Shown here piece by piece: positions 1 to 64,000 of a stretch of 64,000 nucleotides of DNA. Location: contig CAUYUJ010014604.1 of NCBI GenBank assembly GCA_963575745.1, forward strand, positions 62,001 through 126,000, written 5' to 3'. How positions within the stretch are numbered: the first letter of the stretch is position 1; every line of letters begins with the position of its first letter. The stretch is from Prorocentrum cordatum (lineage: Eukaryota; Sar; Dinophyceae; Prorocentrales; Prorocentraceae). The notes below the pieces were generated by a model. It saw only the letters and a list, made by a program, of their open reading frames with translations. It was not told the DNA's origin and ran no database searches. The position numbers and the translations under genes are program-made.

Positions 1-38
1 GAAAGAACTTTTCTCGGATCCACCAGAGGGTGCTGTCC

Positions 39-1265
39 CTAGCTCGAGGCCCCCGCGCCAGCCGCGGGCGCCAGCTCCAGCACCGCCTCGTCCACGACCG
101 CGGACGTCTCAGCCTCGTCCTTCATGGCGCTGCACTGTGTGATCCCGACAATGTCCGGGAGGCTGCGTGGGATGTTCTGCCACCACGTCGGAGTCGTCAC
201 GTTGATGGCGAGGTGACCACTGGGCATCTTCCGGCACTGGAAGACGTGATGTGAGATCTTCGGCAGCATCAGGTATCCGTTACCGCAGTCGATGAGGGCG
301 TTGGTATGATCAGGCCCCAGCACGTCCATGCCGATCAGCAGGGGCACCTCGTTGTCCATGATCGAGATCTCGATCTTCTCCTTGTCGTCACCGAGAAAGA
401 TGGCACCCGTCATGGTGCCCATCGAGCTCTTGCGCTTGCCGTCGCCGAAAGTGAAGTGCCGCGTCCGTTCCACCACGTCGAACAGCATGCTGTGCTTCTC
501 CTCCATGTCGTAGATGAGGTGCTCGGCCATCGTCACACCGATGAGGCTCCTCGTGGCGCCGCAGTCAAGGATCGCCCAGACGCCGCCCGCGTCGTCCAAG
601 AGGAGCACCAGGTCGCCGAGCTCTAGAAGCGCAAACGAGGTCGTCTCGTTGGGCTGTCGCTTGCCGCGGTCCTTCGTCCTCTCGGGGCAACCCTTCGCCT
701 GGTGTCCGAACTTGCGGCAAGCTAGACATCTCATCCTACGCCTGTCACGCGCAGGTTCTTGACCACCGTCCTGACGAGAAGATCGTTGACCATCGCGTAG
801 TTGTCGAGGACGAGGGGGCCCCTCTGCCAGTCGAGGAGCGAGCACGGGGTAGTATTCCCTTGCCACCTTGACCTTCCTAATGAGGTCCCTCGCGCCCTTG
901 AAGTTCCTGCCCAGCTGCCTGAACTCCGCGTAGATGCCGTCCTCGTAGTCGTCGACAAGCTCGGAGTCTTCGAAGAGGGTCGAGTCCTCCTCGTCCGCTA
1001 AGTTCACCAGCTGGTCCACAATGTCCGCAATCGCGGACCTGTCCTCGAAGTCGTAGTCCTCCTGCTCGGCCTCCTCGACCTCGCCGAAGAACCCCGCGCG
1101 CCTGTCCTTCTTCTCGCGACCCCCGTCGATCTCCTTTAGCGCCTCCAGCGGGTACCTCGTGCACAGCGCCTTGTACGCACTGCCGTATTCGTAGTCGCCC
1201 GCCGCCGTAGCGGTGATCCCGCCCCTGGCCACAGGGCTCAGGCGCGATCGGCGAGGTACCACCAC
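39..1265 (-). pseudogene. copia-like gag/protease, zinc knuckle and aspartic protease part
   Basis: This is the continuation of the gag frame. A CCHC zinc knuckle, CLACRKFGHQAKGC, spans residues about 180-193 and would bind the element RNA. A retropepsin-like site, ILDCGATRSLIG, lies at residues 232-243 with the catalytic Asp at 234, where Cys replaces the usual Ser or Thr. The sequence then runs through a beta-rich protease body (PLLIGMDVLG). Integrase and reverse transcriptase would follow, but the frame ends at 39, near the window edge, and neither is visible. Residues about 147-178 are Arg/Gly/Gln-rich and look out of frame: the alternative minus frame (731-958) reads RGPLVLDNYAMVNDLLVR there. 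This suggests a compensating pair of shifts. Seen directly: both motifs. Inferred: Ty1/copia class. Confidence 0.65.
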
Positions 1266-1783
1266 GTCCTCTGCGGCGCTGCGATAACTTCCTCGACCGA
1301 GCTGTCCACCGCCTTCAGCTGCGACAAGAGGTCGCGCTCGTCCGCCTCCCAGCGCGCCGTCCAGTCGGGGAAGCCCTCACCCGGCTCCCGCTGGAGCTTG
1401 TTGAAGATGTTCTCCGCAGAGTTACCCATCTCGTTCACGTTGGACAGGTCAAGCTTCGACAAGAGGAAGTCGAAGACGCGTTGCCTTCCTGTCAGTTTGC
1501 CCTCGTCGGTGACCTCATCAATATTGTCGATGTCTGGCCACGCCTGTGCCAGTCTACGTGTTCTTGCCCCCAGAGCTCTTACCAGCTGGGGTCCCACCAC
1601 GTACCTGTCCTGCACCTTATAGCTCTTGCTGAAGAGCCCGACGTCGAACTTGTATGCAAGCAGCTTGTCGGGCTCTCCGTCCCAAGATGGGACGTCTAAT
1701 CGGAGTGCTGCTGAACCGCTAGCAGCTCCTCCGGTCGTAGTCGCGCCACTCGACATTGTTGTCGTCGATCGCGATCGCCACAA
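1238..1783 (-). pseudogene. copia-like gag, N-terminal part
   Basis: This frame encodes the front of a retrotransposon capsid (gag) polyprotein, which would assemble a virus-like particle in the cytoplasm. The likely start is the ATG at 1756, reading MSSGATTTGG, because the nine codons before it lie in a duplicated leader. The body has the plain look of a gag capsid domain: PSWDGEPDKLLAYKFDV near the start, then helix-rich acidic and basic sequence with FDFLLSKLDLSNV and FNKLQREPGEGFPDW. The frame stops after WWYLADRA, while the neighbouring frame continues with RLSPVARGG, so a one-base shift near 1245-1265 separates it from the zinc-knuckle part. Family assignment rests on overall layout and the downstream CCHC and DCGAT motifs. 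It is not a functional gene as it stands. Confidence 0.6.
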
Positions 1784-1828
1784 AGTAGACCGTGGTCGAT
1801 CGTGATCGCCACAATGTAGACCGTGGTC
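1767..1828 (-). repeat. 31-bp tandem duplication upstream of gag
   Basis: Two 31-bp copies at 1767-1797 and 1798-1828 differ at two bases. Each contains a GATCG(C/T)GATCGCCACAA core and a GTAGACCGTGGTC tail. They sit directly before the gag start on the minus strand, so they belong to the untranslated leader of the element. On the minus strand, about 1860-1840, the motif TGGTATTCAGA loosely resembles the initiator-tRNA binding site of copia elements (TGGTATCAGA). I treat that as a weak suggestion only. Confidence 0.6.
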
Positions 1829-1869
1829 GTCACTACGCTCTCGCTACCAATCTGAATACCAGGGCACCC

Positions 1870-2100
1870 TAGGGCCCTTCTCGCCACCGTCGTTCGTGAC
1901 GTAAGTCTCTGAATAGAAAGAAGAATGTGACGCGAACCCTTTTCGCTGCGCGAAGCGGCGGCGCGCCAACCCGCGCCGCCCTGTGGCGGCACTCCGCCTG
2001 ATATATAAAACCCACCCGCCCACCGCCGAGCCAAACAGGCTGCAGGGACGGGAGACTCGAGCAGACCCCTCACGATATATCCATCATGAACATCCTCGAA
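1870..2100. other. no gene recognised; possible leader or LTR of the gag element
   Basis: This stretch separates the gag leader from a low-complexity block. It contains GATATATAAAA at 2000-2010 on the plus strand and GC-rich inverted sequence near 1950-1990. No second LTR copy is in the window, so LTR limits cannot be set. Confidence 0.3.
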
Positions 2101-2480
2101 ATCAGACTCTTGGGGCGATCTCGGAGGCCTCTTGAGCCGTTTAGGGGCACCGGGGAACCGAAAAGGCTGAAACGCCCAAATCTGTCCAAAACCTAAGAAA
2201 AAACATTGATTTTTGCCTCTTGGGGCGCTCTTGGGAGTGCTCCTGGAGTTCTCTTGGGGCATCTTGGAGGCTTATTGGGTCATCTTGGAGACGTCTTGGG
2301 CCGTCTGGAGCCATCTTGGGCGCCGTGGAGCGATCTTCGGGCGTCTCGGACCTCTCTTAGATTGTGTTGGGGGCCTCTTGGGGCCCTCTTGGGGCGATCC
2401 TGGAGGATCTGGGGGAGTGTCCCGGGCGTGTCTCGGGCGTGTCCCGGGCGTGTCCCGGGCTCCTCCCGGGGTACTTTTGA
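2100..2480. repeat. CTTGGGG-type low-complexity repeat (S1)
   Basis: Irregular units built on TCTTGGGGC, CTCTTGGGG and ATCTTGGAG recur every 10-20 bp, followed by CGGGCGTGTCCCGGG-type units at 2417-2470. The same kind of sequence occurs at 13173-13260 and 61385-61640. Open frames across it (for example 2206-2847) are by-products of the repeat. Confidence 0.7.
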
Positions 2481-4497
2481 TCCAGGGACCCCAGGGGCCG
2501 CCCCGCGCGCGCGAACTAGAAATACTGTTTACCAGTTACCGGAGATCTTAGCACGCCTCTGGCCCGTTGGGCCGGCGAATTTAAGTCTGGCTTCTTCCAC
2601 CATAACCCAGTTCAGACCAGTTCTGCTCGGCGAAGGCAAACCTGACCCGCCTCAGCCTACTCCAAATCAGTCCAGAGCAAGACAAGGCAGCAATTCGTCT
2701 AGTTCCCGCAAGGGCCACGCTCACCTCAGCGCGTCTGTGCTCGGTCTGGGAAAGCCCACGTCAGCCCACCGCAGCATTGGTCAACACATCACGGCTCTTT
2801 CCAGCTTGCAACGTCGCTTCAGTAGCACAGGCATGCGAATTGTCTGAATCCAGTTACGCCGTTTTACCAGGACACGCACGCGCTCATTGAATATGCTCCA
2901 GATATTGCGGGTTCGCACCAGCCATTGTAGTTTTGTTGTTACCGTGTTTTTGTGGCGATATCCGGCCTGCATCCGAATAATGGTTGTTATCCGTGTTTCT
3001 GGATATTCCCACGTGTATGCGGCACCATTCAGCTACATCCCGATAGTTTACATAGTGTGAGTTTCTTCGTGCATCTACAACGGAATGATGTCGTTCCATG
3101 CAGATACACAGCTACACATTTCCACACGAATTTCATCCGAATCACACATGCTTCGAATTGGCGGTGCACTGAGTTAGGCGGGACGTGCGCAATTTTGAAT
3201 AGCCTTCGCAAGTTGGAGGAGTTTTTATGGGAGGCAGCGTGGGAAAAAATGCGCTGCCAGTGAGAATCAAACAAGTCGACCGTTGGGCAGAAAAAAGCCA
3301 CGCGATGTGCAGGGCAGGCAAGAATGCAAAGGGGAGGCGAGCAAGCGCCGAACTGCGGGACCAGAGCACGCAGCGCGGGCGGTGTACCACAGGTTTGAGC
3401 AAGCCAGGAGAAGAGCCCAGATGCAGCGAGTGGCAGTCGCAGCCAACCGCGACGGAGCATGACAGTGAGCGGCAGCGAAGCGAGAGCCAGATACCACCAG
3501 CCGCGAAGCCCAGAGGGGTGCAGGGGCACACACACACACACGCACACATTTTTGTTGGCGGTCGCGGTCTCGCGCGCAGCGACGAGGCGGAGAAAGTCAC
3601 CGAACGGGCGGACGCGCGCACGGCGGGCCCCTCAGCAGAGCGTCAGGGATCCATGTTGGATCAACCGTGCTATGCGCATACCTGGCGGGCAGCAAAGGTG
3701 CAGTGGGAGACACACATACACACATACCCTTGTGGCGTCGCGGCCCCGCGCGCAGCGACAGGGCGTAGAAAGGTCAAAGAATGCGGCTTGGAACAAGCAG
3801 CGCCAGCAGCTGGTCATCAGTCGTCCGGGCGTGGATGACCGGGGGATCAGACAGTGGGGGGCGGACAAGCGGAACCGACCAGAATGAAAACAACATGGCC
3901 AGAAGACGGGGAAAGGGCGCAGGCGAGATTGAAGCTACAGGGATGCCATGGCGAGACGATTGGCAGAAGGGCACGTCAAGGACCAAGGGTGCCGAAGGCC
4001 AGCAGTGGCGGCGGCGACACCAGAAAGGCCTCACCAGTGCGGTAGCGCCGCTGGCGAGCCCGCCAGGGCGCCGAATATGACGGCGAACGGGGAGGACAGG
4101 TCAGAGAGAAGCGACGGGAACCGCAGATGGGGACCCCGAACAACGTGTCCGGCCAAGGCTTGTGCCAGGTGTGGCCGATTACGGAAAATGAGAAGCAGAA
4201 AAGGGGGGACGGAATGTTGGGTGCTTGCCGACGGCATGTGAGGCAGTTGAGGAAACAGCCCAGAATTGAGGCACTTGTGGGCCGTAGCGCCACGAGCAGT
4301 GTAGCCAGCCCGTTCGCCAATTCCTCAACGCACGAGTGGGACCTGCGGGGGGGGGGCGAGGCCTCAGAGGCTGGGACCGCACATGCCCTCCCAAGGGGGG
4401 CGCGTCAGGACCATGGGACGAGGGAGAACAGGCGCTTGGGGAGAGGCAGGTCGCAAGCCCCAAGACTCATGCAGCACGACCAGCCCAACAGGGCTAG
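2481..4497. other. no gene recognised
   Basis: No frame here resembles a known family. The only structure found is a partial duplication: CA-rich tracts at about 3529-3550 and 3711-3727 are each followed by a related ~45-bp segment containing CGCGCGCAGCGAC and ending in GAAAG. The plus frame 3227-3838 is basic and low-complexity and I do not accept it as a gene. Confidence 0.5.
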
Positions 4498-4563
4498 TAC
4501 ACTCTCTCACACACACACACCACACACACACACATACATACATACATACATACATACATACAT

Positions 4564-4602
<39 letters not shown>

Positions 4603-4873
4603 TACACACACACACACCACATACGTACATACACACATACACACATACACACATACACACATACAGACATACATACATACATACGTACGTACGCACATTA
4701 CACACATACATACATACATACATACATACATACATACATACATACATACATACACATACACATACATACACATACATACACATACATACACATACATACA
4801 CATACATACACCACATACCTATATACACACATATGCACACCACATGCATACATACATACATACATACATACAT

Positions 4874-4924
<51 letters not shown>

Positions 4925-4952
4925 TAAATACATACATACATACATACATATT
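4498..4952. repeat. CATA/CACA/CAGA microsatellite
   Basis: About 450 bp of tetranucleotide repeats alternate between CATA, CACA and CAGA blocks with CGTA interruptions. Two CAGA blocks (about 4563-4600 and 4876-4922) bracket a CATA/CACA core. All frames stay open only because the repeat lacks stops in some phases. Confidence 0.97.
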
Positions 4953-5129
4953 TGTTCGTGGAGGGACCAGTTGTCAGCTGGCTGTTCCAGAAGTTTGCGA
5001 GCATATCGAACCTCCGAAGCAAGGCGCAAAAAATATTATCATCCCTCTGTGGAGCGTCTCTTTGCGTTGTTTTGCCCAGCTGATCCAGGAGGAAATCCCA
5101 GGGTGGCGCCAGTTCGAGAAAGCGTTGTC

Positions 5130-6099
5130 TGGCAAATATTTGGGTTTCGTCTTAGGGCCCGGCGCCGGTACTTCCTCATCGTCTGCCCTGGTACAAAAGT
5201 AAATCGCGAGAGTGGGGTACATCTATGACCTCTGTCTTGGACTTCCTGCCTCAGCATTGCTGTACAATTCCTTGGCAGTCCGCGTGCTCAGCTTCGTATT
5301 GCAGCTGGTCGCTCCTACTAGCGATCTGCTCGCCACAGAGCGTGACATGCTGCGCAAACTGGCCCGTGGACCAGGGAACTGGTTGCCCAAGCATGGCGAG
5401 TACAACCTTGACGCCTTTGGACTCCCGGCCCCCTTCCGTTCTATCAGCGCCTTGCACTTCGCAGCCGCGGCGAGGACGATCACCGATACGTGTCCTCGAT
5501 GGCGGGAGCTTCACGTGAAGTTGTAGGAGACAATCCAATGCAACGAGGCCCCTCTTCAGTGGCGATGGCAATCGTGGCTGAGTTCCATGTCTGTGGTCAC
5601 GTTGAGCCCCGCCCGAGACGCACTGAGAGACAGACGCATTACTGTACAGGGAGGCGAGGCCGCTGTATATTTCAAGGTGCATGCCAGCCTTCATGCCATC
5701 GTGCCTGAAGATGTTGTCGGTCAGCGCCTCGGCCGTCGCCGCGCCTGGCGCGACCTCATAGGGCTAGCACGTGCAGGTGCCACTTCTGAACATATGACTC
5801 GCGGTTTGTCCTACCTCAGGGGTATCGCACCACCAGCCGTGGTCTCTGCCTGCTGTCATATTGTTTTCAATGTGTGGACTTGCGCCCGGCGCTTCCAGCA
5901 ACAAGCGCCGCGTCTGTGCTGCAAGGCAGAATCTTCATCCGATTCGATAGAGCATTACTGGCGCTGCCCAGTCCAAATGGAGGCAGCCCGCCGGTACGCA
6001 GACATAGATTTTAGCGAATGGACGTTCCGCGATTTTCTCCTCGGGAGGGCCTGGAGGGATTCGTGCAAATATGTAGCTATACCTGTGTATTGCTGCTAA
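5130..6099 (+). pseudogene. 3' remnant of a LINE reverse transcriptase (family R)
   Basis: This is the C-terminal region of a LINE-type reverse transcriptase, downstream of the catalytic palm. One frame runs from KYLGFVLGPGAG (about 5132) to the stop at 6099, broken by a TAA at 5200 and a TAG at 5524. Recognisable blocks are LLYNSLAVRVLSFVLQL followed by LRKLARGPGNWLP, then a terminal cysteine/histidine block LCCKAESSSDSIEHYWRCP near residue 130 of the last part (about 5920-5975). The last block is probably a zinc-binding tail. I know this combination from LINE-like proteins in dinoflagellates. The catalytic domain is absent, because the upstream DNA is microsatellite. It is a dead fragment. 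Confidence 0.65.
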
Positions 6100-6109
6100 A
6101 CCGCAACAG

Positions 6110-6330
6110 CCCACCTTCGGCACCAGAGCGGCGCAGTGGACCCTTACTGGTTGTACAGATCCCAGTTCCGAGGCATCATGGAACGCATGTAAAGCACCAC
6201 GATCCTTCGGTGTAGAGGCTGCAGGGTAATCCGCAGCATCCGCCGCAAGCTGCTTTGCCTGTCCTTCTCCCCTCCTCGTCCTCCTCCTCCTTCTCTTCCT
6301 CCTCCTTCTCCTCCTCCGCTGCTCTGGTCG
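6110..6330. other. no gene recognised; pyrimidine-rich CTCCTCC tract
   Basis: Intervening sequence after the LINE remnant contains a CCTCCTTCTCCTCC tract at 6268-6320. No feature is supported beyond the tract. Confidence 0.5.
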
Positions 6331-6334
6331 AGAG

Positions 6335-6500
6335 GATTCGTTTGAAGGAAGCCTCTGCAGGCAAGTAATTGAGGTAGTTTGGATTCTTAGGGTCGCTTTT
6401 GTGGCGGCCACAATTTTGAGGAGTCGTTTGAAGGAAGCCTCTGCAGGCGCAAGTAGTTGAGGTGGTTTGGATTATTAGGGTCTGCGTGGCTGTGAGGAGT
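6335..6500. repeat. two tandem ~86-bp units
   Basis: The block CGTTTGAAGGAAGCCTCTGC recurs 86 bp apart, at about 6339 and 6425. Each copy is followed by TTGAGGT(A/G)GTTTGGATT and TTAGGGTC. Confidence 0.75.
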
Positions 6501-6566
6501 GTGTGGCGGCATCCTTGTTTCGCACGCACACGCAGAGAGTCGAATATACACAATAGCTTCGCACCG

Positions 6567-6606
<40 letters not shown>

Positions 6607-7625
6607 ACGAAGGACCCAACCATGTGCAGTTGCGAGTACCGCATTGTGGGTACCGGTTTCGGTGGAGCTCCGAGGGGGCCACGAAATTTGTGAGGGGTGC
6701 GCCGAAATTGGTGGCGCGGACGCATGTGGACACCGCCACTGGGGCCTTCGGTGTAGCTCCCTATGGGGCCACGAGACGCTGCCCTGGGCGAGGGAGACGC
6801 ATGCGAACTGCGCCATTGGGACCTTCGCTGGAGCTCCTTCTGGGGCCACGAAGCGCTGCCATGGGTGGGGGGGACGCACGCAAACTGCGCCTCTGGCGCC
6901 TTCGGTGGAGCTCCCTATGGGGCCACGAAACGCTGTCCTGAGCGGGAGAGACGCATGCGAACACCCCGATTGAGGCCTTCGGTGGAGCTCCCTATGGGGC
7001 CACGAAGCGCTGTCCTGGGCAGGGGAGACGCATGCGAACATCCCCACTGGGGCCTTCGGTGGAGCTCCCTATGGGGCCACGAAGCGCTGCCCTGGGTGTG
7101 GGAACCGCAAGCGCCCACCCCCACTGGGACCTTCGGTGGAGCTCCCTATGGGGCCACGAAACGCTGCCCTGGGTGTGGGAACCGCATGCGCCCCCCCTCA
7201 CTGGGACCTTCGGTGGAGCTCCATATGGGGCCACGAAACGCTGCCCTGGGTGTGGGAACCGCATGCGCCCCCCCTCACTGGGACCTTCGGTGGAACTCCC
7301 TATGGGGCCACGAAACGCTGCCCTGGGTGTGGGAACCGCATGCGCCCCCCCTCATTGGGACCTTCGGTGGAGCTCCCTACGGGGCCACGAAACGCTGCCC
7401 TGGGTGGGGGAACCGCATGCGCCCCCCCTCACTGGGACCTTCGGTGGAGCTCCCTATGGGGCTACGAAACGTGCGGGAGGTGTGCCGAGAGCAGAGGCAA
7501 GGAGGGGGAGGAGGAAGGAGGGGGAGGAGGGAAGAAAGGAAGGAAGGAAGGAAGGAAGGAGGGACGCGGGGCACCGTCTATTCAAAACGAGGACCCAACA
7601 CCACAGGATGCTTTGAAGAAGGAGG
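6567..7625 (+). repeat. composite repeat unit HT-I
   Basis: The unit runs, in order, from a 38-nt A run (6567-6604) and a HEAD at 6605-6665 (GACGAAGGACCCAACCATGT through to GTGGGTACC), through a 77-bp tandem array and a purine tract with GAAGG repeats (7500-7562), to a TAIL at 7565-7610 (CGCGGGGC through to ACGAGGACCCAACACCACAG). HEAD and TAIL both carry AGGACCCAAC. The same order appears in HT-II directly downstream and, reversed, at 55785-56617. No transposase or other protein was found in the unit. Confidence 0.75.
6663..7480 (+). repeat. 77-bp tandem array
   Basis: The anchor GAGCTCC recurs exactly 77 bp apart at 6831, 6908, 6985, 7062, 7139, 7216, 7293 (GAACTCC), 7370 and 7447. Looser first units lie at 6665 and 6751. 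Each unit includes CCTATGGGGCCACGAA, CGCTGCCCTGGG and GGGACCTTCGGTG. Because 77 is not a multiple of three, frames rotate from unit to unit. Confidence 0.95.
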
Positions 7626-7710
7626 ACCCCCCCCAAAAAAAAAAAACAGCCTGACAAAAGACCCAACCATACGTAGTTGTGAATACCGCAATTGTGGATA
7701 TCGTGGGGGT

Positions 7711-8117
7711 TCCTTCTCCTCCTCCTCCTCCTCCTCCTCCTCCTCCTCCTCCACCTCCTCCTCCTCCTCCTCCTCCTCCTCCTCCTCCTCCTCCTCCTCC
7801 TCCTCCTCCTCCTCCTCCTCCCTCCTCCTCCTCCTCCTCCTCCTCCTCCTCCTCCTCCTCCTCCTCCTCCTCCTCCTCCTCCTCCTCCTCCTCCTCCTCC
7901 TCCTCCTCCTCCTCCCTCCTCCTCCTCCTCCTCCTCCTCCTCCTCCTCCTCCTCCTCCTCCTCCTCCTCCCTCCTCCCTCCTCCTCCTCCTCCTCCTCCT
8001 CCTCCTCCTCCTCCCTCCTCCTCCTCCTCCTCCTCCTCCTCCTCCTCCTCCTCCTCCTCCTCCTCCTCCTCCTCCTCCCCTCCTCCTCCTCCTCCTCCTC
8101 CTCCTCCTCCTCCCTCC
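7711..8117. repeat. (TCC)n microsatellite
   Basis: About 400 bp of TCC repeats contain occasional CTCCC phase slips. Frames across it read poly-Ser, poly-Leu or poly-Pro and are not genes. Confidence 0.98.
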
Positions 8118-9558
8118 CGATGGGACCACGAAACGTGTGAGGGGTGTGCCAAAATGGGGCGGCGGCGCCATGCGAGTTGCGCCACTTGGACCTGAGATGG
8201 AGCTCCCTGTGGGGCCACGGAACGTGTGAGGGGTGTGCCAAAATGGGGCGGCGGCGCCATGCGCACTGCGCCACGGGGACCTTAGGTGGAGCTCCCTATG
8301 GGGCCACGAAACGTGTGAGGGGTGTGCCGAAATGGGGCGGCGCCGCCTATGGGGCCACGAAACGTGTGAGGGTGTGCCGAAATTGGGGGTGGAACCGCAT
8401 GCGAGCGCAGCCACTGGGGCCTTCGGTGGAGCTCCCTATGGGGCCACGAAACGTGTGAGGGGTGTGCCAGAATGTGAGGGGTGGAACCGCATGCGAGCGC
8501 AGCCACTGGGGCCTTCGGTGGAGCTCCCTATGGAGCCACGAAACGTGTGAGGGGTGTGCCGAAATGGGGGGTGGAACCGCATGCGAGCGCAGCCACTGGG
8601 GCGTTCGGTGGAGCTCCCTATGGGCCCACGAAACGTGTGAGGGGTGTGCCGCACTGGGTGCGGTGGGCGCATGCGAACGAAGCCACGGGGGCCTTGGGTG
8701 AGGCTCCCTATGGGGCCACGAAACGTGTGAGGGGTGTGCCGAAATTGGTGCGGTGGGCGCATGTGAACGCAGCCGCTGGGGCCTTCGGTGGAGCTCCCTG
8801 TGGGGCCACGAAACATGTGAGTGGTGTGCCGAACTGGGTGCGGTGGGCGCATGCGAACGCAGCCACGGGGGCCTTCGGTGAGGCTCCCTATGGGGCCACG
8901 AAACGTGTGAGGGGTATGCCGAAATCGGTGCGGTGGGCGCATGTGAACGCAGCCACTGAGGCTTTCGGTTGAGCTCCCTGTGGGGGCACGAAACGTGTGA
9001 GGGGTGTGCCGAAATGGGTGCGGTGGGCGCATGCGAACGCAGCCACAGGGGCCTTCGGTGGAGCTCCCTATGGGGCCACGACACGTGTGAGGGGTGTGCC
9101 GAACTGGGCGCGGGGGGCACATGCGAACGCAGCCACGGGGGTTTTGGGTGAGGCTCCCTATGGGGCCACGAAACGTGTGAGGGGTGTGCCGAAATGGGTG
9201 CGGTGGGCGCATGTGAACGCAGCCACTGGGGCCTTCGGTGGAGCTCCCTGTGGGGCCACGAAACGTGTGAGGGGTGTGCCGAACTGGGTGCGGTGGGCGC
9301 ATGCGAACGCAGCCACGGGGGCCTTGGGTGAGGCTCCCTATGGGGCCACGAAACGTGTGAGGGGTGTGCCGAAATCGGTGCGGTGGGCGCATGTGAACGC
9401 AGCCACTGGGGCCTTCGGTGGAGCTCCCTGTGGGGCCACGAAACGTGTGAGGGGTGCGCCGAAATGGGTGCGGTGGGCGCATGCGAACGCAGCCACAGGG
9501 GCCTTCGGTGGAGCTCCCTATGGGGCCACGAAACGTGTGAGGGGTGTGCCGAATTGGG
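8118..9558 (+). repeat. 90-bp tandem array with a 450-bp higher-order period
   Basis: GAGCTCC or AGGCTCC anchors sit exactly 90 bp apart from 8521 to 9511 (8521, 8611, 8701, 8791, 8881, 8971, 9061, 9151, 9241, 9331, 9421, 9511), with less regular units before 8521. The unit shares CCTATGGGGCCACGAAACG with the 77-bp array. Variant markers repeat every five units: AGG/GAG/AGG/GAG/GAG at 8701-9061 and again at 9151-9511, with GAAATCGG at 8912 and 9362 and CCACAGGGG at 9044 and 9494. The 299-codon frame from 8997 exists because 90 is divisible by three. Confidence 0.95.
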
Positions 9559-9650
9559 TGATGACGATGACGATGATGATGGTGGTGATGATGATGTCGG
9601 TGATGATCATGGTGATTACGATGACGATGATGACGAGGATAATGATGATA

Positions 9651-9696
<46 letters not shown>
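9559..9696. repeat. (GAT)n microsatellite
   Basis: The tract is mostly GAT/GAC triplets. It begins inside a 90-bp unit right after GAATTGGGT, so the microsatellite interrupts the array at its edge. Confidence 0.97.
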
Positions 9697-9700
<4 letters not shown>

Positions 9701-9799
9701 AGGGGGGAGGAAGGGGAGGAGGAGGAAGGAGGAGAAACGAACGCGGGGCGACGTCTCTTCAAAACGAGGACCCAACACCACAGGATGGTTTTGGGGAAA

Positions 9800-10117
9800 A
9801 AATATAAAACACACACACACACACACAAACAAACAAACAACAAAAAAACGGCGGCGCAGAGGGTCTTCGGGCGCCGGCAGCACATGGAGGTGCTAACTGC
9901 ACCCGAATATTGTCGACAGCGCGGCGCACTACAGCACAACCGCAGCATGCAAGCGATGGGTGTGAAAATGAATTTGTAAGTACAGGCGAACTTGTAGCGG
10001 CCAGAACACTAGAAATGAACTCATCTCAGTCAAGTGAAACGCGGGAGCCGACTGCAATTGCAGCCATTGGGTCACAGCATCGGCATTAAGTCTTCACGCT
10101 CCGCGTATCCCCACCAC
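9800..10117. other. no gene recognised
   Basis: This unique-looking stretch starts with a short ACACAC and AAAC tract (9810-9846). No frame or repeat was recognised. Confidence 0.5.
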
Positions 10118-10164
10118 TCCGTAGCCCCTTTGGCTCAAGGCCGTAATTACCTCTTTGGCTCAAG
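10118..10164 (+). other. tandem spliced-leader relics
   Basis: Positions 10118-10139 match the 22-nt dinoflagellate spliced leader at 20 of 22 places: TCCGTAGCC, then CC in place of AT, then TTTGGCTCAAG. Directly after it, 10140-10164 begins GCCGTA and ends CTTTGGCTCAAG, a second diverged leader. Genomic leader copies in tandem are the known mark of trans-spliced mRNA that was reverse-transcribed, re-inserted and trans-spliced again. The sequence downstream should therefore be a retro-copied transcript. Confidence 0.7.
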
Positions 10165-10986
10165 CCGTGTCCTGGGGGGGGCCTCCTCCCCCGGGGTTAG
10201 GGTTTGAGGCTGGTTTGCACGGCCTGGGCGGCGCGGCCGGGCCGCGCGCCGCGGCCGCCGCCGCCTCCGCCTCGGCGGCGCCGGGCTGTCTGGGGGCCCT
10301 GGCGCGGGAGGCGCCGCGGGCTCTGCCGCGGCCGCCGGCGCGGCGCCGCTGCCCCACGCCGGCCGCGGCGTACCTCGGCCCTCCGCCTGCCCCGGCGGCC
10401 GCGGCCGCTAGCTTTTCCCTTGGAGACCGCTGCCGCGGCGCGGGCGCTGTGGCAAGCGCGCGCCGCTGCTGGGTGCAGCTGCCGCGGGCCTTGCTGCCGC
10501 CGGGCCACACATGCCGCGGCTGCGCGGGCCCCCGCGGGCGTTCCCCGCCGCGCTCGCGGCGGCCGCTCCGCTGCCGCGGCGGCCCTCCGCCCCGCGCGCT
10601 CGCCGCCCCGCCGTCGGCCGAGGGGCGCCGCCTGCGCACTCCGCCGCGCGGACGCGCCTGCGCAGCGGCGTCCAGAGCGTGGCAGTCTCGGCCGCTCCTG
10701 GGCACTGCTAACGCTCAAGGGCGGCGGGCGCCTGCCGAGCGCTTCGGCGCGTGCCCCGCGCCGTGTGCCGACCGCCGCCGACCGGCGGCCCGCCGGCCCG
10801 ACTGAGACCCCGGGCCGCGGCGGCCTGCCGCAGGCCTGTGGGCCGCGGCGGCCGCCCTCTCCCGCGCGGCGGCCGCCGCCGCCGCTGCAGTGACGGCGGC
10901 AGGCGGGCCGCCTGGCCTGGCGCAGGGCTCCCAGCTCCTCGGCCAGCCCTGCGGCCAGCCCGACTGCCAGCCCCGCGGCCAGCCCC
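10165..10986. other. extremely GC-rich region, no gene recognised
   Basis: The DNA is mostly G and C with many GCCGCGGCC and GGCCGCC words, and it follows the leader relics directly. Both strands carry long Ala/Arg/Pro-rich frames (for example 10155-10805 plus and 10160-10705 minus). Such frames are expected in DNA this GC-rich. The plus frame uses TTG inside the leader as its nominal start, so I do not call it a gene. It could be a retro-copied GC-rich 5' region truncated by the gap. Confidence 0.4.
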
Positions 10987-11086
10987 NNNNNNNNNNNNNN
11001 NNNNNNNNNNNNNNNNNNNNNNNNNNNNNNNNNNNNNNNNNNNNNNNNNNNNNNNNNNNNNNNNNNNNNNNNNNNNNNNNNNNNNN
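10987..11086. other. assembly gap of exactly 100 N
   Basis: One hundred N bases join very GC-rich DNA on the left to GT-repeat and AT-rich DNA on the right. The round number suggests a scaffold placeholder rather than a measured gap. Confidence 0.99.
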
Positions 11087-11117
11087 GGGGAGGGGGGTTG
11101 TGTGTGTGTGCGTGCGT

Positions 11118-11155
<38 letters not shown>

Positions 11156-13172
11156 AGTAGACATTTAATTCTAGATTGGAAATCATTTGAATCTGGACTT
11201 AAATGAAAATCGTGAAACGCGTGCTTATTCATAGGATCTGACATCGTTGAATCTCCGATTTGAATAAATCTATTGTTTGAATCAAATTCGAATAGACGTG
11301 TCAAATCTAAATCCAGCGCTTACAAGAATAGAAAAGACAAGCAAAAAGCAAAGAAAAGAGAGAGTTTATAAGTTCTTTCGAAAAAAAGCAAAAACACAGA
11401 GAAATGTAATTGCAAGAAAGAATAAAAGAAAATGAGCGTATTATATAGTAAAGCTATAGATTCTTTTGTGTTTCTGTAATCGAAATATTGTTTGTATACC
11501 GAGCAGATTTTCTCACGCTTTGTGGTTGTGCAAGTGTGGTTCGAATGTTTTCTCGCAGGCTAGCCTCGCGTGTCAGGCCAGGTTATTGTCGTTCTCGCGG
11601 GCAGCAGAATATGATTAAAATTTAAGTACTTATCGAGTTCGTTTATATTACACATTGCAAATCGACACAGATTATTTCAGGCGTACGTATTTCCCGAAGC
11701 ATGGATTTTGTTTGTATATGTTACGGTTGTAAATGCAGAAACATATACGTTTGTTGGTTGTTTTTTAGAGGTAAATGGAATAGTAGGATTGGTGCATATG
11801 TAATTATTAATAAATGCGAATATTTTATTAATACTCTTATTCGTTATAGTTTCCCTAAAAGAAGTGTAATCTTATATCTAGAAAACAGTTAATTTAAACT
11901 TATGTGGGTTGTTTCTGTTTATAAGCGAGCGAAAAATATGATCCAGGGACATGTCAACAAGATTGTTTGGATAACCCTATTTCTTAAAGCAATGAATGTT
12001 TTTTTCTCGTGTAGAGTGATTTTGTGTGCATTATTGTTGTGTATTGAGTATGTTGAATCGATTGTTTTTATATCGATCGTCAATTTTATGAGTGTCTAAT
12101 TTCGAAAATAAGTGTTTGTAGTATTTAGAAGCGTTTGATAAGGCCTGTTGTTTCGCACATGTTGTTGTTGCGATAGAGTGTTATTTGTACAGATGTATTA
12201 GTTGCGGCATTGCGGGATATTTGAATCGAATTGGATATCGTTTACAAAGAATGTATTCGAAACGTTTGTTTATTTTTTTGCACAATATGAATCTATATTT
12301 GCATGTTCGAATATTTCGATTTTAAAAAATCGTGTTAGTCAATAGTTTAATATATATCTTGTTTAATGGTTCACACATTGAATTCATTGGTGTCATTTGC
12401 TTTGTTTGTGATTTTCCTATTGTATTATGTGTATTTTTGAAATAGACGAGTGTTTGTAACGTGCGTTCATATTCGCAGCATTAATTTGTATTTTTCTTTC
12501 GCTTGCCCCATTTGGATGTGTTCTTTCAGCAAGCATGGCGGTTGGATTCACAAAGTACACATTGAGCAAATAAAGTCGTTGTTTGAATTTGATTAGGAGC
12601 GTTGCAATTCGAAATTAATGCATTACGTGTGCGAGGTTATTTTCGAACGGATTCAGAGAGATTATTATAATGATTCTATCAATACATAGATCAAGAATAG
12701 AAGGGGTTGAACACATGGCCAACACAAAGAAACTTCGAAACATTTAAATTTCGAAATGTAGTTGAAGCAGAGAAAGAGACAGATTTGAATGTAATGTTGG
12801 AAAATTATCATAAGTGTGGCGCACAATGCAGGCGTGCGAAATTATCGTGTTATCAGCAAAACGGGCAACATACGTTATGTTGTTCCAATACATTCGACAG
12901 ATTTCAATCGAAGTTCGGTTACGTCGTCCCATTGTAGAGAAACCAAATTCCAATGAGGCAATGCGGAAATTGGAATGGGTTGAGACGCATGTAGACGTGC
13001 AAATACGATTTAATGCATTAATGTTTTGCCAGGAGTACACGCACGCCATTATATGGAGAGAGGAGGGTTTTGAGAGCGTTATTTTCGATTGCGTATTGAA
13101 GAGCATTTGACAGCAGCAGCTAATGTGAATCCGAAGGTTGATGCAAAGCAGAGAAAGGCGAAGACTTGCGCT
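11087..13172 (+). mobile_element. element X, copy X1 (partial)
   Basis: An AT-rich block starts with a GT microsatellite (11098-11155) and TCTAGA-centred palindromes (11165-11215). Its sequence parallels copy X2: 11155-11340 matches 21068-21245 (CGTGAAACGCGTGCTTATTC versus CGTGGAACGCGTGCTGATTC), and 12360-13170 matches 22545-23400 with many differences and small indels. It stops where CTTGG-type sequence begins at 13173, before the OTU-like part. No protein frame is intact, and the element class is unknown. Confidence 0.55.
12814..13110 (+). pseudogene. decayed X-element reading frame of unknown function
   Basis: This 98-codon frame corresponds to 23036-23330 of copy X2. Shared words include CEIIVLSAKRATYV here versus CGIIVSTGERATFAYVV there, then QADVEMRFDAF in X2 against HVDVQIRFNAL here, and AIIWREEGF against AIILREAGF. 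Conservation of protein-like words despite indels implies the X element once encoded a protein here. I do not recognise the family. Confidence 0.4.
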
Positions 13173-13385
13173 ATCTTGAGCCATCTTGGAGCTCATCTTG
13201 GGTTCTCTGAGGCGCTCTTGGAGCCGTTTTGGGCCATTTTGGACGCTCTAATAACTACCCGCGGCCCCCCCCGTCCAGGTCCAGGGGAAGGGGTAGGGGG
13301 AGGGGTAAAAGAGAGAGGGGTGGAAGAGGATTTGCTCTAGACCACCTACGCCCAGAGGGCTGGTGGGATTATACTGTTTTTTTTT
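13173..13385. repeat. dispersed CTTGG/AGGGGTA repeat, copy S2
   Basis: CTTGAGCCATCTTGGAGC-type units (13173-13250) are followed by AGGGGTAGGGGGAGGGGTAA and then GAAGAGGATTTGCTCTAGAC at about 13322-13341. The same order recurs at 61385-61915, where the matching end is GAAGAGGAAACGCTCTAAAC. Confidence 0.6.
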
Positions 13386-13585
13386 CTGGCTTACAAGTTT
13401 GCATGGCCGGCGTTGATACACGCAGGGCGCGGCGGTCGACTGCCGGTTTGCCCAAGCCAGCCCTGCAGGAGCCAAAAGACGAAACAGGCACAACCGATTA
13501 ACCAAGACAAGACAGGAGCGAGAAGAAAGGAGGAAGGGAGAAGGAAGGAGAAAGGAAGGAGAAAGGAAAGCAAGGTGCATTTTCA

Positions 13586-13900
13586 TCAGAGATCCGTCGC
13601 AAAGCAGAGGCACGTTGATGGACCGCGAAGTGCGCGAACAGCGGCCAGTTTGCACTTGGCCCAGCTTTGCCGGGTGGAAGTAGCGGTGCTGCTCTCGCTC
13701 CCGCGTTCGGCGGAAGCGCTGGGTTTCCGGCGCCTTCCCGGCTCTGCCGGTCGCTCGATTGAGCCTTTTGCCCCGGCGAGGTGTGCGCAGACCGCTCTTG
13801 GCGCGGGTTCGTCCCCCAGTGGAGCGGTCCCTGGTATGGCGCTGGCCCCAGGTGTACGCCCGGCTGCGGGCAGTCCCTCCGGTGTGTAGTGCGCGGCGGT
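13586..13900 (+). pseudogene. P1 ORF1 N-terminal fragment
   Basis: GAGATCCGTC at 13588 matches AGATCCGTC just before the ORF1 start of P6. In one frame the DNA reads QFALGPALPGGSSGAALAP, parallel to QFALALPFPGVVSSDAP in P6. The later stretch TCGTCCCCCAGTGGAGCGG (13811) also matches TCGTCCCCCAGTGCAGCGG in P4 (26145). ORF1 products of LINEs bind the element RNA, and only the low-complexity head is left here, with frame breaks. Confidence 0.5.
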
Positions 13901-13974
13901 GCCCATGGCATATTCGCAGAAATTGCATTGCATTTTGCAGGGTATGGCTTTGCCAGAAGTCATAGAATGATCAA

Positions 13975-14517
13975 GACCCAAGTTTTATTTTTTATCGAAT
14001 TAGGATCTGTGCATTCCATTTCGTTTTTTCTTCTGTTCTCGCTCCCCTTGACGCCATTCAAAACAGTTTTCTTCGTAGTTTGGACATTTCTGAACTTGAT
14101 GTCCTCAATCACTTTGCTTTGGCTCCGCTGTGTGCAAGAAGAGACATTGCAATGCTTGGGGTTATCCATTGCTTTGTGCTAGGTCTCAGTCCTGGTCACT
14201 TCGCTTCTTTCTTTCGCCCTGTCCCCCTTCCCCCTCCTCGTTCCCCTCGTCGCCACGCCCGGCACCTGGCTGACCGTCTCCAGCTTCGTGCCCCAGATTT
14301 TGCCCGGCGCTCCGTGCTAGGCCTTGTCAGCGTCTATAACCTCTTCCCAGACAGCGTGGTCGCTGCTCCGTCAGTTCACGAATTTCAGTCTCGCTTGCAA
14401 GCTCTAATGCGCGATGTGGCGAATTCCGGCCCTGACTGGGCGCATTTTTTCAGTTGCCGCGTCCCGCTCCCACTTCACCGCTTGCGCGGCTGCAGGGATT
14501 GGTTTCCTCCCGTTTAA
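13975..14517 (+). pseudogene. P1 ORF2 C-terminal part
   Basis: From 14080 the frame reads DISELDVLNHFALAPLCARR, then DIAMLGVIHCFVLGLSPGHF, the conserved block after the reverse-transcriptase thumb in this family. It continues through RAPDFARRSVLGLVSVYNL to a stop at 14517. The preceding ~100 bp (13980-14080) is homologous but in another frame, so one shift lies near 14075. Closest copy in the window is P8 (50170-50740). Confidence 0.7.
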
Positions 14518-15086
14518 TCTCTGTCTTTCTTTTTTCGCCCATTCTTTCCTCCCTTCCTTTCCCTCCCCCTTCCTCCCCCTCTCTTTCTCCTTCTGCCTGC
14601 CGCTGTCGTTCTCGCTGTCGTCCGCCGTGTCCCTCCCTCCTCCCTCCTTTCTCCTCCACCTCCCGGCTGCCGTGCTTGGAGAGCATGGTGCGCGCGTCGC
14701 GCGTCGCCGCCTTTTTTGGGGCTTGCACACCCCGCTTGCCTCCTTTTCCTTTCTCTCTCCTCGTCGTTTGCAGTCTGCTGCTGTTTCTTCCTCCTCCCTC
14801 CCTCCCTCCCCCCCCCTCCCTCTCCTTTTTCCCCCTCCTCCCTTCCGCTTTCCCTATGTGTTTTGCCGCATTTTCTTAGCCTCTCCAACCGGCGTTCGGC
14901 CGGCCGTGCCGCTTCCGAGCGATCCGGAAGTTTACAGCATGAAGATGAGGCGTGTTTTTGTTGGTCTCCTTCTTTCGTCCTCCCGCAACTCTTTAAGCTG
15001 TAATTTTCTTGTGCATTGAGATTGTGTTGAGACTTCAGTGTGGCTTGGTCATTCTATTCTCTGCGAGGTGCGTAGAAAAAAAAAAA
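14518..15086 (+). other. P1 3' UTR and A tail
   Basis: A pyrimidine-rich tail (CCCTCC, CTTTCTC words) surrounds a GC-rich core with GGTGCGCGCGTCGCGCGTCG at about 14689-14708, then a less biased end with GGCGTTCGGCCGGCCGTGCC and a terminal A run. All P copies share this plan. Confidence 0.7.
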
Positions 15087-15138
15087 TCTTGCGCAGGGAG
15101 ATGAAGATTTCTGTTTCCGGCCGTCGATCCTTTGAAGA

Positions 15139-15849
15139 ATGAGATGTCCGGTTTATCGGTGGTTGAATGCACGCATTCTGTCGGCAGTATCTTACGCGCA
15201 ATTCGTTTCTGAGCACGAGGCGCGGTCATTTCTGTCCTGCTGGAGGCAAGGGCAAATCTTTCAGGGTCTCGGGGCCACATTAATCGTGAAATCGGCTAAA
15301 CGCAGAGTGAATCACGATGGCTCTTTGAAAGCAGCCGCGAGCGAGGCTCGATCTCATTCCTCATTCCTGAGACGTCTCACCAAACAGCATTCGCGAAACA
15401 AACCTGGTTTTGCAAGCGAATCGTCGAGACCATGTTTCGCGTCTCCGATTCCATTGCCTTTGGAGCCCAATACAGCTTTTGCGTTGGATTCGAGCGAAGC
15501 CGAGTTTCCACATTGCTTTATTTTGCTGATTTCCGGAGAATCCGGATTTTCCAGCCGCCTCACCCGGCCGACCTCCGGAGGAGAATTTTCGAGCCGCCTT
15601 GCCCCACCAACCTCCAGAGCCGAAATTTCGAGCCGCCTTACCCGGTCGTTTTCCGGAACAGAATTTTCGAGCCGCCTTGCCCGGCCGTCGTTCGGAGCAG
15701 AATTTTTCGAGCCGCCTTGCCCCGCCGGTTTCGGGAGCAGATTTCTCGAGCCGCCTTGCCCAGCCATCTTTTGGAGCAGAATTTTTGAGCCGCCTCACCC
15801 TGCCGGTTGTGGGAGCAGATTTTTCGAGCGGCCTCACCCGGCCGTTTGA
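15139..15849 (+). pseudogene. P2 ORF1 C-terminal part with 13-residue repeats
   Basis: The frame carries the conserved RNA-binding-like segment of this ORF1 (SYAQFVSEHEARSFL, then QIFQGLGATLIVKSAKRR), parallel to SYVQFASERDARTCL and FQTSSGRLIVKPAQSR in P6. From residue about 136 it becomes a tandem array of 13-residue units of the form FSSRLTRPTSGGE. The N-terminal half of ORF1 is missing. The frame ends at 15849, where the endonuclease frame has already begun in another phase. Confidence 0.65.
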
Positions 15850-15860
15850 ACCTTTTGCCT
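15545..15860 (+). repeat. 39-bp coding minisatellite in ORF1
   Basis: About eight units of ~39 bp start TTTTCGAGCCGCCT and end GGAGCAGAA. They translate as FSSRL plus a variable eight residues. P6 carries an analogous array with 24-bp units at 38895-39090. Confidence 0.9.
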
Positions 15861-15989
15861 GGTCTTCTGAAAGAGGAGTTTCGAGCCTTAGTTCTCGTTC
15901 TCAGCGCGCCAGTCGAGTTTGCACGAGTGTTTTCTGGAGCCTTCTTCTGATGCACAGCCTTCACCTCGGGGAGGGGATCTTGGCGAATC

Positions 15990-16716
15990 CAGTCTACCCT
16001 CCTCAATTCAGTGCGGATTTCACCATTTGGCATATCAATATTCAGGGTTTTTTCTCGTCCCAGTCTGAGCTGGAAGCTCGTATCTCTCTCCTTTCTGCGC
16101 CTCCTGCTCTAGTTTGTTTGAACGAAACCCGGTTTGACCGGGCTTCAGTTCCGAATTTGCACGGATATACATGCGTCTGTCGGCGAGATCGGAACAGCAG
16201 CGGTGGTGGAGTTGCCGTTTTCGCGCTTGACCAGTATTGTTCGCTCGTTTCCCCCCTCGCTAATTCTGTTTCTGCCGAGTGTTGTTGGTTTGTATTTCAT
16301 TTCGATTGCGGGCCTGTTTTGTTTGGCATTTTTTTACCGTCCCCCCCTCTACGCCGGAGTAGTTTCCATGCAAAGTGCGTTTGCAGAGATGGAAACGCAC
16401 CTATCTTCAGCCATAGGCAATTTGCGATTTTAACGTCCACAATCCCATTTGTCTTCGACATTCTAACGGACAGACGCCAGAGGGAATCGAAGCTGCACGA
16501 TTGTGTGCTTATCATGGTCTTGAACAAATCGTTTGCGAACCTACCAGAGAGCAATATTTAATTGATTTAATTTTGACAGATTTGCACGAATTTGCCGAAG
16601 TGTCAGTTCTACCGAGAATTGCTGATCATCGGGTCGTCTCTTTGTCTCTCCTGTGTCCCCTTTGTCCGTCTTCTTATGCACGAGAATGTGTTGGCAGTTT
16701 AATGCTTCGATTTTGA
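15990..16716 (+). pseudogene. P2 ORF2 endonuclease domain (AP-endonuclease type)
   Basis: This domain would nick target DNA to prime reverse transcription. FTIWHINIQGF (about 16020) carries the N-terminal Asn. VCLNETRF (about 16110) carries the metal-binding Glu. GGGVAVFA follows. After a shift near 16430 the next frame reads DFNVH, then LIDLILTDLH and RIADHR, the last being the Asp-His end motif of the fold. The frame closes at 16716, and the reverse-transcriptase frame overlaps it from 16653. Two shifts make it non-functional. Confidence 0.75.
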
Positions 16717-18836
16717 AGTGCGTCTCTCGTGAGCTCAATTGTAAAGATTGGAGTTGCCTTAACGGGGACCCGGATTTTGGAGCACAGTTTCTGACGGAGA
16801 ATATTTTGAATGCTGCGGAGCGTCACGTTCGCAAAGTTTTCGTGCCGGTCCGGTGGAGCCATCTTTGGCTGACGCAGGAATGTTTCGACGCTGTCGCTCG
16901 TGAAGCCGCGGCTGCAGATTCTCCAGAGTTTCCGCTTGCAGTTCAGGATTGCAGCAGAATTCTTTTAGATTCTTTTAATTCGTATTGTAACAGAATTCGT
17001 TTGAAGCTTCGTTCTTTGCAGCGTGGTTCGAAAGCTTGGTGGGGGCTTTCAAACCAGCTGTTCGGCAATACCGTCAAGTCATCTTCGCCTGCTCTTTGCC
17101 GTGCCAATGGCGCGTGGGTCGTCAGAGCTGACGAGAAGGCAGATTTTTTTGCGAATGCGTTTTCTGATCGCTGGACCATCCCAGCTGTGGAGAGGAATTG
17201 TTTTTCTGACATTCCTCAGCGCCTTCCAGTGGAGCAGACTGACTTTTTCCCCGTCCGGGTGAGACAAGTCTTTAACGTGCTTACACAGCTCAAACGCGAT
17301 TCCGCTACAGGGCCTGACGAGATTCCTGTTCGCATTCTTGTCGCCTGTTCTGCCTCTCTCGCTTTGCCGCTTGCTATTTTGATTAGGTCTATCATTCGCA
17401 CAGGCAGATGGCCGGAGCCTTGGCGTTTGCATCATATCTGTCCCCTCCACAAGCGGAGGTTTTTGCATGATCCTGTGAAGTATCGTGGAATTCATCTTAT
17501 TTCTCAGCTGTCCAAGTGCGCCGAACGTATTCTTCTTTCTTTCTTGTCTCCTCGTGTGTCCCGCTCCTTGTGTTTTGGTTCTTTTCTATTTGCGTATTGC
17601 CCTGGGCGCGGCGCCAGAGACGCGATTTCATATTTCTTGCTAACATGGCTTGGCCTTCTCGCAGAGGGAGCGCGGATCGGTTTGTACTGTTCCGACGTGT
17701 CTGGCGCCTGTGACCGTGTGAATTCGGACCGCCTGCTCGCGAAGCTACGCGCTTGGGGTATCCCCCCGGCTCTGTGCGCAGTCTTTTCTAGCTGGCTGGA
17801 GGCCCGGAAGGCCCGCATTACAGTTGGCGGTGCTTTCTCGCGTCTCATTTGCATGGCCAACATGGTGTTTCAAGGGGCCGTTTTGGGCCCGCCTTTATGG
17901 AACATCTTTCTCGGTGATGCCAGCGAAGCAATTGCCAGGTTACACTTTCAAGAAGCTGTTTTTGCCGACGATCTCAACGCCTTCCGTCCTTTCCTCCCCT
18001 CCTCTTCTGACGACGAGATCTTTGCCACTATTGGGCAGTGCCAGTCGTGTCTGCACGAATGGGGCCGTGCCAGCGCTGTTGTGTTTGAAGCTTCGAAGGG
18101 GGGCCGGCACATTATTTCACGTAGCCGCCCTTCTGGTGGCAACTTTAAAATTCTCGGTGTATCTTTTGATTGCAAGCTTGTCATGTCAGATGCGGTATCT
18201 GAGTGTGTGCACGAACGTGGTTGGCGACTTCAGGCCTTGCTTCGCTCGCGGCGCTACCACACTGTCGCCGAGCTTGTTGTCTTATATAAAGCGCGCATTC
18301 TTTCGTTCATAGAATGCCGCACGCCAGCCTTCTCACACGCTTCGAATGCTGTATTGTTGCCGCTTGACCGTGTCCAGACTGGTTTTTTACGAGCCCTGGG
18401 CATAACTGAGTACGAAGCTTTGCGCAACTTTAATCTTGCCCCACTTTCTGCCCGCAGAGATATAGCCAACTTTGGCCCTATTCACCGCGCTGTACTCGGT
18501 TTCAGCCCTCCGTGCTTCGGTGCTTTTTTCTCCGTTGACTCCTCCCCTCCTCCTCCCCGCTCCCCTCGTCGCCACTTCCGTCACTTGCGAGACCTTTGTT
18601 CTCTCCGTGCCCCTGACTACCTTGTGCGTTCCGCATTGGGTGGCACGAGAGTGTACAACCTTCTTCCTGACTCAATCATCTCCGCTGACAATGTCAAATT
18701 GTTTCAGCGCCTTCTCTGCAAATTGCTTCGTGCCGATTCTGCCGTAAGGTCGTCTTGGCCACAGCTTTTCAGTTGGCATGTGCCGATGGCTTCGCGCAGC
18801 CTTCGTAATTATTTTTCTTGGCAGCCCGATGAATGA
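16653..18836 (+). CDS. P2 ORF2 reverse transcriptase (longest P-family frame)
   Basis: This 727-codon frame copies element RNA into DNA at the target nick. A linker with WLTQECFDAVAREA is followed by GSKAWWGLSNQLF. Palm motifs are SATGPDEIP (about 217), the KYRGIHL block, motif A CSDVSGACDRV (catalytic Asp about 348), motif B-like MVFQGAVLGPPLW (about 403-415) and motif C FADDLNAF (437-444). FADD replaces the usual YADD. After the thumb comes LAPLSARRDIANFGPIHRAV, a conserved tail of the family, and the frame ends SWQPDE. All catalytic residues seem present. Phe-to-Cys in motif A and the broken endonuclease upstream argue that the copy as a whole is inactive. The listed start is the first ATG of the frame, not a proven initiation site. 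Confidence 0.8.
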   Translation: MSPLSVFLCTRMCWQFNASILKCVSRELNCKDWSCLNGDPDFGAQFLTENILNAAERHVRKVFVPVRWSHLWLTQECFDAVAREAAAADSPEFPLAVQDCSRILLDSFNSYCNRIRLKLRSLQRGSKAWWGLSNQLFGNTVKSSSPALCRANGAWVVRADEKADFFANAFSDRWTIPAVERNCFSDIPQRLPVEQTDFFPVRVRQVFNVLTQLKRDSATGPDEIPVRILVACSASLALPLAILIRSIIRTGRWPEPWRLHHICPLHKRRFLHDPVKYRGIHLISQLSKCAERILLSFLSPRVSRSLCFGSFLFAYCPGRGARDAISYFLLTWLGLLAEGARIGLYCSDVSGACDRVNSDRLLAKLRAWGIPPALCAVFSSWLEARKARITVGGAFSRLICMANMVFQGAVLGPPLWNIFLGDASEAIARLHFQEAVFADDLNAFRPFLPSSSDDEIFATIGQCQSCLHEWGRASAVVFEASKGGRHIISRSRPSGGNFKILGVSFDCKLVMSDAVSECVHERGWRLQALLRSRRYHTVAELVVLYKARILSFIECRTPAFSHASNAVLLPLDRVQTGFLRALGITEYEALRNFNLAPLSARRDIANFGPIHRAVLGFSPPCFGAFFSVDSSPPPPRSPRRHFRHLRDLCSLRAPDYLVRSALGGTRVYNLLPDSIISADNVKLFQRLLCKLLRADSAVRSSWPQLFSWHVPMASRSLRNYFSWQPDE

Positions 18837-19293
18837 GTTGATCCCTCTCCTTTTTCTTCGTTCGCCTCTGTCTCTTCCCCTTCTTGTCCTCTCGTCCCGT
18901 TCTCTTCTTCTCGTCTTCGTCCCTCTCTCCCTCTCTGCTTGCTGCTGTCGCTGCCGTCGTCCGCCGTCCTCCTCCTCTCCCTGGCTCCCTCCCCCCGAGC
19001 GGGTTCTGAGCGGTGCTCGGTCCGCAGGCGTTTTCTCGCCGGGCGCGTCCGGCGCTTCTCGCTCCTTCTCCTCCTCGCTCTCCTCCTGCCTGCTTGCCTG
19101 CCCCTCCTTCCCCTTCCCCCCCTCCCTCGTTTGTTTCTGTCTTTGTCTTCTTCTTTCGTTTTCCCCGTCCGCCCTCCGGCAGTGCGCCGCCCGCCGGCCT
19201 GCTTAGCTGGCTCCGGCGGCCGCCGTCCCGCTGTTTGAATTGCCGAATGGTGCCGTGGTGTATTGCAGAGGTCCGATAGGAGAAAAAAAAAAA
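18837..19293 (+). other. P2 3' UTR and A tail
   Basis: Pyrimidine-rich sequence surrounds a core GGTTCTGAGCGGTGCTCGG at 19003, also found in P3 (24810) and P8 (50868). The terminus is TGCAGAGGTCCGATAGG plus A11. Confidence 0.8.
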
Positions 19294-19895
19294 GGGTCGA
19301 AATTCCAGGTGAAGGCGATTGTCAAATGGTGGTAATTTCGAATTGTAAAGGTTATATCAGTCACATGCGCAAGCCCGGCAGTTGGGGGGATCATTCAAGA
19401 TTTACGGCCGCGTTTGATTTTGCGACCCGTTCGTGTCATATCCGACACGTCTGTGCTCGTGTTTCTTATAAATCTCCCAGAGTTCATTTCTGATTATTTG
19501 TGGAAATTCGAAGTTGTGGTAGTTGGCCATGGGGAATTTCATTTTGAAGCGACAGCGTCATTAGCAGACAAAGTTTTGAAGTTGGAGACCAGTGTTGCTT
19601 CGCATTCAGTCCCAAATCAGACAGTGTTTCTGATATTCAATCGGCGGGGATTCTGCGTGTTCCGTCGCAAGGGCGATGCTAGCTCTACAAGTGTCTAGAT
19701 GTCAGTTGTGCCCGAACCACGACTAGATCTTGCACGGTTAGAGCAGTCGCGCATTACCGATTTAGCGAACGAGCAAGAATTCGCCGAAGGAGAGCACGAC
19801 CCTGATTGTACAGAGAAGTGCAAGAATTGCACGCAAGAAGAAAGCGTGTTGGGGTACGTTTGACAAATTTGCCAACAGCCTAGTTACGCGGCCCG
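19294..19895 (+). pseudogene. element X, copy X3: OTU-protease-like remnant
   Basis: OTU proteins are cysteine proteases that cut ubiquitin chains. Here VEIPGEGDCQ carries the GDC motif with the catalytic Cys, HMRKPGSWGDHS carries the typical WGDH block, and VVVGHGEFHFEAT (about 19517-19555, another frame) carries a candidate catalytic His. Only about 20 residues separate GDC from WGDH. OTU domains usually have about 50-60 there, so the core is deleted. X2 has the same short spacing. A small frame beginning ATGTCAGTTGTGCCCGAACC (19699) follows. The copy starts exactly at the A tail of P2. Confidence 0.55.
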
Positions 19896-19951
19896 ATGAG
19901 TAGGTAGTTCCATCAATTTGTTCGGTTTACATCGGCACATCTCGATCCATA

Positions 19952-19996
<45 letters not shown>

Positions 19997-20599
19997 CAAA
20001 AAAAAGAGTTTTGCACTTTGTTTCCGTTTCCGCCTCGGTTTCCTCTTCCGTTTCTGCATCTTCCGCTTCCGTTTCCGCTTCCGTTTCTGTCTCCGCCTGC
20101 GTTTCCGCGTTTGCCTTCGCGTTCGTTTCCGTTTCCGCCTCTGCTTTCGCGTTCACCTCGGCCCCTCCGCCTCGCTTCCACCTCCGCCTCCATGTCTGCG
20201 TCTACCGCCTCTGCTTCCGTTTCGGTTTCTGCTTCCGCGTTCGCGTCGCCTCCGCCGTTGCGCTTGCCTCCGCCTCCGTTTCAGCCTTCGCCTCCTCCGC
20301 GTCTGCGCGTCCGCCTCTGTTTCCGTTCCCGTTCCGTTCCCGCGTCTGTCGCTTCGGCCTCCGCCTCCGCCGCTGTCTCCGCCTCCGCCTCCGCGTCCGC
20401 GTCCGCCTCCGTTCCCGTTTCGGCTCCCGCTTTTGCGTCCGCGTCGCCTCCGCCTCCGCCTCCGCCGCCGCCTCCGCCTCCGTTTCCGTTTCCGCTCCCA
20501 CCTCCTTTTCCTCGTCCTCTTCCTTCTCGTCCTGCTCCTCTTGCTCCTCCCTCTCCTCGCCGATGGTAAAATTCGCGGTGTTCGAGAGGATTGACGACA
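19896..20599. repeat. T41 run and TTCCGC-type minisatellite
   Basis: A 41-nt T run (19956-19996) is followed by about 500 bp of TTCCGT/TTCCGC/CTCCGC hexamer-like repeats (20020-20520) ending in CTCGTCCTCTTCC words. Frames across it read Ser/Pro/Ala/Val-rich and are not genes. Confidence 0.9.
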
Positions 20600-20614
20600 C
20601 GTGAGTGTAGTGAA

Positions 20615-20944
20615 ATCATTTGAATCTAGATTTAAATGATATGGGAGTGGATGTGTACGGGAATCATTTTAATCTAGATTTAAATGATGACAGGCCGATG
20701 CAGTGTATGCGAATCATTTAAACCTAGATTTGAATGATGAAGATTTGTCAGGTCCATGGAAATCGTTTAAATCTAGATTCAAATGATTCAGATAGATGAC
20801 TTGTGTGACATCATTTAAGTCTAGATTTTACATGGTGAAGTTGGAAGGGGGCGTGCGAAAATCATTTTAAACTAGATTTAAACGAATTTATGTAGTGAAT
20901 CGACGTACCCTGTGGTGGATCATTTAAATCTAGATTTAAAGGAA
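20615..20944. repeat. array of seven ~26-bp palindromes centred on TCTAGA
   Basis: Units of the form ATCATTTAAATCTAGATTT plus AAATGAT are centred at about 20627, 20675, 20725, 20774, 20822, 20873 and 20931, so they lie 48-51 bp apart with a final step of 58. Spacers are unrelated. Two more diverged units lie near 21105 and 21162. Confidence 0.9.
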
Positions 20945-20974
20945 TATCAAAACTAGAATCCAGTGATAATGATA

Positions 20975-21066
20975 CATATATATATGTATATATAGATATA
21001 TGTATATATATGTATGTATACATATATATATGTGTGTATATATATACATATATATAGGTGTGTGTG
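20975..21066. repeat. TATATG/CATATA microsatellite
   Basis: Alternating TATATA, TGTATA and CATATA runs end in GTGTGTGTG. The corresponding site in X1 (11098-11155) is a GT repeat. Confidence 0.9.
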
Positions 21067-21245
21067 TGGTAGACATTGGATTCTAGATTCAAAATCATTT
21101 AAATCTGGATTTAAAGGAAATTCGTGGAACGCGTGCTGATTCCTAGGATCTGAAATCATTTAATCCCAGATTTAAATGAATCTATTTTTCGAATCAAATC
21201 CAAATATACGTTTCGAATCTAAGTCGACCGCTTATAAGAATAAGG

Positions 21246-22480
21246 AAAGAGAAAGAAAAATCGAAAGAAAAGAGAGTTCCATAAGTTCGTTAGAAAAAGC
21301 GACAAAAAAACGAGAAATGAAATTGCAGAACAAGAAAAGAAAAAAGAGAGGAATTCAAATAAAATCGGTGTATTGTATAGTGAAGCTACAGTTGGTTTCC
21401 GTTCTCGGTAATCGAAATTATTGGTATATACCGAGAAGATCTTCTCACGCTTCGTGGCTGCGCAAGTTTCGTTGGAATCATCTTCTTGAGATGGCCAGCC
21501 TCGCGATTCCAGATAGGTTTTTCATGTTTCTCTTCAAGCATGTATTTCGTAGCTATTCGGGTGAGTGCAAAGCAATCTGTTTGAAGAGTCCCACATCACA
21601 TTTTCGGCTCGCTTATGAAAAAAAAAAAAAAACATCCATGCATTATGTTTATATTCCCATTGTGGGCAACCAGCGGTTGTCTAGATATGCTGTAAACAAC
21701 GATGTAACATTGCACCTCTTTCAGGTGATAAAGAAGCCACTAAAGTTTCCATACAAGCGCAATATACGAATCCATCAGTGACTACCATATCAATCAATTC
21801 AGCTATATTCAAATTTAGATTTTAATAGTAACCGGCAAGCGTATTTATTTTCCGCATTTGCAAGCATAATATAACTGGGAAGCAAACGCATGTGAAATTC
21901 TTGCTTTTCCTTTTATTTTGCCATGATTCCACAGGTGCTTTAACGCCGAGAATAATCCGTGCTGATTCGTATTAAATTAGAAATCTATAAGAAAACTTGA
22001 TAAATGCGTAATTTTTTAATCATATTTCCTGCTTTTGGCGGAAACGGAACACCAGATTTTTTTTTTTTCCAAGACAGCATTTTTTTTGGGTTCAATGGGG
22101 GGTCTGCAATACATTTTTGCAAATTACTGAAACATGCAACGATTATCGATTTATTTATTTTTTTTTCATTTTGAATTTACTTGTTTATTGGCCATTAATC
22201 TTTGTGAATCTATAATTTCGAAAATAATTTTTTAATGTGTCCCGGAGTGCATGGCGATGCATATTTCCGCGCGGTCTCTTCCTGCAATCGAGCAATGTTG
22301 AGCGTAGATAGATTCACTCGTATCGCGTTGGGATGCTCCAATCGTCTCGATGAACAGAATTTCACCTGAAACAGCAATTCGTATGAAAACCCATATGTGT
22401 TTGGACAATTTTTGCAGTCATCGCAATATGCAATCAAGATTGTCATGTTCTGATATCTTGATTGTGAAAATGGTTTCGTT
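21246..22480. other. AT-rich interior of X2, no gene recognised
   Basis: No frame resembles a known protein. 21480-21500 (GGCCAGCCTCGCG) aligns to GGCTAGCCTCGCG at 11559 in X1. The plus frame 21176-21781 is Lys/Arg-rich and not accepted. Confidence 0.5.
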
Positions 22481-22482
<2 letters not shown>

Positions 22483-22531
<49 letters not shown>

Positions 22532-22673
22532 TAGCGTCTTGTAGTGTCCTGTAAACTGAATTTGTTGGTGCCGTTATTTGTTTTCTCATCTTTCTGATGC
22601 GGTATCGGTTGTGTGTATCGTTCGAATGGGCGACGGTTCGTGCCGCGTTTTTTCAGACTCGCAGCATTAATTT

Positions 22674-22708
<35 letters not shown>
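22483..22708. repeat. T33-A16 junction and T32 run
   Basis: T33 (22483-22515) runs straight into A16 (22516-22531), forming a potential simple hairpin. A second T run lies at 22677-22708. X1 has no such runs at the matching sites, so they expanded in X2. Confidence 0.9.
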
Positions 22709-22709
<1 letters not shown>

Positions 22710-22739
22710 TTCCTCTTGGACTTGCTGCGTCAGGAACAG

Positions 22740-23470
22740 TTCCGCTTGGATTCACGAAGTACGCGCCGAGCATATAAAGTCGTTGTTGGAATGTGATGAC
22801 AAGCGTTGTAATGCGGCAGAATTAATGCATCAGGTGTGCGAGTTTATTCCCGGACGGATTCAGAGAGATCAGTATGATGATTTGGTGAACCAAATAGATC
22901 AAGAAAAGAAGGGGTTGAAAAAATGGCCAACACAATGAAATTCTGCACGATTTGAAGTTTGTCACGTGGATGCAGCAGAGGAAGACGCCCAAGCCATTCG
23001 ATATATTTGAATGCAATTTTGGAACATTATCATGAGTATGGCGCGCGCAAAACATATTTGATGCCGTGCGGAATTATCGTTTCAACGGGCGAACGGGCAA
23101 CGTTCGCTTATGTCGTGCCAAAGTATAAGTTATGGAAGGCCGCAGAAAACAAATTTGATTGAGGCAATGATGGAACTTGCGTTGGGTCAGACCCAAGCAG
23201 ACGTGGAAATGCGATTTGATGCATTTAAAGTTTCGCCAGCAGTGACAGACAAAAAATAGCGCGAGACACGCGCCGCCATTATATTGAGGGAGGCTGGTTT
23301 TCAGAACATGATTTGTTCATTAGAGACTTCGTATTGAAGATTATTTGAAAGCAGTACCAGAGGAGCATGCTCATCCGAAGCCTGGTGGAAAGCAGAGAAA
23401 GGCAAAGGCGTAACCGAAAATGACAGGCCGCCTCCGTTGAAGATGAAGAATGCACCGGCGCAATCTTTTC
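22740..23470 (+). pseudogene. decayed X-element reading frame of unknown function
   Basis: Protein-like words shift frame several times: ELMHQVCEFIPGRIQRDQYD, then CGIIVSTGERATFAYVVPKY, QADVEMRFDAF and AAIILREAGFQNM, then DYLKAVPEEHAHPKPGGKQR. The order and several words match X1 (12590-13160). It lies just upstream of the OTU-like part and may have been the N-terminal region of the same protein. No family is recognised. Confidence 0.4.
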
Positions 23471-23566
23471 AAGAGAAATCATAAATCAATCTTGAGGGCG
23501 ATTTTCCATTCAGCGCCGCTACTCCAACCGATAAGCCTTTTCTAAATTCCAAGTTCAAGTTTCTGT

Positions 23567-24190
23567 TTGCGGGATCATGCAGATGACAATTATTGTAAGC
23601 AGCATGCACAGATGGCACGTGGAGTGAAAGGCATTGTATCGAAAGATTTTCTCAGATCGTTGGGAATTACATTTCAGAGTGCACAGACGCAGAGTTACGA
23701 TGATCAGTTGAAGCAGGCAATGGAAGCGAAGTTCCAAGAGTATCGTGCGAACGAAAAGCGGTATCAGCAGAGTATTCCTATTATCGATCAGCACCTTCGT
23801 GTTGACAAATTGAGGCGGGTCGAAATTCCAGGTGAAGGCGATTGTCAAATAGTGGTAATTTCCGAATTGTAAAGCTTATATCAGTCACATGCGCAAGCCC
23901 GGCAGTTGGGGAGATCATTCAAGATTTACGGCCGCATTTGATTTTGCGACGCTCCTGCTTGTTATAAATCTCCCAGAGTTCATTCCTGATTGTTTGTGGA
24001 AATCCGAAGTAGTGGTAGTTGACCATGGATAATTTCATTTTGAAGCGACAGCGCCATTAGCAGACAAATTTGTGAATTTGAAGACCAGTGCTGCTTCGCA
24101 TTCAGTCCCAAATCAGACAGTGTTTCTGATATTCAATCGGCTGGGGTTCTGCCCGTAAAATGATTGTTCCGTCGCAAGGGCGATGCTAGC
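23567..24190 (+). pseudogene. X2 OTU-protease-like remnant
   Basis: The 101-codon frame 23567-23872 ends RRVEIPGEGDCQIVVISEL with Asp92-Cys93, the OTU nucleophile motif. The leading IIDQHLRVDKLRRVEIPGEG has the usual N-terminal look of the fold. One inserted base then shifts the frame. Beyond it HMRKPGSWGDHS (about 23886) and VVVDHG-stop-FHFEA (about 24020) complete the pattern, the stop falling beside the candidate His. A short frame beginning with ATG at 24206 (SVVPEPRLDPARL) runs to TAA at 24329. OTU proteases are known as accessory domains in some viruses and in Helitron-type transposons. Which context applies here is not visible. Confidence 0.55.
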
Positions 24191-24392
24191 TCTACAAGTG
24201 TCTAGATGTCAGTTGTGCCCGAACCACGATTAGATCCTGCACGGTTAAAGCAGTCGCGCTTTACAGATTTAGCGAACGAGCAAGAATTCGCCGAAGCAGA
24301 GCACGACCCTGAATTGTACAGAGAAGTGCAATAATTGCACGCAAGAAGAAAACGTGTTGGGGTACGTTTGACAAATTTGCCAACAGCCTAAC

Positions 24393-25128
24393 TTGCGAGA
24401 CCCGTGTTCTCTCCGTGCCCCGGACTACTTTGTGCGTTCCGCATTGGGTGGCACGAGAGTGTACAACTTTCTTCCTGACTCAATCGTCTCCGCTGACAGT
24501 GTCAAATTGTTTCAGCGCCTTCTCTGCAAATTGCTTCGCGTCGATTCCGCCGTAAGGTCGTCTTGGCCACAGCTTTTCAGTTGGCGTGTGCCGATGGCTT
24601 CGCGCAGCCTTCGTAAGTATTTTTCTTGGCAGCCCGATGAATGAGTTGATCCCTCTCATTTTTCTTCGTTTGCCTCTGTCTCTTCCCCTTCTCGTCCTCT
24701 CGTCGCGTTCTCTTATTCTCGTCTTCTTCCCTCTCTCCCTCTTTGCTTGCTGCTGTTGCTGCCGTCGTCCGCCGTCCTCCTCCCCTCCCTGGCTCCCTCC
24801 CCCCGTGCGGGTTCTGAGCGGTGCTCGGTCCGCAGGCGTTTTCTCGCCGGGCGCGTCCGGCGCTTCTCGCTCCTTCTCCTCCTCGCTCTCCTCCTGCCTG
24901 CTTGCCTGCCCCTCCTTCCCCTTCCCTCCCTCCCTCGTTTGTTTCTGTCTTTGTCTTCTTCTTTCGTTTTCCCCGTCCTCCCTCCGGCAGCGCGCCGCCC
25001 GCCGGCCTGCTTAGCTGGCTCCGGCGGCCGCCGTCCCGCCATTTATCTTGTTTTGTCCCTGAATTTTTAATGTTTGAATTGCCGAATGGTGCCGCGGTGT
25101 GCTGCAGAGGTCCGATAGAAAAAAAAAA
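24393..25128 (+). mobile_element. LINE family P, copy P3 (short 5'-truncated insertion)
   Basis: Only the last ~83 codons of ORF2 (24393-24644, CSLRAPDYFVRSALGGTRVY through SWQPDE) and the 3' UTR are present, ending TGCAGAGGTCCGATAG plus A10 (25119-25128). It is nearly identical to P2 18590-19293. It sits directly at the end of the X2 homology. A 5'-truncated tail with an A run is the typical product of target-primed reverse transcription. Confidence 0.85.
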
Positions 25129-25514
25129 GCTGGCATGTCCCGACGCTGCAGGACAATGTTGTGGTGGCACAGAGAGCATTTGTAGAGCAGAGTTCAGCAT
25201 GCATTTTGTAAAATCATTTCGGAAGTGACGCTGCCCGTCCATCCCATTCGCGTTTCAAAGTCTTGCTATTTTTTTCCGTTTTTATTTTGCATTCCTTGTC
25301 TGGTTTGTTCTGAATTTGTAATCCGTAGAAGAAGGAGGCGATGCATGATCGAGAAAAGTACACAGGTATTTATTGAACGTCACAAGTTTCTCAGTGTGCA
25401 GAACGTATGTTTTTTGGTTTTCTTTTCGATTTGTTGGTCGTTCCTTTTTGGTACATATTATTTTCTCAAAAAGTCCAGGCCATGGCGCCCGCGATGCGAT
25501 TTAGTTTCATATCA

Positions 25515-25561
<47 letters not shown>

Positions 25562-25699
25562 TTTTGTGGTTATTGTGTAGGTTGTTGTTCAGCTGGGCGT
25601 TTTGGTCAGACAGAGTCAATCCGAACGTCTTGTGTGGAAGTTGCGTGCTGAGGCTTGTTCTCATCGCGTCACTGAGGTGCTTGTCGCTTGGAATTTATT
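25129..25699. other. AT-rich spacer with (AT)n, no gene recognised
   Basis: The spacer contains an AT dinucleotide run at 25521-25558. No frame resembles a known protein, and no clear continuation of element X was seen after P3. Confidence 0.5.
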
Positions 25700-25781
25700 C
25701 TTGGCTCACCTGTGAGTTGCGCGAGTGTTTTTTTCAAAGAGATTCGAATGCGACATTCCGGATTCCCCGTGGTCACGCCAT

Positions 25782-26340
25782 GTCCGGTTCAACAGCAGTT
25801 GCCCTTGCAAGTCTATAGAGTTGTTTGAGAGCCTTTTCAGCAAGGGCGCCCAGGAGGGCAACAATCCTTTGAGTCGATTGCCTGGTTGTTGTGCTGCTCC
25901 AGGCAGTCCAGGTTTTACCGCCGAAGAAGTCGCTTTGTACAGGCGAGAATATTGGCATGGCAGCCGAGCGTTTTGGTCCCACCCCCGTTTCGCCTGGCGC
26001 GTTTGGTGGTTTTTGACCGGCCTTGGTGGCAGTCATGGACCGGGTGCGGGTGTTGTCCCCGCGGGAGCTGCTCCGCCCCCTCTTCCGGAGGCGATGGTGC
26101 GTCGGCCGCGCGCCGATCCTTCCTGGCGCGGGGTCGTCCCCCAGTGCAGCGGTCCCTGGTGGCTTTGGCCCCGGGTGCTTGCCCGGCGCGGGTCCCGTTC
26201 CCCGGCGCGCGCGGCAGCGCCGTCGGGTGGCCTTGTGGATCCCGGGCGGCGTACCCACTGGATTCACTCGCTGACGTTTCTTTGGCTCCAGAACTTGTCC
26301 CACCTCCACTTGCGGCGTCTCCATCAAACGGATTGTGAGC
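25782..26340 (+). pseudogene. P4 ORF1 N-terminal part
   Basis: MSGSTAVALASL is followed by a stop after 12 codons. Other frames carry the low-complexity Pro/Gly/Ala-rich head of ORF1 (APRRATI; later ARGRPPVQRSLVALAPGACP). The segment 26140-26215 is close to P1 13805-13880. RNA-binding residues of the C-terminal half are absent. Confidence 0.5.
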
Positions 26341-26429
26341 AGCCCCCAGCTCTAATGTTTGCCATCGACAGATTTGCATGTTGATTCTCTCCACTTCCTC
26401 TTTGGACTCAGGCCGAGATTTTATGGACA

Positions 26430-26827
26430 ATGTTTCATTCTCAGTGCGGGCTCATTTTAATTGCGTGTTGGTACCGTCCGCCCCATTGCGGCGAACTTGC
26501 AGCGATTAATTCTTGCTCAGCAGAGTGGTCCCGACACGCGTCTTTAGCTATCGGAACATTGGAGACTTGAATTTACACCATGTCCAGTGGCTACGCTTCT
26601 CCAGACACACTAGCCCGGAGGGAATCGCGATGCAGAATTGGTGTTCGTTACGTGGTTTCAAGGAACGCGTCAAAGCACCAACTAGGGGCGCTAATTTTCT
26701 CGATCTTGTTTTAACATATCTTCACGAGCAGATCGAGTGCGCGGTTCTTCCCAAGGTCGCCAACCATTCTCTCGTTTTCTGCTCTCTTTCGTTTCCTCCT
26801 CTCCTTCCGTCTACGGTCGTGCGCCGA
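26430..26827 (+). pseudogene. P4 ORF2 endonuclease C-terminal half
   Basis: GDLNLHHVQWLRFSRH (from about 26552) matches GDFNVHHAHWLRYSH of P6, with Asn kept. Then APTRGANFLDLVLTYLHEQI and VANHSLVF follow, where Asn replaces the Asp of the final motif. The last 156 bp are repeated at 31278-31433. Confidence 0.7.
26672..26827. repeat. 156-bp flanking duplication, left copy
   Basis: It aligns without gaps to 31278-31433 with six mismatches. It starts AAAGCACCAACTAGGGGC and ends GTCGTGCGCCGA, within the endonuclease of P4. It flanks family Q and is the likely target-site duplication. Confidence 0.85.
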
Positions 26828-27156
26828 ACCGAACCGAACGGAGCCGTGCGCCAAAAGCGCGTGGGCATTACAAATGCGCGCCAGCAATGACAGTTGCACA
26901 CCAAATGCGTGCACAAGGCGGCCAGGACGCGCCAAATGCGCGCCGGGAGGGCGGAGGAGAGGAGGAGGAGGAAGAGCAAGAAACCATTGTTTTGCAGCCT
27001 GCCAGGGTACAGAGGCAATCAATAGTTATTACAGCCATTCTTCATCGCTGTCGTGAGAGTGGCGGCCGAGAGCAAACTTCGTAACAAATGCGATCCAGAC
27101 AGATTCGTTTGTGAGGCAATCCAATAAGTCTGACTCTGAATGAAACAATATCGGAA
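26828..27156 (-). other. family Q 3' UTR
   Basis: It contains several CAAATGCG(C/T)GC words (plus strand, 26870-26945) and a purine tract. The 3' terminus carries GAACC repeats (plus strand) instead of an A run, a tail type known in some LINE clades. Confidence 0.6.
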
Positions 27157-28419
27157 CTAATTGTATAAACTTTTTGCCCACTCGTGCCTTGGACGTCCGG
27201 GGGCCCGAACGCACGAGTCGGTGGAAGGTCGTATGTTGCTTGATTGAAAAGTCAATTGTCTCAACAAGTCGTCAGCGCTTGATCTTCCTATCTTCCCAAA
27301 CCATATTAATTGTTGATGCTTCGACAATTGCGAACTATACTTTGATGTCCCGGCTCTGAGCAAAACTGTTTTATTTGATATTCTAGACACGTACGAAGGA
27401 GGAATATTCAGGATTTGGCGAAGGCAGCGCGCTTGGAATCCATCCAATTTCTTTCTTTCTCGTTTGTTCAGCCAGGTTGAGTTCAAAGAATGCATACCTT
27501 TGCTGGTAATCAGCGCCCCAAACACTTCAAGCTTTCTTTGGATAGGTATTGACGTATGTTTCCATGCTCTCGCGTATCTTTGGAATTCGCCCCATGCGGC
27601 CCCGAGTCGTCTGTTGAGTTCGTGCTGGAGCCTCCCATCGTTATATATAGTTGCCCCCAAATATAGAAGATGCTCACCTGATTTGATGATGTTCCCACGT
27701 GGATCTCGCAAGCGAAAGTCGCAATCTTTCTGAAATAATTGGAATTTGTTCCAATGTAGTTTCATGCCGATCTCTTCCCCTGCCTCCGCGATCGCGTCCA
27801 AAACGCGTTGCAAGTGGTATTCGTTATGGCCCACCAATAGAGTATCATCGGCATATAGAAGAATCGATGCTTCCCCTTGAATCAAAGACCTTCGCGTCTC
27901 TTCGTCCAATTTGTTCTCTGCGCGTTTGATTACTACGCTCATCGCCATCACAAACAGAAAAGGTGAGAGCGCACACCCTTGTGCTCTCCCAGACAATTGG
28001 TTCCGTTCGCTGGACCGCTTCGGGCCTTCAGCCACGCGAAACTTTTTGTTTTCATATATGTGGCCAATAATTCGAAACATGTGAGCGGGCGCGCCAAATT
28101 TTTCCAAAGCGTCCAAGAGGGCCAAAACATTGATTGAATCGAATGCCTTTTTCCAGTCCAACGGCAGTAGGGCGAGTTTGCCATCCCGTCTCGCATGGGA
28201 TGCTTCAATATGACGGCGCACAGCGTGAATGGCATCCGTCGTCCCCCGTTGCCTTCTGAAACCGAATTGTGTTGCGGTGAGTCGATCTTCTGCCCCTGCT
28301 CGCTGGAGTTTCCCAAGTAAAAGAGTTGCAATAATATTGTATATTACGCATAGCAGTCTGATCGGGCGGTAATTGTCGCATTGATCAACTGGGTCTTTAT
28401 GTTTATATATTGTAGACAC
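27157..28419 (-). pseudogene. family Q ORF2, reverse transcriptase domain
   Basis: The palm motifs are all visible: DNYRPIRLL (about 15-23), FGFRRQRGTTDAI (52-64), motif A LPLDWKKAFDSI (catalytic Asp 88), motif B GRAQGCALSPFLF (144-156), motif C LLYADDTLLVG (Asp 191 and 192; codons at 27855-27844) and a late YLGATIYNDG block. The end reads GRPRHEWAKSLYN. It belongs with the APE-type LINE proteins and is clearly different from family P, which has FADD. It continues the frame of the upstream part across a TAA at 28447-28449 and nine further codons, so the protein would be truncated. Confidence 0.9.
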
Positions 28420-28446
28420 ATGTGCATGACGCCATTCTGCCGGAAC

Positions 28447-29079
28447 TTATTTGTTCCTCCAACATGTGTTCACCATATGTGTAATGCACTGTAGGCCTTG
28501 AAGGTCTGATGCCAGTGCTTTCCAATACTCAGCCGGTACGTCGTCAGGTCCGCTGGATTTTCCAAGTTTCACTTGGGAGATGGCGGCTCCAACTTCTTTA
28601 TTTGTGAAATCATCATCTGGGATGTTCAGAGGGGGTCCCAAGGAACCCGTATCCACAATTGCCGCCGGGCGCACCTTCCATTGCATTTTTTCCAAATATT
28701 CCGCCATAGTCTCTGTCTTCTCTTCGCTGTCCACTATTTCGCCTTGCAGATTGTGGAGCCTGCCTTGTCTGTGCGATTTTGGCCGGCACATTTTCTTCAG
28801 CGAATCCCAGGCTCCTGCAGCAATGGCGTCATCAACCCATGTTGTTATATCTCGTTTGACTGCGCGTCGCACTTCTTCCAACAATTCTTTCTCCAAAGGT
28901 TTGTTGTGTGACAATCGTGTTGTATTTCGCTCCGCAATCAAATCCAAAGTATGCTGCGTAACCCATGGTCGTTGTGTCGCACGTTCCCGAAAAGGTAGCT
29001 TTGCTTTCGCAATGGCCGCCGCATCCTTAGCATTGGCCCAAAGATCTTCCACATGGTGCCTCTCCACCGTGTGTGCCAT
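28447..29079 (-). pseudogene. family Q ORF2, linker and start of reverse transcriptase
   Basis: This is the same frame as the parts on either side. It holds the linker PWVTQHTLDLIAERN, a basic region, and the first palm motif with KSSGPDDVPAEYWKAL near its end. It closes at TAA (28447-28449). The reading after the stop is VPAEWRHAHVSTIYKH, continuing the domain, so a CAA-to-TAA change is the simplest cause. Confidence 0.85.
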
Positions 29080-29082
29080 GAA

Positions 29083-29937
29083 TCATTCTACAAATTGAGT
29101 GCGAATGGTGTCGTCGTCCAGGGCTGTCAAATCGCGTTTTCGGCACCTTGTTTGTCTTCTCGGTTGTATTTGAACCGCAATCTCGAAAGTAATAAGAACA
29201 TGATCGGTGGCTAAAGCAGCTTCTCGATGACTCCGTAAATTTTTGATTGTATCCAGCATGCAAGGTCTGCAGAGCACAATGTCCAAGATATTATGGGTTG
29301 CAAGATTGATTGGCGAAAGCGGTCGCGTTCCTGGTTCTCGGAAAGTTACCTTTCTTTCCAAACATTCGTCAAAGGAAGTGTTTGCGATAAGTATTTCTGC
29401 GCTCGTGCAGAATTCCAGTGACAAATCTCGATTTGGTGTGTCCACTTCGTGGATGGCTTCGCGACCCCGCCCGAATTCTCCAACGACGTCCTCTTCTCCA
29501 GGGTGTTTTCGCCCGATTCTTGCGTTGAAGTCTCCAATGAAGAATTTTGCCAAATTTGCGTTGCACGCCCTGTGTTCTTTATCCAACGTGTCGTAAAAAT
29601 CAATGCGTTCCGGGAGCGGCCTCATGTTGTGCGGGGCATATACATTGAAGATTGCAAGTGTTGCGCTTTGGATGCGTAACTTGAGTATGCATATTCTTTC
29701 AGAAACTTGTTTGAAGCTTTGTATGTGACGGCGAAGACGAGGTGCCACTACAAAACCCCCGGCCCAAGATATTGAGTCTTCGCTTGATCCTGAGAGTACG
29801 AATTGATACCCATTCTGTACGTACACATCTGCCTTCGTTTTCCGAGTTTCTTGTAAGCACAGAATGTCGATATTGCGTTGTTTCATGTGTGTGAAGAGTT
29901 CCCATACTTTCACTTCTGTGAGTCCACAAACGTTCCA
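29083..29937 (-). pseudogene. family Q ORF2, AP-type endonuclease domain
   Basis: This domain nicks the target. SWNVCGLTEVKVWELF at its start carries the usual N-terminal Asn (from about 29937). DILCLQETRKTKAD has the catalytic Glu. FNVYAPHN, FFIGDFNARIG (Asp, Asn), TRPLSPINLATHNILDIVLC and ATDHVLITFE (Asp-His pair) complete the fold in order. It ends at TGA (29083-29085), and the frame goes on after it with FMAHTVERHH. A stop also lies just before SWNV, so the true start of ORF2 is unresolved. Confidence 0.85.
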
Positions 29938-30113
29938 ACTTCACATTTTATTGTTTGTATTGCCTGAATTTATGAATCTGGATTCGCAATTGGAGATGGA
30001 ACAGAACGGATGGTAACTTTGCCCAAATCGTTTGTTCCAATATTAATCGATTGAGTTGTAATCTCCGGGAGTCTCCTGGAGGGTGAAACTATGCCTCTGT
30101 ACCCTTGGCTCCT

Positions 30114-31178
30114 TCAAGCTGTTGGTTTCCCTTTGCCCATTCCCTTTGAAGCAAATGCTGCATTCTTTTCCAATTTGTCCCTGATTTGTTGTTGTAATTC
30201 AATCCATTCGGGAGCTGTTTGGAGATCTTCCCAAGTCTTCCACGATTCTTTGACCCATTCCAAATTGAGCGTGTAATCAACAACGGATACTTTGAGAACC
30301 ATTTTCCCTCCGGCCTTCAATGTGCCAGTATCTCCGTCGATTTTGATATATTTTTGTCGAAGCCCCATTTTGTAAGAATGTGCCGCAAACCAAGTAATGT
30401 GGATGCGGCAACTCTCTTTTGCATAGGAGTGTCTTTGTTGCACCACACCCTGCGGGATCCATCTTTCGGCATTTGTTCGGCGCACGCGGTTTGCAGAATC
30501 GGCAATGCTTTTTTCACAAATGTGTTGTGAAGCAAATTCTGTGAATAACATGCCTTTGAAATCTTCCTCGGGCGGGCTTTTCTTGTAGCTCTTCAGTGGC
30601 AAATCATATTGGCCATTCTTTAGCGTGGCAAGTGCCCAACGTTCTGCGTCGATTACTGAGGCATGCGATAATCCACCAAAAACTAAAATTGAAGAATTGT
30701 TTTGCCCGCTTCCGGCAGATGTTGTCGAAGTCGTAGTGCGGAGTGTTTCCATTTCTTTCCGGATCTCTTCCATGCATTTGTCGATGTATGCCGGCGTGGT
30801 ATTAGCATGATGTTGAAGCTCGTCGATATTGTGTTCCATTTTTGTCACCCGGGTATTGTTCTCGTCGTGGTACTTCTTTACGGTATTATTTAAATCTTGA
30901 AAGTCATATCCAAGAGTTTGAACAACACGCATTGTCGGAGCAAGATGTTTCTGAAGCATTTTCTGCATGGTCTGCATAGTTACCGGCTCGTCTTCTCCAT
31001 CATCAGAAAGATTATCTTCGTCTTCGCCGTCAATGTCCAAGGTCTTTTGCTTCGCGTTCGTGTCCACATTGTCCATCTTTGCAGCTTTCTTGTCCGGTGC
31101 TTCAGGATTGCTTCCTTGAGGTTTAAGCTTCCTGCCAGTAGGATCTTGAAGGGCGGGGGCCGCGGACATACCAGACAT
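30114..31178 (-). CDS. family Q ORF1 protein
   Basis: This intact 354-codon frame is the presumed RNA-binding chaperone of the element. An acidic N-terminal region (DIDGEDEDNLSDDGEDEP, about 48-65) is followed by a helical, probably coiled-coil stretch (about 68-148, MQKMLQKHLAP through MEEIRKEMETL). A folded part starting SILVFGGLSHASVIDAERWA (about 163) has the look of an RRM-type domain, and the tail is basic (KNAAFASKGMGKGKPTA). The ATG at 31176-31178 lies about 60 bp after the leader relics, so the 5' UTR is short. Domain calls other than the acidic and helical parts are inference from layout and from LINE ORF1 families. Confidence 0.75.
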   Translation of the reverse strand: MSGMSAAPALQDPTGRKLKPQGSNPEAPDKKAAKMDNVDTNAKQKTLDIDGEDEDNLSDDGEDEPVTMQTMQKMLQKHLAPTMRVVQTLGYDFQDLNNTVKKYHDENNTRVTKMEHNIDELQHHANTTPAYIDKCMEEIRKEMETLRTTTSTTSAGSGQNNSSILVFGGLSHASVIDAERWALATLKNGQYDLPLKSYKKSPPEEDFKGMLFTEFASQHICEKSIADSANRVRRTNAERWIPQGVVQQRHSYAKESCRIHITWFAAHSYKMGLRQKYIKIDGDTGTLKAGGKMVLKVSVVDYTLNLEWVKESWKTWEDLQTAPEWIELQQQIRDKLEKNAAFASKGMGKGKPTA

Positions 31179-31237
31179 CAGAAGGATGTAGCTGGGAAAT
31201 TTGTCGGTGCCTTACTTGCTTGAGCTTCAGCCGAGAA

Positions 31238-31280
31238 CTTGAGCCAAAATGGCTTGAGCCAAAATGGCTTGAGCCAAAAA
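31238..31280 (-). other. three tandem spliced-leader relics at the 5' end of family Q
   Basis: On the minus strand, CCATTTTGGCTCAAG occurs at 31252-31238 and again at 31267-31253, preceded by TTTTTGGCTCAAG at 31280-31268. The first two match the 3' fifteen bases of the dinoflagellate spliced leader exactly. They mark the outer 5' edge of the element, touching the 156-bp duplication. Confidence 0.92.
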
Positions 31281-31433
31281 GCACCAACTAGGGGCACTAA
31301 TCTTCTCGACTTTGTTTTAACAGATCTTCACGAGCAGATCGAGTGCGCGGTTCTTCCCAAGATCGCCAACCATTCTCTCGTTCTCTGCTCTCTTTCGTTT
31401 CCTCCTCTCCTTCCGTCTACGGTCGTGCGCCGA
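31278..31433. repeat. 156-bp flanking duplication, right copy
   Basis: This is the partner of 26672-26827, at about 96% identity with no gaps. It restores the P4 endonuclease frame, which then continues into the reverse transcriptase. Confidence 0.85.
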
Positions 31434-31643
31434 GGACGGAAATATTCGGAGGCTTCCTGGTTGTCGCTTAGACGCCGCTTCCGGCAGACAGATTGGGAAT
31501 TTATTTGCCGTCTTCGTCCAACCGATGCCGCTGTGCAGCTCGCAAGTGTGATTTTAGACGGCATGCGAGATTTTATTCCGTCTGTCTTGATCTAGTCGTC
31601 GTCGTCGCCGCACCCTTGGCTGACGACGGATTGTCTAGATAAG

Positions 31644-32870
31644 GTGCGGCTGAAAGCACAGGCCGAGGGCTCGCCAGAGTTTCGATTTGCAGTCCGAGCT
31701 TGCAGCCATGCTATGTTGAATGCTTCTCGCGATTATATCGGGCGCACTCGTGCTACGCTTCGCTCGATCCGATCTGGCAGCAAAGGCTGGTGGAAGCTGT
31801 CTCGTGATTTAATGTGTAAAGTCTCCAAAGAAGTTTCGCCGCCTCTTCGAACTCCAGACGGCGCTTGGGCGATCCAGGCGGCCGACAAGGCAAACGAATT
31901 TGCACGATCTTTCGAAGTAAAATGGCAGAGTCCAGTTTTTATCCCCACAGCGTTTTCTCTTCTCCCTCCTCCCTCCTCGCCTTCCCTTGGCCTCCCTCCT
32001 CTCCGTCTCCGCCCCGCTTCGAAAGTCTTGCAGGATTTGAACATTGACAGTGGCGCGGGGCCGGACTTGATCCCAGCTCGTGTTTTGAAGGTGTGCTTTC
32101 AAGAATTGTCTCTTCCCATTGTTCTTCTTGCTCGTCGTGTTCTGTCGTGCGGAGAGTGGCCGCGCTGTTGGGCCATCCACTGGATTCACCCCCTTTTCAA
32201 AAACAGGTCGAAGCACGACGCTGGCAATTACAGAGGAATCCATCTTACTTCACAAGTTTCCAAGGTCGTGGAGCGGCTGATTGCTTCTTTGTTTGTGCCC
32301 CGGCTTTTGCGGGAGTTGAGTTATGGTGATTTTCAATTTGCTGACGCGCCTGGCAGAGGATCGAGAGATGCGATGTTGTTTTTCGTTATGACCTGCCTCG
32401 TCGCATTCGGCGCTGGGAGGGGTGTTGCTATGTGCAGCTCCGACGCTGCTGGTGCGTTCGACAGAGTCTCAGCCGACCGCTTAAAGGCCGACTTAGGAGC
32501 TCCTGATTTGCATCCCTCCGTGTTGGCTGTCCTCAGCAGTTGGCTGGCGCCGCGCGCGGCGAATGTAGTTGTTGAGGGTGCACTCTCTGGTGCGATCACC
32601 ATGACTGACATGGTATTTCAAGGCACTGTTTTGGGCCCTGTTCTGTGGAACGTCTTTTATTCCGACTCCAAAGAGGCCGTCCGCAGTGTAGGTTTTCAAG
32701 AAATCATATTTGCTGATGACCTCAATGCGTCTAAAGTTCTAGTGCGAGACGAGACCAACGCAGAGGCCTATGCGGCAATGCACGAGTGTCAGAACAAATT
32801 GCATTCCTGGGGGCACGCAAGCGGTGTAGTTTTTGATGCGGATCTTATCGCATTCCCAGCCGCATGGTGA
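31644..32870 (+). pseudogene. P4 ORF2 reverse transcriptase
   Basis: The same frame is open from 31239 except for one TAG at 31593-31595, so the endonuclease end and the polymerase are nearly continuous. Motifs are GSKGWWKLSRDL, DSGAGPDLIP, NYRGIHLTSQ, motif A CSSDAAGAFDRV, MVFQGTVLGPVLW and FADDLNAS (FADD codons at 32709-32720, about residue 356). A shift near 32860 moves the rest to another frame. All catalytic aspartates are present. Confidence 0.8.
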
Positions 32871-33588
32871 CAGTTTCAGGTCCTTGGGAGTCACATTCGG
32901 CAGCAAGCTTCTCATGGGAGACGCCATTTCTGAGTGTCCTTGCGAAGCAGGCTGGCGCTCCCGGTCTATTTCAAATTGTCGCCGTTATTATAACACTCGG
33001 GAGTCGATCTTTCTGTGCAAAAGCCACATCGCGTCGTATATTGAATACCGGGCGGCAGCCATCAGCCACGCCTCATCTACCGCACTGTCTGTTTTAGACT
33101 CGGTGCAGTATCGGTTTCTTCGAGCGCTTGAAGTAACCGAAGAGTCAGCACTGAAGGGCCACTGTTTGGCTCCGCTATCTGTCCGCCGGGATATTGCTAT
33201 CCTTGGCCTTATCCACCGCAGTGCCATTGGTCTGGGACCTCTCATGTTTTCCCGTTTCTTCCGCCCCGCCCTTCCCCTTTCTTCTGATCCCCCTCGTTCC
33301 TCTCGCTCCCGCTCTTCGCCCCTCCACGGCAGGCAACTCCAAGTTCCATGCAGCGCCTCTGCGCCAGGTTATGTCCGCAGGTCTCCTCTTGGAGGCGCCC
33401 GGTTGTACGGTATCTTACCGGAGGCAATCGCGCGCCAACCAACTGTCCACGATTTTCCATGCATGCTGCAGTTGTTTCTGTGCCCCCTGGCCCGCGTGGG
33501 AGACGCCCAGTGGAAGGTTTTGCTTTCGTGGCGTCAGCCGTTCGCCTTCCACCCTCTCCTGGCTCATCGCGCGTGGGCGCCGGCTTAG
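32833..33588 (+). pseudogene. P4 ORF2 C-terminal part
   Basis: The continuation in a second frame reads LGVTFGSKLLMGDAI, YIEYRAAAISHASSTAL, then CLAPLSVRRDIAILGLIHRS and GGARLYGILPEAIARQ. It ends at 33588 just before the pyrimidine-rich UTR. Confidence 0.75.
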
Positions 33589-33798
33589 TTAGTCCTTTCT
33601 CGCCTTTCCCTCCCGCTCCCTTCTCTCTTCCGCCCCCGCCCCTCTCTGTTGAGTTTTTTGGTGCAAAGGGTCTTCCTTTCGATCGGCGGCCGTTTGTTCG
33701 CCTGTCTGAAGAAGGCTAGTGGTGAGGAGTTCATTCATGTCCGAGGCTGATGAGAAAAAGCAAAATATAGAAAACACAGAATTTAAAAATTATAAAAG

Positions 33799-35400
33799 TG
33801 ACGCTCGGGAGGTCATTATCCGAATGCTGTTTCAAGAATTTTGTCTATACTGATGTCCTGAATGCTTTTCGTCATGTTTCTCTCTCCACCTCCGATGCGG
33901 ATGTGTTTGCGCCGGCGCAGTGTCGGAGCTGCTTGCATGAATGGAGCCGTGCAAACGCAGTTTTTTTCTGAGCCTTCTACAGAAAGTTTGCACATAGTCT
34001 TAAGGGGCCGGCCGGCAAGAAGCAATTTCAAAGTTGTAGGTGTTGACTTCGATTGTGAATTTATAATGACAGATGCGGTGCAGAGCTGTGTGCACGAGTG
34101 TGGCTGGAGGCTGCAATCATTAATGCGAACGCGGCTTTTTTCGCGCAGACGCCGAGCTCGTCTTGTTACACATAGCACATATTCTATCATTCATCGAGTG
34201 CAGAACTTGTGTTTTCACGCATGCCTCTCACTCCGTCTTGGCCGCTTTGGATCGCGTTCAAAGCTCGCTTGTCCGCAGCGTGGGCATTTCTGATTTAGAT
34301 GCCCTCCACCACTTTATGAAGTTAGGTTCTTTGTGTTCTCGAAGAGACATAGCTAACCTGGGTCTCATTCGCAGGACTCTTCTTGGTGCCGGCCCGGCAT
34401 GTTTTCAAGAATTCCTTTAATTTGAGTCGTCTCCTGTTCCCCTCCGCGCTCCTCCCAGGCATTTCCGTCATGTGGTCGACCCCTGCCCTGCTCGGGCTCC
34501 AGATTATGTGATTCGGTCCACGTTGGGTGGCGCTCGTATGTGCAGTCTTCTTCCCGAGAGCGTTGTTAGCGCCCATGACGTGAAAGAGTTCCAACGTCTA
34601 CTGTCTGAGCTTATGCGTCATGCCCCAGGTCAGGTTTTCGTCCCGGCCACAGCTGTTCTCGTGGCGTCTGCCGCTCGCTTTCCACGAAGTGCGCCGCTTT
34701 CGGAACTGGCGCCCGGCGGCCTGATGGCCTCAGTGTTGTGCCCAGGCGGTTTTTCTTGAGATAGCCACGAACATTTTTTTGTTTCTGCGTATCTTCTTCT
34801 TCCTCCCTTTCGTCTTCGTTCTTCCTCGTTCCCGTCCTTGCCTTTTCCTTTGTTTTTCTTTTCGTTTTCGTTTGTTCTCCTTTCTTGCTCTCGTCTTCGT
34901 TTTCTTTGCTCTTTTCTTCGTTTCTTGCTTGGTTCGTTGCCTGCTGCTGCCGTCTCTCGTCGTTCTTCTGCCTCCTGCCCCTCCTCGTTCCGCTTCCACT
35001 GGCCGCCTGCGTGGAGCGCAGGGCGCGCGCGCTGCGCGGTCGCCGTGCACGTGGGCTGGTGCCCTTCTCTCCCCTTCTCCCCTCTCCTCCCTCCCTCTCT
35101 CTTTCTTCGTGTTGCTTCTTGTTGCTGCTTTTTTTTTTTTTTTTTTGGGGGGGGGTTCTCTCCCCCTTCTCTCTCTCTCTCTCTCTTTATCTCTCTCTCT
35201 CTTTCTTTTCTTGTCTTTCTCTTGCTCTTCTCTTTTCTCTTGTCTCTTCCTTGTCCTCCTGCTGCTTCCCCGCTGGCCTGTCGGGCAGGCTTCGGTGGCC
35301 CCGTTGGAGACCGGTTCTTTCTCCCACCCTGGATGTAACTTTTTATTTCTATGTGACTTGGTGAAGATAGCTGCGCTGCAGAGGTCCGATAGAGACAAAA
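33799..35400 (+). mobile_element. LINE family P, copy P5 (5'-truncated at the catalytic site)
   Basis: Homology starts TGACGCTCGGGAGG at 33799, a few codons before motif C. The motif is ruined: FVYTDVLNAFRH replaces FADDLNAF. Several shifts follow. The frames 34163-34420 (HSVLAALDRVQSSLVRSVGI) and 34472-34759 (CPARAPDYVIRSTLGGARM) carry the C-terminal blocks. The 3' UTR has CGTGGAGCGCAGGGCGCG (35010) and ends TGCAGAGGTCCGATAGAGAC plus AAAA at 35400. Confidence 0.75.
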
Positions 35401-35760
35401 GTATTCCCTCGTGGTGTCGTCCTGGAAAATGACATGATCAGAACCAGATGTTTGTTCGGAGTTCTTCGTTTTGTAGAATCAGCCTCGATTGCCGTTTTTT
35501 CCAAATATTTTTCAGTTCCAGATAAATGCAGAGTGATTGGTTTTGATTCATGTTTTATATATTCGGCTTATTTAAAGGGTGCGTCCATCAATCCGACCGG
35601 GCAGTGCAGTTTTGTTAGATAAAACATATTATGTTTCAATGAAATGTATTCTTACTGTGCTTGCAGTAGTTCATTTGTCTCGTGTTTATATTTTGCATTT
35701 GTTTGATCCATTGCTTTTTTTCCTTATTCTGAGCAGTGACAGAATATATGCGGAAATACC
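35401..35760. other. AT-rich spacer, no gene recognised
   Basis: No known protein or repeat was found. The 62-codon frame at 35434 has no supporting feature. Confidence 0.5.
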
Positions 35761-35764
35761 GAGC

Positions 35765-36095
35765 CGCAGTACATATTCAAGCACCAAAACGCCGCAGGGC
35801 ATGTCAACACCAAAATGCCGCAAACATCACATTTAAGCAAAAACGCCGTAGGACACATTTAAGCGCCGAAGCGCCGCAAAACGCATTTGAAACGCCGCAG
35901 AGAGCAAATTTGAGCACCGAAGCCGCAGCGCACATTGGACACACATTTGAGCACGGAAGCGCCCCAAACAGCAAATGTGAGCACCGAAACGGCAGGGCGC
36001 ATTTGAGCACCGAAATAACGGAGGATACATTTGCGCAACGAAACCAATTTTGAGCACCGAAACGCCGCAAGGACATATTTGAGCATTGAAACGCA
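35765..36095. repeat. ~30-bp minisatellite
   Basis: About ten degenerate units built on CATTTGAGCACCGAAACGCC plus GCAGGA recur every 28-35 bp. Frames on both strands are by-products. Confidence 0.85.
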
Positions 36096-37015
36096 TTTTA
36101 ATTTCATGGCGTTCTGTTGGAAATTTTGCGAAAATGCCCGCGAAGGAAAGAAGGCTCAAACGACAGCACGGCGCCAACCTAACAAAACGCTTCAATCGCG
36201 TGCTGCAAATTTCTCCGTTCCAACACACTTGGTGGTATGGTGGGGGTCAGTCTTAATTTCAGTTCTATGTTTAATTTCGTTATAGACTGAGCGTATTGGA
36301 CATTATTGAATTGATATCAGCAGTTTATCTTTCTTTTCAGTATGGTTGGGCCTTCTATTTATTTATCGTGGCGTTTCTATATTTTTTTTTATATGCAAAT
36401 GTTCAGATTTTTTATACCACAATACGTATATTGATATCAGTTTCGAATTCTAAAGTAGCATTGTGCCTGTTATTGGTTTTGAACAGTTTCAGTTTTGTTT
36501 ATAGGTTCCCGTTGGTTGTTGGTCAGATTTGTCATGGACATTGTTATCGAAGTGAACAAGTACCAATGCAGTGTTTATTACAGCCGTGTGTGTTTCCGTG
36601 TACTTTTTAACGTTTTATTTTCGCCAAACAATTCAGTTGGACCCTGAATCTTTTAGTTTCAACATTAATTATTTCAGTTTTTTTTTTTTTGGACAATTTG
36701 ATAGTTGAGTTTATTCTAGTTTTTCAAATCTGTTCTTTTGGGGCCCAGAATTTGCGAGGTTTTCTGTTCATTTTTTGGGGGGTTGAGTATTTGAGTGCTA
36801 CACATGCGAGAATATAGTTGTTTTGATTTTTTCCTGTAGAATGTTCTAATGCATTAGTTTGAGTAGCATTATATTTTAAGTTTTTTTTTTTTCGGCAGTA
36901 CTTCATTTTGAGATCGTTAATGCATGCCTGTTTTTTTTCCTGGTAACAAAGCGTCTCCAGCTCGACAATAAATGGCAGTTCCATTTCTCTCATGTGCTTG
37001 AGCTTTTCTGGGGGC
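36096..37015. other. AT-rich spacer, no gene recognised
   Basis: T-rich sequence with short T runs (36679-36690, 36880-36891). The hydrophobic frame at 36296-36610 reflects T-rich codons and has no supporting evidence. Confidence 0.5.
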
Positions 37016-37537
37016 CCCCCGCTGTCAGCTTGGCGCGCGGCCCCGTTGCTGCTGGGCCGGCCCGCTGGCTGCGGGTTGTGTAGCTAATTCGCCTTTTTCG
37101 TTCCCCGGTCAATTGCTTTCGCCGCGTGCGGTTTTCGCTCGCGGTCGCGACCAAAAATATTGTTTTTTGCAGGTGTCAGTATTGGAATTGCCGTGCAGAT
37201 ATTTCCATGGTAGTAGCAAATGCAGAATATGACTATGATTTAGAGGGCTGGCTGTACCACCAAAGCAAGCAGGGGGGAGACGCGGAAGCGCGGCGGAAGA
37301 GCAGAAGCGAGAGTGAGAGCACAGAAAGAAGGTCGACTGCAGACGACCGACAGCGACGACAGCTCACATGGAAACGAGAGAAGGGAGAGATAGGGGATGA
37401 CTGGGGGAGATGGCTCATAGTGCTCACCCGTGAGTTGCACGAGCGCATCGTGCTCACCCGCGAGTTGCACGAGCGCATTTTGTGAGGTTCTTTGGGGGCA
37501 GCCATCATCGACACCGGTGTTCGATCATAGATCCGTC
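37016..37537 (+). promoter_or_regulatory. P6 5' leader
   Basis: GC-rich sequence contains a 30-bp tandem duplication at 37420-37480 (GTGCTCACCCG(T/C)GAGTTGCA). P4 has one copy of the same motif at 25704, about the same distance from its ORF1 start, which supports a leader role. LINE promoters usually lie in this region; none can be proven here. Confidence 0.4.
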
Positions 37538-39448
37538 ATGTCTGGCTCGGGTGCAGCTCCAGGCGTCGTCAAGAATCAGTTCGAGAAGAGCCGCGAGAAC
37601 CCTTTGGCGCGGTTATCTGCGCGCCAGGCTGCTGCGCAAGCCGCGCTTTCGTCGGAGAGTCGTCGGGGGACAGAGGCGCTGACGCAGATGGATGAGTCGG
37701 CCAGCGTATCAGCTGGCCAATTCGCTCTTGCTCTACCCTTTCCAGGTGTTGTGAGCAGTGATGCCCCGTCGAGCACGCCTCCAGGCAGTGCTTCGCCGGG
37801 CCCCTCGCCGAGCGCAGCTCCTTTGGTTGGCGCTCCCGCTCCCGGTTCTATCGGTTCGAGCGGTGCGTGTTCAGGCGAGGGCGCCGCCCCCCTGACGCAT
37901 GCGGCGGCGAGCGTGGCTGCGGAGTCGAGCATTTTTCCATGTGGGACTCGTCCGCCTGCGGCATCGAGCGCAGCATGCCTCGCGGATTCGGAAAAGCTCG
38001 ACGTAATCTTGAACGTCACGTCGTCACTCGCCGCGAAAGAGGAGGTCACTAAGAGCCAAATCAACATCATGAAGGCGACGAAGATGGAGATCGCTAAGGC
38101 CGTTGATCCGATCAAGGACGAGATGGCCGATGTACGTTCTCGCTTCTTTGCGCTCGAATCTCGACCGGCTTCGTCGTCGTCATCAGCTGTGAGTGCGCGA
38201 CACCTGTCCTTCCTCAAGTCCATGGACGTGTCGAACTTGCAGATTCCATTCGCCGGTTTCGACACTTCTGACCCGTGCAAGCGCGTGGAGGATTTGACCA
38301 AGATTGTGAATGATTCAAGTCCCATTGTGAAGCCTGCTCATTTTGGGCATTTTTCCAGTGGACTACGGAACAGTCAGCAGATGTCAAAGGCATCCTATGT
38401 GCAGTTTGCCAGCGAACGCGATGCTCGTACATGTTTGCATTCTGTTGGAGGCGAGGGAAAAGTCTTCCAGACTTCTTCTGGCCGCTTGATTGTGAAACCA
38501 GCCCAATCCCGTTTAAACGCCGCTCGAGATTGGGCCTTGCGCGAGTCCGAGAAAAAGTTAAAGACAAGGGCTATTCAGAGTGTCATTCAGATAGACTGGA
38601 AGTCTCGCGTGGTGACTGTCGACGCTGTTCCTGCGTTCAAACAGGGGCCGGCAGATTTGACAAGTAGTTTTTTAGCGCCTCATAGCGGTTTCTCTTTGAA
38701 GAGATCACGGGGTCGCACGCGATTTTGTTCGCATTCCTTTTCTTCCCCATCTCCTCTCGGTTGTTCTGCTGCCCCTCGCTCTGTGAGTAGCGCGCGGCCC
38801 CTTCATCGTCGATTTCGACGGCGAGGCCCTCGATCAGATGCCTCGTTTTTCAGACGTTGCACTGGGCGTTTCACCCGGCCGAGTTTCAACCCGCTCATTT
38901 TTTCGAGCCGCCTTAGCCCGGATATTTCGAGCCGCCTTACTCCGGAGAATTCGAGCGGCTTCAGCCCGAATTTTTCGAGCCACCTTAGCCCGCATTTTTC
39001 GAGCCGCCTTAGCCCGGATATTCCGAGCCGCCTTGCCCGGGATTTTCGAGACGCCTTAACAGGCGATTTTCGAGCCGGCTTACCTCCCGCTGTGCCTCCC
39101 CCGCTCCCGTCGGCCTCTTCCCTTCCTGCTCCCTCTCAACCCGCGTTGCACGATTTTTTTTGGCGTTTTGAGCCATCGAATTCGAATCCTTTCCCTCCGG
39201 GCGTTGGCTGTGGCAACTCCCAGCCGACGCCGTCCGTTGACGTCGTTGGTCTCAACATTTTCTACATCAATCTACGGACTTTAATGCCCATTCAGGCGAG
39301 CTGTCGGCAAGACTATCTCTCTTTGCTTCCCTTCCCCACGTCGTCTGTATCACGGAAACCTGGTTTAATAATTCGTTTTTTGCGCCTCAGCTATCCAGTT
39401 GCAGCTTGCTTGCGAGACGCGATAGTCACCAGCAGGCCGGAGGTGTAG
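37538..39448 (+). CDS. P6 ORF1 protein
   Basis: The frame opens at ATG 37538 (MSGSGAAPGVVKNQFEKS), matching the MSGS/MSGF starts of P4 and P8. An Ala/Ser/Pro-rich region (about 20-150) leads to a helical part (KLDVILNVTSSLAAKEEVTK, VDPIKDEMADVRSRFFALE, about 155-205) and a conserved RNA-binding-like core with IPFAGFDTSDPCKRVEDLT and SKASYVQFASERDARTC, then LIVKPAQSRLNAARDW. A tail of eight-residue repeats (FSSRLSPD) follows at about 452-515. Beyond about 39250 the frame overlaps the endonuclease, read in another phase, so the true ORF1 end may be earlier. It is the only long, largely intact P-family ORF1 in the window. Confidence 0.65.
   Translation: MSGSGAAPGVVKNQFEKSRENPLARLSARQAAAQAALSSESRRGTEALTQMDESASVSAGQFALALPFPGVVSSDAPSSTPPGSASPGPSPSAAPLVGAPAPGSIGSSGACSGEGAAPLTHAAASVAAESSIFPCGTRPPAASSAACLADSEKLDVILNVTSSLAAKEEVTKSQINIMKATKMEIAKAVDPIKDEMADVRSRFFALESRPASSSSSAVSARHLSFLKSMDVSNLQIPFAGFDTSDPCKRVEDLTKIVNDSSPIVKPAHFGHFSSGLRNSQQMSKASYVQFASERDARTCLHSVGGEGKVFQTSSGRLIVKPAQSRLNAARDWALRESEKKLKTRAIQSVIQIDWKSRVVTVDAVPAFKQGPADLTSSFLAPHSGFSLKRSRGRTRFCSHSFSSPSPLGCSAAPRSVSSARPLHRRFRRRGPRSDASFFRRCTGRFTRPSFNPLIFSSRLSPDISSRLTPENSSGFSPNFSSHLSPHFSSRLSPDIPSRLARDFRDALTGDFRAGLPPAVPPPLPSASSLPAPSQPALHDFFWRFEPSNSNPFPPGVGCGNSQPTPSVDVVGLNIFYINLRTLMPIQASCRQDYLSLLPFPTSSVSRKPGLIIRFLRLSYPVAACLRDAIVTSRPEV
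38895..39090 (+). repeat. 24-bp coding minisatellite in P6 ORF1
   Basis: Eight units of 24 bp, such as TTCGAGCCGCCTTAGCCCGG plus ATAT, encode FSSRLSPD, ISSRLTPE, FSSHLSPH and so on. They occupy the same place as the 39-bp units of P2. Confidence 0.9.
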
Positions 39449-40008
39449 CCATTTTTGTTCGCGAGACTCTGATTGGCGTTTGCTCTGCGCTTCTTAATTC
39501 ACCCTCGGCGGAAATATGTTGGATTCTTGTTCATCGTGCGTCCAGGCCCATTCTTCTGGGCTGCGTGCACAGACATCCCCAGTATGGAGAAGTAGATTCT
39601 TTGCGAACTTTTACCTTTGAGTATGCTCGTCTGAGTGCGCAGGCTGTCGGTGCTATTCTCGTTGGCGACTTTAACGTGCACCATGCGCATTGGCTTCGGT
39701 ACAGTCATTCTATCACTCCTGAAGGATCCGTCTTGAAGAATTGGGCTCAGGAGACTGGCCTTTTTCAGCGTGTCAGATCTCCTACCAGAGGTCCATATTT
39801 AATTGATTTACTGTTTACTGATTTGCTTCAACTTACAACGGTAGAAGTGGTTAGTGAAATCGCTGATCATCGCGGCCTGTCGATTATATTTTCTGGCCCT
39901 CCGCATTCGCTCGAAGTTCTCAATCGTGATGTTTGGCTTTTTTGTCAGGTGGATTGGTCGCATATTCGGCGACGCATTCGCGAACGCAGTTGGGGGTGGA
40001 TTTCTTAG
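39277..40008 (+). pseudogene. P6 ORF2 endonuclease domain
   Basis: In the frame of 39406 the sequence reads FNAHSGELSARLSLF, VCITETWF (metal Glu), GGVAIFVRE, LVGDFNVHHAHWL, then PYLIDLLFTDLL and SEIADHRGL, the full AP-endonuclease order. The preceding INLRT belongs to the ORF1 phase, so a shift lies near 39275. It ends at a stop at 40008, while the polymerase continues in the next phase. Confidence 0.75.
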
Positions 40009-41335
40009 CAGCCGCCATGTGCAGCAGCAGAGCGTCTCAGATATTCTTTTGTCTGTAATGCGCGAGTGCAGGCCGCATTCTTCTGTGTCGTTCTGGCCAT
40101 CGCGCCCTTGGCTCACAGAGGAGTGCGTGCGATTAGTTGAGGAGAAGAGGCGCGCTTCTGGCGCGGAATTATCCCCCCTTCCCTGCCGCCGGCGTAGTGA
40201 TGCCTTGTGCTCTGCGCGCGAGGCTTTGGTTCAGCGCGCGCGGTTGCGTCTCCGCAACATGCGCCGTGGCAGCAAGCAGTGGTGGAAACTTTCTGATTCT
40301 ATTTTGTGCAGAACAGGAAAACCCAGAAGCTCGCCTTTGAAGTATCCAGACGGATCGTGGGATATCAACAGCATAGGAAAGGCAGAGCTTTTAGCAGCAA
40401 GTTTTACTAGCAAATGGAGTTTGCCAGATACTGTGGTAAATGAGTTTTCGGTGTTTAATGCTACTTTAGTGCCGTCTGATTCGAATGCTTTTTTAAGAGC
40501 GTGGTTGCTCATTGCCAGAGCTGTGCTCCAGGAGTTGCGCTTGGACAGCGCCACTGGGCCTGATTTGGGTCCTGCTCGAGTTTTAAAGCTCTGCGCACGC
40601 GAATTAGCATTGCCAGTCTGTCTTCTTGCTCGGCAGATCATCCATTGTTTTCAGTGGCCAGCTTCGTGGCGCGTACACTGCATCTTCCCACTCCACGAGC
40701 GCCGGGCCCTGTCAGACCCAGACAACTATCGAGGTCTGCATTTCACATCGCAATTCCTTAAAGCAGTAGAACGCATCATCGGTAGCCTGTTTGTTCCGCG
40801 CCTCGAGCGTCTAGGTGTTTATGATCCGTCGCAGTTTGTTTATCGTAGCGAACATGGGGCACGAGGCGCAGTATTATTCTACGTCCTCTCCTGGCTCCTT
40901 CCTCTCTCCCTTGGCTCCCGTATCTTGCTATGCTGCTCTGATGTCTCTGGCGCTTTCGACCGAGTCGATTCTGAAATATTGTGTGCGAAGCTGCAGTCGG
41001 CTGGAGTGCCCACCCAGCTGCTGCCTCTCTTTGCCAGCTGGCTTCGCCGACGCAAGGCGCGAGTGGCGATTGGAGGCCAGCTTTCTCGCCCGTTCAGCAT
41101 GGAAAACATGGTTTTCCAGGGCACTGTTTGGGGGCCGCCTTTTTGGAACACTTTTTTCGCTGACGCTTGCGTGGCTATCCGGGCAGAGTGCTTTCAAGAG
41201 GGCATGTTTGCAGACGACCTTAATGCGTGGCGTGCTGTTTCCACGAGCGTCTCTGATGTGGGCGGTTTTTTCCTCCCTGCGCCGGTGCCGAGCGTTCCTC
41301 CACGCCTGGGGCCGCGCGAGCAGAGTACAGTTTGA
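39854..41335 (+). pseudogene. P6 ORF2 reverse transcriptase
   Basis: The meaningful part starts about 39990. It shows PWLTEECVRLVEEKRR, GSKQWWKLSDSIL, DSATGPDLGPARVL, NYRGLHFTSQ, motif A CCSDVSGAFDRVDSE, MVFQGTVWGPPFW and FADDLNAW (FADD codons at 41207-41218, about residue 452). A shift after the motif ends the frame at 41335. HAWGRASRVQFDADKGSFRI continues in the phase ending at 41402. Confidence 0.8.
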
Positions 41336-41428
41336 CGCGGACAAGGGGAGTTTTCGCATTCCGTCACGCGTGCAGCTGTTGGAGACGATTTCGAATTATT
41401 AGGTACTTGGTTCGATGCAAAGCTTCTT

Positions 41429-42075
41429 ATGTCCATGGCCGTCGACAGCTGCGTTGTGGAGTGCTCTTGGAAAATGCAACGACTACTGCGCACCAGACGT
41501 TTTCACAGCGATGCGGAATTGATCGGCCTATTGCAGGCGCCTTTTCTGTCGTGCGTTGAATGCAGGAGCTCTGCCCTGTATCATGCTTCGTTTTCTGTAT
41601 TAGCTCCTCTCGACGCTCTGCTTTCTCGCTTCCTGCGTTCGCTGAGCGTGACAGACGTGGGCGCTTTGTTCGATTTTAATCTGGCGCCCCCCTTTGCACT
41701 CGTCGTGACATAAGCATACTCGGTGTCATTCACAGAGCTGTTTTGGGACTTGGCCCTCCGTGCTTTCAGAACTTCTTTGAGCTGGGCGCGGCGCCGCCGC
41801 CGGCCAGGGTTCCCAGAAGACACGGGCGCCATCTGGTGGAGCCGCCGTTCACAGCACCTGATCTTCTATTACGTTCAGCACTTGGTGCCGTTCGCATTTA
41901 TAACCTTCTCCCTGATTCTATTGTTTCCGCTCGTGGTGTCAGCGTGTTTCAATCTCGCCGTCAAAACCTCGTGCGTGCTCGTGCGCGCCTCTTTGACGAC
42001 TGGCCGGTTTCGTTTTCCCCTCGCCTCCCGCTGGCTTCGCACCCGCTCCGTGGGTGCCGGGATTGGCGCGGTTAG
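41429..42075 (+). pseudogene. P6 ORF2 C-terminal part
   Basis: The first piece (41429-41713) reads CSWKMQRLLRTRRFHSDAEL and SLSVTDVGALFDFNLAPP. The second (from about 41705, closing 42075) reads ISILGVIHRAVLGLGPPCF and LLLRSALGAVRIYNLLPDSI. One shift near 41705 separates them. Confidence 0.75.
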
Positions 42076-42470
42076 CTCTTCCCTTCTCTCGTCTTCCCTC
42101 TTCTCCTCTCCCCTTCCCCCCCCTCCTCTCCTCCCTCGTCGTCTGCTGCCGTCGTGTCCCGCCGTCGCCTTTCGTTCGTCCGTCTTCGTGTCCCTCCCCC
42201 TCTTCTCCTTCTCCTCCCCCCCGGCCGCTCTGCGTGGAGCGCAGGGTGCGCGCGTCGCACGTCGCCTCTTCGGGGCTCGGCCCTCCCCTCTCGCTCCTTC
42301 CCCCTCCCTCCCCCCCCTGTCGTCCGTCGTCTGCTGTTGCCCCTCCTCTCCCTCCTCTTCTCCCCCCCTCTTGCTCCTCTCCTTTCCCTCCTCCTTCCTC
42401 TGCATTGTGTTTCTCTTTTTGACAGTCGTAGCCGTGCTGCCTTCACTTGACTCGAGCATGTGGTGAGATT
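42076..42470 (+). other. P6 3' UTR
   Basis: A pyrimidine tract holds the core TGCGTGGAGCGCAGGGTGCG at 42231, shared with P5. The self-complementary GGAGCGCAGG/GCGCGCG segment could form a hairpin. Confidence 0.6.
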
Positions 42471-42479
42471 CATCTGCTG

Positions 42480-42860
42480 TTACTAGATACATAGAAAAAC
42501 AAACTACACTACTACTACTACCACTACTACTACTACTACTACTACTCCTACTACTACTATCACGAATGATATCTCTACATCGACTATTATTGTTACCGCT
42601 GGCTAGGGTAGGAAATGCATGAACTTGCGAGTTAGTGCTTTCTGTCTCGTTGGGCAGCGACATAATGAACTTGCAAGTTAATACTTTTTTCCTCGTCGGC
42701 GGGGCATGAGAAGAAGTAGCTCGCAAGTTAATGCTTTTTTGTTCTGTCGGTGGAAGCATGAGAAGGTATTAACTCGCGAGTTAATACTTTCCTGGAGGTG
42801 GATGTGCATACCCTAGATGAGAAGTATCAACTCACGAGTTAATTCTTGTTTAACTCGTGA
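42480..42860. repeat. Y1: CTA microsatellite and TTAACTCGCGAGTTAA palindrome array
   Basis: CTA/CCA triplets (42509-42560) are followed by five palindromes centred at about 42627, 42673, 42723, 42776 and 42834. The fourth is perfect over 22 bp (42766-42787). Steps are 46, 50, 53 and 58 bp. A related block lies at 51340-51790. Confidence 0.85.
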
Positions 42861-43800
42861 TTCGAGTGTTGTCTTTATAGAATATATGTATACGCATACA
42901 ATGGTTCAGCGTTCTATGATCTACGATGGTATGTATGTTTTTTGTAGTGTTGTCAGAATTTAGCATCTGGTTCGCAGATTTTCACCTTTTTATAAAGTGG
43001 TATATCTTCAGATTCCGTGCGAGGCATGTCATGTTTTTTTGTTTGTTTGCAAGTTTTTTGTTCGTTTGCATCGTTGTTTTGTATAATTTAGAGCAATAGA
43101 GTATTATGGTCAGTTTTATTGTACGTAATTTTCAGATGTTTCCAGTTCGAAGATTATTTACCGTTGGTTTCGCGTTAGAGAACAGTAAGTAGATTGAGAT
43201 CAGTCTCAAATAGTTTATATGACATTTAGGACGAATTTTAGTTTATTTGCCGTGCATTCTAGTGTTAGTTTATCGTTTCTAGAATCATTATATATATAAA
43301 CAAATGTCTTCATGTGTTTCATGTGTGTCGGGTACTTTTTTTCGCGGTTTTCTCATTGTTTTGCGTTCGTGCAGAATAGCGACGCGATTTTTTCATGCCC
43401 TGCCTAGTTTGTGTTGCTACAATAGGCGCGCGGTGGTGAAGAGCAGGAGTAGAACATATCGCCAGCACAAGATATGTGTTGTCAGGGCGTTTAATATCCT
43501 ATGATGATCAGAGATTCGTATTCTGCGCGTTCAGCAGGCTTCGAAGAGGGCGATGTCGTAATTTTCAAGACAGATTTGATAAACAAAATCTCACGACTTT
43601 TTTACAGAGTGTCTGGCAGTGTAGCGCATATTTTTTTGGTTTCGATGAATACTTGAGACTAGCGTATTTATTGTTTTTTCGATTGTTGTGCCAAACAGGC
43701 AGGTAGTTCATTTTCAGGTCGAGTAAAATTACCATCAATTATCTAAACAGATAGCTAAGCATGGGTTCAGATAAACACGGAGATTACGAATGCCGCGGAT
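42861..43800. other. AT-rich spacer, no gene recognised
   Basis: No protein-like frame or repeat was found. It lies between the palindrome array and copy P7. Confidence 0.5.
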
Positions 43801-45066
43801 TCCGTGAAGTTTGACATCGGCTTGCTCAAGCTCTGCGTTCTTCATTTCGAGTCTTTCCCGCCGAGTTTATTGACCGGCCGGCGCATGCAGTTAGCGAGCG
43901 CGATCTTTCTGATCCTGGTTTTCTTTTCGAAGCTTGTTCTGGAGCCATTATTTCCCAGAGCCGAGAAATGCGCAGAAAGTTTTGTTACATTCAATTTGCC
44001 ACGGAACAGGGCGTTCGATTTTCTGTCCTTTGCTGGAGGCATGGGGAGCCATATTCAGATTGCGAGCGGTTCTCGCGTTGTGTTCAAACCAGCCAAATCG
44101 AAGATGCGCAACGCGCAATTGGGTCACTCGTGAGGCCGAGAGAAAAATTTAAGGCCCGGGTCCTTCGCATCACAGTCTCGGCTTATTGGAAATCTCGATC
44201 CGTCAGCGTAGGCAATGCGCCGGCGTTTAAGCAGCAGCAGCTGGCGATTTGACCGGCAATTTCTCTGCGCAGCTTGGCGATTTGTCGATTTAGGATGGGT
44301 CAGGTCGCGCGCAGTTTTGTTCATTCCCCAATTTTTCTTTTTGCGTCTGTTCCCGCCCTTCATTTTGTGAGAAACGTGCGGCTCCCTCCACGTCGTTTCA
44401 GACGACGCGGTCTGAGCCCTCCGTCACTGCGCCAGACTACGTCCTTCAGTCTGCTTTTGGGATGGTTTAAGTTGATAGCCGGTTCCCAACGGTTTCGCTC
44501 TTTTGGTCTATCTTCCCTTCCTTCCCTCTCTTCCCCCCTCCCTTCCCCTTCTCTTTCCTCCCTCCTTCTCCCTCCCTGCCCCTCTCTCCCTGTCTGCTGC
44601 TGTTTTGTCCCGCCGTCGCTTTCGCGTGTTATCCTGCTGCTTGTTGCTGTCGTCTGTCGCCCCCTCTCTTTCTCGCCTTCTTCTCCCCCCAGGTCTTGTA
44701 CGCTGCGCGGTGCGCAGTGGGGATTTTTTAAGGTTATGCGCGTTCGGCGCTTCCCGCTCCTTCTCGTTCTCGTCGCTCCCTTCCATTGTTGTGTTCTGCT
44801 GCTCCTCCTCCCTCCCGCCCTCCCTTCTCTCTCCCCGTCCCCTTCCCTCCCTTCTTCTCCTTCCTTCCCTCCCTCTCTCTCGTTCCTCTCTTCGCGTCTG
44901 GCTATGCGTATGGCAGTGATTCGAAGCATCTATCTGCCGCGCGCTCGGCCAGATTCGTTTTTGATGCTTTCCGGAAGACGTGGGTGCACATCCATCTCCA
45001 GTTTCCCCAGCCCGTCTCCTGCGTGTTCTGCCCTTCGCCGTGCAATTTTTTAACTGATATTCAGAC
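43801..45066 (+). mobile_element. LINE family P, copy P7 (ORF2 deleted)
   Basis: The C-terminal part of ORF1 (43801-44450) passes directly into the pyrimidine-rich 3' UTR (44510-45060), leaving out the endonuclease and polymerase. ORF1 words are CYIQFATEQG, then AYWKSRSVSVGNAPAFKQ, matching SYVQFASERD and DWKSRVVTVDAVPAFKQ of P6, and RFRRRGL matching RFRRRGP. The UTR core GTACGCTGCGCGGTGCGCAG is at 44698. Confidence 0.7.
43804..44252 (+). pseudogene. P7 ORF1 C-terminal fragment
   Basis: At least two phases are needed to follow the homology: 43804-44133 for the start and 43968-44252 for FCYIQFATEQGVRF and KSRSVSVGNAPAFKQQQL. There is no start region. The product, if any, would be non-functional. 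Confidence 0.6.
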
Positions 45067-45640
45067 TTGAGTTTATGTGAGAAAACCTTATTGTTCCGAG
45101 GCTGTAAAACATGAAAAATGAAAAAATAATAGTACTAAAACAAGTTCGGGCAACTAGATACTTTGGATTAGCGCATCTGATTATGTCATTTCGACTGCTG
45201 TGACGAGCAGCTGTGTAGGTCAGCTCCAGTTCCAGTTTAGTCAAGCAGACCTGCCAATCTCTGAAAATTTAGCAGTGTAACTAGTTTTTTCGGACCCAGC
45301 TCTGGTAGCAGACCGAGTGCAGGCATCTAGATACTCTAGACTAGCACGCGATATTGTCCGATTGCTATGCCAAACAACTCTGTAGCTGATCTGCAGCTCG
45401 AGTTAAGTCAAGAAGCGCATCATCATCTCAAAAAAAAATAGAAGATTACACATAGTTTTGCGGACCCAGCTCTGGTAGCAGACCGAGTTCAGTCATCTAG
45501 ATACTGAAGACGAACGCGCCCGACCATTCTAGATGGATCAGGTGTGCCTGCCAGCTCTGTAGCTTTCCTACAGCTCGAGTTAAGGAAGACGCAACACAGC
45601 CGATTCCGTTCCTATGCTTTTTGGCAGTGATCAGTATCAG
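45067..45640. repeat. ~170-bp tandem repeat, three units
   Basis: CGGACCCAGCTCTGGTAGCA occurs at 45291 and 45461, 170 bp apart. The CATCTAGATACT and CTCGAGTTAAG(T/G) parts recur with the same spacing, and an older unit lies at about 45150-45245. No frame is present. Confidence 0.8.
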
Positions 45641-45667
45641 ATCGGCCTGAGATTAGGATGGCGATCA

Positions 45668-45775
45668 TTTTTTTTTTTTTTTTTTTTTGGTGTGTGTGTA
45701 TATATATATATATAAAAGTAAACACCACATATATATGTATATGCATATATATATATATATGTATATACTATAAAA
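45668..45775. repeat. poly-T, GT and TA microsatellite
   Basis: T20 at about 45669-45688 is followed by GTGTGTGTA and TATATA runs, interrupted by AAAGTAAACACCACA. Confidence 0.95.
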
Positions 45776-46229
45776 TATTGTACAACAAAAAGTTCTGCAT
45801 GAGAGTAGGCGTCATGTTCCACGTGGCCTTCGCCTTGAAATTTCTTGGTTTCTTCTCTCGTTGCGCGGTTTTCACATGTAATGTTGTTCGGGGCTTGTGG
45901 GCAGATATGGTGGGCGATTTCATTTTCCGCGGCGTCGTTTTGCGTGTGCGTGGTATTGTATATAGCGAACCTTGCGCGCCAGTTCTCTGTGTTTCGAATG
46001 TTGTTTTGTTGTTTGTCGGCCTTCTGTACAGCAGATTTTTTTATGCTTGGCGCGTGCTGATGATTCGGAGATATCTCCTCTGACAGCCAGGCGAGTTTTT
46101 GTTTTTCTTTTTTATTCCTTTTATTGTTTTTGTTATTCCTTTTTCTCGTTCTTGTTTCTTCCCAGGTCCAGGCGTTGGGGTTGCGGTTTCCTTGCTCTTT
46201 TTTCCCTTTTCCCCTCTTGTCTGCAGGCT
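45776..46229. other. no gene recognised; possible leader of P8
   Basis: T-rich sequence without a recognised frame. It lies where a family P leader would be expected, but the P4/P6 leader motif was not found. Confidence 0.4.
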
Positions 46230-46317
46230 CCTGTCGGTCGTTGTTGTCTGGTAGAAATTGTGGTTCGGCGGTCATCCTGGGGCGATCGCGTCACGTTTGT
46301 TCTACGCAGTAGTGACA

Positions 46318-47437
46318 TGTCTGGTTTTGTTGCTGCCGCGCTTCCGGAGCGGACGGACGTGCAGGGTATTTTTTCGCTGAGGGTGGTGAAGACGGCGGAA
46401 TGGGACCTCTCCGCCGACCCCCCGACCGCGCCAACGCCGCGAAGGCCGTTTCGCGCGCTCGCCCGGAGGAACTCACGAGCAAAAGTGATCGCGCACAGAC
46501 GATTTCATGCATGGCTTGCAAGATGACGCACAAGAAGAGTTTGCCGTTGCGCCCACCATCCCTGGGCGTTGGCAGGCAGCGCAGAGCCGAGCGCCGTTGC
46601 CTCTGCAGCCGCTGCTCCCCGAGCTGGCCCTGTGGATGGCAGTTCCGGTGCATGGGCTCTTCGGGTGGCGTGCGTGCGGCTCCCGGAACGGGCCCTACGG
46701 GTGGTCGTTCCGGCTCTGAGCTGAGCGCCTGCAGCTCCCGGGGCTTGCCCTGAGGGTGGCAGTCCTGGTGCGGCTCCGCCTGCCATGGCGTCGAGCAGTG
46801 CATCGCCCTTTGCGTCTGCTTCGATGGGCGAGAAGCTCACGTTCATTTTGCAAAACATGACCATGAAGGACCAGGTCGCATGAAATCGATCTTGCCGAGA
46901 GTATCGCAGGATGAAAGAACGGCATTCGTTGCGGAGGAAATCCCGGCGTCTGTCGTTCCCATGAGGGGCGATATGGCTGAGCTACGTGGTCGTCATTCTG
47001 CTGTTGAGGTCCGCGCCTGGACGTCTAGTTCGGGTGAATTCTCTAGGCAGCAGCGTCAGCTTATAAATTCAGTTGACACAGCCAACCGCCATATTGCCTT
47101 GGCAGGGTTTTCTGCCGCTCTCTCTTTCGACAGTCGCACGAGAAGAATCGAGCAGTTTGTAAGCTCTTTCAGTGACGTTCCAGGCCATGGGGTTGGACAT
47201 TTCATGCAGGGCCCCCGGAACGCTCAGACGGTGTCCAAGGCGTCGTGCGTTGAGTCCAGTAGTGAAGCAGATCGCGATCAGTTTTTCGAGCGTAGCAAAA
47301 ACGCGGTTTTGAAATCTGTCGCTGGAGTTGTACAAGTGCGCAAAGCCAGAACGAAGTTCAATAAGCACGGAGACTGGGCTCTTCTGAAAGCGAACGATGC
47401 TTCAAAGATCGCTGCGCCAGGCAAGACCGTCGAATGA
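46318..47437 (+). pseudogene. P8 ORF1
   Basis: ATGTCTGGTTTTG at 46318 is the family start. The head is frameshifted. The frame from 46880 carries VVPMRGDMAELRGRHSAVEV, ALAGFSAALSFDSRTRRIEQ, then HFMQGPRNAQTVSKASCVES and VRKARTKFNKHGDWALLKA. These align with IPFAGFDTSDPCKRVED, HFSSGLRNSQQMSKASYVQF and RLNAARDWALRES of P6. The FSSRL repeats are not visible in this copy. Confidence 0.65.
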
Positions 47438-47549
47438 GATCTTAAGAATCGCATCGCGCAGTTGGAGGGCGCCGGAGTTTTCGAGCAGTCCAAGGCGGAT
47501 TTCGAGGGTGTATTTCTGCTCCGCTTTACGAAAATATCCTTGAAATAGG

Positions 47550-48600
47550 GGAATTGGGGGGGTGCTCATTTGCGTCGCTTCTTCCCTGCCCTCTCTACCC
47601 GCGCCCTCCGCGCAGCGGATTGCGAGCGGTCCCCGGTTTATGCAGTTTCTTTTCTTTTCTGCCGTCGGGGTCCCAGATCCTTGGCGTCGTTTGAAAGACG
47701 ATTGAATTGGTTTCTGGGTGCTACTTATGCGGGCGGTTGTCCCGCGAGCGCCGTTCGGGGTAACGGTGCGAATGTCCCTCCTCCGTGCCTGTCTTCCTTT
47801 CCTCCTCGTCCGTCCTTGGGCCTGCGGAGTTTGCGTGAATTTTATCCCGTGCTTTATTCTTTTCCACCTCGGGATGGTTGCCGTGGCGATGCCCGGCCCG
47901 GGCCATCGTTTGATTGGACGAATCTCATTGTTAAGTGCACAAAGACGAATAGTATGCGTATCTTCATTTTCTTACTTCCTGTCTTCTCTTGATTTGTCTG
48001 ACAGAGACGTGGCTTGACGAGTCGGTGTTGCAGCCGTATATTGTCGGTTATTTTATTGTCGCCCGTCGAGGCCGGGGCGGTGCGGGCGGTGGCGTTGCTA
48101 TTTTTCGCGCGGGATTCGGCTGCTGATTCTTGTTCCGTCTTTCCATGTTTTCATTCTGCAGAGCGTGTCTGGATTTTAATGCACGCAGAATCTGGGCCTA
48201 TTTTGATTTGTTGTTGGTATCGTCGTCCTTGTCATGGAGAGACGCACTCAGGCGCGCTCTATAGATGCGCTCGGTGAAGAATGGGTTTCTTTCGTTGAGC
48301 AGGGCGTCGGTGCAATCATAACATTGGAATGCGTGCATCAAAAGCGTTGGCTTCGTTTGAGAAGTCATGTTTCTCCCGGGGGCACGGCTCTGAAAAATTG
48401 GTGCCTGCAGCAAGGTTTTCGGGGGTGCACTCGCGCCCCCGCTCGCGGCCTTCACTTCTGCGACCTTCTGTAGTCTGATGTGCCAGAATTGCTCGCAACC
48501 ACAGTGCTGGCGGAAGTATTCGATCACAATGCGACGTTGTGTTCAGTCTGTATGCCGCCGATTATTTTCGAGCATAGCGAGCGGCGTTTGTGGCATTTTC
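47550..48600 (+). pseudogene. P8 ORF2 endonuclease remnant
   Basis: Only scattered blocks survive. VSPGGTALKNWCLQQGF, then APARGLHFCDLL (48370-48473), match SITPEGSVLKNWAQETGLF and PTRGPYLIDLLF of P6. The catalytic GDFN motif is not readable and stops are frequent. Confidence 0.55.
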
Positions 48601-48648
48601 AAGACGCCGATTGGTTTTCTATTGATCGACGCTCTGTAAGCAGGACTG

Positions 48649-49718
48649 GTGTTGGATAGACAACTCGACGTCTCACATAGTTGTGTCTGTTTTAATTCAG
48701 ATGTTGATGCATATTATGACTTTGCACATTCCGTCTGCGCAGCAGAATGCGCAAGTCTCGCGCCCATGGGTAACAGACGAGTGCGTACAAGCCGTTCGCG
48801 TAAAGCGGCGCGCTGCTGGCACGATCTCTTTCCCGGCCGCCGTCGCGAATTGCAGTGCCGCTATGTTGAGTGCTTTCCAACTGCATGCGAATCGCACTCG
48901 CAAGAAGCCTCGTGGTTTCGGCCGAGATATCAAGAAATGGTGGGAAGTTTCGCGCCAGCGCTTGTGCTATGTCCATAAGCCTACCTCCTCTCCTGTGAAG
49001 CGACCTGATGGCGCGTGGGCTCTCCCAGCGTCAGCAGGTCTTCTCAGCGCGCGACCTGATGGCGCCGAGGCAGATCTTCTCGCATGAGCATTCAGTCAAA
49101 AATTGCGATTATCGTTCCTGTCGTAAATGAGTTTTCTGATTGTTCTTCTGTTGTCATTTAGCGGAGGAGATGGCGAGCTTGCGTTATTCGTGCGAGGTCC
49201 GCTCGTGCCGCGCTGTCCTCTCTCCGGCAGGACAGCGGTGCGGGCCCCGATCTTCCGCCGGCCAGAGTTTGAAAACAGTGTTCTGCCAGTCTGGCCGTGC
49301 CTGTTGCTAAGCTCGCCCGTCTGATTTTAAGATCAAGTCAGTGGCCGCTGCCTTGGGGGGAGGATTGGGTTCATCCTCTCTACAAAAAGTTAGCTGCAAG
49401 TTGTCCTGAGAATTTCCGGGGCGCCCAGCTGACCGCGTAGCCTTCAACTTGACAGATTTGGTGCGTACGGCGCCCGTCAATTCGCATGTGTTCTGGCCGG
49501 GGGGCCCGCGACGCAGTGCTATATTTTGTTTTACAATGCATCAGTTCTCTCTGTTCTGGTCGCCGTGTCCTCCTGTGTTGCTCGTGCGTCAGCGGCGCCT
49601 TCGGTCGAGTAGACATGCCGCGTCTGCTTGCGAAGCTGCGTGGCTTCTCCGTCCCGGAGAGCATGCTCGGTGTCCTCGCTAGCTGGCTGGAGCAGCGCAC
49701 GGCGCGGGTAATTGTTCA

Positions 49719-49761
<43 letters not shown>

Positions 49762-50740
49762 TGTTGCCGTGGTGCGCATGGGGGGCATGATCTAGTGCCA
49801 GGCCCGCCGCTTTGGAATGCATTCTCTGGGCCACGGGATTTGAAGAATTTGTTTATGTAGACGACCTGAATGCGATCCACTCGGTCGAAAACAGTGTTAC
49901 AGGCGACCAAGCGCACCGCATGGCGGCCGAGTGTCAGACGTCTCTTCACCGCTGGGGCGCTGCAAACAGGGTCGTTTTTGTTCCTGGCAAGGAGAGTGCA
50001 CGCATACTGTCTCGCAGCCGGCGTTGGGGCGATCCTTTCAAGCTTTTGGGTCTTGTATCAAATGCGCGGTTGCTAATGCATGAAGCCATTCTGGCATGTG
50101 TTTCTGACGGTGCATGGAAAATCCACAGTCTGCTTCGCGGCCGCAGATGTTATATTTTTGCCGACGTACTCTTGCTATACAAGGCCCAAGTTTTACCTGC
50201 CATCGAGTATAGGACTTGTGCATTCGATTTCGCTTCTTCCTCTGCTCTCGCTCTCCTGGACGCCATTCAATACAGTTCTCTTCGTTGTTTGGGTAGTTCT
50301 GATCTCGTCGCCCTCAATCATTTTGCTTTGGCTCCGCTGTGCGCAGGAAGAGACATCGCAATGCTTGGGATTATTAATCTTTCCGTGCGTGGCCTTAGTC
50401 CTGGTCACTTCGCTGCCTTCTTTCGCCCTGCACCCCCGCTCCTTCCCCGCCCCCTTCGTCGCCGCTCCCAGCGCCGGGCTGGCCCCGTCCAGCTTCGCGC
50501 CCCTGATTTTGCCCGTCGCTCCGTGTTAGGCATTGTCAGCGTCTATGATCTCCTCCCAGACAGCGCAGTCGCTGCTCCGTCCGCTCACGATTTTCAATAT
50601 TGCCTGCAAGCTTTTATGCATGATGTGGCGAACTCCGGCCCCGATAAGGCAGATTTCTCCAGCTGCCGTGTCCCGCTCGCGCGTCGCCGCCTGCGCAGCT
50701 GCACGGGCGGGCTTCCTCCCGTTTTATCTCAGTTTTTCCT
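48649..50740 (+). pseudogene. P8 ORF2 reverse transcriptase remnant
   Basis: Linker: SRPWVTDECVQAVRVKRRAA, then DIKKWWEVSRQRL (48683-49087). Palm in 49486-49860: GRGARDAVLYFVLQ and motif A as CSCVSGAFGRVD, where the catalytic Asp is Cys. A 41-nt G run (49719-49759) then replaces the segment before MVFQG. The next frame (49812) has PPLWN in another phase and motif C as YVDDLNAI (codons 49854-49865). It continues ALAPLCAGRDIAMLGIINLS and runs on into the 3' UTR to 51134. Loss of motif A Asp makes it inactive. Confidence 0.75.
49719..49759 (+). repeat. 41-nt G run inside P8 reverse transcriptase
   Basis: An uninterrupted run of 41 G sits where P6 and P2 encode the Gly-Gly before the FSRP/FSRL segment. 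It probably grew from a GGGGG seed by slippage. G-quadruplex potential is obvious. Runs of this length are also prone to assembly error. Confidence 0.95.
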
Positions 50741-51270
50741 TCTCGTCCTTGCCCTCCCTCTCTCCCTTCCCTCCTTCCCACTCCCTTCCCTTCCCTCTCC
50801 CCTCTCCTTGCGTGCTGCCTGTCGTCATCCGTCTTCCTCCTCTCCTCGGCTCCTCCGCCCCGTGCTGGTTCTGAGCGGTGCTCGGTCCGCAGGCGCTTTT
50901 CTCGCCCGGCGCGTCCGGCGCTTCCCGCTCCTTTCTTTTCTTGCTCCCTCCCTGCTTGCATTGCTCCGCTGCTCCCTTCCTTCTCCCCCCCTCTGTCCCT
51001 CTCCCTTCCTGTTCCCTCTCTTCCTCCCTCTTCCTTCCACTTCTCCCTGGTGTTTCGCCGAATTTTGCTGGCCCCTCCAGCCGGCGTTCGGCCGTCCGTG
51101 CTGTTTCCGAGCGATCTGGAAATTTGCGGCGTGATTTTTTTTGGCTTTTCCCTCGTCTTCCCCCCTTCTACCCCCCGCCACTTTTGAATGTTATAGTAAC
51201 TTTCTAGTGCGTTCAGATTATGTTGAGCCTTCAGTGCGGCTTGGTTCTTCCGTGGCGAGGTGCGTATTGG
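50741..51270 (+). other. P8 3' UTR
   Basis: A pyrimidine tract carries the core GGTTCTGAGCGGTGCTCGG at 50868, identical to P2 and P3 although the terminus is of the P1 type. The core and terminus therefore do not sort together across copies. Confidence 0.7.
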
Positions 51271-51299
51271 ATATTTTACATAATTCTTTTGTATTAGTA

Positions 51300-51346
51300 C
51301 CGACCTTTGTCTTATGTAGCACTACTACTATTAACTTTTCCTCCTC

Positions 51347-51379
<33 letters not shown>

Positions 51380-51800
51380 TTTCTACGACTTCTACTACTA
51401 CTACGACGAAGCCTACTACCACTACTACGACAATTACACCAGGGCCGCTACTACTGCTACAACTACGACTACGACTACTACACGTGCTAGGATGACTACG
51501 ACCTTTATTACGAGTGCTACATGTATTTTTTGATTCTACTACTGCTAAATTATAAGTTAAAGGGTGGGACAGTAAACTTATTTTGCGAGCTAATGATTTC
51601 TGTATCAGTGGGCAATGCAAATCATTAGCTCGCAATGTAGTAATTTTGTTGTGTGTGGGCAACGCGCATCATTATCGCATGTTTTTTTGGTGCCGGTGGA
51701 TGCGCCGAAAAGCACTCGCGACTTATTTTTAGATCTCGTTGGGTTCGCATATCCCAAATGGAAAGTATAACTCACGAGTTAAGTCTCCTGTAGCGCTTGA
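51300..51800. repeat. Y2: CTA microsatellite and palindromes
   Basis: CTA/CGA triplets (51340-51500) are followed by a perfect 17-bp inverted repeat (51583-51599 and 51619-51635, TTGCGAGCTAATGATTT with a 19-nt loop) and an AACTCACGAGTTAAG unit at about 51771. Order and motifs parallel Y1. Confidence 0.75.
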
Positions 51801-53310
51801 TTTGTTGATGTATCTATACATGCACGAGTGCAAAGCATGTGCGTGCAGACGTTGTTTTTTCGGTGCCAACCGTGCGAGAAAACAAGACAAATCAACGTAA
51901 CATCTTGAAGTCGTTGTAGTCTCAGGTCAGAAGTAGCTTTTGTGTCTCAAGCGTTTATGTCGTAGCTTCAATTCAGCTTTCTGCGTGGAACAAGGTGAGA
52001 TCGCTTAAGCTTATCCAGGCGTATTCGTTTTCGCCTTCAGTATGAGAGTACGCGTTTAGCCAGAGAGATGTGCGTGTGTTGCGAATAAGCATAACAATGT
52101 CATGCATATGCGTTTAATCCCAAATTCTGTGCATGGTTCACGATATTGAGTCTACCAGATAACATCGGTAATCTATTCTCAGAGATCACTATTGAAAGGT
52201 ATTGTTCTAAACCGTGTCTACGATTCGAACTTAATGATTGTTTGATGAGGTCAGGATCCATTGCAAGTTACATAAAGCTTTAGGCTGGCGTATGATTCAA
52301 ATTAAGTATGATGCGTTGATATCGCAGTCATTTGTGCTGTTAATCTAGGAGTGAACTAGGCCAAAGGAACTGAACATATAATGACAACAAGTTAAAACCA
52401 AGCTTGCAGGTTCTTATATTGGATTTGACAATGTCGGAGTGTTTGAAGGTATTCTGGGGATTGGCATACTTTTAACTGCGTGCACGGCAAGGTCGCGGAT
52501 CGTTGCGTCCTTGCAGTGCCCGGATTGAAGCCGATCAGTTTTCATATGTCTGGAAGCCGAAAAGAGTTTCTCGAACGGCGAATTTCCCGATTGACGGTCG
52601 CTGTTTTTTTTTGATGATGTATAATAATAATAAAGTTCAAGTTGGGGTCGTTCAGAAGGGGTAGTCCACTCGAACGCCTTCAGAGGTGGTAATTCATTGT
52701 TTATTTCAGATTGAGCAGAACAGTATCATATCTTGTGGCGACAAGATATTGCAGGTGTTCGAATTGCTATGGTTTACAGCTTTGACATTGTGGCAGACAG
52801 AGAATCCCTTTGTACTAATGTTCTGATGCTAACTCGTTAAAGTAGACGTTGTGACGAAGTGGCTTCAATGATGCAGTTTACGAGTATTGTCTTTCTCGCG
52901 GGCAAGCGGGCCTTTAATTTGTATGTGTCTTTAATGCAGGACTTGTGATTTTGCGCATGTGTTTGAATCGCTGTTGGTGTCTTCGAAGAATCTCAATCAT
53001 TCCTTAAAGCCAGATATAATTTCGTTCGCTTTTTTTTTTCGCGCATCCGAATGTGCTTTAAATATCTCGTTCCGTGACGGAATCGGAGCGAACCTGACTT
53101 AGCGCGTCAGTGACTGTGAAGTCGTTTGTAACGTGAAGCCATCATTTTCACGATTTGGTTGTGCTAGGGATCTGCCATGATTCGGAGAAGCACGTACACG
53201 CCATTTGAATCGAAACTTGCATCATTTTTCAAACGTTACCACCGTAATTCGCAATGTTTGTTTTGAGCGTTGATGCCCTCGGTTCTTTGCGCGATGCAAG
53301 CCTCAGTTAG
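51801..53310. other. AT-rich spacer, no gene recognised
   Basis: No protein-like frame, tRNA-like cloverleaf or repeat was recognised. AATAATAATAA occurs at 52622-52632. Confidence 0.5.
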
Positions 53311-53317
53311 CGCGTGT

Positions 53318-53362
53318 TTTTTATATATGTATGTATGTATGTATGTATGTGTGTATATATAC
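53318..53362. repeat. short (TATG)n microsatellite
   Basis: ATATATGTATGTATG runs change to GTGTATATATAC. Confidence 0.95.
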
Positions 53363-55110
53363 AAGTTATAGATCTTGTTCGATTATGCAATGCCGACCCA
53401 TTTGCAGAATGCGTTCGTTCGGCGAACAGACTAACGAACACATTGTTTTCATGGGCTCGACAGCGCCGAGAGGGCACTTTGACCCTGATGAGCGCATGTT
53501 TAATGGCGGCCTTTCAGACAGCGCATCGACCTATTGGAAGCGGAAGAAAGAACCCAACATATTTCATGCCCATTTTTTAAAATTGGTGCCCCGGGCGGGG
53601 GGCAAATTCGGCGCCGAACGGTGGCAGCGAATGCTTAGGAATTGCAGAGATTCGAGAAGGAAAGGGAGAAGGGGAGAGAACGAACAAGGAGGAAACCAGA
53701 CATTCGTTTTCAACAGAAACGCCCGTAGATAACAACGTTCCAAATCGCGGTCGTCAGGCGATGAAGCCCCGCAGGCGAGCGGCAGGCAAAGGGGGGGTTT
53801 CATGTCCCAACGATTTGAAGACCCTCCGCGCTCCAACGCAACTTGTTGGAACCGCGTCTTGTTGGACACAAACCTGGCAAGAACGCAATCGTAATCAGGC
53901 AATCGTTTATGCGCGCGCGTGGCTCCTATGGGGAACGCAGGAGACAGTCTACACTTTGCAAGGAGGGTTCAGTAACGCAACGTTCGTGACATTGGGGGGC
54001 AGGAGGAGGAGGATGGAACGAATCGAGATGGAAGAATCGACCGAAACTCGCAGGGCCAGATCCAAGAGATGCTGACGTCTCAGCGCGTGTTCAATCGAGC
54101 GAGATGGGGCGGGCCAGAGTATTTCTATTGATTCAAATATCGTTTGAATTGCCACCTGTGAAATAATGTTCCTTGATTGCGCATAACATTCTGATGGCGC
54201 CCGGTAGCCATTTTCGATGTGGATATCTTTAGATTCTGAAATTAGTTAGAACAGTTTTTTTTTTCGCTTCTTGAAAAGAAGCTTTTCCATGCAATCGAAC
54301 TCCATTGACAGAGAAATTCGCGGAAGAAATATCGAAAATCAATTCATGCGATCAGGTTGAATATCTACATGACTTAATAGTTACCAACTGAGTTTTTTTG
54401 CGACATGATATGATTTGATATTGAAGCTTTTGTGGTACACATTTTTTTGCATGCGTCCGTGGCCCACGGCTGACTTTCGTGCGATTCGGAACGTGGATTC
54501 AAGCAAGGGTCGAGCAATTTCGAGAGTAAGTCGTTCGGCTTAATCGTCTTTCATCCCGTGCTGCTGGACAAAAAAACTGAGACCGACCGATTCCGGAACA
54601 TGCAGAGTTTCCAATAATTTATTTTGGTAATTCGATGTTTTCAAACACATTCTCAATTTTGCAGGCCGAATATTCGATGTACGTAGGATCTCGTATTATC
54701 ATTATGGGATAAAGCAAGATCTAGGAATATAGGGCAACATCAGAGATAATGCAATGTTATGGTAACAAGAGGACCATCATGCATATGGGATTTTCGATAT
54801 TTTCTCAATAACTGTTGTTTCAAACAGTGCGGAAAGGAGAAACGGACAGTGTAGGTGTAACACCGCAATATCATGTCATTTGAATTTTCGTGATTATTGG
54901 TGATTTGTATTTTTGATTTTAGAGTTTAGATCCGTGAATCTTTAGCTCTGTACCGTTTTTACTTAAGTCTAGTATTAAGTGATACTAAATGTTTAATTCA
55001 GCCTTGCCATGATTTTTACGTTTTCTCTATCTCTCCCGTTTGCCACGTCGTCTAGGGTGGGGCAGCACGTCGTCGCCGAAGGTGAAAGAGGGACACAGTT
55101 CTAAACGATG
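53363..55110. other. no gene recognised
   Basis: Frames at 53331-53732 and 53761-54075 are short, basic and unsupported. The rest is AT-rich with no repeat found. Confidence 0.5.
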
Positions 55111-55119
55111 AAACGGAAG

Positions 55120-55790
55120 TGCCCAAATCCGTTGAGAGAGCAGCGGGGCCACGGGGAGCAAATGCAATGAAACCCGACATGGTTCAGGCACTAGCTCAGC
55201 CACTGAGAAGCTAACGGAAGTGGAACCCGAAATTGCCGAGGCAGCAGCGGGGCCACCGGAGAGTAAAATTATTGAGGGAGGGTCGCGGCCCCGGAAGTGA
55301 AACCTGGAACTGTTAAGACAGCAGCTTGGCCATGTGCCAGCAAACGCAGATTCGACCCGAAATTGTTTGAAGAGGAGGGTGGTCACATAAGGGAAATAGA
55401 CATGGTATTTGAAGCTGCTGAAGCCGCAGCGGAGCCAAGAGAGCAAACGAATATTGTGAGTGTCGATAGAATGGCAGGACCACATTCAATTCCGTTTGTT
55501 CTTCTGTGGCGGCGCTTTTTTTGAATAGTTTCGGGCTTCATTTCCGTTTGCCCCTTGTGGCCCTGTTGCTCTCTCAACAGTTTTGGGTCGGCCTCCTTCT
55601 GAACTGCTTCGGTTTTCAAATCCATTTGCTCTCCCGTGGCCTTGCTGCTCTCGCATCGTTTTTCGGGTTTGGCTGCAATTTTTCTTGGGGGCCGCTTTCC
55701 TTTCCTCTCTGAACATATTGTGTGTCATCATGTTTGCTCTCCCGTGGCTTCGCTGTTCTCTCCGCGGCTTCGTTTTTTTCCAAGCATCTT
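55120..55790. repeat. imperfect long inverted repeat centred near 55485
   Basis: The left arm (55120-55470) has units such as GAGCAGCGGGGCCACGGG with AGCAAATG and GAAGTGAAACC. The right arm (55495-55790) has the complements, such as TTTGCTCTCCCGTGGCC, CTTGCTGCTCTC and GGCTTCATTTCCG. Several ~70-80-bp sub-units occur per arm, and more right-type units continue at 56625-56830. Confidence 0.6.
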
Positions 55791-56617
55791 GTGGTGTTGG
55801 GTCCTCGCTCTGCAGAGACAACGCCCCGCGTCACCTTCTCTTTTTCCTCTCCTCATTCCTCTTCCGATCCTCCCGCTGCCCCCCCTCCTCCCATCTTTGC
55901 ATCTGCCCTCCGCAAGCACGGTCCGTGGCTCCATAGGGAGCTGCACTGAAGGCCCCAGTGGCAGGGTTCGCATGCGCCCGACGCCCAGTTTGGCACACCT
56001 CTCATGCGGCTCGTGGCCCTGTATGGATCTGCACCGAAGACCCAGTGGCAGACGGCGCTTGCGCCCGCCCATTTCAGCACACCCCTCACAGGGTTCGCGG
56101 CCCCATAGGGAGCTCCACCGAAGGCCTCAGTGGCAGAGTTCGCATGCGCCCGACGGCCATTATGCACACGCCTCACACGGTTTGTGACCCCACAGGGGGT
56201 TCCATTGAAGGCCCCAACGGCAGAGTTCGCATGCGCACGCCCATTCTGGCACATCCTTCTCACGGTTCGTGGCCCCATAGGGAGTTCCACCGAAGGCCCC
56301 AGTGGCAGAGTTCGCATGCACCTGACGCCCATTTTGGCACACCCCTCACACGGTTCGTGGCCCCATAGGGAGCTCCACCGAAGGCCCCAACGGCAGAGTT
56401 CGCATGCGCCCGACGCCCATTTTGGTACACCCCTCACGCGGTTCGTGGCCCCATAGGGAGCTCGGTTCGCACGCGCCCGACGCCCATTTTGGCACACCCC
56501 TCGTACGGTCCGTGGCCTTATAGGGAGCTCCACCGAAAGGCCTCATAAGGAGCTCCACCGAACGTGGTACCCACAAATCGGTATTCACAACTGCACATGG
56601 TTGGGTCCTTCGCCAGG
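55785..56617 (-). repeat. composite repeat unit HT-III (reverse orientation)
   Basis: Read on the minus strand it has HEAD (56617-56561, ACCCAACCATGTGCAGTTGT through to GTGGGTACC), then an array of 84-88-bp units (anchors at 56111, 56199, 56283, 56371 and 56459), a purine tract and TAIL (55830-55785). This is the same order as HT-I and HT-II. Confidence 0.75.
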
Positions 56618-56624
56618 TTTTTTG

Positions 56625-57395
56625 TTGTTGTTCGTTTGCTGCTGTACGGCCGCTGCTCTCCGAACAGTTTTGGGGCATCACTTCCGTTTTCTCTTTTGTG
56701 GTTTTGTTGATATTTGAGCGGATTCGAGCTGTTTTTCTGATGGTTCTCTTGTAGCCGCGCTCCTCTTTATATAAGTTGGGCTTTATAGCCGCTTGATCTC
56801 CCGTGACCTCTCCGCTCCCTCAACGGTTCCCGGGGGGTCAGGTGGTCCACCAAAGCAGGAGCACGTGATCGTTCCGTCGATGCGACGAAGGGGAGTGTAC
56901 CGGGGAGTCGTGACGCCGATCATAAAGCCCTAGTGTTCCGAAATGGCATCACCAACGCTGGCTACCTCCTAAGTAATTCGACTGTATCGAAAGTTGATTG
57001 CATCTTAGACCATGACTGTGTCCATTCTTTTTCTGGTGTGATTTGGTTCACCTTCTGATAAGCCGCATGTCTTACCACGCGCTGAATTGCAAAGGGCCGA
57101 CTGCCCGCAGCTTGGTTGGGTAGCGGCCTATGGCCGTCGCGGCCTTTGGTGAACATTTGGCGTGCTGCGCCAGGTGATTTTGTCCACGGCGTGGGTGCAT
57201 CATTCTGACGTTTCTGTCCTGTGCGAGGGGTATCGTTGCGATGCCGTTTCGAGGAACTTGTCAGGTATTGTCACCCTTTTTCGCGTCGCTCCTCTCCTCA
57301 CCATCATGCTGCGGCCCTTTGGGCCCAAGACCATTGTGGTGCTCGCCGCGAGCGCGCCCCAGTCGCACGGAATCCATGCACCATCATTCCCAACC
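56625..57395. other. no gene recognised; inverted-repeat-related units, then unique DNA
   Basis: 56625-56830 continues CGCTGCTCTC-type units of the neighbouring inverted repeat. 56830-57395 has no recognised feature. Confidence 0.5.
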
Positions 57396-57483
57396 ATCCT
57401 GTGGTGTTGGGTCCTCGTTTTGAAGAGACGTCGCCCCGCGTTCCTTCCTCCTCCTTCCTCCTCCTCCCCTTCCTCCCCCCTCC

Positions 57484-57514
<31 letters not shown>

Positions 57515-57650
57515 TCATCACATCATCATCATCATCATCGATCATCATCATCATCATCATTCCTCATCATCATCATCAATTCATCAACATCATCAGCATC
57601 AACATCAGCTTCATAAGCATCAGCAGCATCAGATATATTCACCATCAGCG

Positions 57651-57737
<87 letters not shown>

Positions 57738-57739
57738 AT

Positions 57740-57832
<93 letters not shown>

Positions 57833-57858
57833 GACATCATCGACGTCATCATCACCAC

Positions 57859-57922
<64 letters not shown>

Positions 57923-57934
57923 GTCATCGTCATC
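57484..57934. repeat. (TCA)n microsatellite
   Basis: About 450 bp of TCA repeats have short TTCA and GTCATCG interruptions. Frames read poly-Ser, poly-His/Ile or poly-Met/Asp. Confidence 0.98.
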
Positions 57935-57939
57935 ACCCA

Positions 57940-58915
57940 AATCGGCGCACTCCTCACACGTTTCGTGGCCCCATAGGGAGCTCCACCGAAGGCCCCTGTG
58001 GCTGCGTTCACATGCGCCCACCGCACCCACTTCGGCACACCCCTCACACGTTTCGTGGCCCCATAGGGAGCCTCACCCAAGGCCCCCGTGGCTGCGTTCG
58101 CATGCGCCCACCGCACCCAGTTCGGCACACCCCTCACACGTTTCGTGGCCCCACAGGGAGCTCCACCGAAGGCCCCAGTGGCTGCGTTCACATGCGCCCA
58201 CCGCACCCATTTCGGCACACCCCTCACACGTTTCGTGGCCCCATAGGGAGCTCACCCAAGGCCCCCGTGGCTGCGTTCGCATGCGCCCACCGCACCCAGT
58301 TCTGAACACCCCTCACACGTTTCGTGGCCCCATAGGGAACTCCACCGAAGGCCCCAGTGGCTGCGTTCGCATGCGCCCACCGCACCCAGTTCGGCACACC
58401 CCTCACACGTTTCGTGGCCCCACAGGGAGCTCCACCGAAGGCCCCAGTGGCTGCGTTCACATGCGCCCGCCGCACCCATTTCGGCACACCCCTCACACGT
58501 TTCGTGGCCCCATAGGGAGCCTCACCGAAGGCCCCCGTGGCTGCGTTCGCATGCGGTTCCGCCCCCAGTTCGGCACACCCCTCACACGTTTCGTGGCCCC
58601 ACAGGGAGCTCCACCGAAGGCCCCAGTGGCTGCGTTCGCATGCGCACACCGCCCCCAGTTCTGGCACACCCCTCACACGTTTCGTGGCCCCATAGGGAGC
58701 CTCACCCAAGGCCCCCGTGGCTGCGTTCGCATGCGCCCACCGCACCCAGTTCGGCACACCCCTCACACGTTTCGTGGCCCCATGGGGAGCTCCACCGAAG
58801 GCCCCAGTGGCTGCGTTCGCATGCGCCCACCGCACCAATTTCGGCACACGTTCACACGTTTCGTGGCCCCATGAGGAGTTCCACCGAAGGCCCCAAGGGC
58901 TGCGTTCGCACACGT
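57940..58915 (-). repeat. 90-bp tandem array
   Basis: AGCTCC or CCTCAC anchors recur at 57979, 58069, 58159, 58249, 58339, 58429, 58519, 58609, 58699 and 58789, with one-base slips in some units. Unit sequence is that of 8118-9558 in reverse. Confidence 0.95.
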
Positions 58916-58917
58916 GG

Positions 58918-59161
58918 GGGCTCGTTGGGGCGTTCGCCTTGCGCATGCGCTATCGGACGGTCGCACTTAGGTCGGTGGCTCAGAAGGACAGGACCATCGC
59001 GGATTTTTTGCAATTGTGTTCTGCACTCGTTGGAGCATTCGCTTTGCGTTCGCGTGGTTCAGAGGGTCGCACGTTGGCTGGTGGGCAGGAAGCGCGGGGG
59101 TGGGTGGACATTCGTCGAGAGCTTTTCGAGGCTTTACGAGTGCGTAGAAGGACAAAGCATC

Positions 59162-59197
<36 letters not shown>

Positions 59198-59351
59198 TTG
59201 TTGTTTTGTTTTTTTGTTTTTTTGTTTGCTTGCTTGTTTGTTAGATATATATATATAAGTTTTTTTTTGGGGGGCTCGTCGGGGCGTGCGCCTTGCGCAT
59301 GCGCTATCGGACGGTCGCACGTGGGTCGGTCGCTCAGAAGGACAGAACCAT
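58918..59351 (+). repeat. three copies of an ~80-bp segment with poly-T between
   Basis: GCTCGT(T/C)GGGGCGT(T/G)CGCCTT starts copies at 58918-58995 and 59273-59351, which agree until ACCATCG and then diverge. A weaker copy is at 59027-59095. A T run (59163-59196) and TTTG/TTG repeats lie between copies two and three. Confidence 0.75.
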
Positions 59352-60304
59352 CGTCCTGAAGAAGCCCCTCTTCCTCGTGCAGGCGGCCGACAGGTCTGCC
59401 CCGACGATGAACGTCAAGGACGCCGCCAAGATGATGAACTGTGCCAGCCCGAAGAATACCGGTGGCATGCACGGACTGCTCCCGGTGCACGTGGGCATGC
59501 GGATCCCGCTCTTGGAGGTGCTCGACCTCAAGAACGGCCTCGTCAAGGACGCCGAGGGGCAGATCGTGCACATCGTCGTGGGCCCTCGGGATCGGGACGA
59601 CGTCGAGAGAGCAGAGAGAGACGGGGATAATAATATCTACCTGAGGCGCTAGCCGCTGGGGTTCTGGGTGCGCATGGAGAAGTACGCGAGCGCGCCCGTC
59701 GTGGACGACCTGCAGCGCCACGTCGACAGCCTCACGAGGGACCTCGCGGGCCCGCTGGTGTTCATCGAGCCCCGCGCGTCGGAGCCGTTCACCTTCCGCA
59801 CCTCCAAGGTCACCCTGACGGGCTTCCCGTTCTCGCACGGCAGGGTCATCACCACGGTGGCGTGCCAGGGGCGCGCCATGCGAGAAGGCGACGGGGCGGG
59901 GGAACGGCGCTCCGAGGACGGCCAGACCTCCGGGGCGCGAGCAGTCCGCGGCCAGACCTCGGTCCTGCGGACTCTCGCCCTGGGCCGTCGGCTGCCCGGC
60001 GCACTGCCCCCTCGGCCGACGTCGCCCAGGCGTGATCTTGGACTGCGGCCGCCACGAGGTCGGGAACGGCAAGAAGGAGGACGACGACTGGTGGCTGGAG
60101 CTCTATGTGCTGCTCTCGCGCGCCACGCGCCACGAGGACTTCCTGCTCGTGCGGGCGCCGCGCGTCGAGTTCTTCCTGGCAGGGCCGCCGGAGGGCTTGC
60201 GGAAGCAGCTGGAGCAGTTTGCGGCGCGCACGAAGCGGTGCAGGAGGGAGGCGACGGCCCTCGCCAGGGAGCTCGGCTTCACCGAGTTTATCCGCGAGGC
60301 CTGA
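59352..60304 (+). pseudogene. PIF1-like helicase C-terminal region with candidate GC-AG intron
   Basis: PIF1-family helicases unwind DNA using ATP. 59352-59650 encodes RSAPTMNVKDAAKMMNCASP, then GMRIPLLEVLDLKNGLVKDA and EGQIVHIVVGP, the segment after the ATPase core that usually reads as 'limited by NGxxG'. A TAG at 59650-59652 interrupts LRR-PLGFWVRMEKY in the same frame. TLTGFPFSHGRVITTVACQG (to 59887) stands where the family has the 'lawAiTvHKsQG' motif, and after the intron VILDCGRHEV, YVLLSRATRHEDFLLVRAP matches the 'YVALSRat..e' motif. The frame ends EFIREA at 60304. Walker motifs are not in the window, and the upstream DNA is repeat, so it is a fragment or a badly interrupted gene. Confidence 0.6.
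59888..60029 (+). other. candidate 142-nt GC-AG intron
   Basis: The reading frame of the helicase is restored if 59888-60029 is removed: GAA-G at 59884-59887 joins GC-GTG-ATC at 60030. The intron would start GCGACG and end CCCAG. The pentamer AGGCG occurs at both junctions (59886-59890 and 60028-60032), and GGCGACG near the start is the complement of CGTCGCC near the end. Non-GT donors and AGG-flanked introns are known in dinoflagellates. Confidence 0.6.
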
Positions 60305-60780
60305 CTTGAGGAGCGTCCCCCCCGAGCCGCGCCTTCTCTCGACTGTCCAACTACTTGTCTGGCTTCGCGCTGCGGACGACCCGCGCGCGTCGCTGGGGCC
60401 CTTCCGGGGCAATCAGCGCGCGTCGCGGGGATTCCGTGCGACGCTCTTCCCAGCGCCTCGCTCGCCCGTCGTCGCTCTGCCCAGCGGCCGGAGCCTTGCC
60501 CGCAATCAGTCAGCCGGCTAGCTCTCTGTGCTCCGCGCAGCGGACGACCCGCGCGCGTCGCTGGGGCCCCTCCGCGGCGACCTGCGCGCGTCGCGGGAAC
60601 TCCGCGCTGCGCTGCGCCCGCGGCCTAGGACTTTTGGAGTGCGCGGGCAAAGAGAAAGGAACATAAGACAAGCGGGCGCTATCCTCGTGAGGGGCGCGCC
60701 GACACGGGCGTCGCGGCGCGCGGGCGCTGCCGTCGGCATTTCTGGGGGGGGGGGGGCTCCTCGCGGCGGCCACAGTCAAT
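60305..60780. repeat. ~168-bp tandem duplication, GC-rich
   Basis: GCGGACGACCCGCGCGCGTC occurs at 60372 and 60540. Each copy is followed by GCTGGGGCCC and CGCGCGTCGCGGG. No gene is recognised. Confidence 0.75.
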
Positions 60781-61110
60781 TTCACAAGTACTCAGAACCA
60801 GTTATACTCAAACCGTTCACGTTCATATCAATTACACTGAGCTTGGTCATGCTCCCATTCATGAACATAGACCCGCTCGCACGCAATCCCATTCACAAAC
60901 AGACGCACTCGCGCTCAGACTCATCCGCGTTCAGTCTCTCGTAATCAGAAATATAATTTTCCTTCGCGTTGTGTGCCCCCGCCACACATTTCGGCGCGCC
61001 CTTCATGCGGTTCGTGGCCCCATAGGGAGCGCCACCGATGAATATATCCACAATTGCGGTATTCACAACTACGTATGGTTGGGTTTTTCGTCAGGCTAAT
61101 TTTTTGACCA
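60781..61110. repeat. solo HEAD of the HT family (reverse) and flank
   Basis: 61034-61096 is a HEAD in reverse (CACAATTGCGGTATTCACAA through to ACGTATGGTTGGGT). It is preceded by one array-unit end (GTTCGTGGCCCCATAGGGAG at 61009). The 60781-60960 part has loose CATTCACAAACA/CGCTCG repeats and no gene. Confidence 0.7.
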
Positions 61111-61214
61111 CATTTTTGTAATTTTATTTCAGACGTTTTGCGTGACCCCACCATCCCAGACGAGTTGCATTCATCAGGCATGCAGTGGAATAGAGGGTTG
61201 GGTGAGACGTCGTA

Positions 61215-61264
61215 TCCAAGAGGGGGATATGGAGGAGGAATCGGAGGAGGAGGAGGAGAATGAG

Positions 61265-61296
<32 letters not shown>

Positions 61297-61915
61297 GGAA
61301 TGGGGGAGGGGGAGGAGGGAGGAGAAGGAATGGGCGGATGATGAGGAGGATGAGGAGGAGGAGGAAGAGGAGGAGGGCCAGCAGAAAGGCCAAACGCCTT
61401 TAGATGTTTCTTGGAGTCTCTTCGGATGTCTCTTGACAGCTTTTTATAGGCCTCTTGAGGCGTCTTGGGGGCCTCTTGGTGGTCCTGGAGGCCTCTTGAA
61501 GCGTCTTGGGTGCCTCGGGGGAGCCTCTTGGGGTCTCTTGGGGGTCTCTTGGAGAAAACTCTGGGGCCTCTTGGGGCCTCCTCGGCGCCTCTTGGGGCGC
61601 TCCTGTGGCACTCCCGGGAGCCGTGGGGGCCATCTTGGGGCCGTCCTGAAGGAGTTCGATCCCAAAAAGAGGCGGGGGGTACCATATGAGCCTTCCCCCC
61701 CCGGAAGCCCATATGCCTGCCAAAAGTAAACGTTTTTTTGTTTTTTCGCCCAGGCCATCTTGGACGCTTCAACGTCCCGCGAAACCTCCCCTCCTCACCC
61801 AGGGGTAGGGGTACGGGAGGGGTAAACTCCTCCCCCACGAAGGGGAAAAATGGGGTTAGAAGAGGAAACGCTCTAAACCACTCGCGCCCTGAAGGCCGGA
61901 TTGGATTTTCGATGC
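61215..61915. repeat. GAGGAG tract and dispersed repeat copy S3
   Basis: GAGGAGGAA repeats (61225-61380) lead into CTCTTGGGG/GGCGTCTTGGG units (61395-61640), then CAGGGGTAGGGGTACGGGAG (61800) and GAGGAAACGCTCTAAACCAC (61861). The last parts match S2 (13265-13340). Confidence 0.75.
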
Positions 61916-62059
61916 GTTTTCATTTTTCATCATTCTGGAAAAGCTCACACCGCATTTTACAAGTCTGTTGCTTGCATTGTATGCCTCTAATATTCTTGTT
62001 AGCTATTCGGGATGCGAATATTTGTGATCCGCTTTGGCATACGTTGGGATACGAACATC

Positions 62060-62741
62060 GACGTGTACACTTACATGCATACCTACCTACATACATACAC
62101 AAGTACACACAATCGCACATGCATATGCACACTCACACATACATACACACATATATGCATACACATGCATACACACATACATGCATACATTCATACAATC
62201 ATTTACACATACATACATACACATACACATACATGCATACATGCATACATGTATGCATGCATGCACATACATATATACATACATGCATACACACATCCAT
62301 ACACACAGGAATACACATATCCACATGCATACATACACGTACATACAAAACAATGTCATATTCGACAGTACAACACAACACAATACAATCCATACACACA
62401 ACCTCCATCTATACATTCATAGGTACATACATGCATCAATCCATACACACATACGTGTATGCATACATACATGCATGCATCCATCCATGCGTACACACAT
62501 ACACACATGCATACACACATTCATTCAAGCATACATATACGTACATACATGCACGCATACACACATACATACATATATACGCAAACCTACATGCACACAT
62601 ACATCCATCTATCCATCCATCCATCCATCCATACATACATACATACATAGAGACATACGTACATACATACATACACACATACACACATACATGCATACAC
62701 ATATACATACACACATACATACATACATACAGGCATATACA

Positions 62742-62775
<34 letters not shown>

Positions 62776-63056
62776 CATACATACACACATACATACATAC
62801 ATACATACATACATACATACATAACTACATACATGCAATCATACATACATACATGCATGCATGCATACATACATCCATACATACATACATACATGCATGC
62901 ATACATACATATATGCATACATACATACATACATACATACATACATACATACATACATGCATGCACACATACATACATACATACATACATACACACATAC
63001 ATACATACACATACATACATACACACACATACATACATACATACATACACACATCT
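62060..63056. repeat. 1-kb CATA/CACA microsatellite
   Basis: Nearly pure CATA with CATG, CACA and CATC variants. Long His/Thr/Tyr or Met/Tyr/Val/Cys frames across it are by-products. Confidence 0.98.
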
Positions 63057-63555
63057 AGGTTATTCACATACATATATATACATAAGCATGCCAATCCACA
63101 TTCGGTAGGAGTCTGGTACTCTGAACCTTGTTTTTGGTTTGTGGATCTGGGTAGTATTTGTATACGATTAGGTACGTTTTTATACCTTGGGAGTGGCGGC
63201 CATGGGCGCCTTTTGCGCGGCGGTTCACTGGCAACACAGGGTACTTTCAGATGCGGCGCGCCACCGCTTGATAAGCGGGAGAAGGACGAGGAGGACCAGG
63301 AGCGCGACGAGGATGGCGAGGACAAGGGCAACGGAAAAAACGGCAAGAAGGAAAGAACATGGTGGACTTGGACGAGGACGAGTAGGGCGAGGAGGAGAGG
63401 GAACACAGATGGGTGCGAGGTCTCCTCCACGTCTTCGTCTTGATTTCTCCATTCGTTTCCCCCCCTTCCTCAAGGCTCATCGCCCATCTCCTGACGCTTC
63501 GTCTCCCTTTCAACTCTGTCCCACCCCTCCCCGCAATGCCGTCTCCCTTTTACAA
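63057..63555. other. no gene recognised; acidic/basic repeat-like stretch
   Basis: 63265-63400 reads DKREKDEEDQERDEDGEDKG in one frame, a composition-biased segment. A real exon cannot be excluded, but nothing supports one. Confidence 0.35.
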
Positions 63556-63559
63556 TTTT

Positions 63560-63850
63560 CAGGGTAGGCCTATCCTAGGCCTACCCTTAGGGCTTACCGG
63601 GCCTCCCTAAGCCTACCCTGGGCCTACTCCTGGGGCCTACCTACCCCTAGGGCCTACCCTTAAGGCCTACCCCCAGGCCTACCCTGGACCTGCCCCTAGA
63701 CCTAACCTAGGCCTACCGCGAGGGCCTATCTCTAGGCCTACCCCAGGCCTGCCCCTCGTTTGGCCTACCCTAGGCCCAGGGCTTACCTCTCAGGCTTTAG
63801 TCTTGCCCCCAGGGCCTACCCCTAGCCCGCCCTAGGCCTACCCAGGCCAG
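63560..63850. repeat. CCTACCCCTAGG minisatellite
   Basis: Irregular 12-17-bp units of GGCCTACCC and CCTAGG, with GGGCCTA variants, fill about 290 bp. Confidence 0.9.
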
Positions 63851-64000
63851 GGCCCCTTGGGGGCGCCCCAGCCTGGTTCCCAAGTGCGGACCTTCTCCGT
63901 AACCTGTGGGTTTCGACCGTCGCCGGCGTTGGTCGTCGGTTATTGTCGTCCACTCGACCAGGCCCTGCCGTCGGGGTTCCCGCGTGCTAGCCAGACGATG
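63851..64000. other. window end, no gene recognised
   Basis: GC-rich unique-looking DNA. Too short to call. Confidence 0.4.

Follow-up and report, generated by a model that had tools for sequence, protein, structure and literature searches.

We found that copies of the host spliced leader (SL) lie inside the insertion, directly abutting the target-site duplication, in three LINE retrotransposons of the dinoflagellate Prorocentrum cordatum (the family Q element and the elements at loci L011 and L024), and that leader arrays head relatives of Q and many other LINE families. Judged from the sequences, Q and many other LINE families very probably transpose through host trans-spliced RNA, with the SL-bearing RNA as the intermediate. 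Papers cited below by PMC number are represented by excerpts of their text.

Three spliced leader relics stand at the 5' end of family Q

The window, by which we mean the whole stretch of 64,000 nucleotides that was analysed (52.2% GC), contains a minus-strand element, family Q, at about 26,828-31,280. The dinoflagellate SL is a 22-nt sequence printed in PMC7245778 as DCCGTAGCCATTTTGGCTCAAG. Read directly on the minus strand from 31280 down to 31238, the 5' end of Q is TTTTTGGCTCAAG-CCATTTTGGCTCAAG-CCATTTTGGCTCAAG, followed by TTCTCGGCTGAAGCTCAAGCAAGTAAGG... These are three tandem SL relics, the two inner ones being exact 15-mers equal to SL nt 8-22, which is the unit of a DinoSL relict, while the outer unit is truncated. 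The ORF1 ATG lies at 31178 with 59 nt between it and the array, which confirms the preliminary description of three tandem relics about 60 bp before ORF1 on the minus strand. The exact pair reported there also holds; the partial outer copy is corrected to only 10 to 13 leader bases, since its first three T are common with the target. This outermost TTT also belongs to the target-site duplication, which ends in GGTGCTTT.

Across the window, the 12-mer TTTTGGCTCAAG was found 5 times with at most one mismatch, compared to 0.64 expected and a maximum of 3 in 100 shuffles. Inward of the relics, between them and the remaining 5' UTR (31219-31237, minus strand), lie leader units that are probably older and decayed (TTCTCGGCTGAAG and CTCAAG), and a decayed unit CGGCTGAAG with 2 mismatches can be read within about 31,219-31,237. 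These inner units were compared with those of a relative of Q, L031, which reads TTGGCTCAAG TTGGCTCAAG CAAGTAAGG.

Elsewhere in the window, at 10118-10164 on the plus strand, we observed two neighbouring decayed leader copies that are nearly full-length (TCCGTAGCCCCTTTGGCTCAAG and GCCGTAATTACCTCTTTGGCTCAAG).

Family Q has the structure of an autonomous LINE

Q encodes an open ORF1 of 354 aa (30114-31178, minus strand), for which a search of the protein collection gave no homologue among 970 candidates at E ≤ 0.001. ORF2 follows on the same strand in three parts of a single frame. The endonuclease (EN; 29086-29940; PF03372, E 2.5e-06) is followed by an in-frame stop, the linker between EN and reverse transcriptase (28450-29082) has a second in-frame stop at its end, and the reverse transcriptase (RT) occupies 27160-28446 (RVT_1, E 1.1e-33). 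Sequence matches of the RT in the PDB include LINE-1 ORF2p and R2, as for an RT of the non-LTR type. The 3' untranslated region (26828-27156, minus strand) ends in TTCGG-type repeats and has no poly(A). Q therefore combines a non-LTR RT, an APE-type EN located 5' of the RT in one frame that is interrupted by two stops, and a flanking target-site duplication with no long terminal repeats. Within the window, Q and its flanks match, besides Q itself, only the 156-bp duplication. By structure Q is a LINE of the autonomous type, as the preliminary description had proposed, and the copy in the window carries two in-frame stops in ORF2.

Among proteins, the Q RT (27160-28446 against P0001) was matched best by a eukprot sequence labelled Pyramimonas sp., a green alga, with 74% identity over 68%; contamination, prey and transfer are candidate readings of this match.

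The leader relics lie within the Q insertion

Q sits inside a plus-strand LINE of family P, the right part of which covers 31434-33588 and the left part of which lies before 26672. Both copies of a 156-bp target-site duplication directly adjoin Q: the copy on the 5' side of Q (31278-31433, minus strand) is identical at 149 of 156 positions to the copy on the 3' side (26672-26827, minus strand). When the flanks were joined as an empty site, the P endonuclease frame was continuous, with 114 aa aligned to another P copy at 36% identity. Because the duplication abuts the relics, the leader of Q is inside the insertion and part of the copied RNA, and its assignment to the element itself is upheld. 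The same position of the leader within the insertion, a feature of DinoSL relicts, was found at L011 and L024. The divergence of 4.5% between the duplication copies suggests that the insertion of Q is not very recent. For a LINE, a duplication of 156 bp is very long; those at L011 and L024 are about 14-18 bp.

Leader relics are not visible on every LINE here. Near the P1 and P3 copies in the window we found no leader-like 10-mer with up to one mismatch, the 5' ends of P being undefined. One leader-like 10-mer, with 1 mismatch, is located at 26,282 in the left part of the P copy that Q interrupts.

Relatives of Q carry leader ladders at the same edge

To find relatives of Q without the leader as bait, the 5' UTR and the start of ORF1, with the relics excluded, were used as the query. 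This gave 21 matches, among which two pairs were pieces of one place each; L044 and L047 were dropped and 19 loci were kept, including the window copy (L029). The motif TGGCTCAAG, allowing one mismatch, occurred 25 times, including 3 in the window copy, in the 2,660 bases at the 5' edge, compared to 2 times in the other 57,305 bases of these loci. When the motif was permuted 2,000 times, no permutation attained 25, and the largest count was 15. At least one leader-like unit was present at the 5' edge of 11 of the 19 loci (6 with an exact unit), or 10 of 18 without the window copy. The other eight (L030, L033, L034, L035, L037, L042, L046 and L049) had no unit at the 5' edge at up to one mismatch, and two of these, L046 and L049, matched the query inside ORF1 only. 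The expectation that other full-length copies of Q have leader sequence at the same 5' position was thus borne out in ten relatives and not in these eight, which may include copies that are not full-length.

The ladders vary in composition. L043 reads CATTTTGGCTCAAG-CCATTTTGGCTCAAG-TTGGCTCAAG-TGGCTCAAG-TTGGCTTGCAAG, L031 has two 10-nt units, and L032 and L041 have odd spacers. Allowing up to two mismatches, the spacing of units among the relatives was 9, 10, 13, 15, 16, 19 or 26 nt. Within one subfamily (L039, L041, L043, L045 and L048) the inner unit is seemingly common while the outer parts differ, as judged by eye. The outer unit was nearer to the SL than the inner unit in 5 of 10 multi-unit loci, with 4 tied and 1 reversed, so any age gradient along the ladders appears weak. 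Inner units are often 10 nt apart, with TTGGCTCAAG repeated (L031, L032, L036, L039, L043 and L048), a spacing that re-use of CCGTAG leaves unexplained.

Leader arrays head many other LINE families

Exact copies of the leader were counted on both strands of the assembly (4,128,499,153 bases in 21,875 contigs), with the backwards sequence as the control. The SL 15-mer was present 23,175 times (control, 3), the full 22-mer 12,939 times (control, 0), the tandem 30-mer of two 15-mers 1,813 times (control, 0), and three 15-mers in tandem 278 times (control, 0). Subtracting 278 from 1,813 leaves about 1,535 exact arrays with at least two 15-mers. The tandem 30-mer was absent from viral_contigs. Inverted pairs of the leader 15-mer close together were observed at G000:C1:1741686-1741736 and G000:C13:4057-4255.

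The relics are not private to Q, and many other LINE families are headed likewise. The first 20 distinct tandem 30-mer places listed (L009-L028), which are not a random draw, were searched with RT and EN profiles built from this genome (RT seeds L019, L027 and L024; EN seeds L019, L015 and L018). RT was found downstream on the strand of the relics in 16 of 20 loci and on the other strand in none (binomial 3e-05), starting 2.8-5.2 kb downstream of the relics, and EN was found on the relic's strand in 10 of 20 and on the other strand in none (binomial 0.002). The scores of the seed loci are not independent; without the RT seeds, RT was present in 13 of 17 loci. When six loci were submitted to Pfam, EN or RT was reported in five (L019, L027, L015, L024 and L018) and not in L016. 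The L019 RVT_1 match (25.0 compared to 29.6) and the L024 EN match scored under the curated cut-off, and the L019 EN match scored above it. The stop-free frames with Pfam RT matches are 2,213 aa long in L019 and 2,354 aa in L027. No RT was detected by the profile search in L009, L013, L020 and L025, of which L020 holds 3,590 N and L025 contains a WW-domain frame of the kind that a retrogene might have.

Among the 6-kb downstream parts of these 20 loci we found no DNA alignment except short matches between L009 and L013 and between L011 and L020, and pairwise RT identity was 10-51% (the 13 loci that were long enough, Q and three P copies). Since the loci are mostly unalignable as DNA and their RT identities are this low, many LINE families carry relics. 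The Q and P proteins had no match in L009-L028 at E ≤ 1e-4, and the LINEs of these loci are therefore neither Q nor P.

A target-site duplication marks the boundary of two of these elements. At L024 an 18-bp duplication, ACGTGCCCAGGTATTGAG, stands on both sides; its 5' copy ends at SL nt 1 (GCCGTAG, last G shared), 5,171 bases lie between the duplications, and both RT and EN were found. At L011 a duplication of at least 14 bp is followed by SL nt 1-7 with two substitutions and then two 15-mers, with 5,095 bases between the duplications; RT was found there and EN was not. These two were the loci with an abutting duplication among the seven tandem loci outside simple repeats that the strict search covered, the other five having none; the 13 of 20 loci located in simple repeats were skipped. 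A loose search of the tandem loci gave several matches, which were non-abutting or repeat.

The simple repeats beside the leader have a preferred strand. Pyrimidine made up at least 90% of the 30 nt on the 5' side of the leader at 11 of these 20 loci, mostly as (TCC)n, and at 2 this flank was nearly pure purine. Across the assembly TCCTCCTCC preceded NCCGTAG... 1,841 times compared to 100 times for GGAGGAGGA (matched patterns, one register each), counts which take in every full-length SL copy, whether at a LINE or not. Target choice can account for this bias, as can microhomology between TCC and the leader's initial UCC, or the two together. By-eye tallies of the first leader base gave T/A/G = 92/6/2 among 100 full-length sites listed, with a pattern that excluded C, and T/G/A/C = 51/38/8/3 at the 100 GGA-flanked sites. 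These tallies lend some support to microhomology at the leader start.

Alternative explanations for the arrays

The preliminary description had named an ordinary minisatellite as a finding that would refute it, and a 15-bp repeat that merely resembles the leader now has practically no probability. Tandem Repeats Finder does call a period-15 repeat at 31238-31279 (2.8 copies, 100% matches), but in 17 of the 20 tandem loci the outermost unit continues into SL nt 1-7 as CCGTAG, which refutes this reading. The spacing of units in relatives of Q is also variable, from 9 to 26 nt, and like arrays head many unrelated LINEs, the 30-mer count of 1,813 standing against 0 in the backwards control. It is highly improbable, too, that the relics are those of a host retrogene or a fragment of an SL gene, with LINEs landing adjacent by chance and the relics not part of the element. 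According to the excerpts of PMC6050394 and PMC12014239, retrogenes commonly have SL relics, and no RT was detected in 4 of 20 tandem loci; however, in Q, L011 and L024 the leader is enclosed by target-site duplications, and the presence of RT on the relic's strand in 16 of 20 loci, starting 2.8-5.2 kb downstream, and on the other strand in none also speaks against this reading. As for an SL gene fragment, four loci (L010, L011, L018 and L026) continue directly after the array with GT or GC, which is donor-like, but all four have RT, and Q continues TTCTCGG, not an intron donor. An SL RNA gene at Q was rejected, since by the donor rule excerpted from PMC6616646 the continuation TTCTCGGCTGAAG is not a donor.

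A different question is whether the relic count reflects rounds of transposition. An SL RNA gene with two or three SL units could have donated all of them in a single trans-splicing event, in which case relics and rounds would not correspond. Tandem-SL genes have been reported in Fugacium kawagutii, where the excerpted text proposes a single-event origin (PMC6616646), and both full relics of Q are exact. We consider this unlikely because the spacing of 9 to 26 nt with odd spacers in the relatives of Q does not fit one donor with a period of 15, the subfamily of L039, L041, L043, L045 and L048 seems to share the inner unit and differ outside it, and in Q an older decayed unit lies inward of three exact ones. 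The variable spacing, the spacers and the decayed inner unit thus speak for several events in the history of family Q. Each relic of Q likely represents one round of transposition, as the preliminary description had supposed, but the number of rounds may be lower than three if several units were donated together by a tandem-SL RNA gene (PMC6616646). Finally, the relics might be kept mainly as a mobile promoter, with TTTT/TTTG of the leader starting transcription and trans-splicing being secondary. Such a role of TTT(G) in retroposed leaders was proposed for retrogenes (PMC6050394), but according to the same excerpt few tandem arrays would be expected if the promoter lay within the relic, compared to the about 1,535 exact arrays here. 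A start inside the relic would also lose the outer leader, and we regard this explanation as quite improbable.

A model for renewal of the LINE 5' end

A LINE must regain a complete 5' end from its own transcripts, and the known answers to this include internal promoters and self-cleaving ribozymes. Host trans-splicing appears to supply this recovery in the dinoflagellate. We propose that a read-through transcript would enter the element from outside, since a start within the relic would lose the outer leader. The spliceosome would then cut at an AG at or near the element 5' end, typically that of the CCGTAG left by the leader of the previous cycle, and a new capped 22-nt leader would be joined at that AG, by which the flank would be trimmed and a capped 5' end restored. 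Copying of this mature RNA into a new site by the EN and RT of the element would extend up to the leader, so that the new copy would begin with leader bases and each cycle could rebuild the 5' end of the element. Re-use of the internal CCGTAG would leave inner relics of exactly SL nt 8-22 (15 nt) and an outermost one of the full 22 nt if untruncated. That a relict marks RNA trans-spliced before copying, with the old CCGTAG as the next acceptor, is the established reading in the excerpts of PMC3229502, PMC12014239 and PMC7245778. With a pyrimidine tract beside it, the AG may be well suited as the splice acceptor of the following cycle.

On a broader form of this model our judgement is evenly balanced. 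Trans-splicing would be the standard renewal of LINE 5' ends in this genome: the inserted leader would bring its own AG acceptor and the (TCC)n orientation the pyrimidine tract, read-through RNA would be trimmed precisely and capped, the ladders would be a record of generations, and LINEs would be a strong candidate for the retrogene machinery. Leader ladders may permit the transposition generations of individual elements to be counted.

Relation to known systems

LINEs linked to spliced leader sequence include SLACS/CRE, which insert into SL RNA genes as their target, whereas here the leader appears to be acquired from RNA. Microsatellite-targeting LINEs insert into simple repeats, as the elements here do into (TCC)n; the difference is that the orientation here places a polypyrimidine tract before CCGTAG.

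A close likeness is to the DinoSL-relict retrogenes of dinoflagellates (Slamovits and Keeling 2008, as cited in PMC6050394), which in the excerpts of PMC3229502 and PMC12014239 share the 15-nt relict cut after SL nt 7, the tandem arrays and the re-integration of cDNA. The retrogenes derive from host genes copied by a retroelement that the excerpt of PMC6050394 states to be unknown, with LTR elements favoured, whereas the carriers here are LINEs, machinery and copied RNA together. LINEs copied from their own leader-bearing RNA show directly that the machinery of LINEs acts on RNA of this kind, which bears on the retrogene question, and surveys that score SL relicts as retrogenes may partly count LINEs. 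For viral sequences that carry relict leaders, integration by LINEs has been suggested (PMC10235124), and the excerpt of PMC8045281 describes relicts at genes and the abundance of LINEs separately. In the literature searched, mostly without subscription papers, we found no statement of SL relics on dinoflagellate LINEs. Transposon RNAs of Hydra likewise receive the host leader (PMC12220107, excerpt); the evidence there is from RNA, whereas here the new copies hold the leader in their DNA, within target-site duplications. The trypanosomatid LINEs L1Tc/ingi also live in a trans-splicing host and have a 5' end to regenerate from transcripts, but L1Tc, according to the excerpt of PMC4748587, uses an internal promoter with an HDV-like ribozyme and unspliced transcripts, compared to no Rfam family reached at gathering scores in 14 loci (126,562 bases) here.

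A further feature of the tandem loci is a 5' UTR motif near GGATACCGCTAGTCCGCGG, common to L010, L016, L018, L019, L022, L026 and L027 and located up to 80 nt past the relics. It is weak in L016 and L022, and these LINEs are otherwise unalignable. At several of these loci a putative GC-rich hairpin precedes the motif with a stem that differs by locus; judged by eye, a second putative stem also varies on both sides.
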